Under the pieces are notes generated by a model. That model did no database searches, was not told where the DNA came from, and was given only the letters and a program-made list of their open reading frames with translations. This document shows, piece after piece, positions 1 to 58,629 of a stretch of 58,629 bases of DNA. Location: positions 1 through 58,629 of the forward strand of contig CAIKRV010000002.1 in NCBI GenBank assembly GCA_903829945.1. Reading direction: 5' to 3'. The translations under genes and the position numbers were made by a program. Position 1 is the first letter of the stretch. Each line of letters opens with the position of its first letter. The stretch comes from an uncultured bacterium (GTDB lineage Bacteria; Bacteroidota; Bacteroidia; CAILMK01).

Positions 1-33
1 AAATATTTTTTTATACTTTCTAATTAGATTCAT
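1..33 (-). CDS. possible start of a leftward gene, cut by the window edge
   Basis: An ATG at 33 opens a leftward frame of eleven codons (MNLIRKYKKIF) that runs off the window without a stop. A -7 promoter box at 82-89 points at it, leaving a leader of about 45 bases. The lysine-rich, hydrophobic beginning could be the start of a signal peptide. Too little is present to name a product or to be sure that it is a gene. Confidence 0.3.
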   Translation of the reverse strand, partial: MNLIRKYKKIF

Positions 34-81
34 AATTATATAAGCAAGCGGCGTACTTTAGTTAAACGCTATATTGAGGCT

Positions 82-89
82 CAAAGTTA
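82..89 (-). promoter_or_regulatory. -7 promoter element TAACTTTG
   Basis: On the minus strand this reads TAACTTTG, a match to the Bacteroidota consensus TAnnTTTG. It lies downstream of yidD and faces the possible partial gene at the left edge. No clear -33 TTG was identified. Confidence 0.35.
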
Positions 90-117
90 CATGAAAAAAG
101 GTAGCGAATCAATATCC

Positions 118-378
118 TTAGGGAACAGGATCATGACCATGTCCGCCCCACGGATTGCAAGACAATATTCTTTTGATAGCTAAATAAGAGCCCTTAAATA
201 AGCCATATTTTTGCAAGGCTTCCATGCTATATTCAGAACAAGTTGGGGTGTACCTGCAAGCATTAGGGATATATGGAGAAATAGCGTTTTTATAAATCCG
301 AATCAGTATTAATGGGATGAATATTGCTATGATGCGAAGCAATTTTCTTAACGGATTCAAGGAGTTTGTTTGTGGCAT
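118..378 (-). CDS. yidD: membrane protein insertion efficiency factor YidD
   Basis: YidD is a small membrane-associated protein that helps the YidC insertase place proteins in the inner membrane. The 86-residue product shows the family signature: a hydrophobic N-terminal stretch, the cysteine motif [11 protein letters not shown], and the C-terminal [13 protein letters not shown] block. I start it at the ATG at 378 (MPQTNS), because the longer frame would lie further inside rnpA and adds a non-family extension. Even so it overlaps the 3' end of rnpA by 89 bases in another frame. It is third in the rpmH-rnpA-yidD operon. Confidence 0.93.
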
Positions 379-730
379 GATAAATTTGTTGGTACTCCAC
401 TTTTTCTTTAGCAATATATGAAATAGACAACAAACCACTTAGATTTTGTTGCGCTAATTGACGGTATAAATCATTTTTTTGGAGCCTAAAACTTTCACGC
501 ATCATTCTTCGAATGCGATTACGGTCGTGGGCACGCTTAAAAAGTCTTTTAGAAACCGGGAAAACTACTTGAACCGGACCAATAGATTTGGAATCGGTAA
601 AAAGCCAGAAAGCTTTTAAAGGAAATTGAAAAAATTGAACGGATTGTTTACTGAGGAAGAGTTCATCCAACAGTTTTTTACTGCAAAGCCTTTCCTCTTT
701 ACGGAAAGTAAAGCGGAAAGGCTTCTCCAT
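290..730 (-). CDS. rnpA: ribonuclease P protein component
   Basis: This is the protein subunit of RNase P, which binds the catalytic RNA and aids 5' maturation of tRNAs. The 146-residue product begins with the usual FRKEERL element. It carries the basic signature [18 protein letters not shown] around residues 62-80, the conserved RNR motif helix of the family. It starts 7 bases after the rpmH stop, so the two genes are cotranscribed. Its last 89 bases overlap yidD. Length and context are normal for the family. Confidence 0.95.
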
Positions 731-737
731 AAAGCTA

Positions 738-896
738 TTAGCGTTTATGTAGTTTATTGCTGGAAACAGTCAGTCTTTTTCTGCCTTTGGCTCTGCGTTT
801 TGCAATTACACCACGGCCGGCAACTGATGCCATGCGTTCACGGAAACCGTGTTTATTTCTTCTTTTTCTATTTGATGGCTGGAACGTACGTTTCAT
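738..896 (-). CDS. rpmH: 50S ribosomal protein L34
   Basis: A 52-residue, very basic protein beginning [18 protein letters not shown] and containing [20 protein letters not shown], which is the invariant bL34 pattern. It sits in the large ribosomal subunit. It is the first gene of the rpmH-rnpA-yidD operon, an arrangement conserved across bacteria. A TATCTTTG box lies 21 bases upstream of the start. The usual neighbour dnaA is not adjacent here. Confidence 0.97.
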
Positions 897-917
897 CTTT
901 ATACGGAATTAAGGGCG

Positions 918-925
918 CAAAGATA
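918..925 (-). promoter_or_regulatory. -7 promoter element of rpmH-rnpA-yidD (TATCTTTG)
   Basis: The minus strand reads TATCTTTG followed by C, an exact fit to the Bacteroidota -7 box. It is 21 bases upstream of the rpmH ATG, so transcription should start near 912. Confidence 0.65.
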
Positions 926-1009
926 CATGATTATTTGCAAAAAATTAGGTGCGGTGTCGAGTTTTTTTTAAAAGGATTCAATTTATTGAATAACAACAAT
1001 ATAAATGTT

Positions 1010-2029
1010 TTAACGAATAATTTTAATTTCTTTTTTGCCATTTTGATCTATGTATCCTCTATTCATGGCATTGGTCGTAAAATCCATCACAAACTGACCA
1101 TTTTTATTGAGAACAATTAAACCGCCTTCACCGCCTAAAGCTTTTACTTTAGCTAAAGCTTCTGCTGCGGCCTTTTGCAAGCTATATCCTTTATAAACAA
1201 TCATATTAGTGATATCACGAGCGACTCCTAATCTAATAAAGTATTCTCCGGTTCCGGTACAAGAAACTGCACAACTGGTATTATCGGCATAAGTACCTGC
1301 TCCAATAATTGGAGAATCGCCTACCCTGCCAGGTTTTTTATAAGTAACTCCACCAGTGGATGTTCCGGCTGCAATATTTCCATATTTATCTAAGGCTACG
1401 ACGCCGCAAGTACCCCATTTATTGGTTTCTGGTAAAAAATTCTGTCCGCTTTTTCTGATTTGATTTTCCTTGTCCTTTAATGACTTCCATTCATTCATGG
1501 CGCCCGGTGTATAAAAGTAGGAATTATCTACCATTTCAAGTCCATGTGCCTTTGCAAAATCTTCTGCCCCACGAGCGACCAACATTACATGGGTACTCTT
1601 TTCCATCACTGCTCTGGCGGCAGTTATCGGATTTTTAATGGTCATTACCGCTGCCACTGATCCGGCCTTTAAATCCTTACCTTGCATAATTGAAGCATCT
1701 AACTCCACCTTACCGTCACTATTAAATATAGCACCTTTCCCTGCATCAAAAATTCCTGCATTTTCCATGACATTAATAGCCGCTTCCACAGCGTCAGTAC
1801 TGGTACCACCATTTACCATCACTTTATGGCCCAGCTCCAACGCTTCGTTTAATTTATCTTCAACTGGTTTTCTTGTTTCAGGCTTACTATGACTTAAATC
1901 CATATTGCCCGCGCCTGCATGAATAACAATAACTATAGGGTTATCCGCTGGTTTTGAACTATTAAAAGAAGTAATTATTAAAAAGACCGGCAATGATAAG
2001 CCCCAGAAATATTTTTTCATTCCTTTCAT
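1010..2029 (-). CDS. exported isoaspartyl peptidase / L-asparaginase (Ntn hydrolase)
   Basis: This is a family T2 N-terminal-nucleophile hydrolase, which removes isoaspartyl dipeptides and asparagine after autocleavage. The 339-residue precursor has an N-terminal signal peptide (about residues 1-24), so it acts in the periplasm. The alpha chain starts at IVIHAGAGN near residue 34. The cleavage and nucleophile motif is GTCGVVALD with Thr207, followed by GNIAAGTSTGG and RVGDSPIIGAGTYAD, all diagnostic. It appears monocistronic. The start could be the ATG at 2029 or the one at 2020; both keep the signal peptide. The exact substrate preference cannot be read from sequence. Confidence 0.9.
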   Translation of the reverse strand: MKGMKKYFWGLSLPVFLIITSFNSSKPADNPIVIVIHAGAGNMDLSHSKPETRKPVEDKLNEALELGHKVMVNGGTSTDAVEAAINVMENAGIFDAGKGAIFNSDGKVELDASIMQGKDLKAGSVAAVMTIKNPITAARAVMEKSTHVMLVARGAEDFAKAHGLEMVDNSYFYTPGAMNEWKSLKDKENQIRKSGQNFLPETNKWGTCGVVALDKYGNIAAGTSTGGVTYKKPGRVGDSPIIGAGTYADNTSCAVSCTGTGEYFIRLGVARDITNMIVYKGYSLQKAAAEALAKVKALGGEGGLIVLNKNGQFVMDFTTNAMNRGYIDQNGKKEIKIIR

Positions 2030-2218
2030 TAATATAATGGCGAAAATTAAGCATTATATTGAATTTATGGTAGCTAAATAAAATATAATTAGCTATTATA
2101 AAGCATGTTAACAACAAAGATTTTGCATGTATAATCAATAAATGAAGTGAATAAGCTAAAGTATTTATCGAGCTTAAAAAAAATCTAAAAGGCAAAACAA
2201 AAATCCAAAATATTTATG

Positions 2219-2226
2219 TACCTTTG
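2219..2226 (+). promoter_or_regulatory. -7 promoter element of the rpmB operon (TACCTTTG)
   Basis: TACCTTTG followed by C lies 20 bases before the rpmB ATG and matches the phylum consensus. It should drive rpmB-rpmG-DUF4295. Confidence 0.65.
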
Positions 2227-2246
2227 CGGTTCAATTTTTTTGAAAC

Positions 2247-2489
2247 ATGTCACGCGTTTGTCAATTATCAGGTAAAAGAGCAATCACTGGTCACAGTGTA
2301 TCTCACTCGAACATTAAGACCAATAGATGGTTTCAGCCAAATCTTCAGGAGAAGCGTTTCTTTATTCCTGAGATGAATAAATGGGTGAAACTTAAGGTCT
2401 CCACTAGTGCTATGCGCACTATTAATAAAAAAGGTCTCTTGAATTATATTCGAGAAGTAGAAAAAGAAAAAGGTATTAAAATACTCTAA
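2247..2489 (+). CDS. rpmB: 50S ribosomal protein L28
   Basis: An 80-residue basic protein beginning [21 protein letters not shown], the standard bL28 N-terminus, with the [21 protein letters not shown] core. It is part of the large ribosomal subunit. It is followed 3 bases later by rpmG and then by the DUF4295 gene, so all three form one transcript. Size is normal for Bacteroidota. Confidence 0.97.
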
Positions 2490-2492
2490 ATC

Positions 2493-2675
2493 ATGGCAAA
2501 AAAAGGTAGCAGAGTACAGGTAATTCTGGAATGTACAGAACATAAAGAAAGTGGTCAACCGGGAACATCTCGTTATATTACCACTAAAAATAAGAAAAAT
2601 ACTACTGAGCGTTTAGAGCTTAAAAAGTATAATCCTATTTTAAGAAAAATGACCGTTCACAAAGAAATAAAGTAA
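2493..2675 (+). CDS. rpmG: 50S ribosomal protein L33
   Basis: A 60-residue protein with the bL33 pattern: [18 protein letters not shown], then [27 protein letters not shown]. It lacks the full set of four zinc-binding cysteines; only one cysteine is visible, so this is the zinc-free form. It lies 3 bases after rpmB and 4 bases before the DUF4295 gene. Confidence 0.97.
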
Positions 2676-2679
2676 TACA

Positions 2680-2832
2680 ATGGCAAAAAAGGTAGTTGCA
2701 GGTTTACGTAAAGCAAAAGATCAAGTTAAACTTATCCGTGCAGTAAAATCATCTAAAACAGGTGCTTATACTTTCCAAGAACAAATGGTGCCAAAGGATC
2801 AGATTAATGATGTCTTGAAAAAGAAAGCCTAA
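2680..2832 (+). CDS. DUF4295 family small basic ribosome-associated protein
   Basis: A 50-residue lysine-rich protein (MAKKVVAGLRKAKDQVKL start, ending VPKDQINDVLKKKA). This short gene sits immediately after rpmG throughout the Bacteroidota and is catalogued as DUF4295. From memory, structural work on a Flavobacterium ribosome assigned a Bacteroidota-specific large-subunit protein, bL38, to this family; I hold that assignment with moderate confidence. The gene is 4 bases after rpmG and is followed by a terminator-like hairpin, so it closes the ribosomal protein operon. Confidence 0.88.
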   Translation: MAKKVVAGLRKAKDQVKLIRAVKSSKTGAYTFQEQMVPKDQINDVLKKKA

Positions 2833-2834
2833 GA

Positions 2835-2887
2835 GGCTTCTCTCCTGAAAGAATAATGAAAGCTTCTCTATTTCAGGGAGGCTTTTT
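2835..2887 (+). terminator. probable terminator after the rpmB operon
   Basis: An imperfect hairpin pairs CTCCTGAAA (2842-2850) with TTTCAGGGAG (2871-2880), with one bulge, and is followed by a T-rich run. It lies between the DUF4295 stop and ftsY. Confidence 0.5.
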
Positions 2888-2970
2888 CTTTTTAAATTAT
2901 AATGACTAACATGCATTTACTCTTTCATCCAAATTATTCATTTAGAAATAGATATCATTAAAATTTACAA

Positions 2971-3969
2971 ATGGGATTTTTCGATATTTTCAAAAAAAAT
3001 AAAGCTGAAGCAAGCCCTTCTGTGGAAGAAAAGGAAAAAGCATCTGATTTGGCTGCTTTGGATCAAGGGCTTGAAAAAACCAAAACCAGTTTCTTTGGAA
3101 AAATAAGTAAGGCATTGGTAGGCCGTTCTACGGTGGATGCTGACTTCTTGGATGATTTGGAAGAGGCATTGGTAGCAGCAGATGTTGGAGTTAGTACCAC
3201 TGTAAAAATTATTAAAAGATTAGAAGATCGTGCTGCCCGAGATAAATACATCAACACCTCTGAACTAAATCGGATTTTAAGAGAGGAAATCATAGCGCTC
3301 TTAGATGAACAAAACACCACTCAAACCACCAATTTCAAATATCCAAGTGATGGAAATCCATATGTTATAATGGTAGTGGGTGTAAATGGCGTTGGCAAAA
3401 CGACCACCATTGGAAAATTAGCCTATCAAATTAAAAATCGTGGCAGCTCCGTTATTTTAGGTGCCGCTGATACCTTTCGTGCTGCAGCCGTAGACCAATT
3501 AATCATTTGGTCGGAGCGTGTAGATGTCCCTATCGTTTCAAGAGGAATGAATGCGGACCCTGCTTCAGTGGCCTTTGATACCATTCAATCAGCAAAAGCT
3601 AAAGGAATGGATGTGGCCATTATTGATACCGCTGGAAGACTACACAATAAAGTAGGACTCATGAATGAGCTTACTAAAATTAAAAATGTAATGAAAAAGG
3701 TAGTTCCTGATGCTCCACATGAAGTACTTTTAGTTTTAGATGCTTCTACGGGTCAAAATGCAATAGAACAAGCCAAGCAATTTATTGCAGCAACAGATGT
3801 TAATGCTATTGCCCTCACTAAATTGGATGGTACGGCAAAAGGCGGTGTAGTTATTAGTATTGCCGATCAATTCCGTATTCCGGTAAAATATATAGGCGTA
3901 GGTGAAAAAATTGAAGACCTTCGTCCTTTTGATAAAGTAGATTTTATCAATTCACTTTTTAAAGACTGA
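2971..3969 (+). CDS. ftsY: signal recognition particle receptor FtsY
   Basis: FtsY is the GTPase that docks SRP-ribosome complexes at the membrane. The 332-residue protein has a short acidic N-terminal region, the N domain (about 30-120) and the G domain. The G domain shows GVNGVGKTT (137-145), DTFRAAA (167-173), DTAGR (219-223) and TKLDGTAKGG near 283. The long acidic A domain of E. coli FtsY is absent, as is usual in this phylum. The stop is one base before the rimO start, so the two are cotranscribed. Confidence 0.96.
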   Translation: MGFFDIFKKNKAEASPSVEEKEKASDLAALDQGLEKTKTSFFGKISKALVGRSTVDADFLDDLEEALVAADVGVSTTVKIIKRLEDRAARDKYINTSELNRILREEIIALLDEQNTTQTTNFKYPSDGNPYVIMVVGVNGVGKTTTIGKLAYQIKNRGSSVILGAADTFRAAAVDQLIIWSERVDVPIVSRGMNADPASVAFDTIQSAKAKGMDVAIIDTAGRLHNKVGLMNELTKIKNVMKKVVPDAPHEVLLVLDASTGQNAIEQAKQFIAATDVNAIALTKLDGTAKGGVVISIADQFRIPVKYIGVGEKIEDLRPFDKVDFINSLFKD

Positions 3970-3970
3970 T

Positions 3971-5284
3971 ATGCGTACAAGACCGACCTCACATCCTCGT
4001 GTTAATGTCATTACCCTAGGGTGTTCTAAAAATATTTTTGATTCTGAGCGCCTCATGGGTCAATTACAATCGAACAATATAGAGGTGGTTCATGAAGAAA
4101 AAGGTCAGAAAAAAGACACAATAGTGATTAATACTTGTGGTTTTATTGACAAAGCAAAGCAAGAATCTATTGACACCATTTTGCAATGGGCAGAAGCCAA
4201 AGAAAAAGGTAAAATCGATAAACTGGTAGTGATGGGCTGCCTTTCTGAACGCTATAGAGATGATTTGCGCAATGAAATTCCACAAGTAGATGCCTTTTTC
4301 GGTACGCGTGAACTCCCTGAGGTTTTAGCTGCTTTAGGAGCAAACTATAAGCATGAACTATTAGGCGAAAGACAACTTACTACCCCAATACATTATTCTT
4401 ATTTTAAAATTGCGGAAGGTTGTAATCGACCTTGTTCCTTTTGTGCTATTCCGCTGATGCGTGGAGCACATACTTCTACCCCCATGGAAGAATTAATCAT
4501 GCAAGCTAAAAATTTAGCTGCTCATGGAACCAAGGAACTTATTTTAATTGCACAAGAACTTACTTATTACGGTATAGATATATACGGGGAACGTAAACTT
4601 GATGATTTACTTAGAAAATTATCTGATGTAAACGGCATTGATTGGATAAGATTACAATATGCCTACCCATCTCAATTTCCACTGGAAATTTTAAACGTGA
4701 TAAAAGAACGTGAAAATATTTGTAATTATTTAGATATGCCTTTGCAACATATCAGTGATTCCGTTTTAAAATCCATGCGCCGTGGGATAAGCAGTAGAAA
4801 AACCTACGAATTGGTGGAAACAATTAAATCAAAAGTGCCTGACCTGGCACTTAGAACTACTTTATTGGTCGGCCATCCGGGAGAAACAGAAAAAGATTTT
4901 GATTTATTGGTACAATTTGTAAAAGATGCCAAATTTGACCGCTTAGGAGTGTTTACCTATTCTCATGAAGAAAATACTCATGCCGGAACTTTGATCGATG
5001 ATGTTCCGGAAGAAGTAAAAAATGAACGTTCTGAAATAATCATGGAAGTACAAAGAGAGATATCCATGGAGAAAAATGCACAAAAAATTGGCAAAACCTT
5101 CAAAGTAATGATTGATCGACATGAAGGAAATAATTGGATTGGCAGAACGGAATTTGATTCCCCTGAGGTTGATAATGAAGTTCTTATAGATAGTACGGCA
5201 TCCTATGCAAGAATTGGCGACTTTAGTCAGGTTAAAATAACTGACGCCATGGAATATGATTTATTCGGCGAAATAGTACGATAA
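3971..5284 (+). CDS. rimO: ribosomal protein S12 methylthiotransferase RimO
   Basis: RimO is a radical SAM enzyme that adds a methylthio group to an aspartate of ribosomal protein S12. The 437-residue protein has the N-terminal MTTase domain with Cys18, Cys56 and Cys90 for the auxiliary iron-sulfur cluster. The radical SAM motif CNRPCSFC holds Cys151, Cys155 and Cys158, and a TRAM domain follows at the C-terminus. The short spacing and the LGCSKN start favour RimO over MiaB. It is translationally coupled to ftsY. Confidence 0.95.
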   Translation: MRTRPTSHPRVNVITLGCSKNIFDSERLMGQLQSNNIEVVHEEKGQKKDTIVINTCGFIDKAKQESIDTILQWAEAKEKGKIDKLVVMGCLSERYRDDLRNEIPQVDAFFGTRELPEVLAALGANYKHELLGERQLTTPIHYSYFKIAEGCNRPCSFCAIPLMRGAHTSTPMEELIMQAKNLAAHGTKELILIAQELTYYGIDIYGERKLDDLLRKLSDVNGIDWIRLQYAYPSQFPLEILNVIKERENICNYLDMPLQHISDSVLKSMRRGISSRKTYELVETIKSKVPDLALRTTLLVGHPGETEKDFDLLVQFVKDAKFDRLGVFTYSHEENTHAGTLIDDVPEEVKNERSEIIMEVQREISMEKNAQKIGKTFKVMIDRHEGNNWIGRTEFDSPEVDNEVLIDSTASYARIGDFSQVKITDAMEYDLFGEIVR

Positions 5285-5328
5285 GTTCCTATTTCATAAA
5301 GAAACTAGAAATAATAATGAACTTATGA

Positions 5329-5336
5329 TAATTTTG
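5329..5336 (+). promoter_or_regulatory. -7 promoter element of bshC (TAATTTTG), start-proximal
   Basis: TAATTTTG ends 5 bases before the bshC ATG. With the usual distance from this element to the transcription start, the mRNA would begin at or next to the start codon, with no leader. Confidence 0.55.
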
Positions 5337-5341
5337 TATTC

Positions 5342-6967
5342 ATGCAAATTCAGAATATTCCTTTAATCGATACCGGTCAAATGCATGCGGCAGCCAATGA
5401 TTATCTTTCGCATCCAAGCCTACTCAGTGAGTATATAAATTATTTGCCGGACTTAAAAGGACTGGAACAAGCAATCATTGCACGTCAAAAATACCCTATT
5501 AATCGTTCCCTTTTGGTGGAACGATTGAATGCACAATACCAGGAACTAAATGCTAATTTTTTTAATGAAAACAGCAATAATGCTACCAAGCAAAATATTG
5601 CATTATTCTCACAAGAAAATAGCTTTTGCATCACCACAGGACATCAGCTTAATATTTTTACGGGACCATTATATTTTATTTATAAAATTTGTTCTGCCAT
5701 TAGCTATGCCAAATCACTAAAAAATCTTTTTCCTGAAAAGAACTTTATTCCTGTGTATTGGATGGCAAGTGAAGACCATGATTTTGATGAAATTAATCAT
5801 TTTCATTTATTCGGAAAAACATTAAAATGGGATATTAAACCTTCCGGGGCAGTAGGCAAAATATCCTTACAAAATCCGGATAATGCGGATAAAATTCAGG
5901 AAATAATTCAACAATTATCAGAGTTAATTTCCAGACAAACGGAAGGCCAATATTTATTAGACATTTTCAGGAAAGGATATACCCAAAATGAAAACTTGGC
6001 ACAAGCTACGCGATATATTGTCCACGAACTATTTAAAAATGACGGACTGGTCATTATTGATGCCGACGATGCTTCCTTTAAAAAGCAATTAATCCCGATC
6101 CTAAAACAAGATATTTTCGAAAAGAAATTTCATCCGCTCATTGAAGAAAGTAAAAAACAATTAGAGTTAAAATATAATTCTGTACCCGTAAATCCACGAA
6201 CTATAAATGTCTTTTATTTAGGTAAAGATTTTCGTGTAAGAATTACAGAAAATGAATCAGGATATCAAGCGGAAAATATAAAAAATTGGACTGCCGAAGA
6301 ATTGCTTTTAGAAATAAATAATACACCGGAAAATTTTAGTCCGAATGTTGTTATTCGACCAATGTACCAAGAATTAATTTTACCTAACCTTGCCTATATT
6401 GGAGGCACCAATGAAATTACTTATTGGTTGGAATTAAAATCAGCATTTGAAGCGGGATCCGTCTTTTTCCCACAACTTATTATTCGTGACTCAGCATTAT
6501 GGATTGGGAAAAAGTTTGCAAAGGATATGGAGCTTTTTAAATTAGAGGTCAAAGATTTTTTTCGCAATAAAAATGAAATTAAGCAAGCATTTTATAATGC
6601 TAATGATTTAAAATCGCCTATTGAGGATGATTTAGAAAAATTTGCAATTACCTATGAAGAATTAAAATTACAAGCCCAAAAGCTTAGCTCGGATATTGCT
6701 TCACAATTGGTAAAAATGAGCAATGAGCATTTAAAAGATATTAAAAATATAGGTAAAGAAATACGAAAAAAGAAAGAAGAAGAGAATGAAAAAAGCTTAG
6801 TGAAAATTGACAAAATATTTTATTTAATTTTCCCTGAAAATAACTTTCAAGAAAGATATGATAATTTCATTCCTTATTACCTCCAATATGGCGAAGAATT
6901 TTTTAACATTATAAAGGATTATTTTAATCCATTGAAGGCAGAATTAAAAATATTTTTAGATAAATAA
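5342..6967 (+). CDS. bshC: bacillithiol biosynthesis cysteine-adding enzyme BshC
   Basis: BshC adds cysteine to glucosaminyl-malate in the last step of bacillithiol synthesis. The 541-residue length matches the family. Recognisable blocks are TTGHQLNIFTGPLYFIYKI (about 99-117), WMASEDHDFDEI (about 140-151) and the internal coiled-coil segment near 430-490 rich in Lys and Glu. It starts after rimO with its own promoter, and the 64-residue membrane protein follows 12 bases later. Its presence indicates that the organism uses bacillithiol as a low-molecular-weight thiol; bshA and bshB are not in the window. Confidence 0.93.
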   Translation: MQIQNIPLIDTGQMHAAANDYLSHPSLLSEYINYLPDLKGLEQAIIARQKYPINRSLLVERLNAQYQELNANFFNENSNNATKQNIALFSQENSFCITTGHQLNIFTGPLYFIYKICSAISYAKSLKNLFPEKNFIPVYWMASEDHDFDEINHFHLFGKTLKWDIKPSGAVGKISLQNPDNADKIQEIIQQLSELISRQTEGQYLLDIFRKGYTQNENLAQATRYIVHELFKNDGLVIIDADDASFKKQLIPILKQDIFEKKFHPLIEESKKQLELKYNSVPVNPRTINVFYLGKDFRVRITENESGYQAENIKNWTAEELLLEINNTPENFSPNVVIRPMYQELILPNLAYIGGTNEITYWLELKSAFEAGSVFFPQLIIRDSALWIGKKFAKDMELFKLEVKDFFRNKNEIKQAFYNANDLKSPIEDDLEKFAITYEELKLQAQKLSSDIASQLVKMSNEHLKDIKNIGKEIRKKKEEENEKSLVKIDKIFYLIFPENNFQERYDNFIPYYLQYGEEFFNIIKDYFNPLKAELKIFLDK

Positions 6968-6979
6968 TTCCGAAAAAAC

Positions 6980-7174
6980 ATGTCCAATTTACCAACCTTA
7001 CCCAAACGTGCCAGATATGTAGGCATTGCATTTATTATTCTCGGGATACTCTTTTTGGGGCAATCGATCAGTTTTATGCGGGCACGACATGATAATGTAC
7101 CTTATTTAATGGCAGGATTATCTATCATTCTTATGTTATCGGGATTATTTAGAATTTGGCGTGCTGCCAAATAA
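6980..7174 (+). CDS. small membrane protein, function unknown
   Basis: A 64-residue protein with two predicted membrane helices (about 14-31 and 41-58) separated by a short basic loop RARHDN, and basic ends. It begins 12 bases after bshC and is probably cotranscribed with it. It converges on ccmF, with 9 bases between the two stops. I do not recognise a family. The predicted topology has both ends on the cytoplasmic side. Confidence 0.6.
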   Translation: MSNLPTLPKRARYVGIAFIILGILFLGQSISFMRARHDNVPYLMAGLSIILMLSGLFRIWRAAK

Positions 7175-7183
7175 TTCTACTTT

Positions 7184-9670
7184 TTATAAGCTTGCTTTGC
7201 CTCGAATTCTATAAAATATAGAAATGGCAAATCCAATAATCATAATAATTGCACCTAGCCATAGTAAATTTATAAATGGAAATATGGTTGCTTTCATGGC
7301 TATAAATAATGGTTCCGGCCTATTCCCTTTTTCAACAATAAATTCACTTATTTTAGTGGTAGGATCAATGCCACGGTAAATAAATGCTAAGCCTAATTCA
7401 TGAATTTCAGCCGGGCCAATCGGTTCGAATGAATTGCCAACAAAATCAAAGGAAGGTTCAGCAGAATAGGTATTGGGATCATCATTTAATTTTACAATTA
7501 ATTTAGCCGTTACTCTATTTCTGTTTCCGGTGGATAAGTCATTTTTCAGAATAATATTTTCCAAGGTAATATGAATGCTATCCATATTTACTGTTTGCCC
7601 CTTGGCTAATTTCTTAATTTCAAAAGTATCATACACCACCTTATATGCTCTATCATTAGGATTGGCTGCACCGGTGATGTGCGTAAAAATATCTTCCGTT
7701 AGATAATGGCGGGTTGAAGGTGACGTAGAAGACATCTGCCCTCTGGCTTTATCCATCACCAGGTATGGATAAAGGTTAAATTCCTCTTCTACCCTTTTCT
7801 CCTTTTGATTTATTTTCTTATAATTTACTTTATAATAAACATGCCCTTTGTCAGTGGAATCGCCCAAATATTCAACCCTATAATCTGCCATCTGTACAGG
7901 GAAATGTTTATACAAAACTTTGTTTTCCATTTGCTCCTTAGGATTCATCATATCCAATGCGGAAAGATGTTCAGTATTCATGGAAATGTTTTGCTTTTTG
8001 CCATTGGCGATAAGCGCACCTAATAATATAAAACCAATGCCAATATGTGAAATTGCAGCACCTGCCGCAGGTAACCTCCGCTTTTTAATAAAATTGAGCA
8101 TAATATCTGCATTTCCAATTATAGCAAATACACTTGCCACGAGCAAAATAGTTAATCTGTAATCCGAAAGCTTCAATAACCATGCAGCGGCTATGCCAAG
8201 TGGTAAAGAAATAATTAATGCTACCAGTACTTTTTTTCCAAACTCTTTGCCGGAGGTATGTTTATATTTAAAATATTGCACAAAGCCTGTCAGGAATGCA
8301 ATAATAATTGAAAAAGGAATTTGTAGTAAATGATAAGTAGCTATAGGATCAGTAGGCTTGGATAAATTGGTTTTAAGACCCGTATGAAAAAGAGTATTGA
8401 TAAAGCCTGAAATTTTATTAATAACAGGAATAGAAGTAAGTACAATAATGTGCAAGGCAGATAATGATAAAACCAATGCCCCGATAAACATCCAAAATTC
8501 GCGACTATAAATTTCATCCTCCACAGTTGTTTTTGGAATTGCTTTCCATCTAAAGATTAAAGCAAATAATGCTAAAGCTACGAAAGCCAGCATAAAAATC
8601 AATAATTGCCCTGATAAACCTAAATCAGTAAAGGAATGAACGGAAGAATCTCCAAGGATACCACTTCGGGTTAAGAAGGTAGAATATAATATTAATAAGA
8701 ATCCAAGCGTAACCAAAATATAAGCTGCACTTAATGCTGATTTTCTACTTTGAAAAATTAGCATGCAATGCAATCCTGCAATCATAACCATCCAAGGAAC
8801 CAAGGAGGCGTTTTCAACCGGATCCCATGCCCAGAAACCACCAAAGCTTAATGCTTCATAGGCCCAAGCACCCCCCATTAAAATACCGGTACCTAAAACC
8901 ATTCCATTAAATAATGCCCAAGGTAAGGCAGGTTTTACCCAATCTCCATAGGCTTTTTTATAAATGCCGGCCATGGCAAAAGCGAAAGGCACAATAGTAG
9001 AAGCAAATCCTAAAAATAAAACAGGAGGATGGATAACCATCCAATAATTTTGAAGAAGTACATTAAGACCTCTACCATCGCGATTGAGAAGCGCTGCCGT
9101 ATAGTCAGGCTTATCAAACAAAGGTAGGTCAGGAAATGCCTGACGGAGTAAAATAAATGGATTAGAACCAAGTTTTAAGGGCAAATGCACCAAATGGCCG
9201 AATATAGAGAGGTCTGTAATTCCCAATAACATGGAAGAAAGCATGACCTGTGCAAAGCAAATTACTGTCAATACCGGACCTTCCCACTTTTTTGCATTAA
9301 AAATAAGTACGGCACCAATAATAAAATTCCAGAAAGTCCACAATAAAAAGCTCCCTTCTTGCCCTTCCCAAAAACAAGCAATCATGTATTGGGGGGCCAA
9401 ATCCTTGCTAGAATGTTCCCAAACATAATTATACTGAAATTGATGAGTATATATCAGGTAAAATAAGGTAATAAATATCCCCAATATGGATGCACCATGA
9501 ATACCGAAAGCAATTCGTCCCAGTTTTTTCCAGCTATCATTTTCCTTACGGCTGTAAATTCCGTAAGCAATCATAGCCAAAATAGCAGTACCAAAAGAGA
9601 GTACCACAAATAAATAGCCCCAGTTGCCCGGCACTAAATTTTCCCCGATATAATTAATTTGTTTATCCAT
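7184..9670 (-). CDS. ccmF: cytochrome c haem lyase subunit CcmF
   Basis: CcmF attaches haem to apocytochrome c in System I maturation. The 828-residue protein has about 14-15 membrane helices. The periplasmic WWD haem-handling motif reads GGFWAWDPVENASLVPW. It also has IHPPVLFLGF and LTRSGILGDSSVHSF, all CcmF hallmarks. It is larger than proteobacterial CcmF (about 650 residues) because of a long soluble periplasmic region before the last helix (about residues 580-795). It is the last gene of the leftward ccm operon, 22 bases after ccmE. Confidence 0.94.
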   Translation of the reverse strand: MDKQINYIGENLVPGNWGYLFVVLSFGTAILAMIAYGIYSRKENDSWKKLGRIAFGIHGASILGIFITLFYLIYTHQFQYNYVWEHSSKDLAPQYMIACFWEGQEGSFLLWTFWNFIIGAVLIFNAKKWEGPVLTVICFAQVMLSSMLLGITDLSIFGHLVHLPLKLGSNPFILLRQAFPDLPLFDKPDYTAALLNRDGRGLNVLLQNYWMVIHPPVLFLGFASTIVPFAFAMAGIYKKAYGDWVKPALPWALFNGMVLGTGILMGGAWAYEALSFGGFWAWDPVENASLVPWMVMIAGLHCMLIFQSRKSALSAAYILVTLGFLLILYSTFLTRSGILGDSSVHSFTDLGLSGQLLIFMLAFVALALFALIFRWKAIPKTTVEDEIYSREFWMFIGALVLSLSALHIIVLTSIPVINKISGFINTLFHTGLKTNLSKPTDPIATYHLLQIPFSIIIAFLTGFVQYFKYKHTSGKEFGKKVLVALIISLPLGIAAAWLLKLSDYRLTILLVASVFAIIGNADIMLNFIKKRRLPAAGAAISHIGIGFILLGALIANGKKQNISMNTEHLSALDMMNPKEQMENKVLYKHFPVQMADYRVEYLGDSTDKGHVYYKVNYKKINQKEKRVEEEFNLYPYLVMDKARGQMSSTSPSTRHYLTEDIFTHITGAANPNDRAYKVVYDTFEIKKLAKGQTVNMDSIHITLENIILKNDLSTGNRNRVTAKLIVKLNDDPNTYSAEPSFDFVGNSFEPIGPAEIHELGLAFIYRGIDPTTKISEFIVEKGNRPEPLFIAMKATIFPFINLLWLGAIIMIIGFAISIFYRIRGKASL

Positions 9671-9692
9671 GGTATAAAACAGCTATTACCAA

Positions 9693-10088
9693 TTACATGG
9701 CATTTTGCAGTTTGGATTTATCATTGCTATATTTGGAAGGACATTTCATTAAAATATCGGAGGCCATAAAATTCTCACCTTGCATTTCGCCAACGACCAC
9801 AATTTTTTCAGAATGTTCAAATTCAGCAGGCTTAGCCTTAGTGCATATAACCTTTTTTTCAATATTGGTAGAATCTTTGAGATAAAATGAAAATGAATTT
9901 GCATCCTTTTTAGGATCATAATCTACCCCTCTGTCCCTATCCCATTTGCCAATAATATGATACTTATGTCCTGGATTATTCATAGCTTCTCCAAAACTTA
10001 CATATTGGCTGGTATTGCCAATAGCAGAAATTATCACAATCACCGAGATTGCAATTACAACGAGTCCTATTATATACGATCTTTTCAT
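9693..10088 (-). CDS. ccmE: cytochrome c maturation haem chaperone CcmE, CxxxY type
   Basis: CcmE carries haem covalently between CcmC and CcmF. The 131-residue protein has one N-terminal membrane anchor (about 5-23) and an OB-fold periplasmic domain. In the classical family the haem is held by a histidine in a HxxxY motif. Here the equivalent site is CPSKY, with Cys116 and Tyr120, the variant known from archaea and some bacteria as System I*. The gene lies between the cupin gene and ccmF. No ccmH gene is seen, which fits the variant system. Confidence 0.93.
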   Translation of the reverse strand: MKRSYIIGLVVIAISVIVIISAIGNTSQYVSFGEAMNNPGHKYHIIGKWDRDRGVDYDPKKDANSFSFYLKDSTNIEKKVICTKAKPAEFEHSEKIVVVGEMQGENFMASDILMKCPSKYSNDKSKLQNAM

Positions 10089-10105
10089 AGTTATAATTCT
10101 TTATT

Positions 10106-10477
10106 TTAATTTCCTGTTGGAACAATTTCATTAGTTTCCACCATCAACATAACGGTTTTTTTGGGTGCCCTGGGTCTATGCATCACTCCTTTTGAAATGG
10201 TAGTACCCTGACCAGGATTTAATTCAATTGTTTTATCTTCCAGATCAATGAGTAATTGCCCTTCTAATACAAAGAAAAACTCATCATCATTGTCGTGCTT
10301 ATGCCAATGAAACTCCCCTTCTACTATTCCTACGCGCACCAAGCTGTTATTAACTTCAGATAAAGTTTGATTATACCATTTTTCCCGGTTAGCAGCAATA
10401 ATGCCGGGTAAGTCTATTACTTCGTGATGAGGATATTTTACATCCAAATGAATATTATATTTTGTGGGTTCGCTCAT
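10106..10477 (-). CDS. cupin-domain protein in the ccm operon
   Basis: A 123-residue single-domain cupin. Motif 1 is GEFHWHKHDNDDEFFFVLEG, with His59, His61 and Glu66 as likely metal ligands; motif 2 has His100. No signal peptide is visible, so it should be cytoplasmic. It sits 10 bases after ccmD and 17 bases before ccmE, clearly inside the cytochrome c operon. The family covers many metal-dependent enzymes and binding proteins, so its activity is not predictable. The context suggests a role tied to haem or metal handling, but that is inference. Confidence 0.88.
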   Translation of the reverse strand: MSEPTKYNIHLDVKYPHHEVIDLPGIIAANREKWYNQTLSEVNNSLVRVGIVEGEFHWHKHDNDDEFFFVLEGQLLIDLEDKTIELNPGQGTTISKGVMHRPRAPKKTVMLMVETNEIVPTGN

Positions 10478-10487
10478 GGGTAATGTC

Positions 10488-10730
10488 TTATTCCTCGTCC
10501 TTAATTAATTTTTCCAGTTTTTTAACTTTTCTATCCGTTAAAAAAACAAATAACAATAATCCGATCATGACAATACTCATGATCACAATGACCACATAAA
10601 TCATTCCATCTTGTCTGAATTTTTCAGCCATTTCCGGCTCTTGTGCTTGAGCATTAAAGCTCAAAACAATGCCCAAAAAAACCAGAGAAAATTTAGCAAT
10701 ATTTTTAATGGTACTTTTATAATTTTTCAT
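10488..10730 (-). CDS. ccmD: CcmD-family protein
   Basis: CcmD is a small membrane protein that helps release haem-loaded CcmE from the CcmABC exporter. The 80-residue product has an N-terminal hydrophobic segment ending AQAQ, probably a signal peptide. One membrane helix follows (MIYVVIVIMSIVMIGLLLF), then a basic tail DRKVKKLEKL, the pattern of Bacteroidota CcmD proteins. I choose the ATG at 10730, one base past the ccmC stop, rather than the longer frame that runs into ccmC. Weak sequence identity makes the name context-dependent. Confidence 0.8.
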   Translation of the reverse strand: MKNYKSTIKNIAKFSLVFLGIVLSFNAQAQEPEMAEKFRQDGMIYVVIVIMSIVMIGLLLFVFLTDRKVKKLEKLIKDEE

Positions 10731-10731
10731 A

Positions 10732-11403
10732 TCAATTTTCATTTTCATGAACAATATTTTCAATTTTTCTTAATCTTACCCGAATGCTTGCAATCCATAC
10801 ACCAAGCATGACCCATCCCATAACGGCGGGATAAAACACCAAGCGCATTGCACTATCCAAATCGTATTTACTAAATGCCGGGTTACCCCCATTACCGGGA
10901 TGTAAAGAATCAGTCATCCTAGGTAAAATAAACAATAATGGAATTATGGAAGCGCATGCAAAAATATTATAGACTGCAGAAACCTTTGCTCTTTGCTTTT
11001 CATCGGTAATGGAACCGCGTAATATTAGATACGCCAAATATTCCAACATTACCACAGCAGCCCCATTAAGTTTTGGATCTGAAAACACCCACCAGGCGCC
11101 CCACGTAAATCGAGCCCAAATAGAACCTGTAATCAAACCGCAAATACCAAAAACAATTCCGGTATTAATATATTCTACCGAACGAATATCATTTATTTCA
11201 TCTTCCTTGTATAAATACATAATGGCATTTACTACGGAAGTACCAAATAAAGCAATCATGCAAAACCACATGGGTACATGAAAATATAAATTCCTAATCG
11301 TTTCGTGTAAGATTACTAAACGAGGAACCGGGAAAAGTAATCCGGCTATAACTGTATATATCAAAAATATACTACAAAGATATTTCCACCAATTCTTAGA
11401 CAA
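10732..11403 (-). CDS. ccmC: haem exporter permease CcmC
   Basis: CcmC binds haem at the outer face of the membrane and passes it to CcmE. The 223-residue protein has six membrane helices and the WWD-family motif FTWGAWWVFSDPKL. The family's conserved histidine regions are near residues 49 (YFHVPMW) and 168 (SLHPGNGG). The start codon is TTG at 11403, since no ATG fits the N-terminus. It lies 11 bases after the ccmB stop, and ccmD follows at once. Confidence 0.93.
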   Translation of the reverse strand: MSKNWWKYLCSIFLIYTVIAGLLFPVPRLVILHETIRNLYFHVPMWFCMIALFGTSVVNAIMYLYKEDEINDIRSVEYINTGIVFGICGLITGSIWARFTWGAWWVFSDPKLNGAAVVMLEYLAYLILRGSITDEKQRAKVSAVYNIFACASIIPLLFILPRMTDSLHPGNGGNPAFSKYDLDSAMRLVFYPAVMGWVMLGVWIASIRVRLRKIENIVHENEN

Positions 11404-11414
11404 AGCTTAAGTTA

Positions 11415-12071
11415 TTAATCCCTCCAAAGGTACGGAAAGAGCATATATGAAACAATGATTACTATCATGTTAATTGCCATCAAGGCCATAATATCCTTGG
11501 AGGCCACACTTATATCAAACCCATCTGCAGCTCTTTTGGATAGTTTTATTAAAAATAACAATTGCGGTAAAATAACAGGGAAACTTAAAATTGTCATCAA
11601 GGTAGCGCCACCACTACCCTTTGCTGCAATTCCCGAAATCATAGTAAAATTGGCAGCAAAACCTAAACTCCCCATCACTAAAATTAAAAAGAAGAAGCCA
11701 ATATTTCCAATAACATTGCCAAAAATTACAGCGAATCCAAAATAGGTAATAAACGAAAGGATAAGGAGCAATAAGAAATTATAAAATAATTTTGAAAGGA
11801 TAATATCTTCAGCACTACTTAAAGTATAGTAATACAATAATCTACCCTTACTTTCCTGTAAAAAACTTTTCGCAACAGCATTGACCGAAGCAAATAAAAT
11901 AACCATCCAAAATAAAGTAATCCATATATCCGGACGTAGCTTTTGGAAGCTCATTTGGATAACAAAAAGCGTAGAAAAAACATACAATAAAATACCATTG
12001 AAGGCATATTTTTGCCTCCATTCAATGAGAATATCCTTGCGAACTAACTGATAAATAAGGGATAAATTCAT
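11415..12071 (-). CDS. ccmB: haem exporter permease CcmB
   Basis: CcmB is the membrane partner of the ATPase CcmA in the complex that drives haem release to CcmE. The 218-residue protein has six membrane helices and the family pattern DILIEWRQKYAFNGILLYVFS near the N-terminus. It also has FLQESKGRLLYYYTL and the Gly-rich central helices. It is the first gene of the operon. A TACCTTTG box ends 5 bases before its ATG, so the mRNA may be leaderless. ccmA is not adjacent and must lie elsewhere. Confidence 0.92.
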   Translation of the reverse strand: MNLSLIYQLVRKDILIEWRQKYAFNGILLYVFSTLFVIQMSFQKLRPDIWITLFWMVILFASVNAVAKSFLQESKGRLLYYYTLSSAEDIILSKLFYNFLLLLILSFITYFGFAVIFGNVIGNIGFFFLILVMGSLGFAANFTMISGIAAKGSGGATLMTILSFPVILPQLLFLIKLSKRAADGFDISVASKDIMALMAINMIVIIVSYMLFPYLWRD

Positions 12072-12076
12072 GCTTA

Positions 12077-12084
12077 CAAAGGTA
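12077..12084 (-). promoter_or_regulatory. -7 promoter element of the ccm operon (TACCTTTG), start-proximal
   Basis: The minus strand reads TACCTTTG, then five bases, then the ccmB ATG. This is one of five genes in the window with this very short spacing. Confidence 0.55.
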
Positions 12085-12138
12085 TTATGGGGAATGGGGT
12101 TAAAAACTGCAGTTTGTTAGTATTAGGATCTTTTTCAC

Positions 12139-12627
12139 TTACTTCATATTCACAAATTGCAAAGGAAGACCTAGGTCTTGCCCACGTAACATTGATATAA
12201 CTGCTTGTAAATCATCTAATTTTTTGCCAGTCACGCGGACTTGATCGTCCATAATGGCTACTTCAACTTTAAGCTTTTGATCCTTAATTAATTTAACCAC
12301 TTTTTTCGCAGTTTCCTTATCTAAACCTTCCTTTACCTTAATGTCTTTTTTCACCATGCTGCCGGCTGAATACTCATCTTTTCCAAAATCAAGGCTTTTT
12401 GGATCAATACCTTGCTTTGATAATCTGGTCATGATCACATCTCCAATGGATTTGATACGCATACTATTTTCTGTTACAATATGAATATCATTTGATTTTT
12501 TATCCAGGTCAATTTCTGTTTTAGAATCCCTAAAGTCAAAACGATTGAGAATTTCTTTTTTTGCGGTATTAATTGCATTGTCAAGGGTTTGACCATCTAC
12601 TTTACTTACTATATCAAATGAAGCCAT
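12139..12627 (-). CDS. yajQ: YajQ-family nucleotide-binding protein
   Basis: A 162-residue cytoplasmic protein with the family start MASFDIVSKVD and the duplicated ferredoxin-like fold. Conserved blocks are NRFDFRDSKTEI, KSIGDVIMTRLSKQGID, KKVVKLIKDQKLKVE and DQVRVTGKKLDDLQAVI. Some members bind cyclic di-GMP and modulate transcription; the role is not settled in this phylum. It has its own promoter and is not closely spaced with the ccm operon (67 bases). Confidence 0.94.
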   Translation of the reverse strand: MASFDIVSKVDGQTLDNAINTAKKEILNRFDFRDSKTEIDLDKKSNDIHIVTENSMRIKSIGDVIMTRLSKQGIDPKSLDFGKDEYSAGSMVKKDIKVKEGLDKETAKKVVKLIKDQKLKVEVAIMDDQVRVTGKKLDDLQAVISMLRGQDLGLPLQFVNMK

Positions 12628-12650
12628 GTTGTGGAATATTTAATTCGAAA

Positions 12651-12658
12651 CAAAGATA
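12651..12658 (-). promoter_or_regulatory. -7 promoter element of yajQ (TATCTTTG)
   Basis: The minus strand reads TATCTTTG 23 bases before the yajQ ATG. Confidence 0.55.
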
Positions 12659-12790
12659 GGATTTTAGCATTGATTATTGATTTTAAGTACCGTTAAGGCT
12701 ATAGGGCAAAATTAAATTTAAAGTCAATTAGAGTATTGATAGTTAAGCTTATGAAACAGTTAAACCTTATCTTCGCAAAAAAATGTGCAA

Positions 12791-13198
12791 ATGGAACAAA
12801 AAAACTGGCATCAGAAGCATAAAGAAAAAATGAGTTTCGGGGATAAAATAGCCGATAGTGTTGCTAATGGCATGGGCTCTTGGACTTTTATTATTTGGCA
12901 AACGATTATTGTGGTTATATGGATGGGCCTCAATGTAGTGGGATTTATAAGGCATTGGGATGTTTATCCATTTATTTTATTAAATCTGATATTTTCTACC
13001 CAAGCAGCGTATGCGGCACCCATAATAATGATGGCACAGAATAGACAAAATCAAAGAGACCGAGAACAAGCCCAACACGATTATGATACCAATTTGGAAG
13101 CTAAACGTGAAATTGAAGAATTACAAAAACAGCTGAGTAAAATTGAATTAGATAAGTTAGATCGAATTATTAGCTTGCTCGAAAAGTCTGGAAAATAA
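12791..13198 (+). CDS. DUF1003 domain membrane protein
   Basis: A 135-residue protein with a basic N-terminus and the DUF1003 core: GDKIADSVANGMGSWTFIIWQ, a first membrane helix, the loop NVVGFIRHWDVYPFILLNL, and STQAAYAAPIIMMAQNRQ. A coiled-coil tail of about 40 residues rich in Glu, Lys and Gln follows. The family is widespread and of unknown function. I start at the ATG at 12791; a GTG two codons earlier is possible. A weaker -7-like TATCTTCG lies upstream. Confidence 0.88.
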   Translation: MEQKNWHQKHKEKMSFGDKIADSVANGMGSWTFIIWQTIIVVIWMGLNVVGFIRHWDVYPFILLNLIFSTQAAYAAPIIMMAQNRQNQRDREQAQHDYDTNLEAKREIEELQKQLSKIELDKLDRIISLLEKSGK

Positions 13199-13263
13199 GA
13201 TTATTACTGTTATACAAAAGGCAAATACAATTTTACTAAATTTTTGATTTTCCTCTTAGCAAA

Positions 13264-13689
13264 TCATTTTAATTTTCTTTCGGTTTTAGTCCATTTAATA
13301 GCAGGGAATTGATTGCTTAATTGAGATTTAGAAGGATTTCTAACCTTACTTAATTTCCCTTCCTTAAAAAGTTTTTGAGAAGCTGAATGCCAATCCGGGA
13401 ATTCCATAGATTCTTGGATCCAATGATGATAAGAAGCCTCATTACACCATTTTGGTAGATTTTGCATAGCCTTACGATGAGATATTGAGCCTCTAAAGGC
13501 TTTCATCGATGCTTCATCCTCCCATAAGGTGATGGTCCAAAAAGTTAAATTCTTATCCATTAATTCCTTGCCTCTAATTAATCCCTTTGCACTTATTAAA
13601 TCCTTTACAGAAGCATCGTTTGCTCTAAAAAATGGAATTAACCTAAATATTGATTTGACACGAAGACGGGTTACGGAAACAAAAGGCAT
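13264..13689 (-). CDS. ABM/DUF3291-like alpha-beta barrel protein
   Basis: A 141-residue cytoplasmic protein. The N-terminal two thirds resemble the dimeric ferredoxin-like barrel of antibiotic-biosynthesis monooxygenase and spheroidene-monooxygenase-type proteins: FVSVTRLRVKSIF, then FWTITLWEDEASMKAFRGS, then SHRKAMQNLPKWCNEASY. The C-terminal tail is basic and probably flexible. It is a single gene with its own promoter. The fold assignment is moderately supported; substrate and reaction are unknown. Confidence 0.7.
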   Translation of the reverse strand: MPFVSVTRLRVKSIFRLIPFFRANDASVKDLISAKGLIRGKELMDKNLTFWTITLWEDEASMKAFRGSISHRKAMQNLPKWCNEASYHHWIQESMEFPDWHSASQKLFKEGKLSKVRNPSKSQLSNQFPAIKWTKTERKLK

Positions 13690-13705
13690 ATATATAAAAT
13701 AAATA

Positions 13706-13713
13706 CAAAATTA
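13706..13713 (-). promoter_or_regulatory. -7 promoter element (TAATTTTG) of the ABM-like gene
   Basis: The minus strand reads TAATTTTG 16 bases before the ATG at 13689. Confidence 0.5.
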
Positions 13714-13802
13714 GTGATGAATAAGTGATATTCTTCAATACTAATGAGAAAGCAAAATATTAAGAAATAAAATTTGAATGCAAGCCAAAAGACCAAAAAT
13801 AT

Positions 13803-13830
13803 AAAAAGCCATCATAAATGATGGCTTTTT
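13803..13830 (-). terminator. terminator after tRNA-Asn
   Basis: A perfect 12-bp stem (AAAAAGCCATCA with TGATGGCTTTTT) and a 4-base loop lie 7 bases beyond the tRNA 3' end on the minus strand. The stem ends in a T run in either direction. Confidence 0.8.
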
Positions 13831-13837
13831 ATATTTG

Positions 13838-13911
13838 CTCCCCAGCCTGGACTTGAACCAGGGACCCTCTGATTAACAGTCAGATGCTCTAACCAACTGA
13901 GCTACTGAGGA
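13838..13911 (-). tRNA. tRNA-Asn (anticodon GTT)
   Basis: A 74-base cloverleaf on the minus strand. The acceptor stem TCCTCAG pairs with CTGGGGA (one G-T pair). The D arm contains AGCTCAGTTGGTTAGAGC, the anticodon arm CTGACTGTTAATCAG carries GTT, and the T arm contains GGTTCAAGTCC. CCA is not encoded. A strong terminator follows. Confidence 0.95.
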
Positions 13912-14079
13912 ATATTTTTTATAAATCCTCCCGTTTTCTCTAACGGGGCTGCAAAGATATAAAATCAAAGCTCAGAATACAAAGCTTCCTTAAAAAAAAT
14001 TTAATCTGTCATTTTTGCCCCTCGCACTTTTCATGGTTTCAACTTGGTTCATCGTTTTATTCTTTACCTTCGCCCTAAT

Positions 14080-14673
14080 ATGTGGTATCCTTATTTATGG
14101 GTCTTTTTGGCAACTATCCTTGTGGATATTCTTCCTTTTCCCTTGCCTCCGGCCTTTACGGTTATGATTTTCTTGCAGATCAAATTCGATTTGAATATCT
14201 GGTGGGTCATACTTATTGGGGTTGCAGGCTCAATATTAGGACGTTATATACTTACTTTATACATTCCTAAAATTTCTCAAAGAATTTTTAACCCTTCCAA
14301 AAATGAAGATGTTCAATTTTTAGGCTCGAAACTTCGTGATAAAGGTTGGAAAAGCCAAGTTTTTATTTTTATTTACTCTTTACTCCCTTTGCCTACTACG
14401 CCACTATTTATTGCCTCCGGAATGTCGAACATAAGGGCTATTTATATTATACCTGCATTTTCTGCCGGCAAACTCATTAGCGACACTATTGCTGTTTTTA
14501 TGGGGGAATACGCTACGCAAAATACCCAGGAACTCTGGACCGGGATTGTTTCTTGGAAATCCATCACCGGTTTATGTGTTGGATTAATTTTGATTTTTAT
14601 CCTAGTATATGTAGATTGGCGTTCCTTAATTCAAGAAAGAAAATTTACCCTTAAATTTAATATTTGGAAATAG
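14080..14673 (+). CDS. DedA/VTT-like multi-pass membrane protein
   Basis: A membrane protein of 197 residues with about five hydrophobic segments. The central stretch FPLPPAFTVMIFLQIKFDL, the GVAGSILGRY helix start and the LPLPTTPLFIASGMS block resemble the SNARE-associated (DedA/VTT) family, which transports or scrambles lipids. The usual arginine-glycine motifs are only partly recognisable. The start is uncertain: ATG at 14080, or a TTG at 14044 that adds 12 residues. It converges on copA with a 2-base gap between stops. Confidence 0.6.
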   Translation: MWYPYLWVFLATILVDILPFPLPPAFTVMIFLQIKFDLNIWWVILIGVAGSILGRYILTLYIPKISQRIFNPSKNEDVQFLGSKLRDKGWKSQVFIFIYSLLPLPTTPLFIASGMSNIRAIYIIPAFSAGKLISDTIAVFMGEYATQNTQELWTGIVSWKSITGLCVGLILIFILVYVDWRSLIQERKFTLKFNIWK

Positions 14674-14675
14674 CT

Positions 14676-17078
14676 TTATTTGACCCATTTTAACCGCAAG
14701 CTATTACTCACTACGCTAATACTACTCAGTGCCATTGCGGCTCCTGCAATCATAGGATTAAGTAAAAATCCATTTATGGGGTATAAGATTCCGGCTGCCA
14801 GGGGTATTCCGATCAAATTATAAATAAATGCCCAAAATAAATTTTGATAAATTACTGAAACCGTTTGCTTGGACAATTTTATAGCCAAAGGTATTTTCAA
14901 TAAATCGGAGGATATAATTGTCATCCCTGCAATATCCATCGCAATGTCACTTCCTTTACCCATAGCAATACTAACATCAGCTTGCGCCATAGCTGCCGTG
15001 TCATTAATACCATCACCTACCATGGCTACTACTTTATTTTCTAATTGTAGATTTTTAATAAACTTTGCCTTATCAGCCGGTAGCATTTCAGCTTGAAAAT
15101 GATTAATTCCGCAATTTTCAGCAATTGCTTTCGCGGTGGATGTATTATCTCCGGTCAATAAATACACCTCTAAATCCAAGGCCCGGAGTTGTTGTATCGC
15201 TGATTTTGATGTTTCTTTGATAGGATCAGCAAGGGCCAAAAGTGAAATTGCATGACGACTATCGCCAAAACAAATAATCGTATATCCTGCCCACGCTTTA
15301 AAATACTTTTCAAAAGATGCATGAAAGGCTACATTATTTTGTTCCAAAAACTTCTTTGTACCCACAAAATATTTTTCATCATTTACCATGCCATTAACGC
15401 CACCTCCAATCTCCGCATTAAAGCCCGTTACTAATATTTCTTTGGCTTCTTTACAATGTGCAATAATCGCTTGCGCTAAAGGATGTTCGGAATGCTTTTC
15501 CAAACTCACTAAAATATTTTTGAAGGCAGTATTTTCTTCCTGCCAATATTCATGAATAATTGCAGGTTTTCCTTCGGTAATAGTGCCTGTTTTATCCAAA
15601 ACCACCGCATTTATTTTTTTGGATCTTTCCAAACTTTCAGCATCCTTTATTAAAATTCCCTGTGATGCCGCTTTTCCCATGCCTACCATTAATGCTGTAG
15701 GGGTAGCTAAACCTAAAGCGCACGGACACGCAATAATTAAAGTTGTGACCATGGATAAAATCCCAAAGGTAAATCCATTGGAAGGTGCAAATATGAGCCA
15801 TATAAAAAAGGTTAGAATGGCTATTAAAATAACGATAGGCACAAATACTGCGGCAATTTTATCTACAAGTTTCTGCACCGGAGCTTTACTTCCTTGTGCA
15901 TCCCGAACCATTCTGATAATTTGAGCCAGCATGGTTTCATCTCCTACCTTCTGTGCAGAAAAGCGAAAACTCCCATTTTGATTGATGGTTCCTGCAAACA
16001 CTTGACTATTTTTTTCCTTTAGAATAGCCATAGGCTCACCGCTAAGCATACTTTCATCTACATAAGAAGAACCATCCAGTACGCATCCATCCACAGCAAT
16101 TTTTTCACCGGGTTTCACTAATACAATTTCTCCAAGTACTACTTCGCTTATATTTTTTTGTATTTGATCTCCGTTTGGCAAAATAACAATTACCGTTTTA
16201 GGTTGCAAACCCATTAATTTTTTAATCGCTGAGGAAGTATTTGCCTTAGCTTTTTCTTCAAGTAATTTACCAAGTAAAATAAATGTAATTACTACCGCAG
16301 ATGCCTCATAATATACATGGGCATGAATACCCCGCTGACGCCAATATTCAGGGAATAAAGTATTAAATAAGCTAAAAAAATAAGCAATTCCGGTACTCAC
16401 TGCTACCAAGGTATCCATATTGGCCGAACGATGCTTTACTTGCTTCCAGGCATTTATAAAAAAGTCCTTCCCCAGCCAAAAAACCACCGGTGCTGCCAAG
16501 GCTGCCATAATAAAGTTTTCATAGCGTATTTTCCCCATAAACACCATGGATATTAAAACCAATGGAATACATAGCAACAAGGCCGCCACAACGCGAAATT
16601 TTAATTTTGCATAGTTACTCTGAACCAATTGCTCCAATACTTCATTTTGATTTTCCTCCTTAATTAATAAATCATATCCCGCACTTCGAACGGCTTGTTG
16701 CATTCGCTGCGGACTAATTAGTGAGGGTATATATTCAACACTGAGTTGAGCTGAGGCATAATTTACACTATCGTTAATCACCCCGATTTGGTATTTCAAA
16801 ATGCTTTCTACACTTACTGCACAAGATGCGCAAGACATTTGTAATACCGGAATTATCTTTTTTATGGATGGAACTTGGTATCCGATGTTTCGGATTTGCT
16901 GAATAATATCAGGAAGCATTTCTTCCGGATCAGAACTTTTTAAAACAGCTCTACTATTAGTAAACTCGAATAATAAATTAGCCTCTGAACCCGATACTTT
17001 AATTGCTTGTTGTAAAATCAAGGCATCGTGTTCACTTTCCATCCCGATAATGGGGATATAAATTAAATTTTGATTCAT
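14676..17078 (-). CDS. copA: copper-translocating P-type ATPase
   Basis: A P1B-type ATPase that exports copper ions, 800 residues. Order: an N-terminal HMA-like domain without cysteines (about 5-70); a true HMA domain with MSCASCA (Cys83 and Cys86); membrane helices; the actuator domain DESMLSGEPMA (341-351); the ion-site CPC (451-453); and DKTGT with Asp495 phosphorylated. GDGIND follows near residue 696. The CPC motif with MSCASC metal-binding domain favours Cu(I). It is monocistronic with its own promoter; no copper chaperone or regulator is adjacent. Confidence 0.93.
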   Translation of the reverse strand: MNQNLIYIPIIGMESEHDALILQQAIKVSGSEANLLFEFTNSRAVLKSSDPEEMLPDIIQQIRNIGYQVPSIKKIIPVLQMSCASCAVSVESILKYQIGVINDSVNYASAQLSVEYIPSLISPQRMQQAVRSAGYDLLIKEENQNEVLEQLVQSNYAKLKFRVVAALLLCIPLVLISMVFMGKIRYENFIMAALAAPVVFWLGKDFFINAWKQVKHRSANMDTLVAVSTGIAYFFSLFNTLFPEYWRQRGIHAHVYYEASAVVITFILLGKLLEEKAKANTSSAIKKLMGLQPKTVIVILPNGDQIQKNISEVVLGEIVLVKPGEKIAVDGCVLDGSSYVDESMLSGEPMAILKEKNSQVFAGTINQNGSFRFSAQKVGDETMLAQIIRMVRDAQGSKAPVQKLVDKIAAVFVPIVILIAILTFFIWLIFAPSNGFTFGILSMVTTLIIACPCALGLATPTALMVGMGKAASQGILIKDAESLERSKKINAVVLDKTGTITEGKPAIIHEYWQEENTAFKNILVSLEKHSEHPLAQAIIAHCKEAKEILVTGFNAEIGGGVNGMVNDEKYFVGTKKFLEQNNVAFHASFEKYFKAWAGYTIICFGDSRHAISLLALADPIKETSKSAIQQLRALDLEVYLLTGDNTSTAKAIAENCGINHFQAEMLPADKAKFIKNLQLENKVVAMVGDGINDTAAMAQADVSIAMGKGSDIAMDIAGMTIISSDLLKIPLAIKLSKQTVSVIYQNLFWAFIYNLIGIPLAAGILYPINGFLLNPMIAGAAMALSSISVVSNSLRLKWVK

Positions 17079-17131
17079 TTTTTTAGAAGCCTCAACTATT
17101 TAAAAGTTTGCCTCATCATTATTCCTGACCA

Positions 17132-17139
17132 CAAACATA
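17132..17139 (-). promoter_or_regulatory. -7 promoter element of copA (TATGTTTG)
   Basis: The minus strand reads TATGTTTG about 54 bases before the copA ATG. It lies between the copA start and the terminator hairpin of the upstream operon. Confidence 0.5.
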
Positions 17140-17140
17140 A

Positions 17141-17183
17141 AAAATCAAAATAGGGTTCAGCTATGCAACCCTATTTTGATTTT
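17141..17183 (-). terminator. strong terminator of the serine hydrolase operon
   Basis: A perfect 17-bp stem (AAAATCAAAATAGGGTT with its complement) around a 9-base loop lies 17 bases after the stop of the serine hydrolase. On the minus strand a T run follows. The copA promoter starts directly behind it. Confidence 0.85.
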
Positions 17184-17199
17184 AACGGATGTTTATATT

Positions 17200-18561
17200 T
17201 TAATTCTTAATAAACTTATTTACTCCAAAGCCGCTATTATTAGAAATTTTCACAACATACATTGACTTAGGCAAAGCACTAATATCAATTTCATGCGCAC
17301 CGCCAGGAATAATATTCCCTGACAGGCATATCTGTCCACCCATATTATAAACGATGTATTGAGATAACTCATTAAAGGAGCTTTGAATTAAAATTTTATT
17401 TTGAGCAGGATTCGGTGCTAAAGTAATTGTTAAGTTGGATGGCGTAGGATTATTAATACCGGTACTTTTATATTGCATCACTACTTTATGTAGTGCTGCT
17501 ACCACAGGAGTAGGATCAATGCCATCTTGATTTACGAGAACAAAAATGGACGTATTAGCAATAGAATCGTATAAGTTTCTTGAAAGGTATCCAAAAATAG
17601 CACCACCATGTCTTAAAATTACTCTGCCATTAGAGGTATCCGTAGCAATGCCCAATCCATAGGATAATCCGTACAATGGATTACAAGGGACAAAGTCCAA
17701 CAATTGTTTCATAGAGGAATCATTAATAACTTTCCCACGAAAGAGTGCCTGATACCAATTGGCCATATCTTTGGCAGTAGCATATATCCCACCGGCTGCC
17801 CAACAATAACTGGACATGGCAGTTCTGGGATTATAAATAATGTTTGTAATATCATATCCATTTTCCCAGGGGTGTGCAACGCTGCCTTGCAAGGTATCTT
17901 CAGCATCCAAATACGTATTGTTTAATTGCAAAGGACTTAAAATTATTTTATGCAAATGTTTGGATAATAGCTCCTTACTTGCATTTCTAACAATCATTCC
18001 CGCCAATAAATAATCGCTATTAGAATATGCCCAATTAGTGCCTTTGGTGAAATAAGGGGTTTGTATATTTTTCACTAATTCTTCAGGAGTCCAATGTCGG
18101 CCTAAATTTTTACTAACAGAATCAACCATTGCAGTTAGGGAAATTAAATAATCTGCAATACCACTGGTATGATTTAATAACTGTCGTATTTTGATGGTAG
18201 AATCTACATTTGCCATTTTAGGAAGCCATTTATATAATGAATCATCCAGATGTAATATTCCGAGCTCTTGCAATTTTAGTAACATTACTGATATGAACAA
18301 TTTGGTATCACTGCCAATACATAAATGCATAGAGGTATCCATCGGATGTTTGGCATAGGATAAACCACTGGCGCCACACCATTGTCCATGAGAACCAATA
18401 TTAACAGATGCAGAAATTCCTTCCAAATGAGTTACTTTTAGCATACTGTCCAAGGTCTTTTGAAACCTTTTGCTTAAGGTTGAATCAATGCTGGCAAATG
18501 CACGAGAGGATGCAAAAATGCCTATTAAGATTAATAATAAGGGAATAATATTTTTACGCAT
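17200..18561 (-). CDS. secreted serine hydrolase (class C beta-lactamase fold) with T9SS sorting domain
   Basis: A 453-residue secreted protein. A signal peptide covers about residues 1-23. The serine hydrolase domain (about 28-370) has the SxxK motif SDTK (Ser84, Lys87), the YSN motif within NWAYSNSDYLL near residue 180, and an HGG block (LRHGGAIFGYLS). The C-terminal 75 residues begin LAPNPAQNKILIQSS and end in the strand pattern of a type A T9SS sorting domain, so it should be exported through the type IX system. It is probably a peptidase or esterase rather than a drug-resistance enzyme. Third gene of the DUF2089 operon. Confidence 0.88.
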   Translation of the reverse strand: MRKNIIPLLLILIGIFASSRAFASIDSTLSKRFQKTLDSMLKVTHLEGISASVNIGSHGQWCGASGLSYAKHPMDTSMHLCIGSDTKLFISVMLLKLQELGILHLDDSLYKWLPKMANVDSTIKIRQLLNHTSGIADYLISLTAMVDSVSKNLGRHWTPEELVKNIQTPYFTKGTNWAYSNSDYLLAGMIVRNASKELLSKHLHKIILSPLQLNNTYLDAEDTLQGSVAHPWENGYDITNIIYNPRTAMSSYCWAAGGIYATAKDMANWYQALFRGKVINDSSMKQLLDFVPCNPLYGLSYGLGIATDTSNGRVILRHGGAIFGYLSRNLYDSIANTSIFVLVNQDGIDPTPVVAALHKVVMQYKSTGINNPTPSNLTITLAPNPAQNKILIQSSFNELSQYIVYNMGGQICLSGNIIPGGAHEIDISALPKSMYVVKISNNSGFGVNKFIKN

Positions 18562-18571
18562 AATGAAGGTT

Positions 18572-19162
18572 TTAAAAGATATATCTGAAAATGATTTTGC
18601 TTAGAATTTCGGCTGCTAACATGGCAATAATAAATGAGATGAGTGCATTTTTTCCTTTTACATTACAAGACGTACAAAATGCATTATACATAAGGACACA
18701 GACCCAGGCAATAAAAACAAAGGATACAATGCCAATTACTAAAAGTGGAGCAACTTCAGAAAATGCAATCTGATGACTGGTATCAGTCAACTTTTTTAAT
18801 ACTTCTTCGCTTGGGACGCAAAAATAACTAATGGGTAGCAGTAAAATCAATGGAATTCTGGCTATAGCCAAAGTTCCAAGTAAATCAATTATTCTAAAAG
18901 ATGTTTTTGAGATTATTTTTGCACTGATAAATAAGGCCAAAAAAGTAATGATCCATACCAAAAAAACTTCCTCCGTTTGTGCCAAAAGAGAAAATTGCTT
19001 TCCTAGGTGCATATCTACTACCCCATCCAAATGACCACGGGTATAATATCCGGCCAAAACAGTAATTAACATACCTATAAATCCTACAAGCAAACCCATT
19101 GAACCTGCAAGGTATTCGGCAGGATTGAGCATAAATTTTTTCCAATGTGAATTAGTTTCCAT
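18572..19162 (-). CDS. YIP1-like multi-pass membrane protein
   Basis: A 196-residue protein with about five membrane helices. The N-terminal MLNPAEYLAGSMG segment and helix pattern resemble Yip1-domain proteins, which in this phylum are often next to DUF2089-type genes. Function unknown. It overlaps the upstream DUF2089 gene by 11 bases and is followed by the serine hydrolase after 10 bases, so the three are one operon. The YIP1 assignment rests on a general pattern, not on a strong motif. Confidence 0.7.
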   Translation of the reverse strand: METNSHWKKFMLNPAEYLAGSMGLLVGFIGMLITVLAGYYTRGHLDGVVDMHLGKQFSLLAQTEEVFLVWIITFLALFISAKIISKTSFRIIDLLGTLAIARIPLILLLPISYFCVPSEEVLKKLTDTSHQIAFSEVAPLLVIGIVSFVFIAWVCVLMYNAFCTSCNVKGKNALISFIIAMLAAEILSKIIFRYIF

Positions 19163-19451
19163 GATTATTGTTTTTTTGTAAGTTATTAAGTTTAGTGATT
19201 AATTCATCAAGATAATTTCTGACGCTAGGGTAACTTCGATTCATGATGCTAGCCATTTCTTTCAGGGAACCACTAGTTTTTATAAAGTTAATAATAAATT
19301 CCTGTTCGATATCCGAAAAACTGGCTAATAAAGGCATCGGATATGTGCCATCTACCTCAGTATCACAATTTGGGCAAACCAATTTCTTTACATTTAACCG
19401 TGAATCGCAACTGGGACAAGCTTGCGGCATTTTCTTAATTACAATATTCAT
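19152..19451 (-). CDS. DUF2089-like zinc-ribbon and helix-turn-helix protein
   Basis: A 99-residue protein. A zinc ribbon with CPSC (Cys12, Cys15) and CPNC (Cys26, Cys29) is followed by a helical region. This contains SGSLKEMASIMNRSYPSVRN, which looks like a helix-turn-helix of the sigma-70 region-4 type. This is the DUF2089 layout, a probable transcription regulator. It is first in an operon with a membrane protein and a secreted hydrolase, with tandem repeats just upstream. A role controlling this operon is inference. Confidence 0.85.
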   Translation of the reverse strand: MNIVIKKMPQACPSCDSRLNVKKLVCPNCDTEVDGTYPMPLLASFSDIEQEFIINFIKTSGSLKEMASIMNRSYPSVRNYLDELITKLNNLQKNNNHGN

Positions 19452-19471
19452 AATATTTTCATTTAACGATA

Positions 19472-19479
19472 CAAATATA
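19472..19479 (-). promoter_or_regulatory. -7 promoter element of the DUF2089 operon (TATATTTG)
   Basis: The minus strand reads TATATTTG 20 bases before the ATG at 19451. The tandem repeats at 19497-19529 cover the place of its -33 element. Confidence 0.55.
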
Positions 19480-19496
19480 CAATCATTTTAAATATT

Positions 19497-19529
19497 ATTT
19501 ACTTTTTATTCAATTTTATTTACTTTTAT
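19497..19529. repeat. tandem 12-bp direct repeats, possible operator
   Basis: ATTTACTTTTTA at 19497-19508 and ATTTACTTTTAT at 19518-19529 start exactly 21 bases apart, two helical turns. They lie in the divergent region between the DUF2089 operon and the amino acid permease, overlapping and extending upstream of the expected -33 region of the former. The second copy runs into GTAAA, which gives a partial inverted repeat. Confidence 0.45.
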
Positions 19530-19684
19530 GTAAACTATGTTTAACTTATACTATATTATATATAATACTGAATACGAAACTTAGGATTTAGAAATTTAAA
19601 TGTAAGGATTCAGTAAATAAGAATGAAAGAAATTATATCACTTGCATTTATATAGTATATAATGATATATTCAACTTTCCTGCT

Positions 19685-19692
19685 TAATTTTG
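19685..19692 (+). promoter_or_regulatory. -7 promoter element of the amino acid permease (TAATTTTG)
   Basis: TAATTTTG followed by CCCC lies 18 bases before the ATG at 19711. This also shows that the TTG at 19690, inside the box, is not the start. Confidence 0.6.
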
Positions 19693-19710
19693 CCCCTCTT
19701 TTTAAGCTAC

Positions 19711-21042
19711 ATGAATAAAAAAGCCATAGGGCTCTATGCCGCCACCTCCTTAGTGATTGCCAATATGGTTGGTACAGGAGTATTTACCAGTCTTGGCTTT
19801 GAGGCATTAGATATTCATTCCACTTTTGCATTAATGATGTTGTGGATTATTGGTGGTATTATGGCCTTATGCGGCGCATTTTCCTATGCTGAATTGGGTG
19901 CTGCTCTTCCACGCTCTGGAGGAGAATATCACTATTTATCAGTTGTTTATCATCCACTTATCGGATTTTTATCCGGTTGGGTATCCGCCTTAGTTGGTTT
20001 TGCTGCACCGGTAGCATTAGCCTCAATAGCACTAGGTACTTATTTCTCAAAATTAGTTCCCGGCGTTAATGTGCAAATGTTAGCCGCATCAGTGGTAATT
20101 TTAATTACGATTGTGCATAGTACCAGTATGCAATTTGGTGTTAGTTTTCAAAATGTGTTTACTACCTTAAAAGTATTATTAGTTGTATTTTTTATCATTG
20201 CAGGTTTTTTTGTGCCGGAAGCCCAACATTTAACCTTACTTCCCATTGCCAATGGGGCACAGCCCGACTCTTGGAATGAAATTTTTAGTCCTGCATTTGC
20301 GGTATCCATGGTTTTTGTTTCCTATACGTATTCAGGTTGGAATGCCTCAGCTTATGTAGCAGGAGATATAGAAAATCCAAAGAAGACATTGCCTAGATCA
20401 TTATTTATGGGAACAGCCATAGTCATGGGATTATATTTGCTCTTAAATTATGTTTTCTTATATACTACTCCGCTGAGTGAAATGATTGCAAATGGAGGTA
20501 AATTAGAAATCGGTTATATTTCGGCTACTCATATTTTTGGAGCTACAGGCGGACAAGTAATTGCGGGGATTATTTCCGTATTGCTTATTTCCACTATCAG
20601 TTCCATGATTTTATCCGGGCCTAGGGTATCCATGGCAATGGGTGAAGATATTACCTTATTAAAATTTCTTTCCATTAAAACGGAAAAAGGGATACCCATT
20701 ATAGCTATAATTTTACAGGCTGCAATTACTTTACTTATTATTTTCGTTTCTACTTTCCAGGATGCAATGATATATGTTGGATTTACTTTAAACTTATTTA
20801 CCCTCATGACCGTATTAGGGGTAATGGTTTTTCGTTTTAAAAATCCTAATATAGAAAGACCTTATAAAACTTGGGGCTACCCTATTACTCCAATTATTTT
20901 TATTGTATTAAATATATGGATTACATGGAATATTTTTACCATGAAACCCATCCAATCTACCTATGGATTATTAACATTATTGGCAGGAGCCATCGTATAT
21001 TTTATAGGACGAAATAAGAAACAATCAATTAAAACAAATTAG
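19711..21042 (+). CDS. APC-family amino acid permease
   Basis: An amino acid-polyamine-organocation transporter of 443 residues with 12 membrane helices. The start MNKKAIGLYAATSLVIANM and the helix-1 GTGVFTS signature are typical, as are ALCGAFSYAELGAALPRSGG and YSGWNASAYVAGDIENPKKT. The sequence resembles the LAT/serine-threonine exchanger-like branch; the substrate cannot be fixed. It precedes the lipoprotein gene by 15 bases, so they are likely cotranscribed. Confidence 0.9.
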   Translation: MNKKAIGLYAATSLVIANMVGTGVFTSLGFEALDIHSTFALMMLWIIGGIMALCGAFSYAELGAALPRSGGEYHYLSVVYHPLIGFLSGWVSALVGFAAPVALASIALGTYFSKLVPGVNVQMLAASVVILITIVHSTSMQFGVSFQNVFTTLKVLLVVFFIIAGFFVPEAQHLTLLPIANGAQPDSWNEIFSPAFAVSMVFVSYTYSGWNASAYVAGDIENPKKTLPRSLFMGTAIVMGLYLLLNYVFLYTTPLSEMIANGGKLEIGYISATHIFGATGGQVIAGIISVLLISTISSMILSGPRVSMAMGEDITLLKFLSIKTEKGIPIIAIILQAAITLLIIFVSTFQDAMIYVGFTLNLFTLMTVLGVMVFRFKNPNIERPYKTWGYPITPIIFIVLNIWITWNIFTMKPIQSTYGLLTLLAGAIVYFIGRNKKQSIKTN

Positions 21043-21057
21043 ACTGAATTTATAAAA

Positions 21058-22329
21058 ATGAAAATTAGAATTACATCCGTTCTGACGCTGCTCCTAGCAG
21101 CTACGCTTTTTTTGTTTTCATGTAATGGTGGCAACAAAGGAAAGAGTAATGAAAATGAAAAAGGAACTTCCACTGAAAAAGGTGCCGGTGCTGATAGCAG
21201 TACTAAAAGTGGTAGCGCTAAAGATACAAACACTGTAAGTAAAGGCACCAATGCCGGAACAGAAGCTCCTGTAATGAAGGAAAGGATGTTTAATGATGTG
21301 GCACGATTGCTCGCAGGTCTTCCTCAGGAAAAAGGAAGCAAATTGGATAGTTTGGAAAAAACACCGACTTGGAAATCACATGCGGCCAATTTTAATAGAA
21401 CATGGGCAAGTATCACTAAAAAAAGACTAGGACCTATGGCCAATTGGGCATCTAAGGAATTAAAAGATATTAATGCAGATGGTGATGAAATGTTTTATCC
21501 ATTTTCCGGTCCGGATTTTATGAATATGTTTACTTTCTTTCCGGAAGCTAAAACTTATCGTATGCTTGCGTTGGAACCTGCAGGATTCCTTCCAAATGTT
21601 GATAAATTTAATGAGGAAGAATTAAATATATATTTAAATTCCGTTCAAAAAGACTTGAAAGATATTTTCATTTTAAGCTTTTTCATCACTAAAAATATGC
21701 ACAAGGATTTGGTTCATGGCACTGTAAATGGGGCCTTGCCTTTGATATCTATTTTTATCGTTAGAACGGGCAACACCATTTTAAATATTGAAAGAATTAG
21801 AATTGACAAAGATGGTAAAATAGTTGCTATGCCAAATGATTCTACTGTGAAAGCAATTAATGCCGGCGTTAGAATTACTTTTAAACCGAAGGATAAAGAA
21901 GAAACAAGAACTGTATATTATTTCTCTGCAGATATATCTGATGTTGGATTGGATAAAAATCCGGGATTAAATAAATACCTTTCAGATTTAGGCCCACAAA
22001 ATTCATATTTAAAATCTGCTTCCTATTTATTGCATTATGATCATTTCTCCAAATTCCGTAATTTATTATTGGATAAGAGCGATCATTTATTGCAAGACGA
22101 TGCCGGCGTTGCCTATCGTTTCTTCAAAAAAGATATTTGGGATATTCAACTTTATGGTAAATGGGTAAAACCAATTCCTTTATTCCATAAAATGGAACAA
22201 TTAGACTTGAAAGAAGCTTATCAAAAAGATTCCAGTAATGTAAGACCTATACCATTCTCTATCGGTTATAATTTTAGTAGCAAGGATTCTCCAATTTTAA
22301 TTCTTGCCAATAAAAAGAAGAAAAAATAA
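21058..22329 (+). CDS. lipoprotein of unknown function
   Basis: A 423-residue precursor. The signal peptide ends in a lipobox FLFSC, so the mature protein starts at Cys22. A Ser/Gly/Thr/Lys-rich linker (about 24-70) is followed by a single globular region. The core contains MFYPFSGPDFMNMFTFFPEA and YRMLALEPAGFLP, short blocks that look like a conserved exported family I cannot name. The C-terminus is a lysine run. It is the second gene after the amino acid permease and is followed by a strong terminator. Confidence 0.75.
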   Translation: MKIRITSVLTLLLAATLFLFSCNGGNKGKSNENEKGTSTEKGAGADSSTKSGSAKDTNTVSKGTNAGTEAPVMKERMFNDVARLLAGLPQEKGSKLDSLEKTPTWKSHAANFNRTWASITKKRLGPMANWASKELKDINADGDEMFYPFSGPDFMNMFTFFPEAKTYRMLALEPAGFLPNVDKFNEEELNIYLNSVQKDLKDIFILSFFITKNMHKDLVHGTVNGALPLISIFIVRTGNTILNIERIRIDKDGKIVAMPNDSTVKAINAGVRITFKPKDKEETRTVYYFSADISDVGLDKNPGLNKYLSDLGPQNSYLKSASYLLHYDHFSKFRNLLLDKSDHLLQDDAGVAYRFFKKDIWDIQLYGKWVKPIPLFHKMEQLDLKEAYQKDSSNVRPIPFSIGYNFSSKDSPILILANKKKKK

Positions 22330-22343
22330 ATTTAGCCTAATAC

Positions 22344-22381
22344 AAAAAAGCCTGTTCAAGCCTATTTGAACAGGCTTTTTT
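22344..22381 (+). terminator. terminator after the permease-lipoprotein operon
   Basis: A perfect 16-bp stem (AAAAAAGCCTGTTCAA with its complement) around a 6-base loop, ending in a T run, lies 15 bases after the lipoprotein stop. Confidence 0.9.
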
Positions 22382-22442
22382 ATTTAAATGCTTTTCTCTT
22401 TATAACTGATTTTTATTCATTATAAGTTTAAAGTCTTATTCC

Positions 22443-22450
22443 TATATTTG
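22443..22450 (+). promoter_or_regulatory. -7 promoter element (TATATTTG), start-proximal
   Basis: TATATTTG ends 5 bases before the ATG at 22456, the same spacing as at bshC, ccmB and the topoisomerase gene. Confidence 0.55.
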
Positions 22451-22455
22451 CCCAT

Positions 22456-23670
22456 ATGACACCTTTAAAAATTGGAATACTGCGAGAAGGTAAGGTTCCG
22501 GAAGATAATCGAACCCCATTAAAACCTCGGCAATGTAAGGACTTAATGGAACGCTTTAATAATATATCAATTGTAGTTCAAAGTAGTATGCATCGCTGCT
22601 GCAAAGATGAAGACTACAGAAAATTTGGAATTGAAGTTGTTGAAAATATGAGTTCTTGCGATTTACTGCTAGGTATAAAAGAAGTTCGTGTAGATTGGCT
22701 AATCCCTGAAAAAACGTATATGTTTTTTTCACATACCACTAAAAAACAAGCACATAATCAAAAATTACTCCAAGCCATTGCGGCTAAAAATGATACTTTA
22801 ATTGATTACGAAATGCTTACCGATGAAAAAGGCAATCGCTTAATCGGTTTTGGAAAATGGGCAGGCATTGTAGGAGCACATTATGCATTGGTAATGATTG
22901 GTCAAGCTTTTGAACTTTACCATTTAAAGGCTGCAAATAAATGTGTAAATCTTCAGGAAGTATTGGATCAATATGAGGATGTTGTATTCCCAAACTTAAA
23001 ATATGTGGTAACAGGGAGCGGAAGAGTGGCCACCGGGGCGATTGAGGTTATGCATGTAGCAGGAATTCAACAAGTAACAAAGGAAGAATTCTTGACTAAA
23101 ACCTTTGCGTATCCTGTTTTTGTGCAATTATTCTCGGAAGATTTATATGAAAATATGGAAGGTCAAGCATACAATAGAAAACATTTTCATGCCCATCCGG
23201 AACAATATAGAAGCATTTTTGAGCCATTTACAAGAGTAGCTGATGTATTAATTAACTGCATATTTTGGAAACCGGGTACGGCCAGATTATTTGAATGCGA
23301 TGATATTAAAAAACAGGATTTTAAAATTAATGTTATTGCTGATGTCTCTTGTGATGTAAATGGTGCCGTGCCGATTACCTTCAAAGAAACTACCATACAA
23401 GATCCTTTATACGGCGTGGATAAAACCAATTTAGAAATAACTGCACCCTATGCCAAAAACACCATATCTTTAATGGCAGTAAGTAACTTACCAAATGAAT
23501 TGCCTTTAGATGCCTCCCGTGATTTTGGAATTGTGATGATGGATACCGTCATTCCTAAATTTCTCTATAGCCAGGATTTCCCAATTTTTGAACGTGCTAC
23601 CATTATCCGAAATGGTGAACTAACTCCAAGGTATCACTATTTGAATGATTATTTGCAACCTGAAAATTAA
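22456..23670 (+). CDS. saccharopine dehydrogenase (LYS1)-like / AlaDH-PNT family oxidoreductase
   Basis: A 404-residue two-domain NAD-dependent dehydrogenase. The N-terminal substrate domain has PEDNRTPLKPRQ, LLLGIKEV with Lys75, and FFSHTTKKQ with His93. These positions match the catalytic Lys and His of fungal lysine-forming saccharopine dehydrogenase, and FGKWAGIVGAH also fits. The nucleotide-binding motif is VVTGSGRVATGA. A general alanine dehydrogenase role is less likely. No saccharopine reductase or lysine pathway gene is nearby, so the metabolic role is open. It has its own, possibly leaderless, promoter. Confidence 0.78.
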   Translation: MTPLKIGILREGKVPEDNRTPLKPRQCKDLMERFNNISIVVQSSMHRCCKDEDYRKFGIEVVENMSSCDLLLGIKEVRVDWLIPEKTYMFFSHTTKKQAHNQKLLQAIAAKNDTLIDYEMLTDEKGNRLIGFGKWAGIVGAHYALVMIGQAFELYHLKAANKCVNLQEVLDQYEDVVFPNLKYVVTGSGRVATGAIEVMHVAGIQQVTKEEFLTKTFAYPVFVQLFSEDLYENMEGQAYNRKHFHAHPEQYRSIFEPFTRVADVLINCIFWKPGTARLFECDDIKKQDFKINVIADVSCDVNGAVPITFKETTIQDPLYGVDKTNLEITAPYAKNTISLMAVSNLPNELPLDASRDFGIVMMDTVIPKFLYSQDFPIFERATIIRNGELTPRYHYLNDYLQPEN

Positions 23671-23697
23671 GTCTGCCGCTTAAATTCTTATTTTATC

Positions 23698-23705
23698 TAG
23701 CTTTG
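23698..23705 (+). promoter_or_regulatory. -7 promoter element (TAGCTTTG)
   Basis: TAGCTTTG followed by C lies 11 bases before the ATG at 23717. Confidence 0.55.
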
Positions 23706-23716
23706 CAAATCATTCT

Positions 23717-24283
23717 ATGAAAAAATACCTTTTCCTCATTTGCCTTGGATTTTTAGTATATAGTTGCCAAACCCCGGTAAAAAAGCCTAGCCCTCAAGAG
23801 GACTTACTGAAATTGGTACAAAACGTACCCAACATTACATTCCCTTTCAAAACGGATAGTTTAAGCCATCAAAAAATTTGGGAACCGGACGGTCATTTAC
23901 CTAATCATCCAAGCAAAGTTGATAGCATCAAAAGATGGATAATTGGAAAAGTATTTGAAAATGATTCCTGTTATTGTTTTATTTATAAAATAAAACTTGG
24001 TAGTAATCAATTAATTCTTAAGACCTTTACTAAAAGTGGAAGATTAATTAATCAAGTTCAATTACAGTCAGTATCAGACAATACAAAGCTAGCCAACGAT
24101 GTGAGTAGTCAATTAAAAGTTGAATCCATACTAAGTAAAGATAAAATAATTTTACAAACAGATAGCTTTTTTGATGCTAAAGGCAAGACTACTAAATTAT
24201 TAATCGTTTCTCATGCCAAATTCAAAGTGTTTGATAACGGTATTATAAAATATCTGGGCGGAGAAGAAAAAAAGATTTTATAA
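23717..24283 (+). CDS. small lipoprotein, function unknown
   Basis: A 188-residue precursor with a signal peptide ending in the lipobox LVYSC, so the mature protein begins at Cys17, probably anchored in the outer or inner membrane. A proline/lysine-rich linker precedes a globular part rich in beta-strand-like segments. A weak repeat of short hydrophobic strands (FENDSCYCFIYKIKLG, LILKTFTKSGRLINQVQL) suggests a small beta-propeller-like or sandwich fold. No family is recognised. It stands alone between the dehydrogenase and gcvP. Confidence 0.7.
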   Translation: MKKYLFLICLGFLVYSCQTPVKKPSPQEDLLKLVQNVPNITFPFKTDSLSHQKIWEPDGHLPNHPSKVDSIKRWIIGKVFENDSCYCFIYKIKLGSNQLILKTFTKSGRLINQVQLQSVSDNTKLANDVSSQLKVESILSKDKIILQTDSFFDAKGKTTKLLIVSHAKFKVFDNGIIKYLGGEEKKIL

Positions 24284-24353
24284 TCTACAAACAGGATCTT
24301 CCTTCATTTATTTTTTCATCCTTGTGGTACAAGACAGAGTTTACTTTTGCGTA

Positions 24354-24361
24354 ACTTTGCG
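24354..24361 (+). promoter_or_regulatory. -7 promoter element of gcvP (TAACTTTG)
   Basis: TAACTTTG followed by C lies 30 bases before the gcvP ATG at 24392. A second match, TACTTTTG, overlaps just upstream at 24344-24351. The boxes lie across the TTG at 24347, which rules that codon out as the start. Confidence 0.6.
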
Positions 24362-24391
24362 GCAAATTTTAACGATTTTATTTTCAAGAAA

Positions 24392-27262
24392 ATGAATGAT
24401 ATCATACGCAGCACCGACGATTTTGTAAATCGTCACATCGGTCCAAATGAACATGCTACCCAACAAATGTTGAATACTATTGGTGTTCAGTCACTTGACC
24501 AACTTATTGATGAAACGGTTCCGGCGGCTATCCGCAGAAAGGATGCCTTGAACATACCTACAGCATTGAGTGAATATGAAATGCTTAAAGAATTAAAATC
24601 AATAGCTGCCAAAAATAAAGTTTATAAATCCTACCTCGGACTTGGATACTATGGAACAATAGTTCCTCCTGTAAATCTGCGTAATATCATGGAGAATCCG
24701 GGATGGTACACGCAATATACTCCTTACCAAGCTGAAATTGCACAAGGCAGGTTAGAGGCATTATTGAATTTCCAAACCATGGTAACTGACCTAACAGGAA
24801 TGGAAATTGCCAATGCCTCACTATTGGATGAAGCAACGGCTGCTTCAGAAGCCATGATATTATTTAATCATTCTAAGGATAAACATAAAGGGAATAAATT
24901 TTTTGTTGCAAAAGATTGTTTTCCACAAACCATCGATGTTTTAATAACGCGCGCGGCTCCACTAGGAATTGAGCTTATTATTGATGACCTTAAAAACATA
25001 CAATTTAGTGATGAAATATTTGGTGCACTTATTCAGTATCCCAACGCGAGCGGAGAGGTAATGAATTACGCTTCATTCTGTGATGAAGCACATGCGAATA
25101 GTTGTTATGTAGCTGTAGCTGCCGATTTATTAAGTCTGGCTATATTGACACCTCCGGGAGAATGGGGTGCCGATGTGGTCCTTGGAAATGCCCAAAGATT
25201 TGGTGTTCCAATGGGCTACGGCGGGCCACATGCTGCTTTCTTCGCTACAAAAGATACTTTCAAAAGAGAAATGCCGGGTCGTATTATCGGTGTTTCCATA
25301 GATGCTAATGGTAAACAAGCTTACCGCATGGCTTTACAAACACGCGAACAACATATTCGTAGAGAAAAAGCTACTTCCAATATTTGCACGGCACAAGCAT
25401 TATTGGCCATCATGTCCAGTATGTACGGCGTTTATCATGGCCCAAAAGGTATTCGTGGTATTGCGCTAAGAATTCATGCATCCGCTAAAGTTTTGGCCCA
25501 TGCCTTAGAAAAAGCAGGATTAAAAATTAGCCATCAAAACTTTTTTGATACCATTGCCATTGATGGTGCTAAGGTAGAAGAAGTGCGTACACGAGCATTG
25601 AAAGCAGAAATGAATTTCAGATATGACGGGAATAATATTATTGGTATTTCCTTGGATGAAACCGTAGGTGTGGCCGATTTAAATAAAATTATTGAAGTCA
25701 TTACAGGTAATTCTAATATTACTATCAGTGCTGAGGAAATCATTGCAGCAATGAATAATGGCGTAGATGGTAATTTTGCACGTACCAGTACTTTCATGGG
25801 GCATCCGGTATTTAATATGCATCATTCAGAATCTGAAATGTTACGTTATATTAAATCATTAGAAAATAAAGATTTGTCTTTAACCCATAGTATGATTTCT
25901 TTGGGTTCTTGTACCATGAAGCTAAATGCAACCACAGAGATGATTCCGGTGACGTGGCCTGAATTTGGCAATATGCATCCATTCGCACCTCTTAATCAAG
26001 CTGAAGGTTACCTGGAAATTTTCAATAATTTATCCTCTGATTTAAAATCAATCACCGGGTTTCATGGTATTTCTTTACAACCCAATTCAGGTGCACAGGG
26101 CGAATATGCAGGATTAATGGTTATTCGTCAATATTTTATTGATAGAGGTGAAGGGCATAGAAATATAGCCTTAATTCCTTCCTCAGCGCATGGCACCAAT
26201 CCTGCTTCCGCAGTAATGGCCGGAATGAAAGTGGTGGTTACCAAATGTGATGAGCATGGTAATATTGATGTTGCTGATATGCGCGAAAAAGCGACCCAGT
26301 ATAAAAACGAGTTAGCTTGTTTAATGGTAACCTACCCTTCTACGCATGGTGTATTTGAAGAAAGCATAATTGAAATTTGCCAAATAATCCATGAAAATGG
26401 TGGACAAGTATATATGGATGGGGCCAATATGAATGCACAGGTTGGATTGACCAGTCCCGGCTTAATTGGTGCGGACGTATGTCATTTAAACTTGCATAAA
26501 ACGTTTTGTATTCCTCATGGCGGTGGTGGCCCTGGCATGGGACCAATTGGCGTTGCTGAACACTTGACACCGTATCTTCCGGGGCATTCGGTAGTAAGTA
26601 TGGGAGATAAAAAATCAATACATGCGGTATCTGCAGCCCCTTGGAGTAGTGCCAGCATTCTTTTAATTTCTTATGCATATATCAGGATGATGGGTGGAGA
26701 TGGATTAGTGAATGCAACTAAATATGCAATTTTGAATGCCAATTATATGAAGGCGCGTTTAGAACCGTATTATCCGGTATTATACAGTGGTGCTAATGGG
26801 CGTTGTGCGCATGAAATGATTTTAGACCCACGTAAATTTAAACAAAGTGCCGGTGTAGAAGTTGAGGATATCGCTAAACGATTGATGGATTATGGTTTCC
26901 ATGCTCCAACCGTTAGTTTTCCGGTACCGGGTACTTTAATGGTAGAACCCACAGAATCAGAACCTAAAGAAGAATTAGATCGTTTTTGCGAGGCCATGAT
27001 TGCCATTCGTAAAGAAATTGATGAAATTGATTTAGGTATTGCAGATAAAGCAGATAATGTTTTAAAACATGCACCTCATACTGCTGAAACTGCCTTAGCT
27101 GATGAATGGAACCATTCATATTCAAGGACTAAAGCAGTTTATCCGGCAGAATGGGTGAAGGCAAGAAAATTCTGGCCATCGGTAGGACGTATTAATAATA
27201 CTTATGGTGACAGGAATTTATTCTGCGTTTGTCCCCCGATAGAGGAATACGCAACAGCTTAA
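24392..27262 (+). CDS. gcvP: glycine dehydrogenase (decarboxylating), P protein
   Basis: The P protein of the glycine cleavage system decarboxylates glycine with pyridoxal phosphate and passes the aminomethyl group to the H protein. The 956-residue single chain has the fused alpha and beta halves. It starts with [14 protein letters not shown], then PLP-site elements including [17 protein letters not shown], where Lys703 forms the Schiff base. I use the ATG at 24392, because the upstream frame contains the promoter. gcvT and gcvH are not nearby. No glycine riboswitch is visible upstream. A terminator follows. Confidence 0.96.
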
Positions 27263-27283
27263 ATTTTAGTAATTTAACATATT

Positions 27284-27316
27284 AATGCCACCTTTAGAAG
27301 GTGGCATTTTTTTTGG
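27284..27316 (+). terminator. terminator after gcvP
   Basis: An 11-bp perfect stem (AATGCCACCTT with its complement) around the loop TAG is followed by eight T residues, 21 bases after the gcvP stop. Confidence 0.9.
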
Positions 27317-27419
27317 ATTTAATCTCATCTGGAAATAAAATTCTTAGATCTATCAAAAGATAAATATAAACATATATTTTTATTATATGTTGAAAATCAA
27401 TTATTTAAAATCTTAAAAT

Positions 27420-27439
27420 ATTTTTCAGGCCTGAAAAAT
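27420..27439. repeat. 20-bp perfect palindrome upstream of the topoisomerase gene
   Basis: ATTTTTCAGGCCTGAAAAAT is a perfect, uninterrupted 20-base palindrome. It lies about 100 bases past the gcvP terminator and 32 bases before the -7 box of the topoisomerase gene. A palindrome with no loop is better suited to binding a dimeric regulator than to termination. Confidence 0.6.
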
Positions 27440-27471
27440 TGATAAAGTTTTTAGCATTGCTATGCTTGCTA

Positions 27472-27479
27472 TATATTTG
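27472..27479 (+). promoter_or_regulatory. -7 promoter element of the topoisomerase gene (TATATTTG), start-proximal
   Basis: TATATTTG followed by C ends 5 bases before the ATG at 27485, implying a leaderless or nearly leaderless mRNA. Confidence 0.55.
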
Positions 27480-27484
27480 CACCT

Positions 27485-30166
27485 ATGAAAGAAGAGGTAA
27501 AGCCGGAGGGAGAAGAAAGTATTCATCAAGTGAAGGCAGTTGATGGGATGTATGAAAATTACTTCCTTGATTATGCCTCGTATGTAATTCTTGAGCGTGC
27601 GGTACCAGCCATGGAAGACGGGCTTAAGCCTGTACAGCGCAGGATTTTACATGCCATGAAAGAAATGGATGATGGTCGTTTCAATAAAGTTGCGAACATT
27701 ATCGGCTCCTCTATGCAATACCACCCGCATGGCGATGCGGCTATTGGCGATGCCATTGTAAATCTCGGTCAAAAAGAGCTTTTAATTGAAACTCAAGGTA
27801 ACTGGGGTGATATCAGAACCGGAGATCCGGCAGCTGCTCCCAGATATATTGAGGCTCGACTTTCAAAATTTGCTTTAGAAGTAGCCTTCAATGCCCAAAC
27901 CACGGTATGGCAATCATCTTATGATGGAAGAAAAAAGGAGCCCGTAACCTTACCTATGAAATTCCCTTTACTCCTGGCACAAGGCGTAGATGGTATTGCA
28001 GTGGGCCTAGCTACTAAAATTATGCCTCATAATTTTATTGAGTTGGTCAATGCTTCTATAGATATATTAAGAAAAAAATCCGTTAATCTGCTTCCGGATT
28101 TTCCTACCGGTGGAACAGCTGATTTCTCCAATTATAATGAAGGTAAACGTGGAGGCAAAATTCGTGTTAGGGCAAAAATAGAAGAGCAAGACAAAAGAAC
28201 TTTATTAATTAAAGATATTCCCTACGGTACTACTACTACTTCCTTAATGGAAAGTATTGTAAAAGCAAATGATATCGGGAAAATCAAAATTAAAAAAGTA
28301 ATTGATAACACTGCAAAGGATGTTGAAATTGAAATTCAACTGCATCCAGGCACTTCCCCGGATATAACCATTGACGCATTGTATGCTTTTACAGAATGTG
28401 AAGTTTCTATTTCTCCTAACGCTTGTTTGATTATTGACGACAAGCCGGTATTCATGGGAGTAAATGATATTCTAAAAGTCAATACACGCAATACCGTTGA
28501 TTTATTAAAACGTGAACTCGAAATTAAACGTGGAGAATTGGAAGATAAATGGCACTTCTCTTCTCTTGAAAAAATATTTATTGAAAAAAGGATTTATCAC
28601 AGAATTGAAGAGTGCGAAACATGGGAAGCCGTCATTCAAGAAATTGATAAAGGATTAAAACCTTATAAAAAATTATTTAAGCGTATCATTACCGAAGAAG
28701 ATATCGTTCGCTTAACTGAAATAAAAATTAAGCGTATTTCTAAGTTTGATTCTTTTAAAGCCAATGAGGCCATTAAGGCATTGGAAAATGATATTAAGGA
28801 AGTTAATTATCATTTAGAAAACTTAGTAGAATATGCGATTAATTATTATAAAAATCTACTTAAAAAATATTCTGCAGGCAAAGAAAGAAAAACTGAAATT
28901 CGCAATTTCGAAGTTATCAAAGCCAGTAGCGTTGCGGTTGCCAATCAAAAATTATTCGTTAATCGTGAAGAAGGTTTCATCGGATATGGACTTAAAAAAG
29001 ATGAATACATTTCTGAATGTTCCGATTTAGATGATATTATTATTTTTAGACGAGACGGGAAATGTTTAGTAACTAAAGTCTCCGAGAAATCTTTTGTAGG
29101 AAAAGATATCATCCATGTGCAAGTATGGAAGAAAAATGATGAGCGCATGATTTATAATATGGCTTATGTAGACGGTAAAACCGGAATAAGCAAAGTAAAA
29201 CGATTTGCAGTAACGGCAATTACCAGGGATAAGGAATATGATTTAACCAGTGGCAATCCAAGGTCTAAAGTATTATATTTTTCTGCTAATCCAAATTCGG
29301 AATCAGAAATTGTAAATGTAATGCTCTCCCCTGCCTCCGGAGCAAGAAATAAAATATTTGATTTTGATTTTGCAGAATTAGAAATTAAAGGAAGAGCTTC
29401 TCAAGGAAATATTTTGAGTAAGTATGCCATAAAGCAAATTAAATTCAAAGAAAAAGGCGCTTCTACTTTAGGAGGAAGAGATATTTGGTACGATGAAATT
29501 CAAGGACGTCTCAATGTAGATGAAAGAGGCAAATATCTTGGCTCGTTTGATTTGGATGATACCATCTTAGTCATCACCTCCGATGGGAATTATGAAATCA
29601 CAAATTTTGAATTAACTAATAGGTATGATGCCGAGCATGTCATGCTCATAGAGAAGTTCCGACCTGATGCCATTGTGAGTGCCGTACATTATGATATGGT
29701 ACATAAATCTACCTATATTAAACGCTTCCTTATCGAAACCACCACACAGGGTAAAAAATTTAGTTTTATCAGTGAAGGCAGAAATTCGAAATTATTATTG
29801 GTAACTACGCAATTACATCCTATTATTGAAGTGGCTACCGGTAAAAAAACGAATAAACGCTTAGTAAATATTGATTTGGTAGATTTTGTGGATGTTCGTG
29901 GTTGGAAAGCGATTGGCAATAAACTCAATGAAGATCCTATTCATGAGCTAAAACTCATCTCAGAAGATGCCTTACCGGATATTATGGCGATGGAACATCC
30001 TGAAGATTTCATGGATCCTGAAGATATGGTTATAATTAAAAAACCAATGCCGAAGGAAACAGTAGCAAAACCAAAATCATCTGTCGCAACACATCCCAAG
30101 AAATTACCGGCTACAAAAGGTAAAAAAGGTGGAAAGGGCTCCGGTGGTCAAATGAAAATGTTTTAG
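27485..30166 (+). CDS. parC: type IIA topoisomerase subunit A (topoisomerase IV, ParC-like)
   Basis: This is the DNA-cleaving subunit of a type II topoisomerase, 893 residues. The breakage-reunion domain has LDYASYVILERAVP, LKPVQRRILHAM, the resistance-determining region near MQYHPHGDAAIG (77-88), and the active-site Tyr121 in AAAPRYIEARLS. The C-terminal half is a beta-pinwheel-like domain, ending in a Lys/Gly-rich tail. The canonical GyrA box is not obvious, which with the overall form favours topoisomerase IV over gyrase. The partner ATPase subunit is not adjacent. Confidence 0.9.
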   Translation: MKEEVKPEGEESIHQVKAVDGMYENYFLDYASYVILERAVPAMEDGLKPVQRRILHAMKEMDDGRFNKVANIIGSSMQYHPHGDAAIGDAIVNLGQKELLIETQGNWGDIRTGDPAAAPRYIEARLSKFALEVAFNAQTTVWQSSYDGRKKEPVTLPMKFPLLLAQGVDGIAVGLATKIMPHNFIELVNASIDILRKKSVNLLPDFPTGGTADFSNYNEGKRGGKIRVRAKIEEQDKRTLLIKDIPYGTTTTSLMESIVKANDIGKIKIKKVIDNTAKDVEIEIQLHPGTSPDITIDALYAFTECEVSISPNACLIIDDKPVFMGVNDILKVNTRNTVDLLKRELEIKRGELEDKWHFSSLEKIFIEKRIYHRIEECETWEAVIQEIDKGLKPYKKLFKRIITEEDIVRLTEIKIKRISKFDSFKANEAIKALENDIKEVNYHLENLVEYAINYYKNLLKKYSAGKERKTEIRNFEVIKASSVAVANQKLFVNREEGFIGYGLKKDEYISECSDLDDIIIFRRDGKCLVTKVSEKSFVGKDIIHVQVWKKNDERMIYNMAYVDGKTGISKVKRFAVTAITRDKEYDLTSGNPRSKVLYFSANPNSESEIVNVMLSPASGARNKIFDFDFAELEIKGRASQGNILSKYAIKQIKFKEKGASTLGGRDIWYDEIQGRLNVDERGKYLGSFDLDDTILVITSDGNYEITNFELTNRYDAEHVMLIEKFRPDAIVSAVHYDMVHKSTYIKRFLIETTTQGKKFSFISEGRNSKLLLVTTQLHPIIEVATGKKTNKRLVNIDLVDFVDVRGWKAIGNKLNEDPIHELKLISEDALPDIMAMEHPEDFMDPEDMVIIKKPMPKETVAKPKSSVATHPKKLPATKGKKGGKGSGGQMKMF

Positions 30167-30235
30167 ACTTTTTATTATTGATTGTCTGTAATTTTAACTT
30201 GTAGTGAAGACATTTCAAGGTTATAAAATGAGGCT

Positions 30236-30907
30236 TTACTCATCCCATTTGAAAGGAGGAGGCAAATCCTTATTTATTTCCCAATCATTGTGCTCAGGTC
30301 CCTCTGATAATATGATAACCGGTGCTTGAGGTCCTTGATGTTGAAATATTATAGCACTAATAAAACCCATAAGTGCACTAAATAAATGATATTCCCAACT
30401 CATAGAAGAATCAATAGGTAATAGCCCCCAAATCATACCTCCATAAAAAAGTATAACCAACATTGAAACCCCAAGCATAGGACTATAACGTTTTCGTATG
30501 CCGGAAAAAAATAAAAAGCTTGCTAATCCATAAATCAGCCCGCTGGCTCCTATATGGTAATTCCCTCTGGCCATCATCCATACCAATACACCGCCACCTA
30601 ACCAAATAATCCCGACAACTACATAGGCCAAATTTTTATAAAAATAAAATGTAGCCGTTCCCAATACTAATAAAGGAATAGTATTGGACATCAAATGTCG
30701 GAAGTCCGCATGTAAAAATGGAGAAAGTATAATGCCCTTCAACCCTTCCACAGTTCGTGGATGATTGCCTAACATTCCAAGGGGAACGCCGCTTAAAAAT
30801 TCAAAAAGTTTAATTACCCAAAGACATATGGCAAAAATAAGTACCGGCTGTAAACTCAGCCAGAATGAACTCAATTCATACTTTACATCATTTTTCATTA
30901 AAACCAT
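30236..30907 (-). CDS. rhomboid-family intramembrane serine protease
   Basis: A 223-residue protein with six membrane helices. It shows the rhomboid pattern PFLHADFRHLMSNTIPLL, the catalytic serine in GASGLIYGLASF (Ser122) and the catalytic histidine in WEYHLFSALMG (His174). It should cut membrane proteins within the bilayer. It is probably the last gene of a leftward recR-glycosyltransferase-ridA-rhomboid group, 68 bases after ridA. The ATG at 30907 or the one at 30898 could be the start. Confidence 0.88.
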   Translation of the reverse strand: MVLMKNDVKYELSSFWLSLQPVLIFAICLWVIKLFEFLSGVPLGMLGNHPRTVEGLKGIILSPFLHADFRHLMSNTIPLLVLGTATFYFYKNLAYVVVGIIWLGGGVLVWMMARGNYHIGASGLIYGLASFLFFSGIRKRYSPMLGVSMLVILFYGGMIWGLLPIDSSMSWEYHLFSALMGFISAIIFQHQGPQAPVIILSEGPEHNDWEINKDLPPPFKWDE

Positions 30908-30975
30908 TAATATCAAAAATCAATCAAAAATGAAATTCCCGACAGATTGACAGTAAATATTAAAAATTAATAGCT

Positions 30976-31356
30976 TTATTTTTTGGCAATTACGGAAATT
31001 TCAACGTTTACATCCTTGGGCAAGCGAGAAACTTCCACTGTTTCGCGCGCAGGGAAATCACCCGTGAAATAGGAACCGTAAATCTCATTAATTTTAGCAA
31101 AATTATTAAGGTCTTTTACAAAAATAGTAGCCTTGACAACATTTGGAAAATCCAATCCGGCAGCAGTTAATATCCCGTGTATATTGGTCATTACTTGCTT
31201 GGTTTCATGTTCAATATTATCGGTAACCATGGCATTAGTTTCCGGGTTAATTGCAATTTGACCGCTTACAAATAATAAATCCCCTGCCATGACAGCTTGG
31301 CTGTATGGCCCAATAGGATTTGGAGCTTGGTTTGAATGAATAATTTCTTTTTTCAT
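30976..31356 (-). CDS. ridA: RidA-family enamine/imine deaminase
   Basis: RidA hydrolyses reactive enamine and imine intermediates released by PLP enzymes. The 126-residue protein has APNPIGPYSQAV near the start, FVSGQIAINPET and a conserved Arg in PARETVEVSRLPKD, all family features. I use the ATG at 31356. A longer frame would reach into the glycosyltransferase gene and lacks family similarity. It lies 10 bases after the glycosyltransferase stop. Confidence 0.94.
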   Translation of the reverse strand: MKKEIIHSNQAPNPIGPYSQAVMAGDLLFVSGQIAINPETNAMVTDNIEHETKQVMTNIHGILTAAGLDFPNVVKATIFVKDLNNFAKINEIYGSYFTGDFPARETVEVSRLPKDVNVEISVIAKK

Positions 31357-31366
31357 TGTTTTAGTT

Positions 31367-33358
31367 TTAGGATTGTCCGAGATTTGAAAAGCCATTAAAA
31401 AAAATGGACAGATCTTTAGTAAGGTTGTAATCTTTTGCATAAATATAATCTAATCTCATTTTTGTTGCATCATCAGGTTCTTGGCGAATAACCTCAAAAT
31501 AAGGTGAAATGACTCCATTCTTGAGCATCGGTAGTTTTGCCATTTTATTATGTTCAGCATAATAAGAAATCCAAGTTTTGGAACCGAATAAAACTGAAAA
31601 TATATTGGAGATAAATTTGTTCTTGGATGGAATGAACCAAATATTAAAGGGCAAAGTAAGTATTAAAAATAAAGAGGCTAAAACATCAAATAATCGCTTT
31701 GCAGATTTCATCTCAGGTTTCACAATTTTAAATTCTATTTCATAAGAATAATAATCGCCCGGTTTATCCTTAGAATTACTTCCTATGACAAAATTACTAT
31801 GCTCCGGAACAATTTTAAATTCAATTGCTTTCCTTTTATGAATCTCTATCATTAAACTAATAATATGATCCGCTGAAATATCTTTAGAACAAAAAATTAT
31901 TTCCCCTACCTTATAAATTTTAATTAATTTATAAATATCACTCAAATCACCGATAAATAAATCATCTTGTTTACTTTCTTCATTAGGAGAAATAAAACCT
32001 ATCAAATCATAATGTAATCGAGTACGATCAAGCAAACCTACTACCCTTTCCGCTTCTGATTTGCTACCGATAATAATAATTTTCTTTGCATCATCCTCAT
32101 CAATACTTAAAGAGCGTTCTCTCAAATATCGCATCATTAATCTATTAATAAAATAAATGATGCTTGCCAGTATGGCCCCTAATAAAATAATGGCACGTGA
32201 AAAACGATACGATTCATTTAAAAAAGCATATACTATCGTTAAGATAAATGTTCCGACAAGTACTCCTCTGAATATCCTTCTATATTGGAAAGGCTTTCTA
32301 TAGGAGCCGGAAATCCACAAGCCCAGCATCCAACATAAAATATATAATGGCACAAAGAATTGTAGCAGTATAGCCGGATACATGCCACCATCGATATATT
32401 TTATTGTTCTTTCCCAATAATGCACAAAGAAATACATGGCTCCATAGGAAAGTAAGAAATCAGCAAAAGGAAGTAACAATTTGCCAAACATACGCACTAT
32501 AATGGAAGCACCTGCTCGGATATAAATAGCAAAATTTAACAGTATTGAAAAGAGAAAAGCTTTGTTTTTTGAAAAGTGTTTTCTGGCAAAAATGATCATT
32601 GCTTGATAAAAAACAAAAACATAATTAACAGAGCTTTTTTTAGTACTTTCCCCCTTATAATGAATAATTCTGGTATGCGGAAAATAATAGTTTTTATAAC
32701 CTGCCTTAATAATTCGGTAAGATAAATCAATATCTTCTCCATACATAAAAAAAGTCTCATCCAATAAGCCGATTTGTTCCAAAGTTTTCTTCCGTAATAA
32801 CATAAATGCACCGGCAAGTACATCTACAGCATGTGTTTCATTTTTGGATAAATATCCTAAATGATACCGCCCAAATAACTTTGATTTCGGAAATAATTTT
32901 GAGAGACCTGCAATTTTAAAAAACGCCACCGCAGGAGAGGGAAAACCTCGTTTTGACTCCGGTAAAAATATACCTTGTCCATCGAGCATTTTTACGCCTA
33001 AGCCACCGGCATCCTGATGTTCATCCATAAATGAGACCGTACTTAAAAAAGTATCCTCTTGTACTACGGTATCCGGGTTTAATAATAAAATATATTCGCC
33101 GCTACTTTGTGAAATGGCTTGGTTATTTGCCACAGAAAAACCAGTGTTTTTTTGATTGGCAATGAGTTTTATTTCAGGAAAGCGCGAATGCAGCATTTCC
33201 AAGGAATCATCTGAGGAATTATTATCCACCACCCAAACTTCAGTTTCCCAACCGGGATGGCTTTGCAACATAAATGTACTTGCTTTCCTAACAGAAAGCA
33301 AGGCCTGCTCCAGGAAGTATTTTACATTATAGTTGACAATAATTACAGATAACTTCAA
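31367..33358 (-). CDS. GT2 glycosyltransferase fused to membrane and degenerate sugar-phosphate transferase regions
   Basis: A 663-residue inner-membrane protein in three parts. Residues 1-285 are a family 2 glycosyltransferase of the rhamnosyltransferase type (LSVIIVNYNVKYFLEQAL, VVDNNSSDDS, LLNPDTVV, EDIDLSYRI). About four membrane helices follow (280-410). A Rossmann CoA-binding-like domain (about 425-545, KIIIIGSKSEAERVV) and a final segment match the two ends of bacterial sugar-1-phosphate transferases. The catalytic middle is missing. The start codon is TTG at 33358. It lies 19 bases after recR. Likely role: a step in capsule or O-polysaccharide synthesis. Confidence 0.8.
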   Translation of the reverse strand: MKLSVIIVNYNVKYFLEQALLSVRKASTFMLQSHPGWETEVWVVDNNSSDDSLEMLHSRFPEIKLIANQKNTGFSVANNQAISQSSGEYILLLNPDTVVQEDTFLSTVSFMDEHQDAGGLGVKMLDGQGIFLPESKRGFPSPAVAFFKIAGLSKLFPKSKLFGRYHLGYLSKNETHAVDVLAGAFMLLRKKTLEQIGLLDETFFMYGEDIDLSYRIIKAGYKNYYFPHTRIIHYKGESTKKSSVNYVFVFYQAMIIFARKHFSKNKAFLFSILLNFAIYIRAGASIIVRMFGKLLLPFADFLLSYGAMYFFVHYWERTIKYIDGGMYPAILLQFFVPLYILCWMLGLWISGSYRKPFQYRRIFRGVLVGTFILTIVYAFLNESYRFSRAIILLGAILASIIYFINRLMMRYLRERSLSIDEDDAKKIIIIGSKSEAERVVGLLDRTRLHYDLIGFISPNEESKQDDLFIGDLSDIYKLIKIYKVGEIIFCSKDISADHIISLMIEIHKRKAIEFKIVPEHSNFVIGSNSKDKPGDYYSYEIEFKIVKPEMKSAKRLFDVLASLFLILTLPFNIWFIPSKNKFISNIFSVLFGSKTWISYYAEHNKMAKLPMLKNGVISPYFEVIRQEPDDATKMRLDYIYAKDYNLTKDLSIFFNGFSNLGQS

Positions 33359-33377
33359 AAGCTTTGTTTAATATTTA

Positions 33378-33977
33378 TTAAAGTTTATAAGGTACCCTGC
33401 CCAAAATACTTCTTCCAAGGGTTATTTCATCAGCATATTCCAATTCGCCACCTACGGATATCCCTCTGGCAATTGTGGAAGCTTTAATATCCGATCCATT
33501 TAATCGTCGAGTAATATAAAAAGTAGTGGTATCTCCTTCCATAGTTGCTGCCAGTGCAAAAATAAGCTCTTTAATTTCGTTTCTTTGGAAACGCACAAAT
33601 AAAGATTCAATATTTAAATCTTCCGGCCCTATGCCATCCACCGGTGAAATCAATCCACCCAAAACATGATATACCCCACGAAATTGGTTGGTATTTTCTA
33701 TGGCAATTACATCTCGCAAATCTTCTACAATACAAACCATTTCATGATTTCTTCCGGTATCTTTACAGATACTGCAAATGGTTTCATCCGATATGTTATG
33801 ACATACGCTGCAAAAATGCAGATCAGTTTTCAGCTTCAAAAGTGCTTTTGAAAAATCATACACATTTTGCTCATCCACTTTCAATAAATGCAATACCAAT
33901 CTCAACGCCGTTTTTTTGCCTATTCCGGGCAATTTACTGAATTGAGCAACTGCCCCCTCTACAATCTTAGAATTCAT
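33378..33977 (-). CDS. recR: recombination mediator protein RecR
   Basis: RecR works with RecO to load RecA at single-strand gaps. The 199-residue length is standard. It shows the helix-hairpin-helix [18 protein letters not shown], the zinc-finger cysteines [16 protein letters not shown], and the Toprim domain with [13 protein letters not shown] and [15 protein letters not shown]. It heads a leftward group with the glycosyltransferase fusion, ridA and the rhomboid gene. Confidence 0.97.
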
Positions 33978-34061
33978 TGGTACGTTCTTCTTTCTAAATT
34001 CAATCTAAACTCTTACAGTACTTAATTAATTGTACTGTATTAGCATTCCACAAAATTAACT

Positions 34062-34069
34062 TATTTTTG
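34062..34069 (+). promoter_or_regulatory. -7 promoter element of the sodium symporter (TATTTTTG)
   Basis: TATTTTTG lies 12 bases before the ATG at 34082. The overlap with the TTG at 34067 shows that the latter is not the start. Confidence 0.5.
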
Positions 34070-34081
34070 GACGGAAATATA

Positions 34082-35539
34082 ATGACTCCCGGAATTACTG
34101 CTGCTGTTGTAGCTATATATTTTATTATTCTGCTTTATGTTGGCTATTTAACAGCTAAAAAGTCAGATAATGCCTCCTTTTTTACCGGAAACAGGAGTTC
34201 TCCTTGGTATTTAATTGCTTTCGGTATGATTGGCACCTCCATTTCAGGGGTAACTTTCATCTCAGTACCGGGGGATGTGGGCAAAATTTCGTTTTCCTAT
34301 TTGCAATTTGTATTTGGGAATTTTTTCGGGTATTTAATAATTATTGGAATACTCTTGCCTTTGTATTATCGACTGAACCTCACCTCTATTTATTCTTATT
34401 TGGGGGAAAGATACGGAACCACTACCCATAAAACCGGGGCATTCTTTTTCCTACTCTCCCGAACCATAGGTGCCGCTGCTCGCTTGTATTTGGTGGCCAT
34501 GGTATTTCAAATTTTTATTTTTGATAACTGGCATTTCCCTTTTTACCTATCTGTTATTTTATCCGTCGGCCTAATTTTAACTTATAGCATTAAAGGCGGT
34601 ATTAAAACCATTATTTGGACGGATACTTTACAAACCGTTTTCTTAGTTTCTGCCCTCATTTTAACAATTATATTTATTAATCATAGCTTACATATTAATT
34701 TTATAGACTCCTTAAGTTTAATTAAAAACAGTAATTATTCGAAACTATTTTTTTGGGATTACAGCGATAAAAACTTCTTCCTAAAACAATTTTTAAGTGG
34801 CATTTTTATGACTGTTGCCATGACAGGTTTGGATCAAGATTTGATGCAAAAAAACCTTACCTGCAAAACGCTAAAAGACGCTCAAAAAAACATGTTTGTG
34901 TTTAGTTTTATTTTTATTGGTGTGGTTTTATTATTTTTAAGCTTAGGGGCACTTTTATATATTTATGCAAATACCAATCATATAGCTTTACCGCCAAAAA
35001 GCGATCAGCTTTTCCCTATTTTGGCCTTGCATCATTTTCCAATGCTATATTCCTTAATATTTATTGTTGGGCTAACTGCTGCCGCATTTGCCAGTGCTGA
35101 TTCCGCACTCACCGCCCTAACCACCTCATATTGCATTGACTTCCTAAATATGAAGGAAGAAAATAATACTAAAAACATTAAAACCAGATACCAAGTACAT
35201 ATAGGATTTTCCATACTAATTATCCTTTGTATTTATTTGTTCGCCGCCTTTAATGACCAAAGCATTTTAAGTGCTATTTTTAAAATAGCAGGTTATACCT
35301 ATGGCCCATTATTAGGCTTATTTAGTTTTGGTTTAATATCTAAGCGTCAAGTAAATGACCTGAAAACCAGTCTAATTTGCTTTTCTTCACCAATTATAAC
35401 CTATCTGGCAGAAATACTTATCCACAAGTTTATACCAAGTTATTCAATTGGTTTTGAGACTCTTATATTCAACGCTATAGTTATCCACATTTTTTTGTAC
35501 ATAATTAGTACGCCTAAAATTTTACAAACAAGCAAGTAA
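34082..35539 (+). CDS. sodium:solute symporter (SSS family)
   Basis: A 485-residue protein with about 13 membrane helices. The family pattern is clear: IIGTSISGVTFIS-like helix 2 (FGMIGTSISGVTFISVPGD), YSYLGERYG, and the sodium-site region with AAFASADSALTALTTSY. The substrate is not identifiable; sugars, sialic acid or amino acids are possible in this phylum. It has its own promoter and no obvious partner gene. Confidence 0.9.
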   Translation: MTPGITAAVVAIYFIILLYVGYLTAKKSDNASFFTGNRSSPWYLIAFGMIGTSISGVTFISVPGDVGKISFSYLQFVFGNFFGYLIIIGILLPLYYRLNLTSIYSYLGERYGTTTHKTGAFFFLLSRTIGAAARLYLVAMVFQIFIFDNWHFPFYLSVILSVGLILTYSIKGGIKTIIWTDTLQTVFLVSALILTIIFINHSLHINFIDSLSLIKNSNYSKLFFWDYSDKNFFLKQFLSGIFMTVAMTGLDQDLMQKNLTCKTLKDAQKNMFVFSFIFIGVVLLFLSLGALLYIYANTNHIALPPKSDQLFPILALHHFPMLYSLIFIVGLTAAAFASADSALTALTTSYCIDFLNMKEENNTKNIKTRYQVHIGFSILIILCIYLFAAFNDQSILSAIFKIAGYTYGPLLGLFSFGLISKRQVNDLKTSLICFSSPIITYLAEILIHKFIPSYSIGFETLIFNAIVIHIFLYIISTPKILQTSK

Positions 35540-35631
35540 AGGTTAGTTTAGCAGGCTCTAAGCGATGAGAACTCTCGGAAAAGGAAACTCATTTTTAGAA
35601 AAAGGAAAGGTTTAACAAAATCAAATTTCGT

Positions 35632-38469
35632 ATGGGAAAAATTAAAATGGTGAGGCCTTTAGTGCTCACGTTGTTTACAATCTTATGCTTTCAGTCGGTA
35701 ATGCATGCGCAGGCCAAAAAGGATTCTGTAGCAATACTCAAGAAAGAATTAAAACCAAAAAGGAAGAAGGAAATTCCGGCACGTCCGGCAGATGACCTGT
35801 TTCAACCGCTAAAAAAATCATGGTCTATTGGTGTACATGGCGGCTATCCAATGGTTATCGGTGATATCCCGGCACAATTTGGAATAGGATATGGTGTCGA
35901 TGTTCGCAAAGCCTTAGGATATGCATTCAGTCTTCGCCTTCAGGCAATTACCGGTTATGCTACCGGATTGGATTGGCAAAGAGGTGGTACTGGTTTGGAA
36001 GCCAGCAATAATGCCTTAAATGGTATTAATAGCCCGGCTACAGATTATTTCCATTCTAAAAATCCTACCATTTATCAAAATTTTAAAATGGATTTTACGC
36101 AAGTTAATTTTCAGTTGGTGTACAACTTGAATAATATTAACTTTATGAATAAAAATCCTCGCCTTACTACTTATGTTACTTTAGGTGGAGGCGGAATGAT
36201 ATTCCAGACTTATATTAACCAACTTGATGCTAATGGTAATCGCTATGATTATTCTAATATTCCTGATATCGCCAAAAATGGCGGAACCAAAAGTTCTGTC
36301 TATAGTGCTTTAAAAGGTCTTTTAGATAATACTTACGAAACAAAAGCAGATATAAATAAAAATGGACCAAGTTTATTTGGACAAAATTTAGTCCCGGTAA
36401 TTTCTTTCGGCATCGGTGCCGAATACAAAATCTCCGACCGCATTAGTTGGAGCTTAGAAATTATGTACGGATTTACCGGAAGTGATGCCTTAGACGGTTC
36501 CCGTTGGTACGGTCCTAGTATTCCTACATCCCAAGCAGATGCCTTCGGATATGTGAATACCGGTATTCATATTCGCCTAGGTAAAACTGAAAATGCATAT
36601 TGGTTCACCAACCCGCTAGCCTTGCCTTATGAAACGATATTAGATAGTAAACGTAAACTAATGCGCGTCGATAAACTTGAAAAAGATATGGGCGACCTAA
36701 AAGTTCAAGTTGATAGCATGGGTAAGGGCTTAAATATGTTACTTACCGATAAAGATAGTGATGGCGTTGCTGACTATTTCGATAAAGAAGACAGCACTCC
36801 TGTAAGTAGCATCGTAGATGGTGCCGGTAGAACTATTTTCTTTAGAGATGCGGATGGAAATATTATTTTCAATGACCCTGCTGGACCTCATGATGATGGT
36901 AATTATGATCCAACCGGCACTACCTATAAAAAAGGTGATGATGGCTCAAAAACTAAAATAATGCCTGATGGTACTGAATATAAAAATTCTCCTGACGGAA
37001 GTAGTTATATAACGACCAAATCCGGCAAAAAATTAAGAAAAGCGCCTGATGGTAAAATGTACGGTGTAAATGGTACCGGCAGTGAAGATGAAATCCAATT
37101 TGATGATTTAAATGCAAAAAATCCAAAAGTTAAAACTTCTAAGGATAAAGATGGTAATATCATTAAAACCTTCCCGAATGGTGTTAAATATAAAATTATG
37201 AAGGATGGTACCATTTATAAAACTTATCCTGATGGTACAACATATAAGAAAACTAAGGATGGTAAAATTATGCTGGTCAATCCTGACGGCAGTGAAGATG
37301 AATTAGATTTCCGCGATGCAAGCCCGAATGTTAAAAAAGCTAAAGTAGCCGGAGCAAAATCTAAATTTGACCCTAAAGACCTGAGCAATAAAATTACCAT
37401 GATTAAAGGAAATGGCAAAGGTGGTTATGTATCTCCTGGCACCTCTTCCGCTCTAGGTTATATGCCTGCGATCTTCTTTGATACCGACAAATCTGAAATT
37501 AAATACACTTACTATCCTGAACTTTTTGAAGTGGCCAATAATTTAAAAAATAATCCGGGCTCCAAAATCAAGGTGGTGGGTTATTGCGATTATCGCAGTA
37601 GCGAACAATACAATTATGGCTTAGGTATGCGCCGTGCAAACGCTGTAGTCAATGCACTGGTAAATTACTTTGGTGTAAATCCTGATCAATTGCTTGCTGA
37701 AAGTAAAGGCAAACTTGAACCTCTTACTAACCTTAAAGGCTGGGATGCATTAGCTGCAAATAGAAGAGTTCAATTTTCTATAGAAGAAAAAGGTGCCAAA
37801 TCTAATAATAAACCTCAAGGTAATGCTAATCCTTCAAAAAGTAATAGCAGTGAATCCTTACAAGGTGGCGCAGCAAATGGAATGAGTGCTAACGGTGAAG
37901 CTTCTAAAAACACTGGAAAGACCGCTAATTCAAAAGTTAATCCTAAAGCTCCAGTTAAAAGTGCGGCTAAATCAAATAAATCTACCAGTGCAGCTAATAA
38001 AAAAACTGAGCCTGATTTATACGGTGCTCAAAAAGGTGAATCGGGTACTGCTAGTACCAGAAAATTTAATACTGCTGATGCAAATACCAATGCTAATACT
38101 ACTGCTGATGTAACCACACTACCAGTGTCTGATACTAGTAAAATGACACCTGCTCCTGCAAGTACAGATACTAGTCGAGCTGCAGCGTTAGCTGCAGCAC
38201 CGCCGGTGCCGGCTGCCAATGATAATACAGTAAACCTCAATAGCGAGTCTTTAAAGAAGGATGTAAAAGCAAAGAAAACTAAATCTGAAATTGCTGCTGA
38301 AAAAAAGGAAGCTGCGAAAGCAGCGAAAGAAAAGAAAGCAGAAGAAAAGAAAAGATTGAAAGAGCTTAAAGAACAAAAGAAAAAAGAAGCTAAAGAGAAA
38401 AAGAAGAAAAAAAGTAAAAAGGGTAAAAAAGACGAAAAGATCGAAAACATGAATATTCCGGGAGAATAA
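35632..38469 (+). CDS. large OmpA-family outer membrane protein with internal repeats and lysine-rich tail
   Basis: A 945-residue envelope protein. It has a signal peptide ending near AQA (residue 26) and an N-terminal beta-barrel-like region (about 55-325, WSIGVHGGYPMVIGDI to HIRLGKTENAYWF). A calcium-type TSP3 element (DKDSDGVADYFDKEDS, about 373-388) follows, then PDG repeats (about 419-563). The OmpA peptidoglycan-binding domain (about 611-720) has FFDTDKSEI and ANRRVQF. The last 225 residues are Ser/Ala/Asn-rich, then almost purely Lys/Glu/Ala. Such a tail after the OmpA domain is unusual. Confidence 0.88.
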   Translation: MGKIKMVRPLVLTLFTILCFQSVMHAQAKKDSVAILKKELKPKRKKEIPARPADDLFQPLKKSWSIGVHGGYPMVIGDIPAQFGIGYGVDVRKALGYAFSLRLQAITGYATGLDWQRGGTGLEASNNALNGINSPATDYFHSKNPTIYQNFKMDFTQVNFQLVYNLNNINFMNKNPRLTTYVTLGGGGMIFQTYINQLDANGNRYDYSNIPDIAKNGGTKSSVYSALKGLLDNTYETKADINKNGPSLFGQNLVPVISFGIGAEYKISDRISWSLEIMYGFTGSDALDGSRWYGPSIPTSQADAFGYVNTGIHIRLGKTENAYWFTNPLALPYETILDSKRKLMRVDKLEKDMGDLKVQVDSMGKGLNMLLTDKDSDGVADYFDKEDSTPVSSIVDGAGRTIFFRDADGNIIFNDPAGPHDDGNYDPTGTTYKKGDDGSKTKIMPDGTEYKNSPDGSSYITTKSGKKLRKAPDGKMYGVNGTGSEDEIQFDDLNAKNPKVKTSKDKDGNIIKTFPNGVKYKIMKDGTIYKTYPDGTTYKKTKDGKIMLVNPDGSEDELDFRDASPNVKKAKVAGAKSKFDPKDLSNKITMIKGNGKGGYVSPGTSSALGYMPAIFFDTDKSEIKYTYYPELFEVANNLKNNPGSKIKVVGYCDYRSSEQYNYGLGMRRANAVVNALVNYFGVNPDQLLAESKGKLEPLTNLKGWDALAANRRVQFSIEEKGAKSNNKPQGNANPSKSNSSESLQGGAANGMSANGEASKNTGKTANSKVNPKAPVKSAAKSNKSTSAANKKTEPDLYGAQKGESGTASTRKFNTADANTNANTTADVTTLPVSDTSKMTPAPASTDTSRAAALAAAPPVPAANDNTVNLNSESLKKDVKAKKTKSEIAAEKKEAAKAAKEKKAEEKKRLKELKEQKKKEAKEKKKKKSKKGKKDEKIENMNIPGE

Positions 38470-38504
38470 TAAAGATTTTTCCCAACCCTAATTTCCTTTC
38501 CGAG

Positions 38505-38532
38505 AAGGGCCGTGGCATCCGCTACGGCCCTT
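38505..38532. terminator. bidirectional terminator between the OmpA and TrmH-family genes
   Basis: A 9-bp GC-rich stem (AAGGGCCGT with ACGGCCCTT) around a 10-base loop. A T-rich run lies on the plus-strand side, and a T-rich stretch is also present for the minus direction. It separates two convergent genes. Confidence 0.8.
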
Positions 38533-38545
38533 TACTTTTTATACA

Positions 38546-39073
38546 TTACTTTAATTTCAAATACGCTTGAAATAATACAATTCCCCCTGCTACGGATACA
38601 TTTAATGAATGCTTAGTACCCTCCTGCGGGATTTCAATACAAGCATCCAGCAAGGGCAATAATTCAGTACTTAATCCTTCCACTTCGTTCCCCAAAAAAA
38701 GAGCATATTTCAAACTTGGTTCAAATACATAATCTTGAACTAAAACAGAAGTATTGGTTTGTTCTATTCCTAATAACAAATATGATTCCTGTTTCAACCT
38801 TTTAGCTAACACAACCGTATTCTCTGCATATTCCCAATCCACACTCTCCGTAGCTCCTAAGGCAGTTTTTGTGATTTCTCGGTGTGGCGGCTGCCCAGTT
38901 ATTCCACATAAATAAATTTTATTGACCCTGAATGCATCTGAAGTTCTAAAAATAGCGCCGGTATTCATCATACTTCTAATATTGTCAAGTACCACTACCA
39001 CAGGTAATTTTGTGCTCAATTTGAATGCTTCAAGGCTTGGACGATTTAATTCGTGCAATTTTAATTTTTTCAT
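38546..39073 (-). CDS. TrmH-family (SpoU) 2'-O-ribose RNA methyltransferase
   Basis: A SPOUT-fold enzyme of 175 residues that methylates ribose in tRNA or rRNA. The three SPOUT motifs are visible: LDNIRSMMNTGAIFRTSDAF, ALFLGNEVEGLS and IEIPQEGTKHSLNVSVAGGI. No N-terminal RNA-binding domain is present, so it is a minimal form; the substrate is unknown. The ATG at 39073 is preferred. It diverges from mutS with only 42 bases between starts, and the two promoters overlap. Confidence 0.9.
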   Translation of the reverse strand: MKKLKLHELNRPSLEAFKLSTKLPVVVVLDNIRSMMNTGAIFRTSDAFRVNKIYLCGITGQPPHREITKTALGATESVDWEYAENTVVLAKRLKQESYLLLGIEQTNTSVLVQDYVFEPSLKYALFLGNEVEGLSTELLPLLDACIEIPQEGTKHSLNVSVAGGIVLFQAYLKLK

Positions 39074-39088
39074 ACAGAATACAGTGCG

Positions 39089-39096
39089 TAATTTTG
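39089..39096 (+). promoter_or_regulatory. -7 promoter element of mutS (TAATTTTG)
   Basis: TAATTTTG lies 19 bases before the mutS ATG. It lies one base from the opposing element at 39098-39105. Confidence 0.55.
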
Positions 39097-39097
39097 G

Positions 39098-39105
39098 CAA
39101 AAATA
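39098..39105 (-). promoter_or_regulatory. -7 promoter element of the TrmH-family gene (TATTTTTG)
   Basis: The minus strand reads TATTTTTG followed by CC, 24 bases before the methyltransferase ATG. It faces the mutS element, so the two polymerases would compete for the same DNA. Confidence 0.5.
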
Positions 39106-39115
39106 AGGAAAAAGG

Positions 39116-41700
39116 ATGGCAGTTAAAGAAACACCCTTAATGAAGCAATACTACGAGGTAAAACAGAAACATCCTGATGCCTTGTTATTGTTTAGGGTTG
39201 GAGATTTTTACGAAACCTTTTCCGAGGATGCCATTAAGGCATCGCATCTTCTAGGGATAACGTTAACCAAACGTGCAAACGGTTCAGCCTCCTCAGTAGA
39301 ATTGGCAGGATTTCCCTATCATAGCCTGGATACCTATTTACCTAAACTTATTGCAGCTGGTCAACGTGTAGCTATTTGTGAACAATTAGAAGATCCAAAA
39401 AAACAAAAACTTTAGTCCAAAGAGGCGTTACAGAGCTCATCACCCCCGGAACTTCCACCAATGATAAAGTTTTAGATCATAATAAAAATAATTATTTAGC
39501 CTCAATACAATTTGGTGCCCATAAAATGGGCGTTGCACTTCTAGACTTAAGCACCGGTGAATTTTTTATTTCTGAGGGTGATGATAGTCATGTTTCCAAG
39601 GTGCTGCAAAGTATGAATCCCAGCGAAGTTTTATATTCTCGTGCCAGAAACAAGGATTTTGAAAATTTACTAAAAGATCAATATTATTCTTATTCATTAG
39701 AGGATTGGTTATTCTCAAAAGATTTTGCTTACGAGAAATTAATTCGTCATTTTAATACACAAAATCTAAAGGGATTTGGGGTAGAGGAATTGCCTGAGGG
39801 TATAGCTGCTGCGGGTGTTATTTTACATTACCTCAGCGAAAATAAACATTCCAGACTGCAGCACATCAGCAGAATCAGCAGACTGGACGCTGAAAATTAT
39901 GTTTGGCTCGATAAATTTACTATTCGTAATTTAGAATTATTGCAAGCAGTTCATGGTGAAGGGACATCTTTATTAGACATTTTGAATCATACGCAGTCAC
40001 CAATGGGTGCAAGAATGCTTCAAAAATGGATTGTATTGCCATTGCGCGAACTAAATCCTATAGAAGAACGCTTAAAGTTAACCCAATACTTTTTTGAAAA
40101 TACTGACCTGGGACAAATACTGAGACAAGAACTTTCCCATGTTGGCGATTTGGAACGATTAATATCAAAAGTAAGCCTTCAAAAAGCTAATCCCAGAGAA
40201 GTTGTTCAATTAAAGCGTTCATTAGCTATTGTCGCTAAAGTAAAAACAATATGTCAAAATTCAAATCTTCCGGCTTTAATTCAGTTGGCAGATCAAATGA
40301 ATTCCTGTCTTGTGATTCATGATAGAATCAATACCATGTTGGTAGATGACCCTCCTATTGCATTAGCCAAAGGTGGTACAATAAAGCAAGGCATATCCGC
40401 AGAATTGGATGAATGGAGACAAATTGCCTATTCAGGGAAGGATTACTTATTAGGTATTCAAAAGAAAGAAGCTGAAAAAACGGGTATCTCTTCTCTTAAA
40501 ATTTCATATAATAATGTTTTCGGATATTTTTTAGAAGTTACGCATACGCATAAAGATAAGGTTCCTTCGGAATGGATAAGAAAACAAACGCTGGTAAATG
40601 CTGAACGTTATATCACTGAAGAATTAAAGCAATATGAAGAGAAAATTCTTCAAGCAGAAGATAGAATTCAAAACCTTGAAAAATCACTTTATGACCAATT
40701 GATTTATGAAATTTCTGAATATACCGTACTGATTCAACAAAATGCAAGTGTTTTAGCGCGCTTAGATTGTATCCTATCTTTAGCCTATGTGGCCATTTTA
40801 AATAATTACTGTAAACCGGAAATTGATAATAGTCTGGTATTAGATATAAAAGATGGTCGCCATCCGGTCATTGAAAAGAATTTAGCTATCGGAGAAGCCT
40901 ATATTCCTAATGATATTTTTTTAGATAATGATTCACAACAAATCATTATCCTAACAGGGCCTAATATGTCAGGTAAATCTGCCATTCTTCGTCAAACTGC
41001 GCTGATCACCTTAATGGCACAAATAGGAAGTTTTGTTCCTGCATCAGCGGCTAGAATTGGAATAGTTGATAAAATATTTACTCGGGTAGGTGCATCAGAT
41101 AACCTTTCGGTGGGTGAATCTACATTTATGGTCGAAATGACTGAAACGGCAAATATTTTAAATAATCTGGGAAAAAGAAGTTTAATTATACTTGATGAAA
41201 TTGGTAGAGGGACCAGTACTTATGATGGAATATCCATTGCTTGGGCAATTACGGAATACTTAAATTCCTTGGCTCATAAACCCAAAACCCTTTTTGCTAC
41301 CCATTATCATGAATTAAATGAAATTGCCAAGGAGTCCACTGGTATCAGTAATTTTCATGTAAGCGTTAAGGAATTGCAAAATAAAGTCATTTTTTTACGG
41401 AAATTAGTTCCGGGTGGCAGTGAACATAGTTTCGGTATTCATGTGGCACAAATGGCAGGAATTCCTAACCAAGTGGTATTAAGAGCAGCCGAAATCCTCA
41501 GCGGTTTAGAATCTGAACGTAGTAAAATGGAAATTAATCCTAATACCGGAAATGTATCCTCCTTACAATTAAAAATGTTTGATTCTGAAGATGCCATCAG
41601 TCTTAAGCTTAAAGAAGATTTAAAATCTATTGATGTTAATACCTTAAGCCCAATCGAGGCTTTAATGAAATTAAATTATTTAAAAGGGCTTTTGAAGTAA
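39116..41700 (+). CDS. mutS: DNA mismatch repair protein MutS, interrupted by a -1 frameshift
   Basis: MutS recognises mismatches and starts repair. The reading frame from 39116 encodes the N-terminal mismatch-binding domain ([17 protein letters not shown], the Phe-x-Glu site) and stops at 39413-39415. The rest continues in the -1 frame from about 39404 to 41700 without another defect. It includes the Walker [37 protein letters not shown] and [11 protein letters not shown]. Joined, the protein would be about 861 residues, the normal length. The shift lies at an A7 run. It may be a sequencing error, a real mutation or phase switch, or recoding by slippage. Confidence 0.9.
39395..39415 (+). other. 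A7 slippery site and premature stop in mutS
   Basis: The zero-frame codons are CCA AAA AAA CAA AAA CTT TAG. The A AAA AAA heptamer (39397-39403) has exactly the phase of a -1 ribosomal slippery site. After one backward step the codons become ACA AAA ACT TTA, giving the conserved MutS sequence [15 protein letters not shown]. No clear downstream hairpin was seen. Confidence 0.85.
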
Positions 41701-41794
41701 GCCCTCATTAAATAAATTCATTATACTGTCTTACAATTATTTCATTTGTAAGGTTTTCAAGGAATAATATACAAAATTTGGATAATTGCCACTA

Positions 41795-41802
41795 TACCTT
41801 TG
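41795..41802 (+). promoter_or_regulatory. -7 promoter element (TACCTTTG)
   Basis: TACCTTTG lies 33 bases before the TTG start at 41836. Confidence 0.55.
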
Positions 41803-41835
41803 TATCGAGGTTTATGAAGTAAAATAATAATCCAT

Positions 41836-42198
41836 TTGAAAAAACTTTTACAAAGTATAATATTACTTTTAATTTTGTTATTTATGATCCCGCTTTCATT
41901 TAAGGCATTTGCCAATGATGAAAAAGCTTGGATCTTCATAACATCAGGAAATGTTACTGCCATTCCCGGACCGGCACATGAGTCAGTAAAATTAGTTTTT
42001 AACTCTAAGTGCGAATGTGAATATTCCTTACTCATGAGTGATATTACTGGTCGCATTGTATACAAAGAAAAATTTTTATGCAAAAAAGGCGAAATAACTA
42101 AAGTAATCAGTCATTTGTCCGAATTTCCGCACGGCTCCTATATTATTACTATATCTAATAGTTCTGATGAAGCCATAAGAATTAAAATAGAGCATTAA
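41836..42198 (+). CDS. small exported protein resembling a lone T9SS sorting domain
   Basis: A 120-residue precursor beginning with a TTG codon (MKKLLQS). No ATG precedes the signal peptide, which spans about 1-26 and ends AFA. The remaining 94 residues look like a type A T9SS C-terminal sorting domain: a PGPAHESVKLVF opening, DITGRIVYKEKF, and the final GSYIITISNSSDEAIRIKI strands. No cargo domain is present. Two cysteines form CEC near residue 55. It has its own promoter and terminator. Function unknown. Confidence 0.75.
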   Translation: MKKLLQSIILLLILLFMIPLSFKAFANDEKAWIFITSGNVTAIPGPAHESVKLVFNSKCECEYSLLMSDITGRIVYKEKFLCKKGEITKVISHLSEFPHGSYIITISNSSDEAIRIKIEH

Positions 42199-42219
42199 AC
42201 AAATCTTAAATAGTTTTCT

Positions 42220-42256
42220 AAAGCGGCGCTATAAATATTTTGGCGCCGCTTTTTTC
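42220..42256 (+). terminator. terminator after the small sorting-domain protein
   Basis: A 10-bp GC-rich stem (AAAGCGGCGC with GCGCCGCTTT) and a 13-base loop, followed by T residues, lies 21 bases after the stop at 42198. Confidence 0.85.
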
Positions 42257-42321
42257 ATTTGCATATCCTATTAAACCTTCTCTTATGACTAATGTCCAAA
42301 GAACAAAGAAATATTAAAAAT

Positions 42322-42702
42322 ATGAGAACACTAAAAAGTTTATTAGCCTCTACTTTCCTTATGCTAATCATGTTAGTACAAGTTGAAACAATTTATGCTC
42401 AAAATGCAAAACAAGAAGTAAAAAGCAAAGAACGGATTGAAAAATTGAAATCTGCCTTAGGTGTCAATGATGAAATTGCACAGAAAATTGTTGCCATTGA
42501 AAAAGATGCTCATGATAAAGTTATGGAATTAAGAAAAAACAATACCGGTGATAAACAGGCTATTCGTCCGCAAATGCAAGCTATTAGAAAAGAAAGAGAT
42601 GATAAAATTGCCGGAATTTTAACTAAAGAACAAATGCAAAAATTCCAAGACCTTGAAAAGCAAAAAATGATGGAACATAAAGAAAAAGGTAGTAACGAAT
42701 AA
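42322..42702 (+). CDS. small exported helical protein, Spy/CpxP-like in form
   Basis: A 126-residue precursor with a signal peptide ending IYAQN (about residue 28). The mature part is almost all alpha-helix and highly charged, with Lys, Glu and Gln dominating (KERIEKLKSALGVNDEIAQK, ILTKEQMQKFQDLEKQK). The repeated KEQ/LTxEQ style resembles periplasmic chaperone-like Spy/CpxP proteins, but no LTxxQ motif pair can be claimed. The ATG at 42322 is preferred over the one at 42292, because it puts the basic residues next to the hydrophobic core. It is monocistronic between two terminators. Confidence 0.75.
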   Translation: MRTLKSLLASTFLMLIMLVQVETIYAQNAKQEVKSKERIEKLKSALGVNDEIAQKIVAIEKDAHDKVMELRKNNTGDKQAIRPQMQAIRKERDDKIAGILTKEQMQKFQDLEKQKMMEHKEKGSNE

Positions 42703-42726
42703 TTGATTGTATTTTAATAGTTTGGT

Positions 42727-42750
42727 GGCTCGGTTCTCCGAGCCTTTTTT
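42727..42750 (+). terminator. terminator after the exported helical protein
   Basis: A 7-bp stem GGCTCGG/CCGAGCC with loop TTCT is followed by six T residues, 24 bases after the stop. Confidence 0.85.
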
Positions 42751-42802
42751 GTTTAAATAGTATAAGAATTAATATTTTTTTACGCTTATCTAAAATTATA
42801 TT

Positions 42803-42810
42803 TAGATTTG
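42803..42810 (+). promoter_or_regulatory. -7 promoter element of the MORN protein (TAGATTTG)
   Basis: TAGATTTG lies 25 bases before the ATG at 42836. Confidence 0.5.
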
Positions 42811-42835
42811 AAAAAGTAAATTACAACTATTAAAA

Positions 42836-43405
42836 ATGAAGTACTTTTTTGTTTTATGCTTTCTTATTATAGCTCCCCTTGCCTACGGACAACACAATTC
42901 AATTTTAACTTATCCCGATGGTAGTACCTATGAAGGTGATACCCTAGGTAAAATACGCCATGGTCAAGGAACTTGCACTTACAAAAATGGCGATAAATAC
43001 ATTGGTCATTGGGAAAATGATTTGCAAAATGGACCCGGTACATTGATTGAAAAAAATGGCACCTTATACAAAGGAACCTATGTTAACGGTCGTTTAAACG
43101 GTTTAGGTGAATGTTTTTTACCGGATGGTTCTCACTATGAAGGTATGTTTCGCGATGATAAATTTAATGGACAAGGTAGTTTCTTTTACCCAAATGGTGA
43201 TAAATACATCGGCAATTGGGTCGATGGTAAAAAAGAAGGGCAAGGCGTCTTTCATCACCAAGATGGGAATGAAGAGAACGGTATATGGAAAGATAATAAA
43301 TTCACCGGTCCTTCCATGAAAGCACCTGAACCAAAACCTAATTCTAGTGCTACCGTGCCTCAACCCGAGTCAAAAAAACCGGGTCAAAAAAAGAAAACTA
43401 AATAG
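42836..43405 (+). CDS. exported MORN-repeat protein
   Basis: A 189-residue precursor. A signal peptide ends near YGQ (residue 19). About six MORN repeats follow between residues 25 and 160 (for example YPDGSTYEGDTLGKIRHGQG and YIGNWVDGKKEGQGVF). The tail is Pro/Lys-rich (about 160-189). MORN repeats form an elongated beta-sheet used for lipid or protein binding. It converges on pdxH with a 12-base gap. No further function is readable. Confidence 0.88.
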   Translation: MKYFFVLCFLIIAPLAYGQHNSILTYPDGSTYEGDTLGKIRHGQGTCTYKNGDKYIGHWENDLQNGPGTLIEKNGTLYKGTYVNGRLNGLGECFLPDGSHYEGMFRDDKFNGQGSFFYPNGDKYIGNWVDGKKEGQGVFHHQDGNEENGIWKDNKFTGPSMKAPEPKPNSSATVPQPESKKPGQKKKTK

Positions 43406-43417
43406 GGGCACCGTAAA

Positions 43418-44053
43418 TCAAGGAGCAATTCTTGACAAATGCCATTTATTATTTATTAGGGTATAAACAATTCTATCATGCAATCTACTGGGTCTTCCCT
43501 GCCAAAACTCTATTTTGTGTGGTTTAATACGATATCCCCCCCAAAATGGAGGTCTGGGTGGAATATTTTCACCATATTGCTCAGTAATTTGTTTTAATCT
43601 TTTTTCTAAGTCTTCCTTCGTGATATTTGAACTTTGTGGGGATGCCCAGGCACCTAATCTGGAACCTGCCGGCCTGGATACATAATACGCATCAGATTCT
43701 ACAGTACTAACCATTTCAACTATTCCCTCTACCCTAACTTGGCGTTCTAAAGCATGCCAGAAAAAAGTCATCGCTGCCCTAGGATTTAATTTCAATTCCT
43801 GTCCTTTCCTACTTTCATAATTGGAATAGAAAACAAAACCCTGCTCATCAAAACCTTTCAATAATACAATGCGTACAGAGGGGCTTCCATCCGGTGTAGC
43901 CGTTCCAAGTGCAAAGGCATTGGGTTCATTTATTTCACCCTTCAGTGCTTCTTCAAACCACCATCCAAACTGCTGCATAGGATCATGACTAACACTATTT
44001 TCACTCAATTCTTCTTTTGAATATTCTTGTCGTAAATGTGCTATTGATGTCAT
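43418..44053 (-). CDS. pdxH: pyridoxamine 5'-phosphate oxidase
   Basis: PdxH makes pyridoxal 5'-phosphate from pyridoxamine or pyridoxine phosphate with FMN. The 211-residue enzyme shows RIVLLKGFDEQGFVFYSNY, YESRKGQEL, the FMN-site SRPAGSRLGAWAS, and the C-terminal signature FWGGYRIKPHKIEFWQGRP followed by RLHDR. It is the last of three leftward genes GT39-bcp-pdxH, 5 bases after the bcp stop. Confidence 0.97.
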   Translation of the reverse strand: MTSIAHLRQEYSKEELSENSVSHDPMQQFGWWFEEALKGEINEPNAFALGTATPDGSPSVRIVLLKGFDEQGFVFYSNYESRKGQELKLNPRAAMTFFWHALERQVRVEGIVEMVSTVESDAYYVSRPAGSRLGAWASPQSSNITKEDLEKRLKQITEQYGENIPPRPPFWGGYRIKPHKIEFWQGRPSRLHDRIVYTLINNKWHLSRIAP

Positions 44054-44058
44054 GCTTT

Positions 44059-44511
44059 TTATTTTAATATTTGATCAGCGTGTTTATCCGTTTGAACCTT
44101 TGCAATTATTCGTTCAATTTCTCCCTTTTCATCAATAATAAAAGTAGTTCTTTTTATACCCATATATTTGCGTCCGTACAAATTCTTCTCCCCATATACC
44201 CCATAGGCATTGATTACCGACATATCGGTATCTGCACCTAAATCAAAAGGTAAACTATATTTTTCCGCAAATTTGCTATGCGATTTTTCATCATTTGCAC
44301 TTATGCCAATTATTTCATATCCTTTTGCACGCATATCTGCATAATTATCCCTCAAATTGCAAGCCTCCTTGGTACAACCCGGGGTATCATCTTCCGGATA
44401 AAAATATAAAACTACTTTTTTACCTTTAAAATCTGCTAAATTAATAGTCTTACCATTCTGATTTTTAATACTAAAACTTGGAGCTTTGTCTCCTACTTTT
44501 AATGTTTCCAT
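44059..44511 (-). CDS. bcp: thioredoxin-dependent peroxiredoxin (Bcp/PrxQ type)
   Basis: Bcp reduces hydroperoxides with thioredoxin. The 150-residue protein has the peroxidatic Cys46 and the resolving Cys51 in DDTPGCTKEACNLRD, five residues apart as in the PrxQ class. The EKSHSKFAEKYSLPFDLGAD block is also typical. It lies between the GT39 and pdxH genes with gaps of 9 and 5 bases. Confidence 0.96.
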   Translation of the reverse strand: METLKVGDKAPSFSIKNQNGKTINLADFKGKKVVLYFYPEDDTPGCTKEACNLRDNYADMRAKGYEIIGISANDEKSHSKFAEKYSLPFDLGADTDMSVINAYGVYGEKNLYGRKYMGIKRTTFIIDEKGEIERIIAKVQTDKHADQILK

Positions 44512-44520
44512 ATTTCAATT

Positions 44521-46194
44521 TTATTTGCTTAAATGTAATAAATATAATTTCCTGCAAGCCGATGCTCGACTATTCGGATTTATAAACTTTGTATTGAGTA
44601 AGGCCACTGCAAAATATGGCTTAGCCATTATGGTATCAATTTTATAATGTGCTTCTGCCTTTACAATATCAGTTAATTTTTCACGCTCCACTCTTATATA
44701 AAAGGATCCTTGTTTTTGATATACGGAATCTAATTGCTTTTCTGTAAATAAAACAGGAACGATACTCCTACTGTAAAAATTAATAGAACGTGTAGACTCT
44801 GCATAGGCAAAAAACTGATGTTCCGGGATTTTATTTGCCGCTACCCATCTTCCTATGCTATTATCCGATTGGTATTTCAATAATTCCGGATATACCGATG
44901 CATTTATCATATAATTTGCTCCTACCATCGTCAATACACTCAAATAAATAAGCTTATGCGGAAAGCTTTTTACTTTTAATGCAAACCATAAAATTAATAA
45001 CCCAAATAATATTCCTATCACCGGTATCCAGCTATGGGAGGCAGGGAAGAAATAAGTACACAAGCTTAGTGCTAATAACGATATAATTATTAATATAATA
45101 TGGGTGGCAGCAGCCAGCCATTTATATATTTTAGATCTTGCCTCAAACAAATAAACCATATAGCTGGCCGTAAGAATAGCCGAATAGGGCATTAAAACAT
45201 ATATGTAATGCGGCAATTTATACTTTGATAATGATAATGCAAGGAAAGCTAATAAAAATGCACCAAACGAGAATAATTCAACATCCTTACTAAAAAACTT
45301 TTCACGCAATATTTTAAGACCTTTCCAAAATATGGCGGGGAACAAAAATAAGGTCCATGGCAAAAATTGCCACGCTATATTATGAACGAAAAATAAATAA
45401 CCGCTATCATTTTTCCATTCACTTTCCCCGGTTATTCTACCAAAACTTTGTGTCCATAAAAAAAACCTAGGTCCTTTAACACCATATTGTTCATATAAGC
45501 CGTACAACATAGGACTAAGCATTAAAGCCACTATCATCAGGCCCATTAGCCATTGCCACTTAAATATTAACTTCCACTGACGCTTTAGAACTATTTCTGT
45601 ACCAAATGCAAAGATTGGAATCATCATCCCAATGGGCCCTTTGGCAAGCATGGCTAATCCAATCCCGATAAAGCCTAATACCACATGAATCAGTTTACCA
45701 TTTTTTGTAAATAAACTCAATTGCCAGATGCAAAAAATTATTGCGCCTGTAAGCATGGTATCGGTGCGAACATCATTAACAAATATAAAAAATGCTTGTG
45801 CGGAGGCCAATATTAATGCTGCAAAATATGCCACTTGTTCACCGTAATACAATTTTGCAAAACGATAGGTACTGTATATGGCCAAAATTGCAAATAAGAG
45901 AGAAGGAAATTTAAATACGAAGTTAGATACCCCGAATACTGCATAAAATGTGGATGTAATCCAAAAAATAAGTGGCGGCTTATCCAAATAGTTTCTTCCG
46001 CAATCCAATATTTGCAAATAATGTTTAGAAACCAACATTTCGCGGCTCATAGCTGCATATTGTGCAGCATCTACATCCATTACATCTATAAATAAACCAA
46101 TAATATAGACTACAAATAGCAGTACAAAGGGCAAACATATTAAATACGGATATTTTTTAATAAATTGCTGCACAGATCTTGCATCGTTATTCAT
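44521..46194 (-). CDS. GT39-family (ArnT-like) membrane glycosyltransferase
   Basis: A 557-residue integral membrane protein with about 12 helices. The GT39/ArnT motifs are visible near the N-terminus: VDAAQYAAMSREM with the key acidic residue, and YLDKPPLIFWITS. A soluble periplasmic domain ends the protein. It would transfer a sugar from a polyprenyl phosphate donor to lipid A, protein or another acceptor at the periplasmic face; the acceptor is unknown. It heads the leftward operon with bcp and pdxH. A promoter box ends 4 bases before its ATG. Confidence 0.88.
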   Translation of the reverse strand: MNNDARSVQQFIKKYPYLICLPFVLLFVVYIIGLFIDVMDVDAAQYAAMSREMLVSKHYLQILDCGRNYLDKPPLIFWITSTFYAVFGVSNFVFKFPSLLFAILAIYSTYRFAKLYYGEQVAYFAALILASAQAFFIFVNDVRTDTMLTGAIIFCIWQLSLFTKNGKLIHVVLGFIGIGLAMLAKGPIGMMIPIFAFGTEIVLKRQWKLIFKWQWLMGLMIVALMLSPMLYGLYEQYGVKGPRFFLWTQSFGRITGESEWKNDSGYLFFVHNIAWQFLPWTLFLFPAIFWKGLKILREKFFSKDVELFSFGAFLLAFLALSLSKYKLPHYIYVLMPYSAILTASYMVYLFEARSKIYKWLAAATHIILIIISLLALSLCTYFFPASHSWIPVIGILFGLLILWFALKVKSFPHKLIYLSVLTMVGANYMINASVYPELLKYQSDNSIGRWVAANKIPEHQFFAYAESTRSINFYSRSIVPVLFTEKQLDSVYQKQGSFYIRVEREKLTDIVKAEAHYKIDTIMAKPYFAVALLNTKFINPNSRASACRKLYLLHLSK

Positions 46195-46198
46195 TAAG

Positions 46199-46206
46199 CA
46201 AAGTTA
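46199..46206 (-). promoter_or_regulatory. -7 promoter element of the GT39 operon (TAACTTTG), start-proximal
   Basis: The minus strand reads TAACTTTG, then CTTA, then the ATG, so the leader would be absent. Confidence 0.55.
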
Positions 46207-46325
46207 CTATTATACTTTGGGAAAATTTTGGTACCGATTAAAGATTAGCTAAGGTCTTGAAAACGAAAATTTATCATTTTTACAACATAAACAATTGATT
46301 ATTAACATTTTTTGAAAAAACTATC

Positions 46326-47057
46326 ATGACAAAAAACCTTAATGCCCTGATTATAGGGCTCAGTATTATTATTACCGCAGGAATTTTAGCCCATTCTTTC
46401 AAAACACGAAACAAGCTAAATAATACCATAAGTGTTACCGGTTTAGGGAAACAAGATTTTGTATCAGACTTAATTGTTTGGAATGGAAGATTTATGGAAA
46501 AAAGCACCAACCTCAAAGAAGCTTACGCTGGTTTGGATAAAAAGAGGGAATACATAAAAAACTATTTACTTAGCAAAGGCATAAAAATGGATAAAATTGT
46601 CTTTTCATCTGTTAATATTGAAAAAGAATATGATGATGAATTTAATAACGAAGGGAAGAAAATAAAATCTGTTTTTACCGGATACGCGCTTCATCAATCC
46701 GTCCAAATTGAATCAAATGAAGTAGATAAAGTGGAAAATATCAGCAGGCAAATCACCGAACTGATCAATGCAGGTATTGAAATTTATTCAGATATGCCTC
46801 AATATTATTACACCAAACTTGCTGAACTTAAAATTCGTATGATTGCCGAAGCTACCAAGGATGCTAATTTAAGAGCGCAAAAAATTGCAAGCAATGCTCA
46901 GGCTAGCATTGGGCATTTAAAAAATGCTGATATGGGTGTCTTTCAAATAACAGGACAAAATTCTTCAGAAGATTATTCTGCCGGCGGTTCATTTAATACT
47001 ACTTCAAAAAGGAAAACAGCCTCCATTACGATTAAACTTGAATATGAAGTGAATTAA
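46326..47057 (+). CDS. SIMPL-domain (DUF541) exported protein
   Basis: A 243-residue protein with an N-terminal signal anchor (about 8-26) and a SIMPL domain (about 38-243). It shows ISVTGLGKQDFVSDLIVW at the start of the domain, the long helix KDANLRAQKIASNAQASIG and the final strand ASITIKLEYEV. The family is widespread in envelopes and of uncertain function. Divergent from the GT39 gene and convergent with the M23 peptidase (3-base gap). Confidence 0.9.
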   Translation: MTKNLNALIIGLSIIITAGILAHSFKTRNKLNNTISVTGLGKQDFVSDLIVWNGRFMEKSTNLKEAYAGLDKKREYIKNYLLSKGIKMDKIVFSSVNIEKEYDDEFNNEGKKIKSVFTGYALHQSVQIESNEVDKVENISRQITELINAGIEIYSDMPQYYYTKLAELKIRMIAEATKDANLRAQKIASNAQASIGHLKNADMGVFQITGQNSSEDYSAGGSFNTTSKRKTASITIKLEYEVN

Positions 47058-47060
47058 ATC

Positions 47061-48818
47061 CTAACGATTAAATTTCCAACTTTCTGTTCTGGTATTATTT
47101 CTTTGATCAGTTACGCTTAGTTCAATAATATGGGAACCATTGCTGCAATATTCATCAAAATCATACCAGTATTTTAATTTTTTCAAGTCACATTTTAACA
47201 ATATCCAATGTCCGTCAATACTAGCTCTGAAAGATTTAATGCCACTTAAATTATCAGATATGGTAAATATTATTGCTTTTTTACCTCCCAAATGAGCACC
47301 ATTACTAATATTTACCGGATGAATGCTAGGTGCCGTAGTATCCACCATTAAATAAAAATCGCCCAAAGCTTTGGCTGATGCGCTCACCCAATCATGAGCA
47401 TATACCCCACCTATATAACCACGCATATCATTCATTACACAAACTTTGTCACGCAAATGTTGAGGTAAAGAACTTGCATTAATACTAATATCGCAATCTT
47501 TAGCAAAAGGCGTATAAGCATCGTCCACATGATAAATATCCGAATACATTTTAGCTTTTTTCGGTAAAACTTTAAAACTAAATCCCATATTATCATAGAG
47601 TGAATATGCTTGCATTTTCAATTTAAAATTTGCGTTTGAAAATGAATTAATATTCCTATAATTGAATATAGTATCAAAGTTTTTTTGCTTCTTAGGATGA
47701 AGGGATGCTTCATCGGCATGATGAATGATAAAATCAAGATTTGCAGCACTGTCATTCAAATCCTTAACCACATAACTCATATTAATTTTATCCTTTGAAA
47801 TAAATAACCTTCCTTTATTTTCCATATGGACATAAATATCTAATGAATCGTGTGGCAAACAATAACTACGTTCAAACCACCGATTAAACTTTACAAATTC
47901 AGGATAATCCGTATGAGCATTAATATAATTCTGTTTATAAAATTCAACCTTGGCCAATTGCTGTGTAAATATATTTTTATGATCTGCAAATAATTGCACT
48001 TTAAATGGCGCTAATGTGCTCTCAAAATCGGAATAATGATCTACGGCTCTTATGGCAAAACCAATGGTACCTCTACCTTCTATTTTGGATACTCCACTCA
48101 ACACAAAATGCCCATGTTTTTGATGTTGAACGTCAATGATAATTCCTTGTCCATAAATTGCATCTTTCCTGCCACTTTTAGTATAAACACTAATGAAGGA
48201 ATGTGAATCTAAAGGATAAATTTTTATGCTCTTAATGACCGGCGGATAAATATCTTTCACCATCCCTTTCATAAATAACATAGGATTAATGCATGCTTCA
48301 GTAATGGTTTCCCTAATTTCAAAATGTAAATGAGGCGCACGTGAAGCACCTGAATTTCCTGAATACCCGATTAATTGTCCTTTTTTAACATGAAATTTTT
48401 CAGCATCCGGATGAATGTCTTGTTCAAAACTTTGTGTCCGATATTGTTCTTTCTTGACGAAATTATTTATTTCATCGCTAAAGCGCTGCATATGCCCATA
48501 GAGCGTCGTAAACCCATTGGGATGGCAAATATGCAGTGCGTTGCCATAATTGTAACCTTGCACCCTTATACGGCTGATCCATCCATCAGCAGCCGCATAC
48601 ACCGGCATGCCTTCCGCACCATTGGTTCTAATATCAAATCCACTATGAAAATGATTAAAACGTAATTCGCCAAAGGAGCCTGACAACGTAATAGGAATAT
48701 CAACAGGGTTCCTAAAATAATTCTGAGGATAATTTTGGGCTTCTGTAACTGAAAAAGTCAGAATAATCAAGCTCATCGTGACTATTCCCTTATGAAACTT
48801 TCGTAAAATAAAATTCAT
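47061..48818 (-). CDS. M23-family metallopeptidase (peptidoglycan endopeptidase)
   Basis: A 585-residue exported protein. A signal peptide spans about 1-27. The LytM/M23 domain is N-terminal (about 45-175), with zinc ligands His58 and Asp62 in HFHSGFD and the HLH in SGASRAPHLHFEIRE. A long C-terminal region of some 400 residues with beta-rich segments follows, probably several small sandwich domains. With the catalytic domain at the N-terminal end the layout differs from most E. coli M23 proteins. It is the last gene of M3-FAH-M23, 8 bases after the FAH gene. Confidence 0.9.
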   Translation of the reverse strand: MNFILRKFHKGIVTMSLIILTFSVTEAQNYPQNYFRNPVDIPITLSGSFGELRFNHFHSGFDIRTNGAEGMPVYAAADGWISRIRVQGYNYGNALHICHPNGFTTLYGHMQRFSDEINNFVKKEQYRTQSFEQDIHPDAEKFHVKKGQLIGYSGNSGASRAPHLHFEIRETITEACINPMLFMKGMVKDIYPPVIKSIKIYPLDSHSFISVYTKSGRKDAIYGQGIIIDVQHQKHGHFVLSGVSKIEGRGTIGFAIRAVDHYSDFESTLAPFKVQLFADHKNIFTQQLAKVEFYKQNYINAHTDYPEFVKFNRWFERSYCLPHDSLDIYVHMENKGRLFISKDKINMSYVVKDLNDSAANLDFIIHHADEASLHPKKQKNFDTIFNYRNINSFSNANFKLKMQAYSLYDNMGFSFKVLPKKAKMYSDIYHVDDAYTPFAKDCDISINASSLPQHLRDKVCVMNDMRGYIGGVYAHDWVSASAKALGDFYLMVDTTAPSIHPVNISNGAHLGGKKAIIFTISDNLSGIKSFRASIDGHWILLKCDLKKLKYWYDFDEYCSNGSHIIELSVTDQRNNTRTESWKFNR

Positions 48819-48826
48819 TTAATATT

Positions 48827-49438
48827 TTATTTTACTCTGAAATTTAAAACTTCTTCGTTTCCAATAAAACCAGTCAAATGATCGTTAATGTTTACAGGCC
48901 CTACCCCTTTGGGAGTACCTGTATAAATTAAATCTCCGGTTTTTAAAGTAAAATAATTCGAAATAAAAGATATTAACTTATCGTATGGAAAGAGCATTAA
49001 GGAGGTATTACCTTCCTGCACCTTTTGATTATTTTTTTCCAAATAAAAATCCAGATTCTTTAAATCAGTATTATTTGATAATGGTATCCAGTTACCAATT
49101 ACTGCAGAATGGTCAAAGGATTTTGCCAACTCCCAAGGCAATCCTTTAGCTTTTAATTCGGATTGCAAATTTCGTTCTGTAAAATCAATCCCTAAGGTGA
49201 AATGGCTTACATATTCGTGGGCAAACTTTTCTGCTATAAATTTGCCATTCTTTGCTATCTTCAACACTATTTCCGCCTCATGATGAACTTCAGTGCTCCA
49301 AGGAGGTAAAAAGAAAGGACGATTATCTTTAAGTAAAGCGGTATCGGGCTTTAAAAAAATTACAGGTTTATCAGGAATTTCATTTTTGAGCTCTAAAGCA
49401 TGGTCCACATAATTCCTGCCAACACAAATAATTTTCAT
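48827..49438 (-). CDS. fumarylacetoacetate hydrolase family protein
   Basis: A 203-residue FAH-fold protein. It shows CVGRNYVDHALELKNEIP, PVIFLKPDTALL, the metal-site EVHHEAEIVLKI (two His and two Glu), FTERNLQSELKAKGLPW, and TGTPKGVGPV near the end. Family members include acylpyruvases and oxaloacetate decarboxylases; the short length suits the acylpyruvase-type subgroup. The substrate is not determined. It lies 20 bases after the M3 peptidase. Confidence 0.9.
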   Translation of the reverse strand: MKIICVGRNYVDHALELKNEIPDKPVIFLKPDTALLKDNRPFFLPPWSTEVHHEAEIVLKIAKNGKFIAEKFAHEYVSHFTLGIDFTERNLQSELKAKGLPWELAKSFDHSAVIGNWIPLSNNTDLKNLDFYLEKNNQKVQEGNTSLMLFPYDKLISFISNYFTLKTGDLIYTGTPKGVGPVNINDHLTGFIGNEEVLNFRVK

Positions 49439-49458
49439 AAACGTTTTCCCTGTAAAAT

Positions 49459-51189
49459 TTAACTATTTAGTTTTTCCAATTCAGCATTGATAAATTGTGC
49501 CAACTTTTTAATATAAGGCCTTGAAAAATCAAAACTAATTCCGGCAGTTTTGTAAATTTCCGGAACACTACGTGTATAGCCTAATCTTAATGCTTCAATA
49601 TATTGCTTTAATCCTTGTTCGGGATCCAAATTACAATTTTTCCAAACGGCTAATGCTCCTAATTGTGCAATGCCATACTCAATATAATAGAAGGGCACTT
49701 CAAAAATATGTAATTGTCTTTGCCAACCTATGGATTTATACATTTCATATTCACTCCAATCTGTAATATCGGTATGGAATTCATTATAAATTGCTAACCA
49801 TTGCTTGGTACGTTCTTCATGGGTATGTTCCGGATGGGTATAAATCCAATTTTGAAATTTATCTACCGAAGCAATCCATGGCAAAATTTCAATAATTCCT
49901 TCTAATTGTTCCTGCTTAGCACGTTTTAAATCATCCGGATGATTAAAAAACACCTCCCAGGCATCCATGGAAATTAATTCCATACTCATGGAAGCTAATT
50001 CTGCTACTTCGGACGGTGTATGTTTAAATGCATTTAATTTCAAATTTCTGGTCAAAAATGAATGAATAGCATGACCACCTTCATGCAACATCGTTACCAA
50101 ATCTCTAAATTTTCCCGAGGAATTCATAAATATAAAAGGAATCCCAATCTCATCCAAAGGATAATTATAACCACCCGGTGCTTTTCCTTTTCTGGATTCT
50201 AAATCCAAGTATCCCATTTCATCCATAATGCGGATATAATCTCCTAAAATTGGATGCATTTTTTCAAAGCACTTAATCGTTTTTTCAACTAATTCCTTGC
50301 TGTTTTCATAAGGACGGAGTGCCGGTTTGCCACTGGTTTCTGCATCTAAATCATATGGCTTTAAAACATCAAGCTTTAAGGCAGATTTTCTATGCAGAAT
50401 AATATTATTTACGATAGGTACAATTTCTTCTTTTACACTTTCATGAAAATGATAAACATCCTCTTGGGTATAATCAAAGCGTCCTAAAGCTTTAAATTTA
50501 TAGTCTCTATAATTTTCAAATCCCGCGTTTAAAGCAATTTGATGACGAATTTTTACTAACCCGTCAAAAAGGGTATCCAAAGCATCAGCATCGACAGCGC
50601 GGCGTGCATTCATTTTTTCATACACCTCCTTGCGTACATTTCTATCAGGATCCTTTAAGAATTTTGCCGCTTGTGCCAGCGTAAATTCCTGCCCATCATG
50701 GTGGATGGTCATTTGTGATACGATATCAGCATATTTTTGAGCTTCTTCCTCTGATTTGGTAAATAAAGGAATATTCTCCTCCCTATATAACTCAACCTCA
50801 TTTTTAACGGAACGGATATAAATATCATACGCTTCATCTTTCAATTCCGAAATAAAAGGACATGCAATTAATTTCCTATTTAAATCATGCTCATAAGGTG
50901 CAGCGAAAGGCTTTATTTCATTAATGTAGTATAAATACTTGGCACGAATTACTTCATCTTCCGTATTGCGGGTAAAATTTATATAGCGCCAGGCAGAATC
51001 TTCACTCAGGTAGGATTCCATTTCACTCCAATCTGCCAGCCATTGCTTAAGATCTTCCGTAGTATTAAATACCCGACTTTTCAAATCCTCATAGAAAGGT
51101 TTTATGCTTTCCCAATTGCTAAGGTTGAAATCTTCCGGCAAAAATTGCCTTGATATTTTACTGATGTGCGGTCGTTCCAATTCAAACAT
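49459..51189 (-). CDS. pepF: M3-family oligoendopeptidase F
   Basis: A cytoplasmic zinc metallopeptidase that trims short peptides, 576 residues. The zinc motif HEGGHAIHSF has His369, Glu370 and His373; a downstream glutamate in PSEVAELASMSMEL is the third ligand. The C-terminal region with YGIAQLGALAVWK and LRLGYTRSVPEIY is also typical of PepF. It starts the leftward M3-FAH-M23 group. DUF5606 is 56 bases upstream on the same strand. Confidence 0.93.
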   Translation of the reverse strand: MFELERPHISKISRQFLPEDFNLSNWESIKPFYEDLKSRVFNTTEDLKQWLADWSEMESYLSEDSAWRYINFTRNTEDEVIRAKYLYYINEIKPFAAPYEHDLNRKLIACPFISELKDEAYDIYIRSVKNEVELYREENIPLFTKSEEEAQKYADIVSQMTIHHDGQEFTLAQAAKFLKDPDRNVRKEVYEKMNARRAVDADALDTLFDGLVKIRHQIALNAGFENYRDYKFKALGRFDYTQEDVYHFHESVKEEIVPIVNNIILHRKSALKLDVLKPYDLDAETSGKPALRPYENSKELVEKTIKCFEKMHPILGDYIRIMDEMGYLDLESRKGKAPGGYNYPLDEIGIPFIFMNSSGKFRDLVTMLHEGGHAIHSFLTRNLKLNAFKHTPSEVAELASMSMELISMDAWEVFFNHPDDLKRAKQEQLEGIIEILPWIASVDKFQNWIYTHPEHTHEERTKQWLAIYNEFHTDITDWSEYEMYKSIGWQRQLHIFEVPFYYIEYGIAQLGALAVWKNCNLDPEQGLKQYIEALRLGYTRSVPEIYKTAGISFDFSRPYIKKLAQFINAELEKLNS

Positions 51190-51245
51190 AGGGATATTTT
51201 TTGCAGTTTTGACGTTGCAAGATAATACATCAAAACTTAAATTGT

Positions 51246-51680
51246 TCAGGCTTCGTTATTTTCCTTTACAGATTCTTCAACAGCCGGCACTTCATCTGCC
51301 CTGCTAAATTTGGATAGAATTTCATACCATTTGAGGATTTTTTTCATATCTGAAACATATACTCTTTCCACATCATGGCTTGGTGCAACTTCCTTAAAAT
51401 AACTTTTTATGGCAACTGCATCACTTTTGGCATCTACTGAGGGTGCTAAACCATCCCTTTTTTCAATATTTTCAAATATTTGCCTCAAAGCCAAATCTTC
51501 TTCCTCATTGGTGAAAATTGTTATTTCGTCTAACATGGCTACTTGGTAATTATTTTGGACCGGCATTTTAGTCCTCTTTTCATCGACAGTTTCTACAATT
51601 ACACCTTTAGCTGTTTGTGTAACAATACAATACAAACCAGGTTTGCCTGTAATGGTCAGGATATCTTTTAAGTTTAGCAT
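51246..51680 (-). CDS. DUF5606 domain protein
   Basis: A 144-residue protein beginning MLNLKDILTITGKPGLYC, the DUF5606 N-terminus. It contains YQVAMLDEITIFTNEEE and a helical C-terminal half ending in an acidic tail (about 128-144). The family is confined largely to Bacteroidota and has no assigned function. No signal peptide is present. It has its own promoter and may be cotranscribed with the M3 peptidase. Confidence 0.88.
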   Translation of the reverse strand: MLNLKDILTITGKPGLYCIVTQTAKGVIVETVDEKRTKMPVQNNYQVAMLDEITIFTNEEEDLALRQIFENIEKRDGLAPSVDAKSDAVAIKSYFKEVAPSHDVERVYVSDMKKILKWYEILSKFSRADEVPAVEESVKENNEA

Positions 51681-51699
51681 TTGTTATGTTTTGAGTGGG

Positions 51700-51707
51700 C
51701 AAAGGTA
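51700..51707 (-). promoter_or_regulatory. -7 promoter element of the DUF5606 gene (TACCTTTG)
   Basis: The minus strand reads TACCTTTG followed by C, 19 bases before the ATG at 51680. Confidence 0.6.
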
Positions 51708-51769
51708 CAATTGCAGAAACATTCTCCAAAGAAATATAATAAGCTCTTTACAAGATTATATAAGTATTT

Positions 51770-51792
51770 TTAATTGATTAATTATCAATTAA
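51770..51792. repeat. AT-rich inverted repeat after the MCE gene
   Basis: TTAATTGAT and ATCAATTAA form a 9-bp inverted repeat around TAATT, 25 bases beyond the MCE stop. It may act as a weak terminator, but the AT content makes chance formation likely. Confidence 0.35.
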
Positions 51793-51817
51793 TTAAATAT
51801 TCCAAAGCCTTGATATA

Positions 51818-52804
51818 TTATTTAGCGCTCGCTTTGGCAGGCTTTTTATCTCTACCGCCAAAAATGGAGAAATGTACATATCGTTTAGGATTAGCCTTCA
51901 AATCTTGAATTAAACCATCCAGATCTTTACTGGCAATTTCCAAATTGTTGTACATCTTATCATCATTTATTAAAAGACCTAAGGTGCCTTTTCCGGAATT
52001 TATTTTGGTTATTATTTCATTAACTTGACGCATAGCAAGGTCAGCCTCTTTAATGGTTTGCTTCAAATTGGAAGCCCTCAACGAATCAGAAATGGCACCA
52101 AAATTTTCAATGGCTCTATTTATTGCAGTACTATTTGATTTAAAATTGGAGGTAATGGATTGAACATCCAATAATATGGAACGAATACGACCGGTTTCAT
52201 TTACTGCAAAGCTATCCACCTGTCCACTAACCTTTTCAATATTTCTTACGGTTCTATTGATAGAATGAAAAGAGGCTTTCAAATCTCTTTTGGTGTCTTC
52301 ATTCAATATCTCATTAAAGCCGTTCACCACAGTATCTACCGATCCTAATAAAGTTTCAATTTTATCTTTCACCGGTGCCACTACTTTACTAATCGATGAA
52401 CTAAGACTCAATTCAATATCTCCGGCAATAGTATCCTTAGTTTTTACAAACAGTTTGGAATTCCCGGGCATCAATTCTAAAGCCTTTGATCCCAAAATAT
52501 CAGAGCTAATAATTTTTGCAACTGAATTTGTGGGCAATTTCACATCTTCATTGACATGAAAAATCACTTTAATCTTTCTGTTAGGCTCATTTAATAGTTC
52601 TAAATCATCCACCCTGCCAACGGCTAAGCCATAGAGTAATACAGGATTACCTTTGTTTAATCCATCTATATTATTATATCGCGCACTAAGTTTAATTTCA
52701 CTGGTAAAGAGTTCATTCCCTTTCAAAAAATTAAACCCTAATATTAAAATGACAATAGCAATGGCTGCCATAGCCCCGATTTTAGTTTCGTTGGATATTT
52801 TCAT
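51818..52804 (-). CDS. MCE/MlaD-family lipid transport protein
   Basis: MCE proteins form rings that carry phospholipids between membranes. The 328-residue protein has an N-terminal membrane anchor (about 10-28) and one MCE domain (about 37-115). The domain shows ARYNNIDGLNKGNPVLLYGL and VGRVDDLEL. A long helical region follows (about 140-300), probably coiled coil. The permease and ATPase partners (MlaE, MlaF) are not adjacent. It lies 32 bases after the amidase gene on the same strand. Confidence 0.92.
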   Translation of the reverse strand: MKISNETKIGAMAAIAIVILILGFNFLKGNELFTSEIKLSARYNNIDGLNKGNPVLLYGLAVGRVDDLELLNEPNRKIKVIFHVNEDVKLPTNSVAKIISSDILGSKALELMPGNSKLFVKTKDTIAGDIELSLSSSISKVVAPVKDKIETLLGSVDTVVNGFNEILNEDTKRDLKASFHSINRTVRNIEKVSGQVDSFAVNETGRIRSILLDVQSITSNFKSNSTAINRAIENFGAISDSLRASNLKQTIKEADLAMRQVNEIITKINSGKGTLGLLINDDKMYNNLEIASKDLDGLIQDLKANPKRYVHFSIFGGRDKKPAKASAK

Positions 52805-52836
52805 TATTTTTGTTTGAGTGAGTCCAATCTAATGAA

Positions 52837-53625
52837 CTATTTGTTTTTTTTAGTGGAATGTACTTCTTCTTTATATTCTTTTAAAGCTTCAAAAATGCCA
52901 TTAGCTAAGGATTCTTGCCCATCATCACTACATAAGAATTTTCGTTCACCCTCATTGCTAAGAAATCCGGTTTCAATGAGCACGCTTGGCATGGTAGTTT
53001 TCCATAACACCAAAAAGCCAGCTTGTTTAACACCTAAACTTAAGCGTTTGGTTTCATTCTTAAATTGCTTTTCTACTTTTGATGCAAATCTTATACTTTG
53101 CTCAAGGTGTACATTTTGATACATCGAAAATATAATATTGGCCTCCGGTGATTTAGGATCAAAGCCGTCATATCTCTTAGAATAGTCATTTTCCATTAAA
53201 ACCACAGAATTTTCTCTTTTTGCAACTTCTAAATTTTCATTGGTTTTATGCAAGCCCATGGTATAGGTTTCGGTTCCTTTTGCACTAGGTTTCTCGTTGG
53301 CATTCACATGAATAGAGATAAAGAAATCGGCATTATTTTTATTAGCAATACTAGCCCTTTCCCATAATTCTACGAAACGATCATCATCTCTTGTGTAAAT
53401 AACATTGACGTCGGTAAGGTTTTCCTTTATAATTTTGCCAAGCTTTAATGCTATGGCCAACGTAATGTTCTTTTCCTTTTTACCACCATATTGGCATCCG
53501 GGGTCATGTCCTCCGTGGCCTGCATCTATCACGATAGTGTGCATACCGGCCTTTTTATTCATCGGTAAAAATGAAGAACAACATGCTAAGGCAATAAAAA
53601 TAAGCAGAAAGCCTATATTTCGCAT
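52837..53625 (-). CDS. N-acetylmuramoyl-L-alanine amidase (amidase_3)
   Basis: This enzyme cuts the amide bond between muramic acid and the stem peptide. The 262-residue precursor has a signal peptide (about 1-20). The amidase_3 domain shows TIVIDAGHGGHDPG with zinc ligand His37, the likely ligand Glu51, FISIHVNAN with His106, and the catalytic glutamate in SVLIETGFLSN. There is no separate binding domain. It precedes the MCE gene and diverges from lptD. Confidence 0.95.
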   Translation of the reverse strand: MRNIGFLLIFIALACCSSFLPMNKKAGMHTIVIDAGHGGHDPGCQYGGKKEKNITLAIALKLGKIIKENLTDVNVIYTRDDDRFVELWERASIANKNNADFFISIHVNANEKPSAKGTETYTMGLHKTNENLEVAKRENSVVLMENDYSKRYDGFDPKSPEANIIFSMYQNVHLEQSIRFASKVEKQFKNETKRLSLGVKQAGFLVLWKTTMPSVLIETGFLSNEGERKFLCSDDGQESLANGIFEALKEYKEEVHSTKKNK

Positions 53626-53667
53626 GATTCTTGTATTAGCCCTTTCTTATTTATCAAACCCACACTG

Positions 53668-53675
53668 CAAAATTA
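53668..53675 (-). promoter_or_regulatory. -7 promoter element of the amidase-MCE operon (TAATTTTG)
   Basis: The minus strand reads TAATTTTG followed by C, 42 bases before the amidase ATG and only 11 bases before the lptD start on the other strand. Confidence 0.5.
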
Positions 53676-53686
53676 ACGGAATTTAG

Positions 53687-56296
53687 ATGGTAATCTCTTT
53701 TATTAATTGCAAATTTTCAATAAAAGTGCCGATAATAACGGTTTTTTTAATTGTTTGTGCAATAAATTCCCGTGCATTTGTAACAACTAAATTTTCCACG
53801 GAAGCTAAAGATAGCATCAAAAAAGATACCATAAGAATTAAAAAAGATAGTCTTAAAACTAAAACTAGTCCTAATGGTATTGACGCCGAAATAAAATATA
53901 ACGCCAAGGATTCAATTATTTTTGATGTTGAGAACAAAATGGCATATTTATACGGTAGTGCTCATATTACCTATCAGGATATTGCTTTAGATGCCGCTAA
54001 AATTATTATCAATTGGCAAAAAGATGAGGTTTATGCAGAAGGGATGAAGGATACCTCCGGGAAAATGGTTGGTATGCCTGTATTTAAGGAAAAGGATCAA
54101 AGCTATAAATCTTCCCGCATGGCCTATAATTTTAAATCAAAAAAGGGGAAGGTATTTGAGTTGGTAACCAATGAAGGCGAAGGATATATACACGTTCCTG
54201 AAGGCAAATATGTTAAAAGTGATTCCAGCAATATTATTTATGCCAGAGATGCAAAATATACCACTTGTAGTGATAATGACCCACATTTTTACATCAAAGC
54301 AAGTAAATTAAAAATCATTCCAAAGGATAAAATTATAACAAGTACTTCAGTAATGTATATTGAAGATGTACCAATTCCTTTAATTCTACCTTTTGGATTT
54401 TTCCCGGCGCAAAGCAGACGCTCCTCCGGATTGGTATTTCCGACCTATGGAGAAGACCAAAATAGAGGCGGTTTTTTTCTACGCGGCTTAGGCTATTATT
54501 TCGGTTTAAGTGATTATTGGGATGTAAAAGCAACAGGTGATTTTTACGCAAATGGCGGATGGGGTACCATTGTTACAGGTAATTATTCTTCCAGATATCA
54601 CGCATTGGGTAGCCTGAACTTCGGATTTTCTCATTTAATTGTTGGATTAGAAGATACCAAACAAGAAATTACCCAACAATTTAATATTAACTGGATGCAT
54701 CGTCAGGATCCAAAAGAAAACCCTGGTTTCAACTTTACATCCAGCGTTAATTTTGGTAGTGCAAAATATCTTCAAAATAATTCCTTCGATTTAACGCAGC
54801 GCTTAAATAATAATATGTCGTCCAATATTGTATTAAGCAAAACTTTTGCATTGTTTGGCACTACCTCCCAACTGAGTGCCGCCTTAACCCATAGTCAGAA
54901 TTCTCAAACCCGTAGTTTTACCATGCAATTGCCTCAACTTAATTATAGCATCTCAAGATTTACCTTGTTCAAAAGTCATGCTACTGTAGTTAAGCCGCAT
55001 TGGTGGGATAATTTAGGCATGGATTATAACGCAAAATTTCTAAACAATATAAATACTACAGATACCACACTCTTTAAAAGCAATTTTGCTGATGCTGTTA
55101 AAAAACTTTCAGTTTTAGGCTTTACGCAAACATCTAATTTGAACGTTCCGATAAAAGTTAAATTCTTTACACTCACCCCGGGTATAAATTATACCGGATA
55201 TGGAAATTTTAAGCAGGATTTATTGAACTATGATGCTGCTTCTAAATCCCTGATTACAGATACTCGAAGCGGATTATTTTATTCCAATACCTACAAATTC
55301 AGTGCACAGCTCAGTACTCAGTTATATGGTACATTTATGGTTCATGCACTAGGGATTGAAGCCATCCGACATGTTATGACGCCTACCATCACTTTTCAAT
55401 ATGTACCGAATTTTGGTGCCGCCAGCAACTATGGTTATTATCGATATTATACAGATACTACAGGTAAAAAGGAATACAATACATTTGCAAGAAGTATTAT
55501 CGGCTCACCGGATAAAGGACATTTTGGAGGTATTAATTTTGGTTTAAATAATTTCTTAGAAACTAAAGTTAAAAGCGCAAAAGATACGGCTACGGGAGGA
55601 TTCAAAAAAATCAAAATTTTTGACCAATTTAATATTACTAACAGTTACAACTTTATTAAGGATTCAATGAAATTGGATGTGTTTAATATCGTTGCAAGTA
55701 CTACTATTTTAGAAAGGTTCACCATAAATTCCAGTGCTATACTCGATCCCTATAAGGTTGATCAGTTTGGACATGATTATAATAAATTCATGTTTAATCC
55801 TAATGATATTATGCATTCGAGTTTTGGACGTATCACCAGTTTCAATTTTAGTACCGGATTTAATTTAAATCCTAAAGCTCAAAAGAAGGCTAATGAAGCT
55901 AGAAATTTGGACCCGCGCGTAGGTTATTACTACCCCGGAACTTATGTGGATTTTACAGTGCCTTGGAATCTAAATATTAATTATACCTATGGCTATTCCA
56001 ATGCCTTTGTAGTAGGTCAGGCAAAAAATATTACACAAACCGTTCAAGCAAATGGCGGATTACAATTAACGCCCAATTGGAAAATAGAATATAGGGCCAA
56101 TTATGATATTAAAAATGCTTCATTTAATAGCAGTAGCATTAATTTTACCAGGGACTTACATTGCTGGGTAATGAAGTTTCAGTGGGTTCCGCTGGGAATA
56201 TATAAATCCTATTATTTCACTATCAATATAAAATCACCAACGCTGAAAGATTTAAAATACGATAAAAGAGAAAATTACCAATCTTATTATAAATAA
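53687..56296 (+). CDS. lptD: LptD-like outer membrane LPS assembly protein
   Basis: LptD is the beta-barrel that inserts lipopolysaccharide into the outer leaflet. The 869-residue precursor has a signal peptide (about 1-30). An OstA/LptA-like jelly-roll follows (about 60-210: VENKMAYLYGSAHITYQDIALDA pattern, kept short). The hallmark YIEDVPIPLILPFGFFP leads into a large beta-barrel, ending in VPLGIYKSYYFTINIKSP. It diverges from the amidase-MCE operon. The name rests on domain order and the PFGFFP motif; identity to proteobacterial LptD is low. Confidence 0.88.
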   Translation: MVISFINCKFSIKVPIITVFLIVCAINSRAFVTTKFSTEAKDSIKKDTIRIKKDSLKTKTSPNGIDAEIKYNAKDSIIFDVENKMAYLYGSAHITYQDIALDAAKIIINWQKDEVYAEGMKDTSGKMVGMPVFKEKDQSYKSSRMAYNFKSKKGKVFELVTNEGEGYIHVPEGKYVKSDSSNIIYARDAKYTTCSDNDPHFYIKASKLKIIPKDKIITSTSVMYIEDVPIPLILPFGFFPAQSRRSSGLVFPTYGEDQNRGGFFLRGLGYYFGLSDYWDVKATGDFYANGGWGTIVTGNYSSRYHALGSLNFGFSHLIVGLEDTKQEITQQFNINWMHRQDPKENPGFNFTSSVNFGSAKYLQNNSFDLTQRLNNNMSSNIVLSKTFALFGTTSQLSAALTHSQNSQTRSFTMQLPQLNYSISRFTLFKSHATVVKPHWWDNLGMDYNAKFLNNINTTDTTLFKSNFADAVKKLSVLGFTQTSNLNVPIKVKFFTLTPGINYTGYGNFKQDLLNYDAASKSLITDTRSGLFYSNTYKFSAQLSTQLYGTFMVHALGIEAIRHVMTPTITFQYVPNFGAASNYGYYRYYTDTTGKKEYNTFARSIIGSPDKGHFGGINFGLNNFLETKVKSAKDTATGGFKKIKIFDQFNITNSYNFIKDSMKLDVFNIVASTTILERFTINSSAILDPYKVDQFGHDYNKFMFNPNDIMHSSFGRITSFNFSTGFNLNPKAQKKANEARNLDPRVGYYYPGTYVDFTVPWNLNINYTYGYSNAFVVGQAKNITQTVQANGGLQLTPNWKIEYRANYDIKNASFNSSSINFTRDLHCWVMKFQWVPLGIYKSYYFTINIKSPTLKDLKYDKRENYQSYYK

Positions 56297-56344
56297 TTTG
56301 AGGTAATAATCTTTCTCATGGATGAAAAAAATCATTACCTCAAA
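56297..56344. terminator. terminator between convergent lptD and WG-repeat genes
   Basis: An 11-bp perfect stem TTTGAGGTAAT/ATTACCTCAAA, extended by partial pairing, starts directly after the lptD stop. The loop is long (26 bases). A few T residues follow on the plus strand, so it is a moderate candidate for either direction. Confidence 0.6.
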
Positions 56345-56365
56345 ACAATAATTTTATTTATTTCT

Positions 56366-57613
56366 CTATTTAGAAAAAAGGTCTATTTCGTCAAATTGGG
56401 TAGGAAGTAATACTTTTCCTGTGCCATCAATGAGTCCAAAAGATGCACCATCTGCTGTCACCTTAAAAATACCGCCTCCCAATGGTGTAATCTCTGAATA
56501 TTGCGTATTGATGACCAACTTACCGCTTTTATCAATTACCCCTTGCATACCATTATTAGTTACCAATGCAAAGCCTTCGTTAAATTCTTGCCCTTGGTCA
56601 AATTGAGGATTAATAATTGTTTTGCCTGAAGCATCAATATAGCCCACTTTACCGCCAATAGTTACAAAGGCCATTCCTTCATTAAAATCACCGGCAGACT
56701 CATAATTACAAGGTATAATCATCTTATTGGTGGAATCGATATAACCGTATTTGCCATCTTTTTGAATAAATGCTTTGCCTTCATTAAAATCACCGGCTTC
56801 CTCATATTCCAAAGGAATAAGCACCATACCGGCACGATTTAAAAAACCAACTTTCAATACACCTTCTTTTGTTTTCTTAGCAACACGAAGCTTATTTTCG
56901 CTAAATTCAAATATATTAGGATAATTAGGAGGAACAATTTGCTTGCCCGCTTTATTAATTATGGCCAATCGAGGACCAATCTTTACTACAGCTAAACCAT
57001 TTTGAAAAGATGAAGCATCATTGTAGGTGTTTTGAATAACTATCTTTCCGCTTTTATCCACATAACCGTATTTATTTTCCTTTTTGAATACTGCCAAGCC
57101 ATCTGAATAAGGTTTCATTTCATCAAATGAAGGACCATTTGCAAGGGGTTTGCCCAGCTTAGTCATCAAAGTTACTCTTTGAGTTTTAGGATCCGTTACT
57201 GCTTCTACACCATCTGCAAAGCCATTAAAAGCCACAAAATAACTTTCTGTATGAAATAAGCCTTTCCCAGTGGTATTAATTACATCTACGCCGGTACGAC
57301 CTTCTTTGGTTACGATGGCTAAACCTTTTTTGAAAGTAAATCCATCGCTAAATTGTGGTTTAATGACCATGGTATTAGATTTATCAATGGCACCCCAAAG
57401 CGCACCTTGCTTTACGGAAGCCAAACCGTCACTAAAATCTCCGGCATCATCATAGATAGGTTTTATAACTATTTCTCCACGACGATTGATAAAACCGCAT
57501 TTACCGCCTTTCTTAATTTTAGCCAATGCATTATCCTGAGCATATACCCCGATGGAAGTTATGACAAAGAAAAACATCAAAAATTTAACTGAATATAAGC
57601 CCAAACTTTTCAT
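56366..57613 (-). CDS. exported WG-repeat protein
   Basis: A 415-residue precursor with a signal peptide ending VYAQ (about residue 25). The rest is about eight or nine WG-type repeats of the form KYGYIDKSGKIVI followed by PxYDDAxxFxxGLA. Such repeats build a beta-propeller-like or beta-solenoid surface for protein binding; no catalytic residues are recognisable. The gene is monocistronic, with a 348-base upstream region. Function unknown. Confidence 0.9.
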   Translation of the reverse strand: MKSLGLYSVKFLMFFFVITSIGVYAQDNALAKIKKGGKCGFINRRGEIVIKPIYDDAGDFSDGLASVKQGALWGAIDKSNTMVIKPQFSDGFTFKKGLAIVTKEGRTGVDVINTTGKGLFHTESYFVAFNGFADGVEAVTDPKTQRVTLMTKLGKPLANGPSFDEMKPYSDGLAVFKKENKYGYVDKSGKIVIQNTYNDASSFQNGLAVVKIGPRLAIINKAGKQIVPPNYPNIFEFSENKLRVAKKTKEGVLKVGFLNRAGMVLIPLEYEEAGDFNEGKAFIQKDGKYGYIDSTNKMIIPCNYESAGDFNEGMAFVTIGGKVGYIDASGKTIINPQFDQGQEFNEGFALVTNNGMQGVIDKSGKLVINTQYSEITPLGGGIFKVTADGASFGLIDGTGKVLLPTQFDEIDLFSK

Positions 57614-57961
57614 TTTATGATTATGTTATTGGTTATCTAATTTACTGTATGCGTGTAGATTAAAGCTTTCCGGTGGGCTGCACATATCATACCGGGAGAA
57701 AGAGTATATCCCTACCCTTCCTTATATAATTCGGCGAAATGTAGGTATTTTTTTTCGAATATTTAACATTTTTGATGGTAAAAAAAATATTTTTTGAGCC
57801 TTAAAGTAAATATTTAGAGCATTTGATGAGAAAATGTAACAATGTTGCATATTTTGTAGAAATGCCGGATTATTCACCATAATCATTAAAAATAACGCAA
57901 CTTTGCAGCAAAAATATAGGGTACATTGTTACGCTTAAAAGTGCATAAATATACCCCAAAT
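57614..57961. other. 348-base non-coding region upstream of the WG-repeat gene
   Basis: No gene is seen here. On the minus strand a weak -7-like TACATTTC lies near 57740. A short imperfect hairpin pairs CCGGT (57670-57674) with ACCGG (57691-57695). The right-hand part is very AT-rich, with runs of A and T. Confidence 0.5.
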
Positions 57962-58033
57962 GGCTCCGTAGTATAATGGATAGTACGCAAGTTTCCGGAA
58001 CTTGACATCCTGGTTCGATTCCAGGCGGAGCTA
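57962..58033 (+). tRNA. tRNA-Arg (anticodon CCG)
   Basis: A 72-base cloverleaf. The acceptor stem GGCTCCG pairs with CGGAGCT (one G-T pair). The D arm contains GTATAATGGATAGTAC, the anticodon arm CAAGTTTCCGGAACTTG carries CCG, and the T arm contains TGGTTCGATTCCA. CCA is not encoded, and a T run follows. It reads the codon CGG. Confidence 0.95.
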
Positions 58034-58411
58034 CTTTTTTCCTATTTGCATTTTTCAAGAAAAAAAATCAAATTCCATTTTCAAAATTCCACTTTGTGTC
58101 TTTTTTTTGACAAGCGAGCCTAGAAATATTGAAAATTTTTAGACTTTTATCAAGTACTTACAAAATATTTTTATCCCACTATATTGGGAATTTTTAATCA
58201 CGGTTAATATTGATACACGCTAAGTATAAAATTAAAATTTTATTTTTTTTAAGCTAATATTATTTGAAAATCAAGACTAAAAAATAAAGTTGCATTTTAA
58301 ATTTTAGTTTCAATGGTTTTTCCAAATCCATAAATATTTTTTCGGTAAAAATGTGTGCAAAATTTAGGGTATAATTACAACTTAACTTTGTAATAATTAT
58401 CAACACACACT
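58034..58411. other. 378-base AT-rich non-coding region after tRNA-Arg
   Basis: No gene is supported here. The first bases hold the T run after the tRNA, and the last 30 hold the promoter and leader of the final gene. The middle is very AT-rich. No repeat of the tRNA 3' end was noticed, so there is no sign of an integrated element. Confidence 0.5.
58383..58390 (+). promoter_or_regulatory. -7 promoter element of the last gene (TAACTTTG)
   Basis: TAACTTTG lies 21 bases before the ATG at 58412. Confidence 0.55.
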
Positions 58412-58629
58412 ATGAGCTTATCTAAACTTTCATGTATTGGTTTGGTTTGTTTCGCTTTTATAAATATACTAAGCGCACAAAATTCTAAAACTACATTATT
58501 ATATCAATCTAAATTTTCTGCTCATCAAACTCATGCATTTGAAGAAAATCATGGCCAATTTCATAATGAAAAAAATGAGAGCATTCAAGAAATAAAGTAT
58601 TTACTTCATGATAAAGGGATGCGATTAGC
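58412..58629 (+). CDS. N-terminus of a secreted protein, cut by the window edge
   Basis: Seventy-two codons are present before the window ends, with no stop. The product begins with a signal peptide (MSLSKLSCIGLVCFAFINIL, cleavage near SAQ, residue 23). FEENHGQFHNEKNES and EIKYLLHDKGMRL follow. This resembles the N-terminus of large T9SS-exported proteins with an ENxGQ motif and a following YxxxxxG strand (DUF7948/SBBP-type). The family call is tentative, because only the first part is visible. Confidence 0.7.
   Translation, partial: MSLSKLSCIGLVCFAFINILSAQNSKTTLLYQSKFSAHQTHAFEENHGQFHNEKNESIQEIKYLLHDKGMRL

Follow-up and report, generated by a model that had tools for sequence, protein, structure and literature searches.

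Close boxes at five start codons

The window, that is, the whole stretch of DNA that was analysed (58,629 nt), is the beginning of contig 2 of a genome (G000) of 2,907,982 b in 97 contigs, and five of its genes carry a -7 box of the TAnnTTTG type only four or five bases before the ATG. On the plus strand, the box TAATTTTG (5329..5336) has a gap of 5 to the ATG at 5342 of bshC (5342..6967; Pfam BshC, 9.5e-107, match from residue 1), and TATATTTG occurs twice, at 22443..22450 with a gap of 5 to the ATG at 22456 of a LYS1-like gene (22456..23670; Pfam AlaDh/PNT N-terminal domain, 1.8e-19) and at 27472..27479 with a gap of 5 to the ATG at 27485 of parC (27485..30166; Pfam DNA_topoisoIV, 6.7e-107). 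On the minus strand, TACCTTTG (12077..12084) has a gap of 5 to the ATG at 12071 of a ccmB-like gene (11415..12071; Pfam CcmB, 4.2e-9), and TAACTTTG (46199..46206) a gap of 4 to the ATG at 46194 of a gene for a GT39-like membrane glycosyltransferase (44521..46194; Pfam PMT_2, 3e-20). The predicted leader of the mRNA is 0 nt for the GT39-like gene and 0-1 nt for each of the other four. We checked the sequence and found the five boxes at the positions and gaps given in the initial annotation. All of them fit the form TAHHTTTG, with G at neither variable position, and each is the single exact TAnnTTTG in the 250 b upstream of its gene.

The open reading frames (ORFs) were called mechanically, from the first ATG and with a length of at least 80 aa, so the start codons might be mis-assigned, the true start being a later in-frame codon behind an ordinary leader. 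ParC would agree with this, as its N-terminus is variable and in many orthologues the alignment sets in only at about residue 8-22. The other genes argue against it: many orthologue alignments of BshC start at the same Met (residue 1), LYS1 orthologues mostly align from residues 1-7 and CcmB orthologues mostly from 1-9, and the ccmB orthologue in G002 has the same Met start. Besides, codons 2-25 differ mostly at third positions, with 6/3/15 differences by codon position for LYS1 (compared with G001), 11/4/14 for bshC and 7/2/14 for ccmB, which also speaks for translation from the called ATG. Together with the spacing evidence given below, this makes mis-assigned starts quite improbable. Here and below, relatives are labelled with G-numbers: G001 belongs to the same genus, G002 and G003 to the same family, and the other numbers denote further relatives and the genomes of the phylum survey.

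Spacing between box and ATG in the genome

The sample consisted of the window and 40 further stretches of 20 kb each, 858,629 b in all and about 30% of the genome, which gave 660 upstream regions, 50 in the window and 610 outside. The gap was defined as the number of bases between the end of a TAHHTTTG box and the ATG, and 200 dinucleotide shuffles served as background. Among the 660 ATG ORFs, 18 boxes lie at gap 4 and 8 at gap 5, gaps 6-11 hold 4, 7, 5, 2, 3 and 1 boxes, and a second, broad mode appears at gaps 16-20 with 7-11 boxes per gap. Outside the window, gap 4 holds 17 genes versus 0.44 in the shuffles, well above gaps 6-15, which hold 3.4 on average (P=1e-7), and gap 5 holds 4 genes versus 0.455 in the shuffles, close to the same neighbour average (P=0.44). 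In the whole genome, TANNTTTG-N4-ATG occurs 147 times versus 53 for the reversed pattern, and TANNTTTG-N5-ATG 86 times versus 60. It turned out, then, that the sharp peak near the ATG predicted for a genome-wide histogram is present in the sampled 30% of the genome, at gap 4; wrongly assigned starts would smear the spacing instead. The initial annotation had described the spacing as bimodal with a peak at 4-5, of which the two modes and the gap-4 peak hold genome-wide, whereas gap 5 is only a shoulder that does not exceed its neighbours outside the window. It had also placed the other boxes 11-54 bases from their start codons. In the sample, gaps 6-14 are populated too (32 boxes, and 57 at gaps 15-23), and the remaining boxed ORFs of the window have gaps of 6 to 53.

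Within this sample, the window is mildly enriched in gap-4/5 genes (5 of 50 ORFs versus 1.7 expected from the rest, P=0.03), and it contributes four of the eight gap-5 genes, so the choice of the window flattered the gap-5 class. Raw counts of TAHHTTTG-Nd-XTG for start-codon specificity in this genome were too noisy and were rejected, gene starts being a small share of the matches.

As the genome is AT-rich, boxes near an ATG might be chance matches, with the genes owing their expression to read-through or to other promoters. Both bshC and ccmB have a same-strand gene 57-67 bp upstream, and therefore a read-through transcript with a leader is possible there; a sigma-70 and terminator scan around bshC gave nothing exceeding its shuffles. 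Ahead of the LYS1-like gene, the fold of the intergenic region contains a terminator-like hairpin of 16 pairs with a T-rich 3' arm (22344..22381, plus strand), which lies before the box and makes a long read-through leader less likely. Chance is also hard to reconcile with an expectation of only 0.44-0.46 boxes per gap for 610 genes and with the single exact box upstream of each of the five genes. Moreover, the close boxes carry a signature that the distant ones share: a pyrimidine-A follows directly in 13 of 26 close boxes (P=5e-4) and in 44 of 140 boxes at gaps 12-60 (P=1e-3), versus 193 of the 1007 boxes that the 40 stretches contain at any position. We thus regard chance matches as very improbable.

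Unit heads and the predicted 5' ends

The close boxes stand where promoters are expected to stand if unit heads are called from spacing and strand alone. An upstream neighbour is visible for 601 genes. Each of the 25 gap-4/5 genes among them is divergent from that neighbour or lies 40 bp or more away from it, as do 386 of the 576 other genes (P=9e-5), and gap-4/5 genes make up 25 of the 144 unit heads (at least 40 bp upstream) that carry a box at gaps 0-50. A -33 TTG, 15-24 b upstream of the box, is rare in both classes (1 of 26 gap-4/5 promoters and 20 of 125 leadered promoters); this element is hard to see in Flavobacterium johnsoniae too and so does not define the family there. As independent proof of promoters it was set aside, since it speaks neither for nor against them.

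Some further features of these regions were recorded. The same-strand intergenic distance in the sample has a median of 66 bp before gap-4/5 genes (n=15) versus 129.5 bp for gaps 12-50 (n=48). On contig 1, a divergent gene pair (locus L112, 4782-7950) is separated by 118 bp, and both genes have a gap-4 box. In the relative G049, 22 of 38 boxes at gaps 12-50 and 5 of 25 at gaps 4-5 have a TTG located 15-24 b upstream, and the leadered and leaderless promoters of that genome may differ in the -33 element.

In F. johnsoniae the mapped start lies 4-5 nt after the box, the distance being a distribution, and in F. psychrophilum the box covers -12 to -5 (PMC9723704). With these published values, gap 4 would place transcription on the A of the ATG, and gap 5 on the A or the base before it. 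The leadered promoters of the genome itself agree with this position, as A is common five bases past the box (50%, versus 34% at the fourth base). Transcription starts favour purines, and the bases preceding the ATG at the four gap-5 genes of the window are C, C, T and T, so that the A of the ATG is the likelier start there. A is also frequent two bases past the box, and for this reason some of the A-at-minus-3 signal before start codons can stem from promoters and not from the mRNA.

We propose the following mechanism, for which the boxes, the spacing peak, the unit-head positions and the conserved spacing of one gene (described below) are direct observations. Each of the five boxes would be the -7 element of a primary-sigma promoter; at gap 4 transcription would begin with the A of the start codon, and at gap 5 with that A or the preceding base, and the resulting mRNA would be leaderless or have a leader of 1 nt. 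The ribosome would bind the 5'-terminal AUG directly, through the initiator-tRNA route that leaderless mRNAs are known to use, and initiate without Shine-Dalgarno pairing and without an A-rich unstructured leader. That the five boxes are primary-sigma -7 elements abutting the start, with leaders of 0-1 nt, is highly probable, the 5' ends being deduced from published spacing and the route of translation being inferred as well. A different start of translation at these mRNAs is plausible. The idea of the initial annotation that transcription begins at or beside the A of the ATG has gained support from the gap-4 peak and from the published spacing in two Flavobacterium species.

Real promoters might also start a few bases earlier, or slippage might extend the RNA, which would give leaders of 2-4 nt instead of 0-1. 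The variable box-to-start distance of F. johnsoniae would permit such leaders, and G049 and G053 show boxes at gaps 3, 6 and 7 too. The F. psychrophilum box, which itself ends at -5, points the other way, and a peak exactly at gap 4, with the fixed spacer length of the cvfB-like gene, better fits transcription from the A of the ATG. Leaders of 2-4 nt are therefore unlikely.

Close spacing among relatives and across the class

To a certain extent the close arrangement is found at the orthologues of the five genes. For parC, the gap is 5 in G001 and G002 and 10 in G003, and between G000 and G001 the box, together with most of its spacer, forms an island of identity with diverged flanks. For the LYS1-like gene the gap is 5 in G001 and 4 in G003, while bshC has gap 8 in G001 and ccmB gap 8 in G002. 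Beyond the family, close boxes are scattered: gap 4 in G013 and G027 and gap 5 in G023 for LYS1, gap 4 in G035 for bshC, and gap 4 in G012 for ccmB. A box at gap 4-5 is absent from most of the 30 bshC, 30 parC and 24 ccmB loci examined (for bshC, 30 of 52 matching genomes were taken in), and of five distant GT39 orthologues examined, the three that carry an ATG close to the aligned start all lack a gap-4/5 box. This putative promoter arrangement turns over between genera and is not kept at every gene. At three orthologue loci (bshC L158, ccmB L222 and LYS1 L260), TAAATTTG or TAAATTCG boxes lie four bases before a GTG or an ATG, which hints that the box should be defined more widely and that GUG is used.

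A fixed spacing was found at a cvfB-like gene (S1_2 and CvfB_WH domains), which is a neighbour of parC, is not one of the five and was met among 80 parC loci. The comparison comprises 23 loci whose aligned start is an ATG, from named Cyclobacteriaceae and relatives (Algoriphagus, Belliella, Aquiflexum and others); two loci were dropped, one without a start and one starting 9 bases upstream (gap 6). A TAHHTTTG/A box lies exactly 4 bases before the ATG in 19 of the 23, with the final G in 15, and the other four have no such box there. As the genera are related, the 19 cases are not independent events. The box columns hold 1.3-2.0 bits, compared with 0.2, 0.3, 0.1 and 0.8 bits in the four spacer columns, and 17 of the 19 spacers are distinct. 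A constant length with a drifting sequence matches what is expected of selection on the distance from promoter to AUG, and the same Met with a box at the same distance again speaks against mis-assigned starts. A second histogram from 34 Cyclobacteriaceae-type loci (16 gap-4 genes) was rejected, as 14 of the 16 are one orthologous gene and were therefore counted as a single gene traced across many species.

For the class, we counted patterns in 60 genomes (the genome itself and 59 relatives) with N2-ATG as the background, chosen because the reversed-pattern control undercounts the background in some genomes. The totals are 4598 for N4-ATG, 3506 for N5 and 2493 for N2; N4 exceeds N2 in 54 of the 60 genomes (P=1e-10) and N5 does so in 53. 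Judged by these sequence counts, the near-start promoter design is recurrent across the class and not a coincidence. The ratio of N4 to N2 varies widely, from 43/47 in G004 and 28/46 in G043 to 317/83 in G049, 153/15 in G053 and 78/7 in G020, and the genome studied here ranks 28th of 60.

In G053 (194 kb with 146 ORFs, a modest sample from a fragmented assembly; loci L305-L314 and L342-L354), 21 of 29 boxes lie at gaps 3-7. Boxes at gaps 4-5 make up 25 of 97 in G049 (274 kb, 213 ORFs; loci L295-L304 and L335-L341), 10 of 31 in G027 (140 kb), 3 of 19 in G030 (140 kb) and 1 of 12 in G004 (68 kb, 53 ORFs). Besides, GTG at gap 4 occurs 8 times in G053 versus about 0.75 per background gap, the genome-wide gap-4 GTG pattern 63 times versus 6 for the reversed one, and GTG accounts for 7 of the 16 gap-4 starts among its ORFs, which suggests leaderless GUG starts in this lineage of Bacteroidia. 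SD-like 5-mers are rare in all three samples (8 of 146 in G053, 6 of 214 in G049 and 5 of 662 in our own), and a 16S 3'-end pattern, searched for the state of the anti-SD, matched 0 of 354 loci. The chances are about even that some lineages (G053 and partly G049) have a TAnnTTTG abutting the start as their main architecture, with AUG and GUG leaderless starts, while G004 and G043 have largely abandoned it. If so, leaderless initiation would be a major route of translation in G053-type lineages and no rarity.

The box is the one of the Bacteroidota sigma-ABfr-type primary-sigma promoters, with TAnnTTTG at -7 and, here, a pyrimidine-A common to close and distant boxes; what differs from such promoters in general is a subset placed so that the start would coincide with the start codon. 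The transcripts would belong to the same class as the leaderless mRNAs reported for a minority of Bacteroidota genes: 5.5% in F. psychrophilum (PMC9723704), while in Bacteroides thetaiotaomicron about 3.7% of the leaders are shorter than 10 nt (PMC7366714). In F. johnsoniae, 87% of leaders exceed 10 nt and 13% do not; leaderless mRNAs do not account for the missing SD sequences there and are a minority class in the phylum. The gap-4/5 share of boxed unit heads in our genome (25 of 144) is a sequence-only figure and so not directly comparable with these values; for G053 the count is 21 of 29 boxes at gaps 3-7. A 2011 survey (PMC3160421) identified only Pribnow-like boxes, classed many Bacteroidetes genes as 'atypical' and states that leaderless genes may be underestimated in this group. 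The same survey describes TA-led leaderless genes in Actinobacteria and Deinococcus-Thermus, where TANNNT precedes the start by about 12 bp; they likewise have a fixed short distance from box to start, but a sigma recognition sequence different from TAnnTTTG. Leaderless mRNAs at 4-6% in two Bacteroidota are thus already known, and the mechanism is of a known kind. What seems new in these sequences is the peak over the genome, the conservation of the spacing and a lineage in which boxes near the start, including those before GTG, apparently dominate; for a TAnnTTTG-N4-ATG peak or lineage variation of leaderless use in Bacteroidota, we found no report in the literature searched, most subscription papers lying outside it.

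Bacteroidia barely use Shine-Dalgarno pairing, and the choice of start codons by their ribosomes is still being worked out, with sequestration of the anti-SD by bS21/bS18/bS6 described in two papers (PMC9976891, PMC10783764). The signature of a box, four free bases and ATG marks probable leaderless genes and differs strongly by lineage, which makes the question of start choice testable from genomes and points to the species suited to mapping; how far the leaderless design extends and how it varies between lineages is what deserves following up. In the survey of the phylum, N4-ATG exceeds the reversed control in 47 of 49 genomes of the same class and in 91 of 149 others, and the latter are unfit as a clean negative control because families differ too much. 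In family f69, which is outside the class too, N4-ATG lies well above the reversed control, with 35 versus 3 in G198 and 25 versus 3 in G190.
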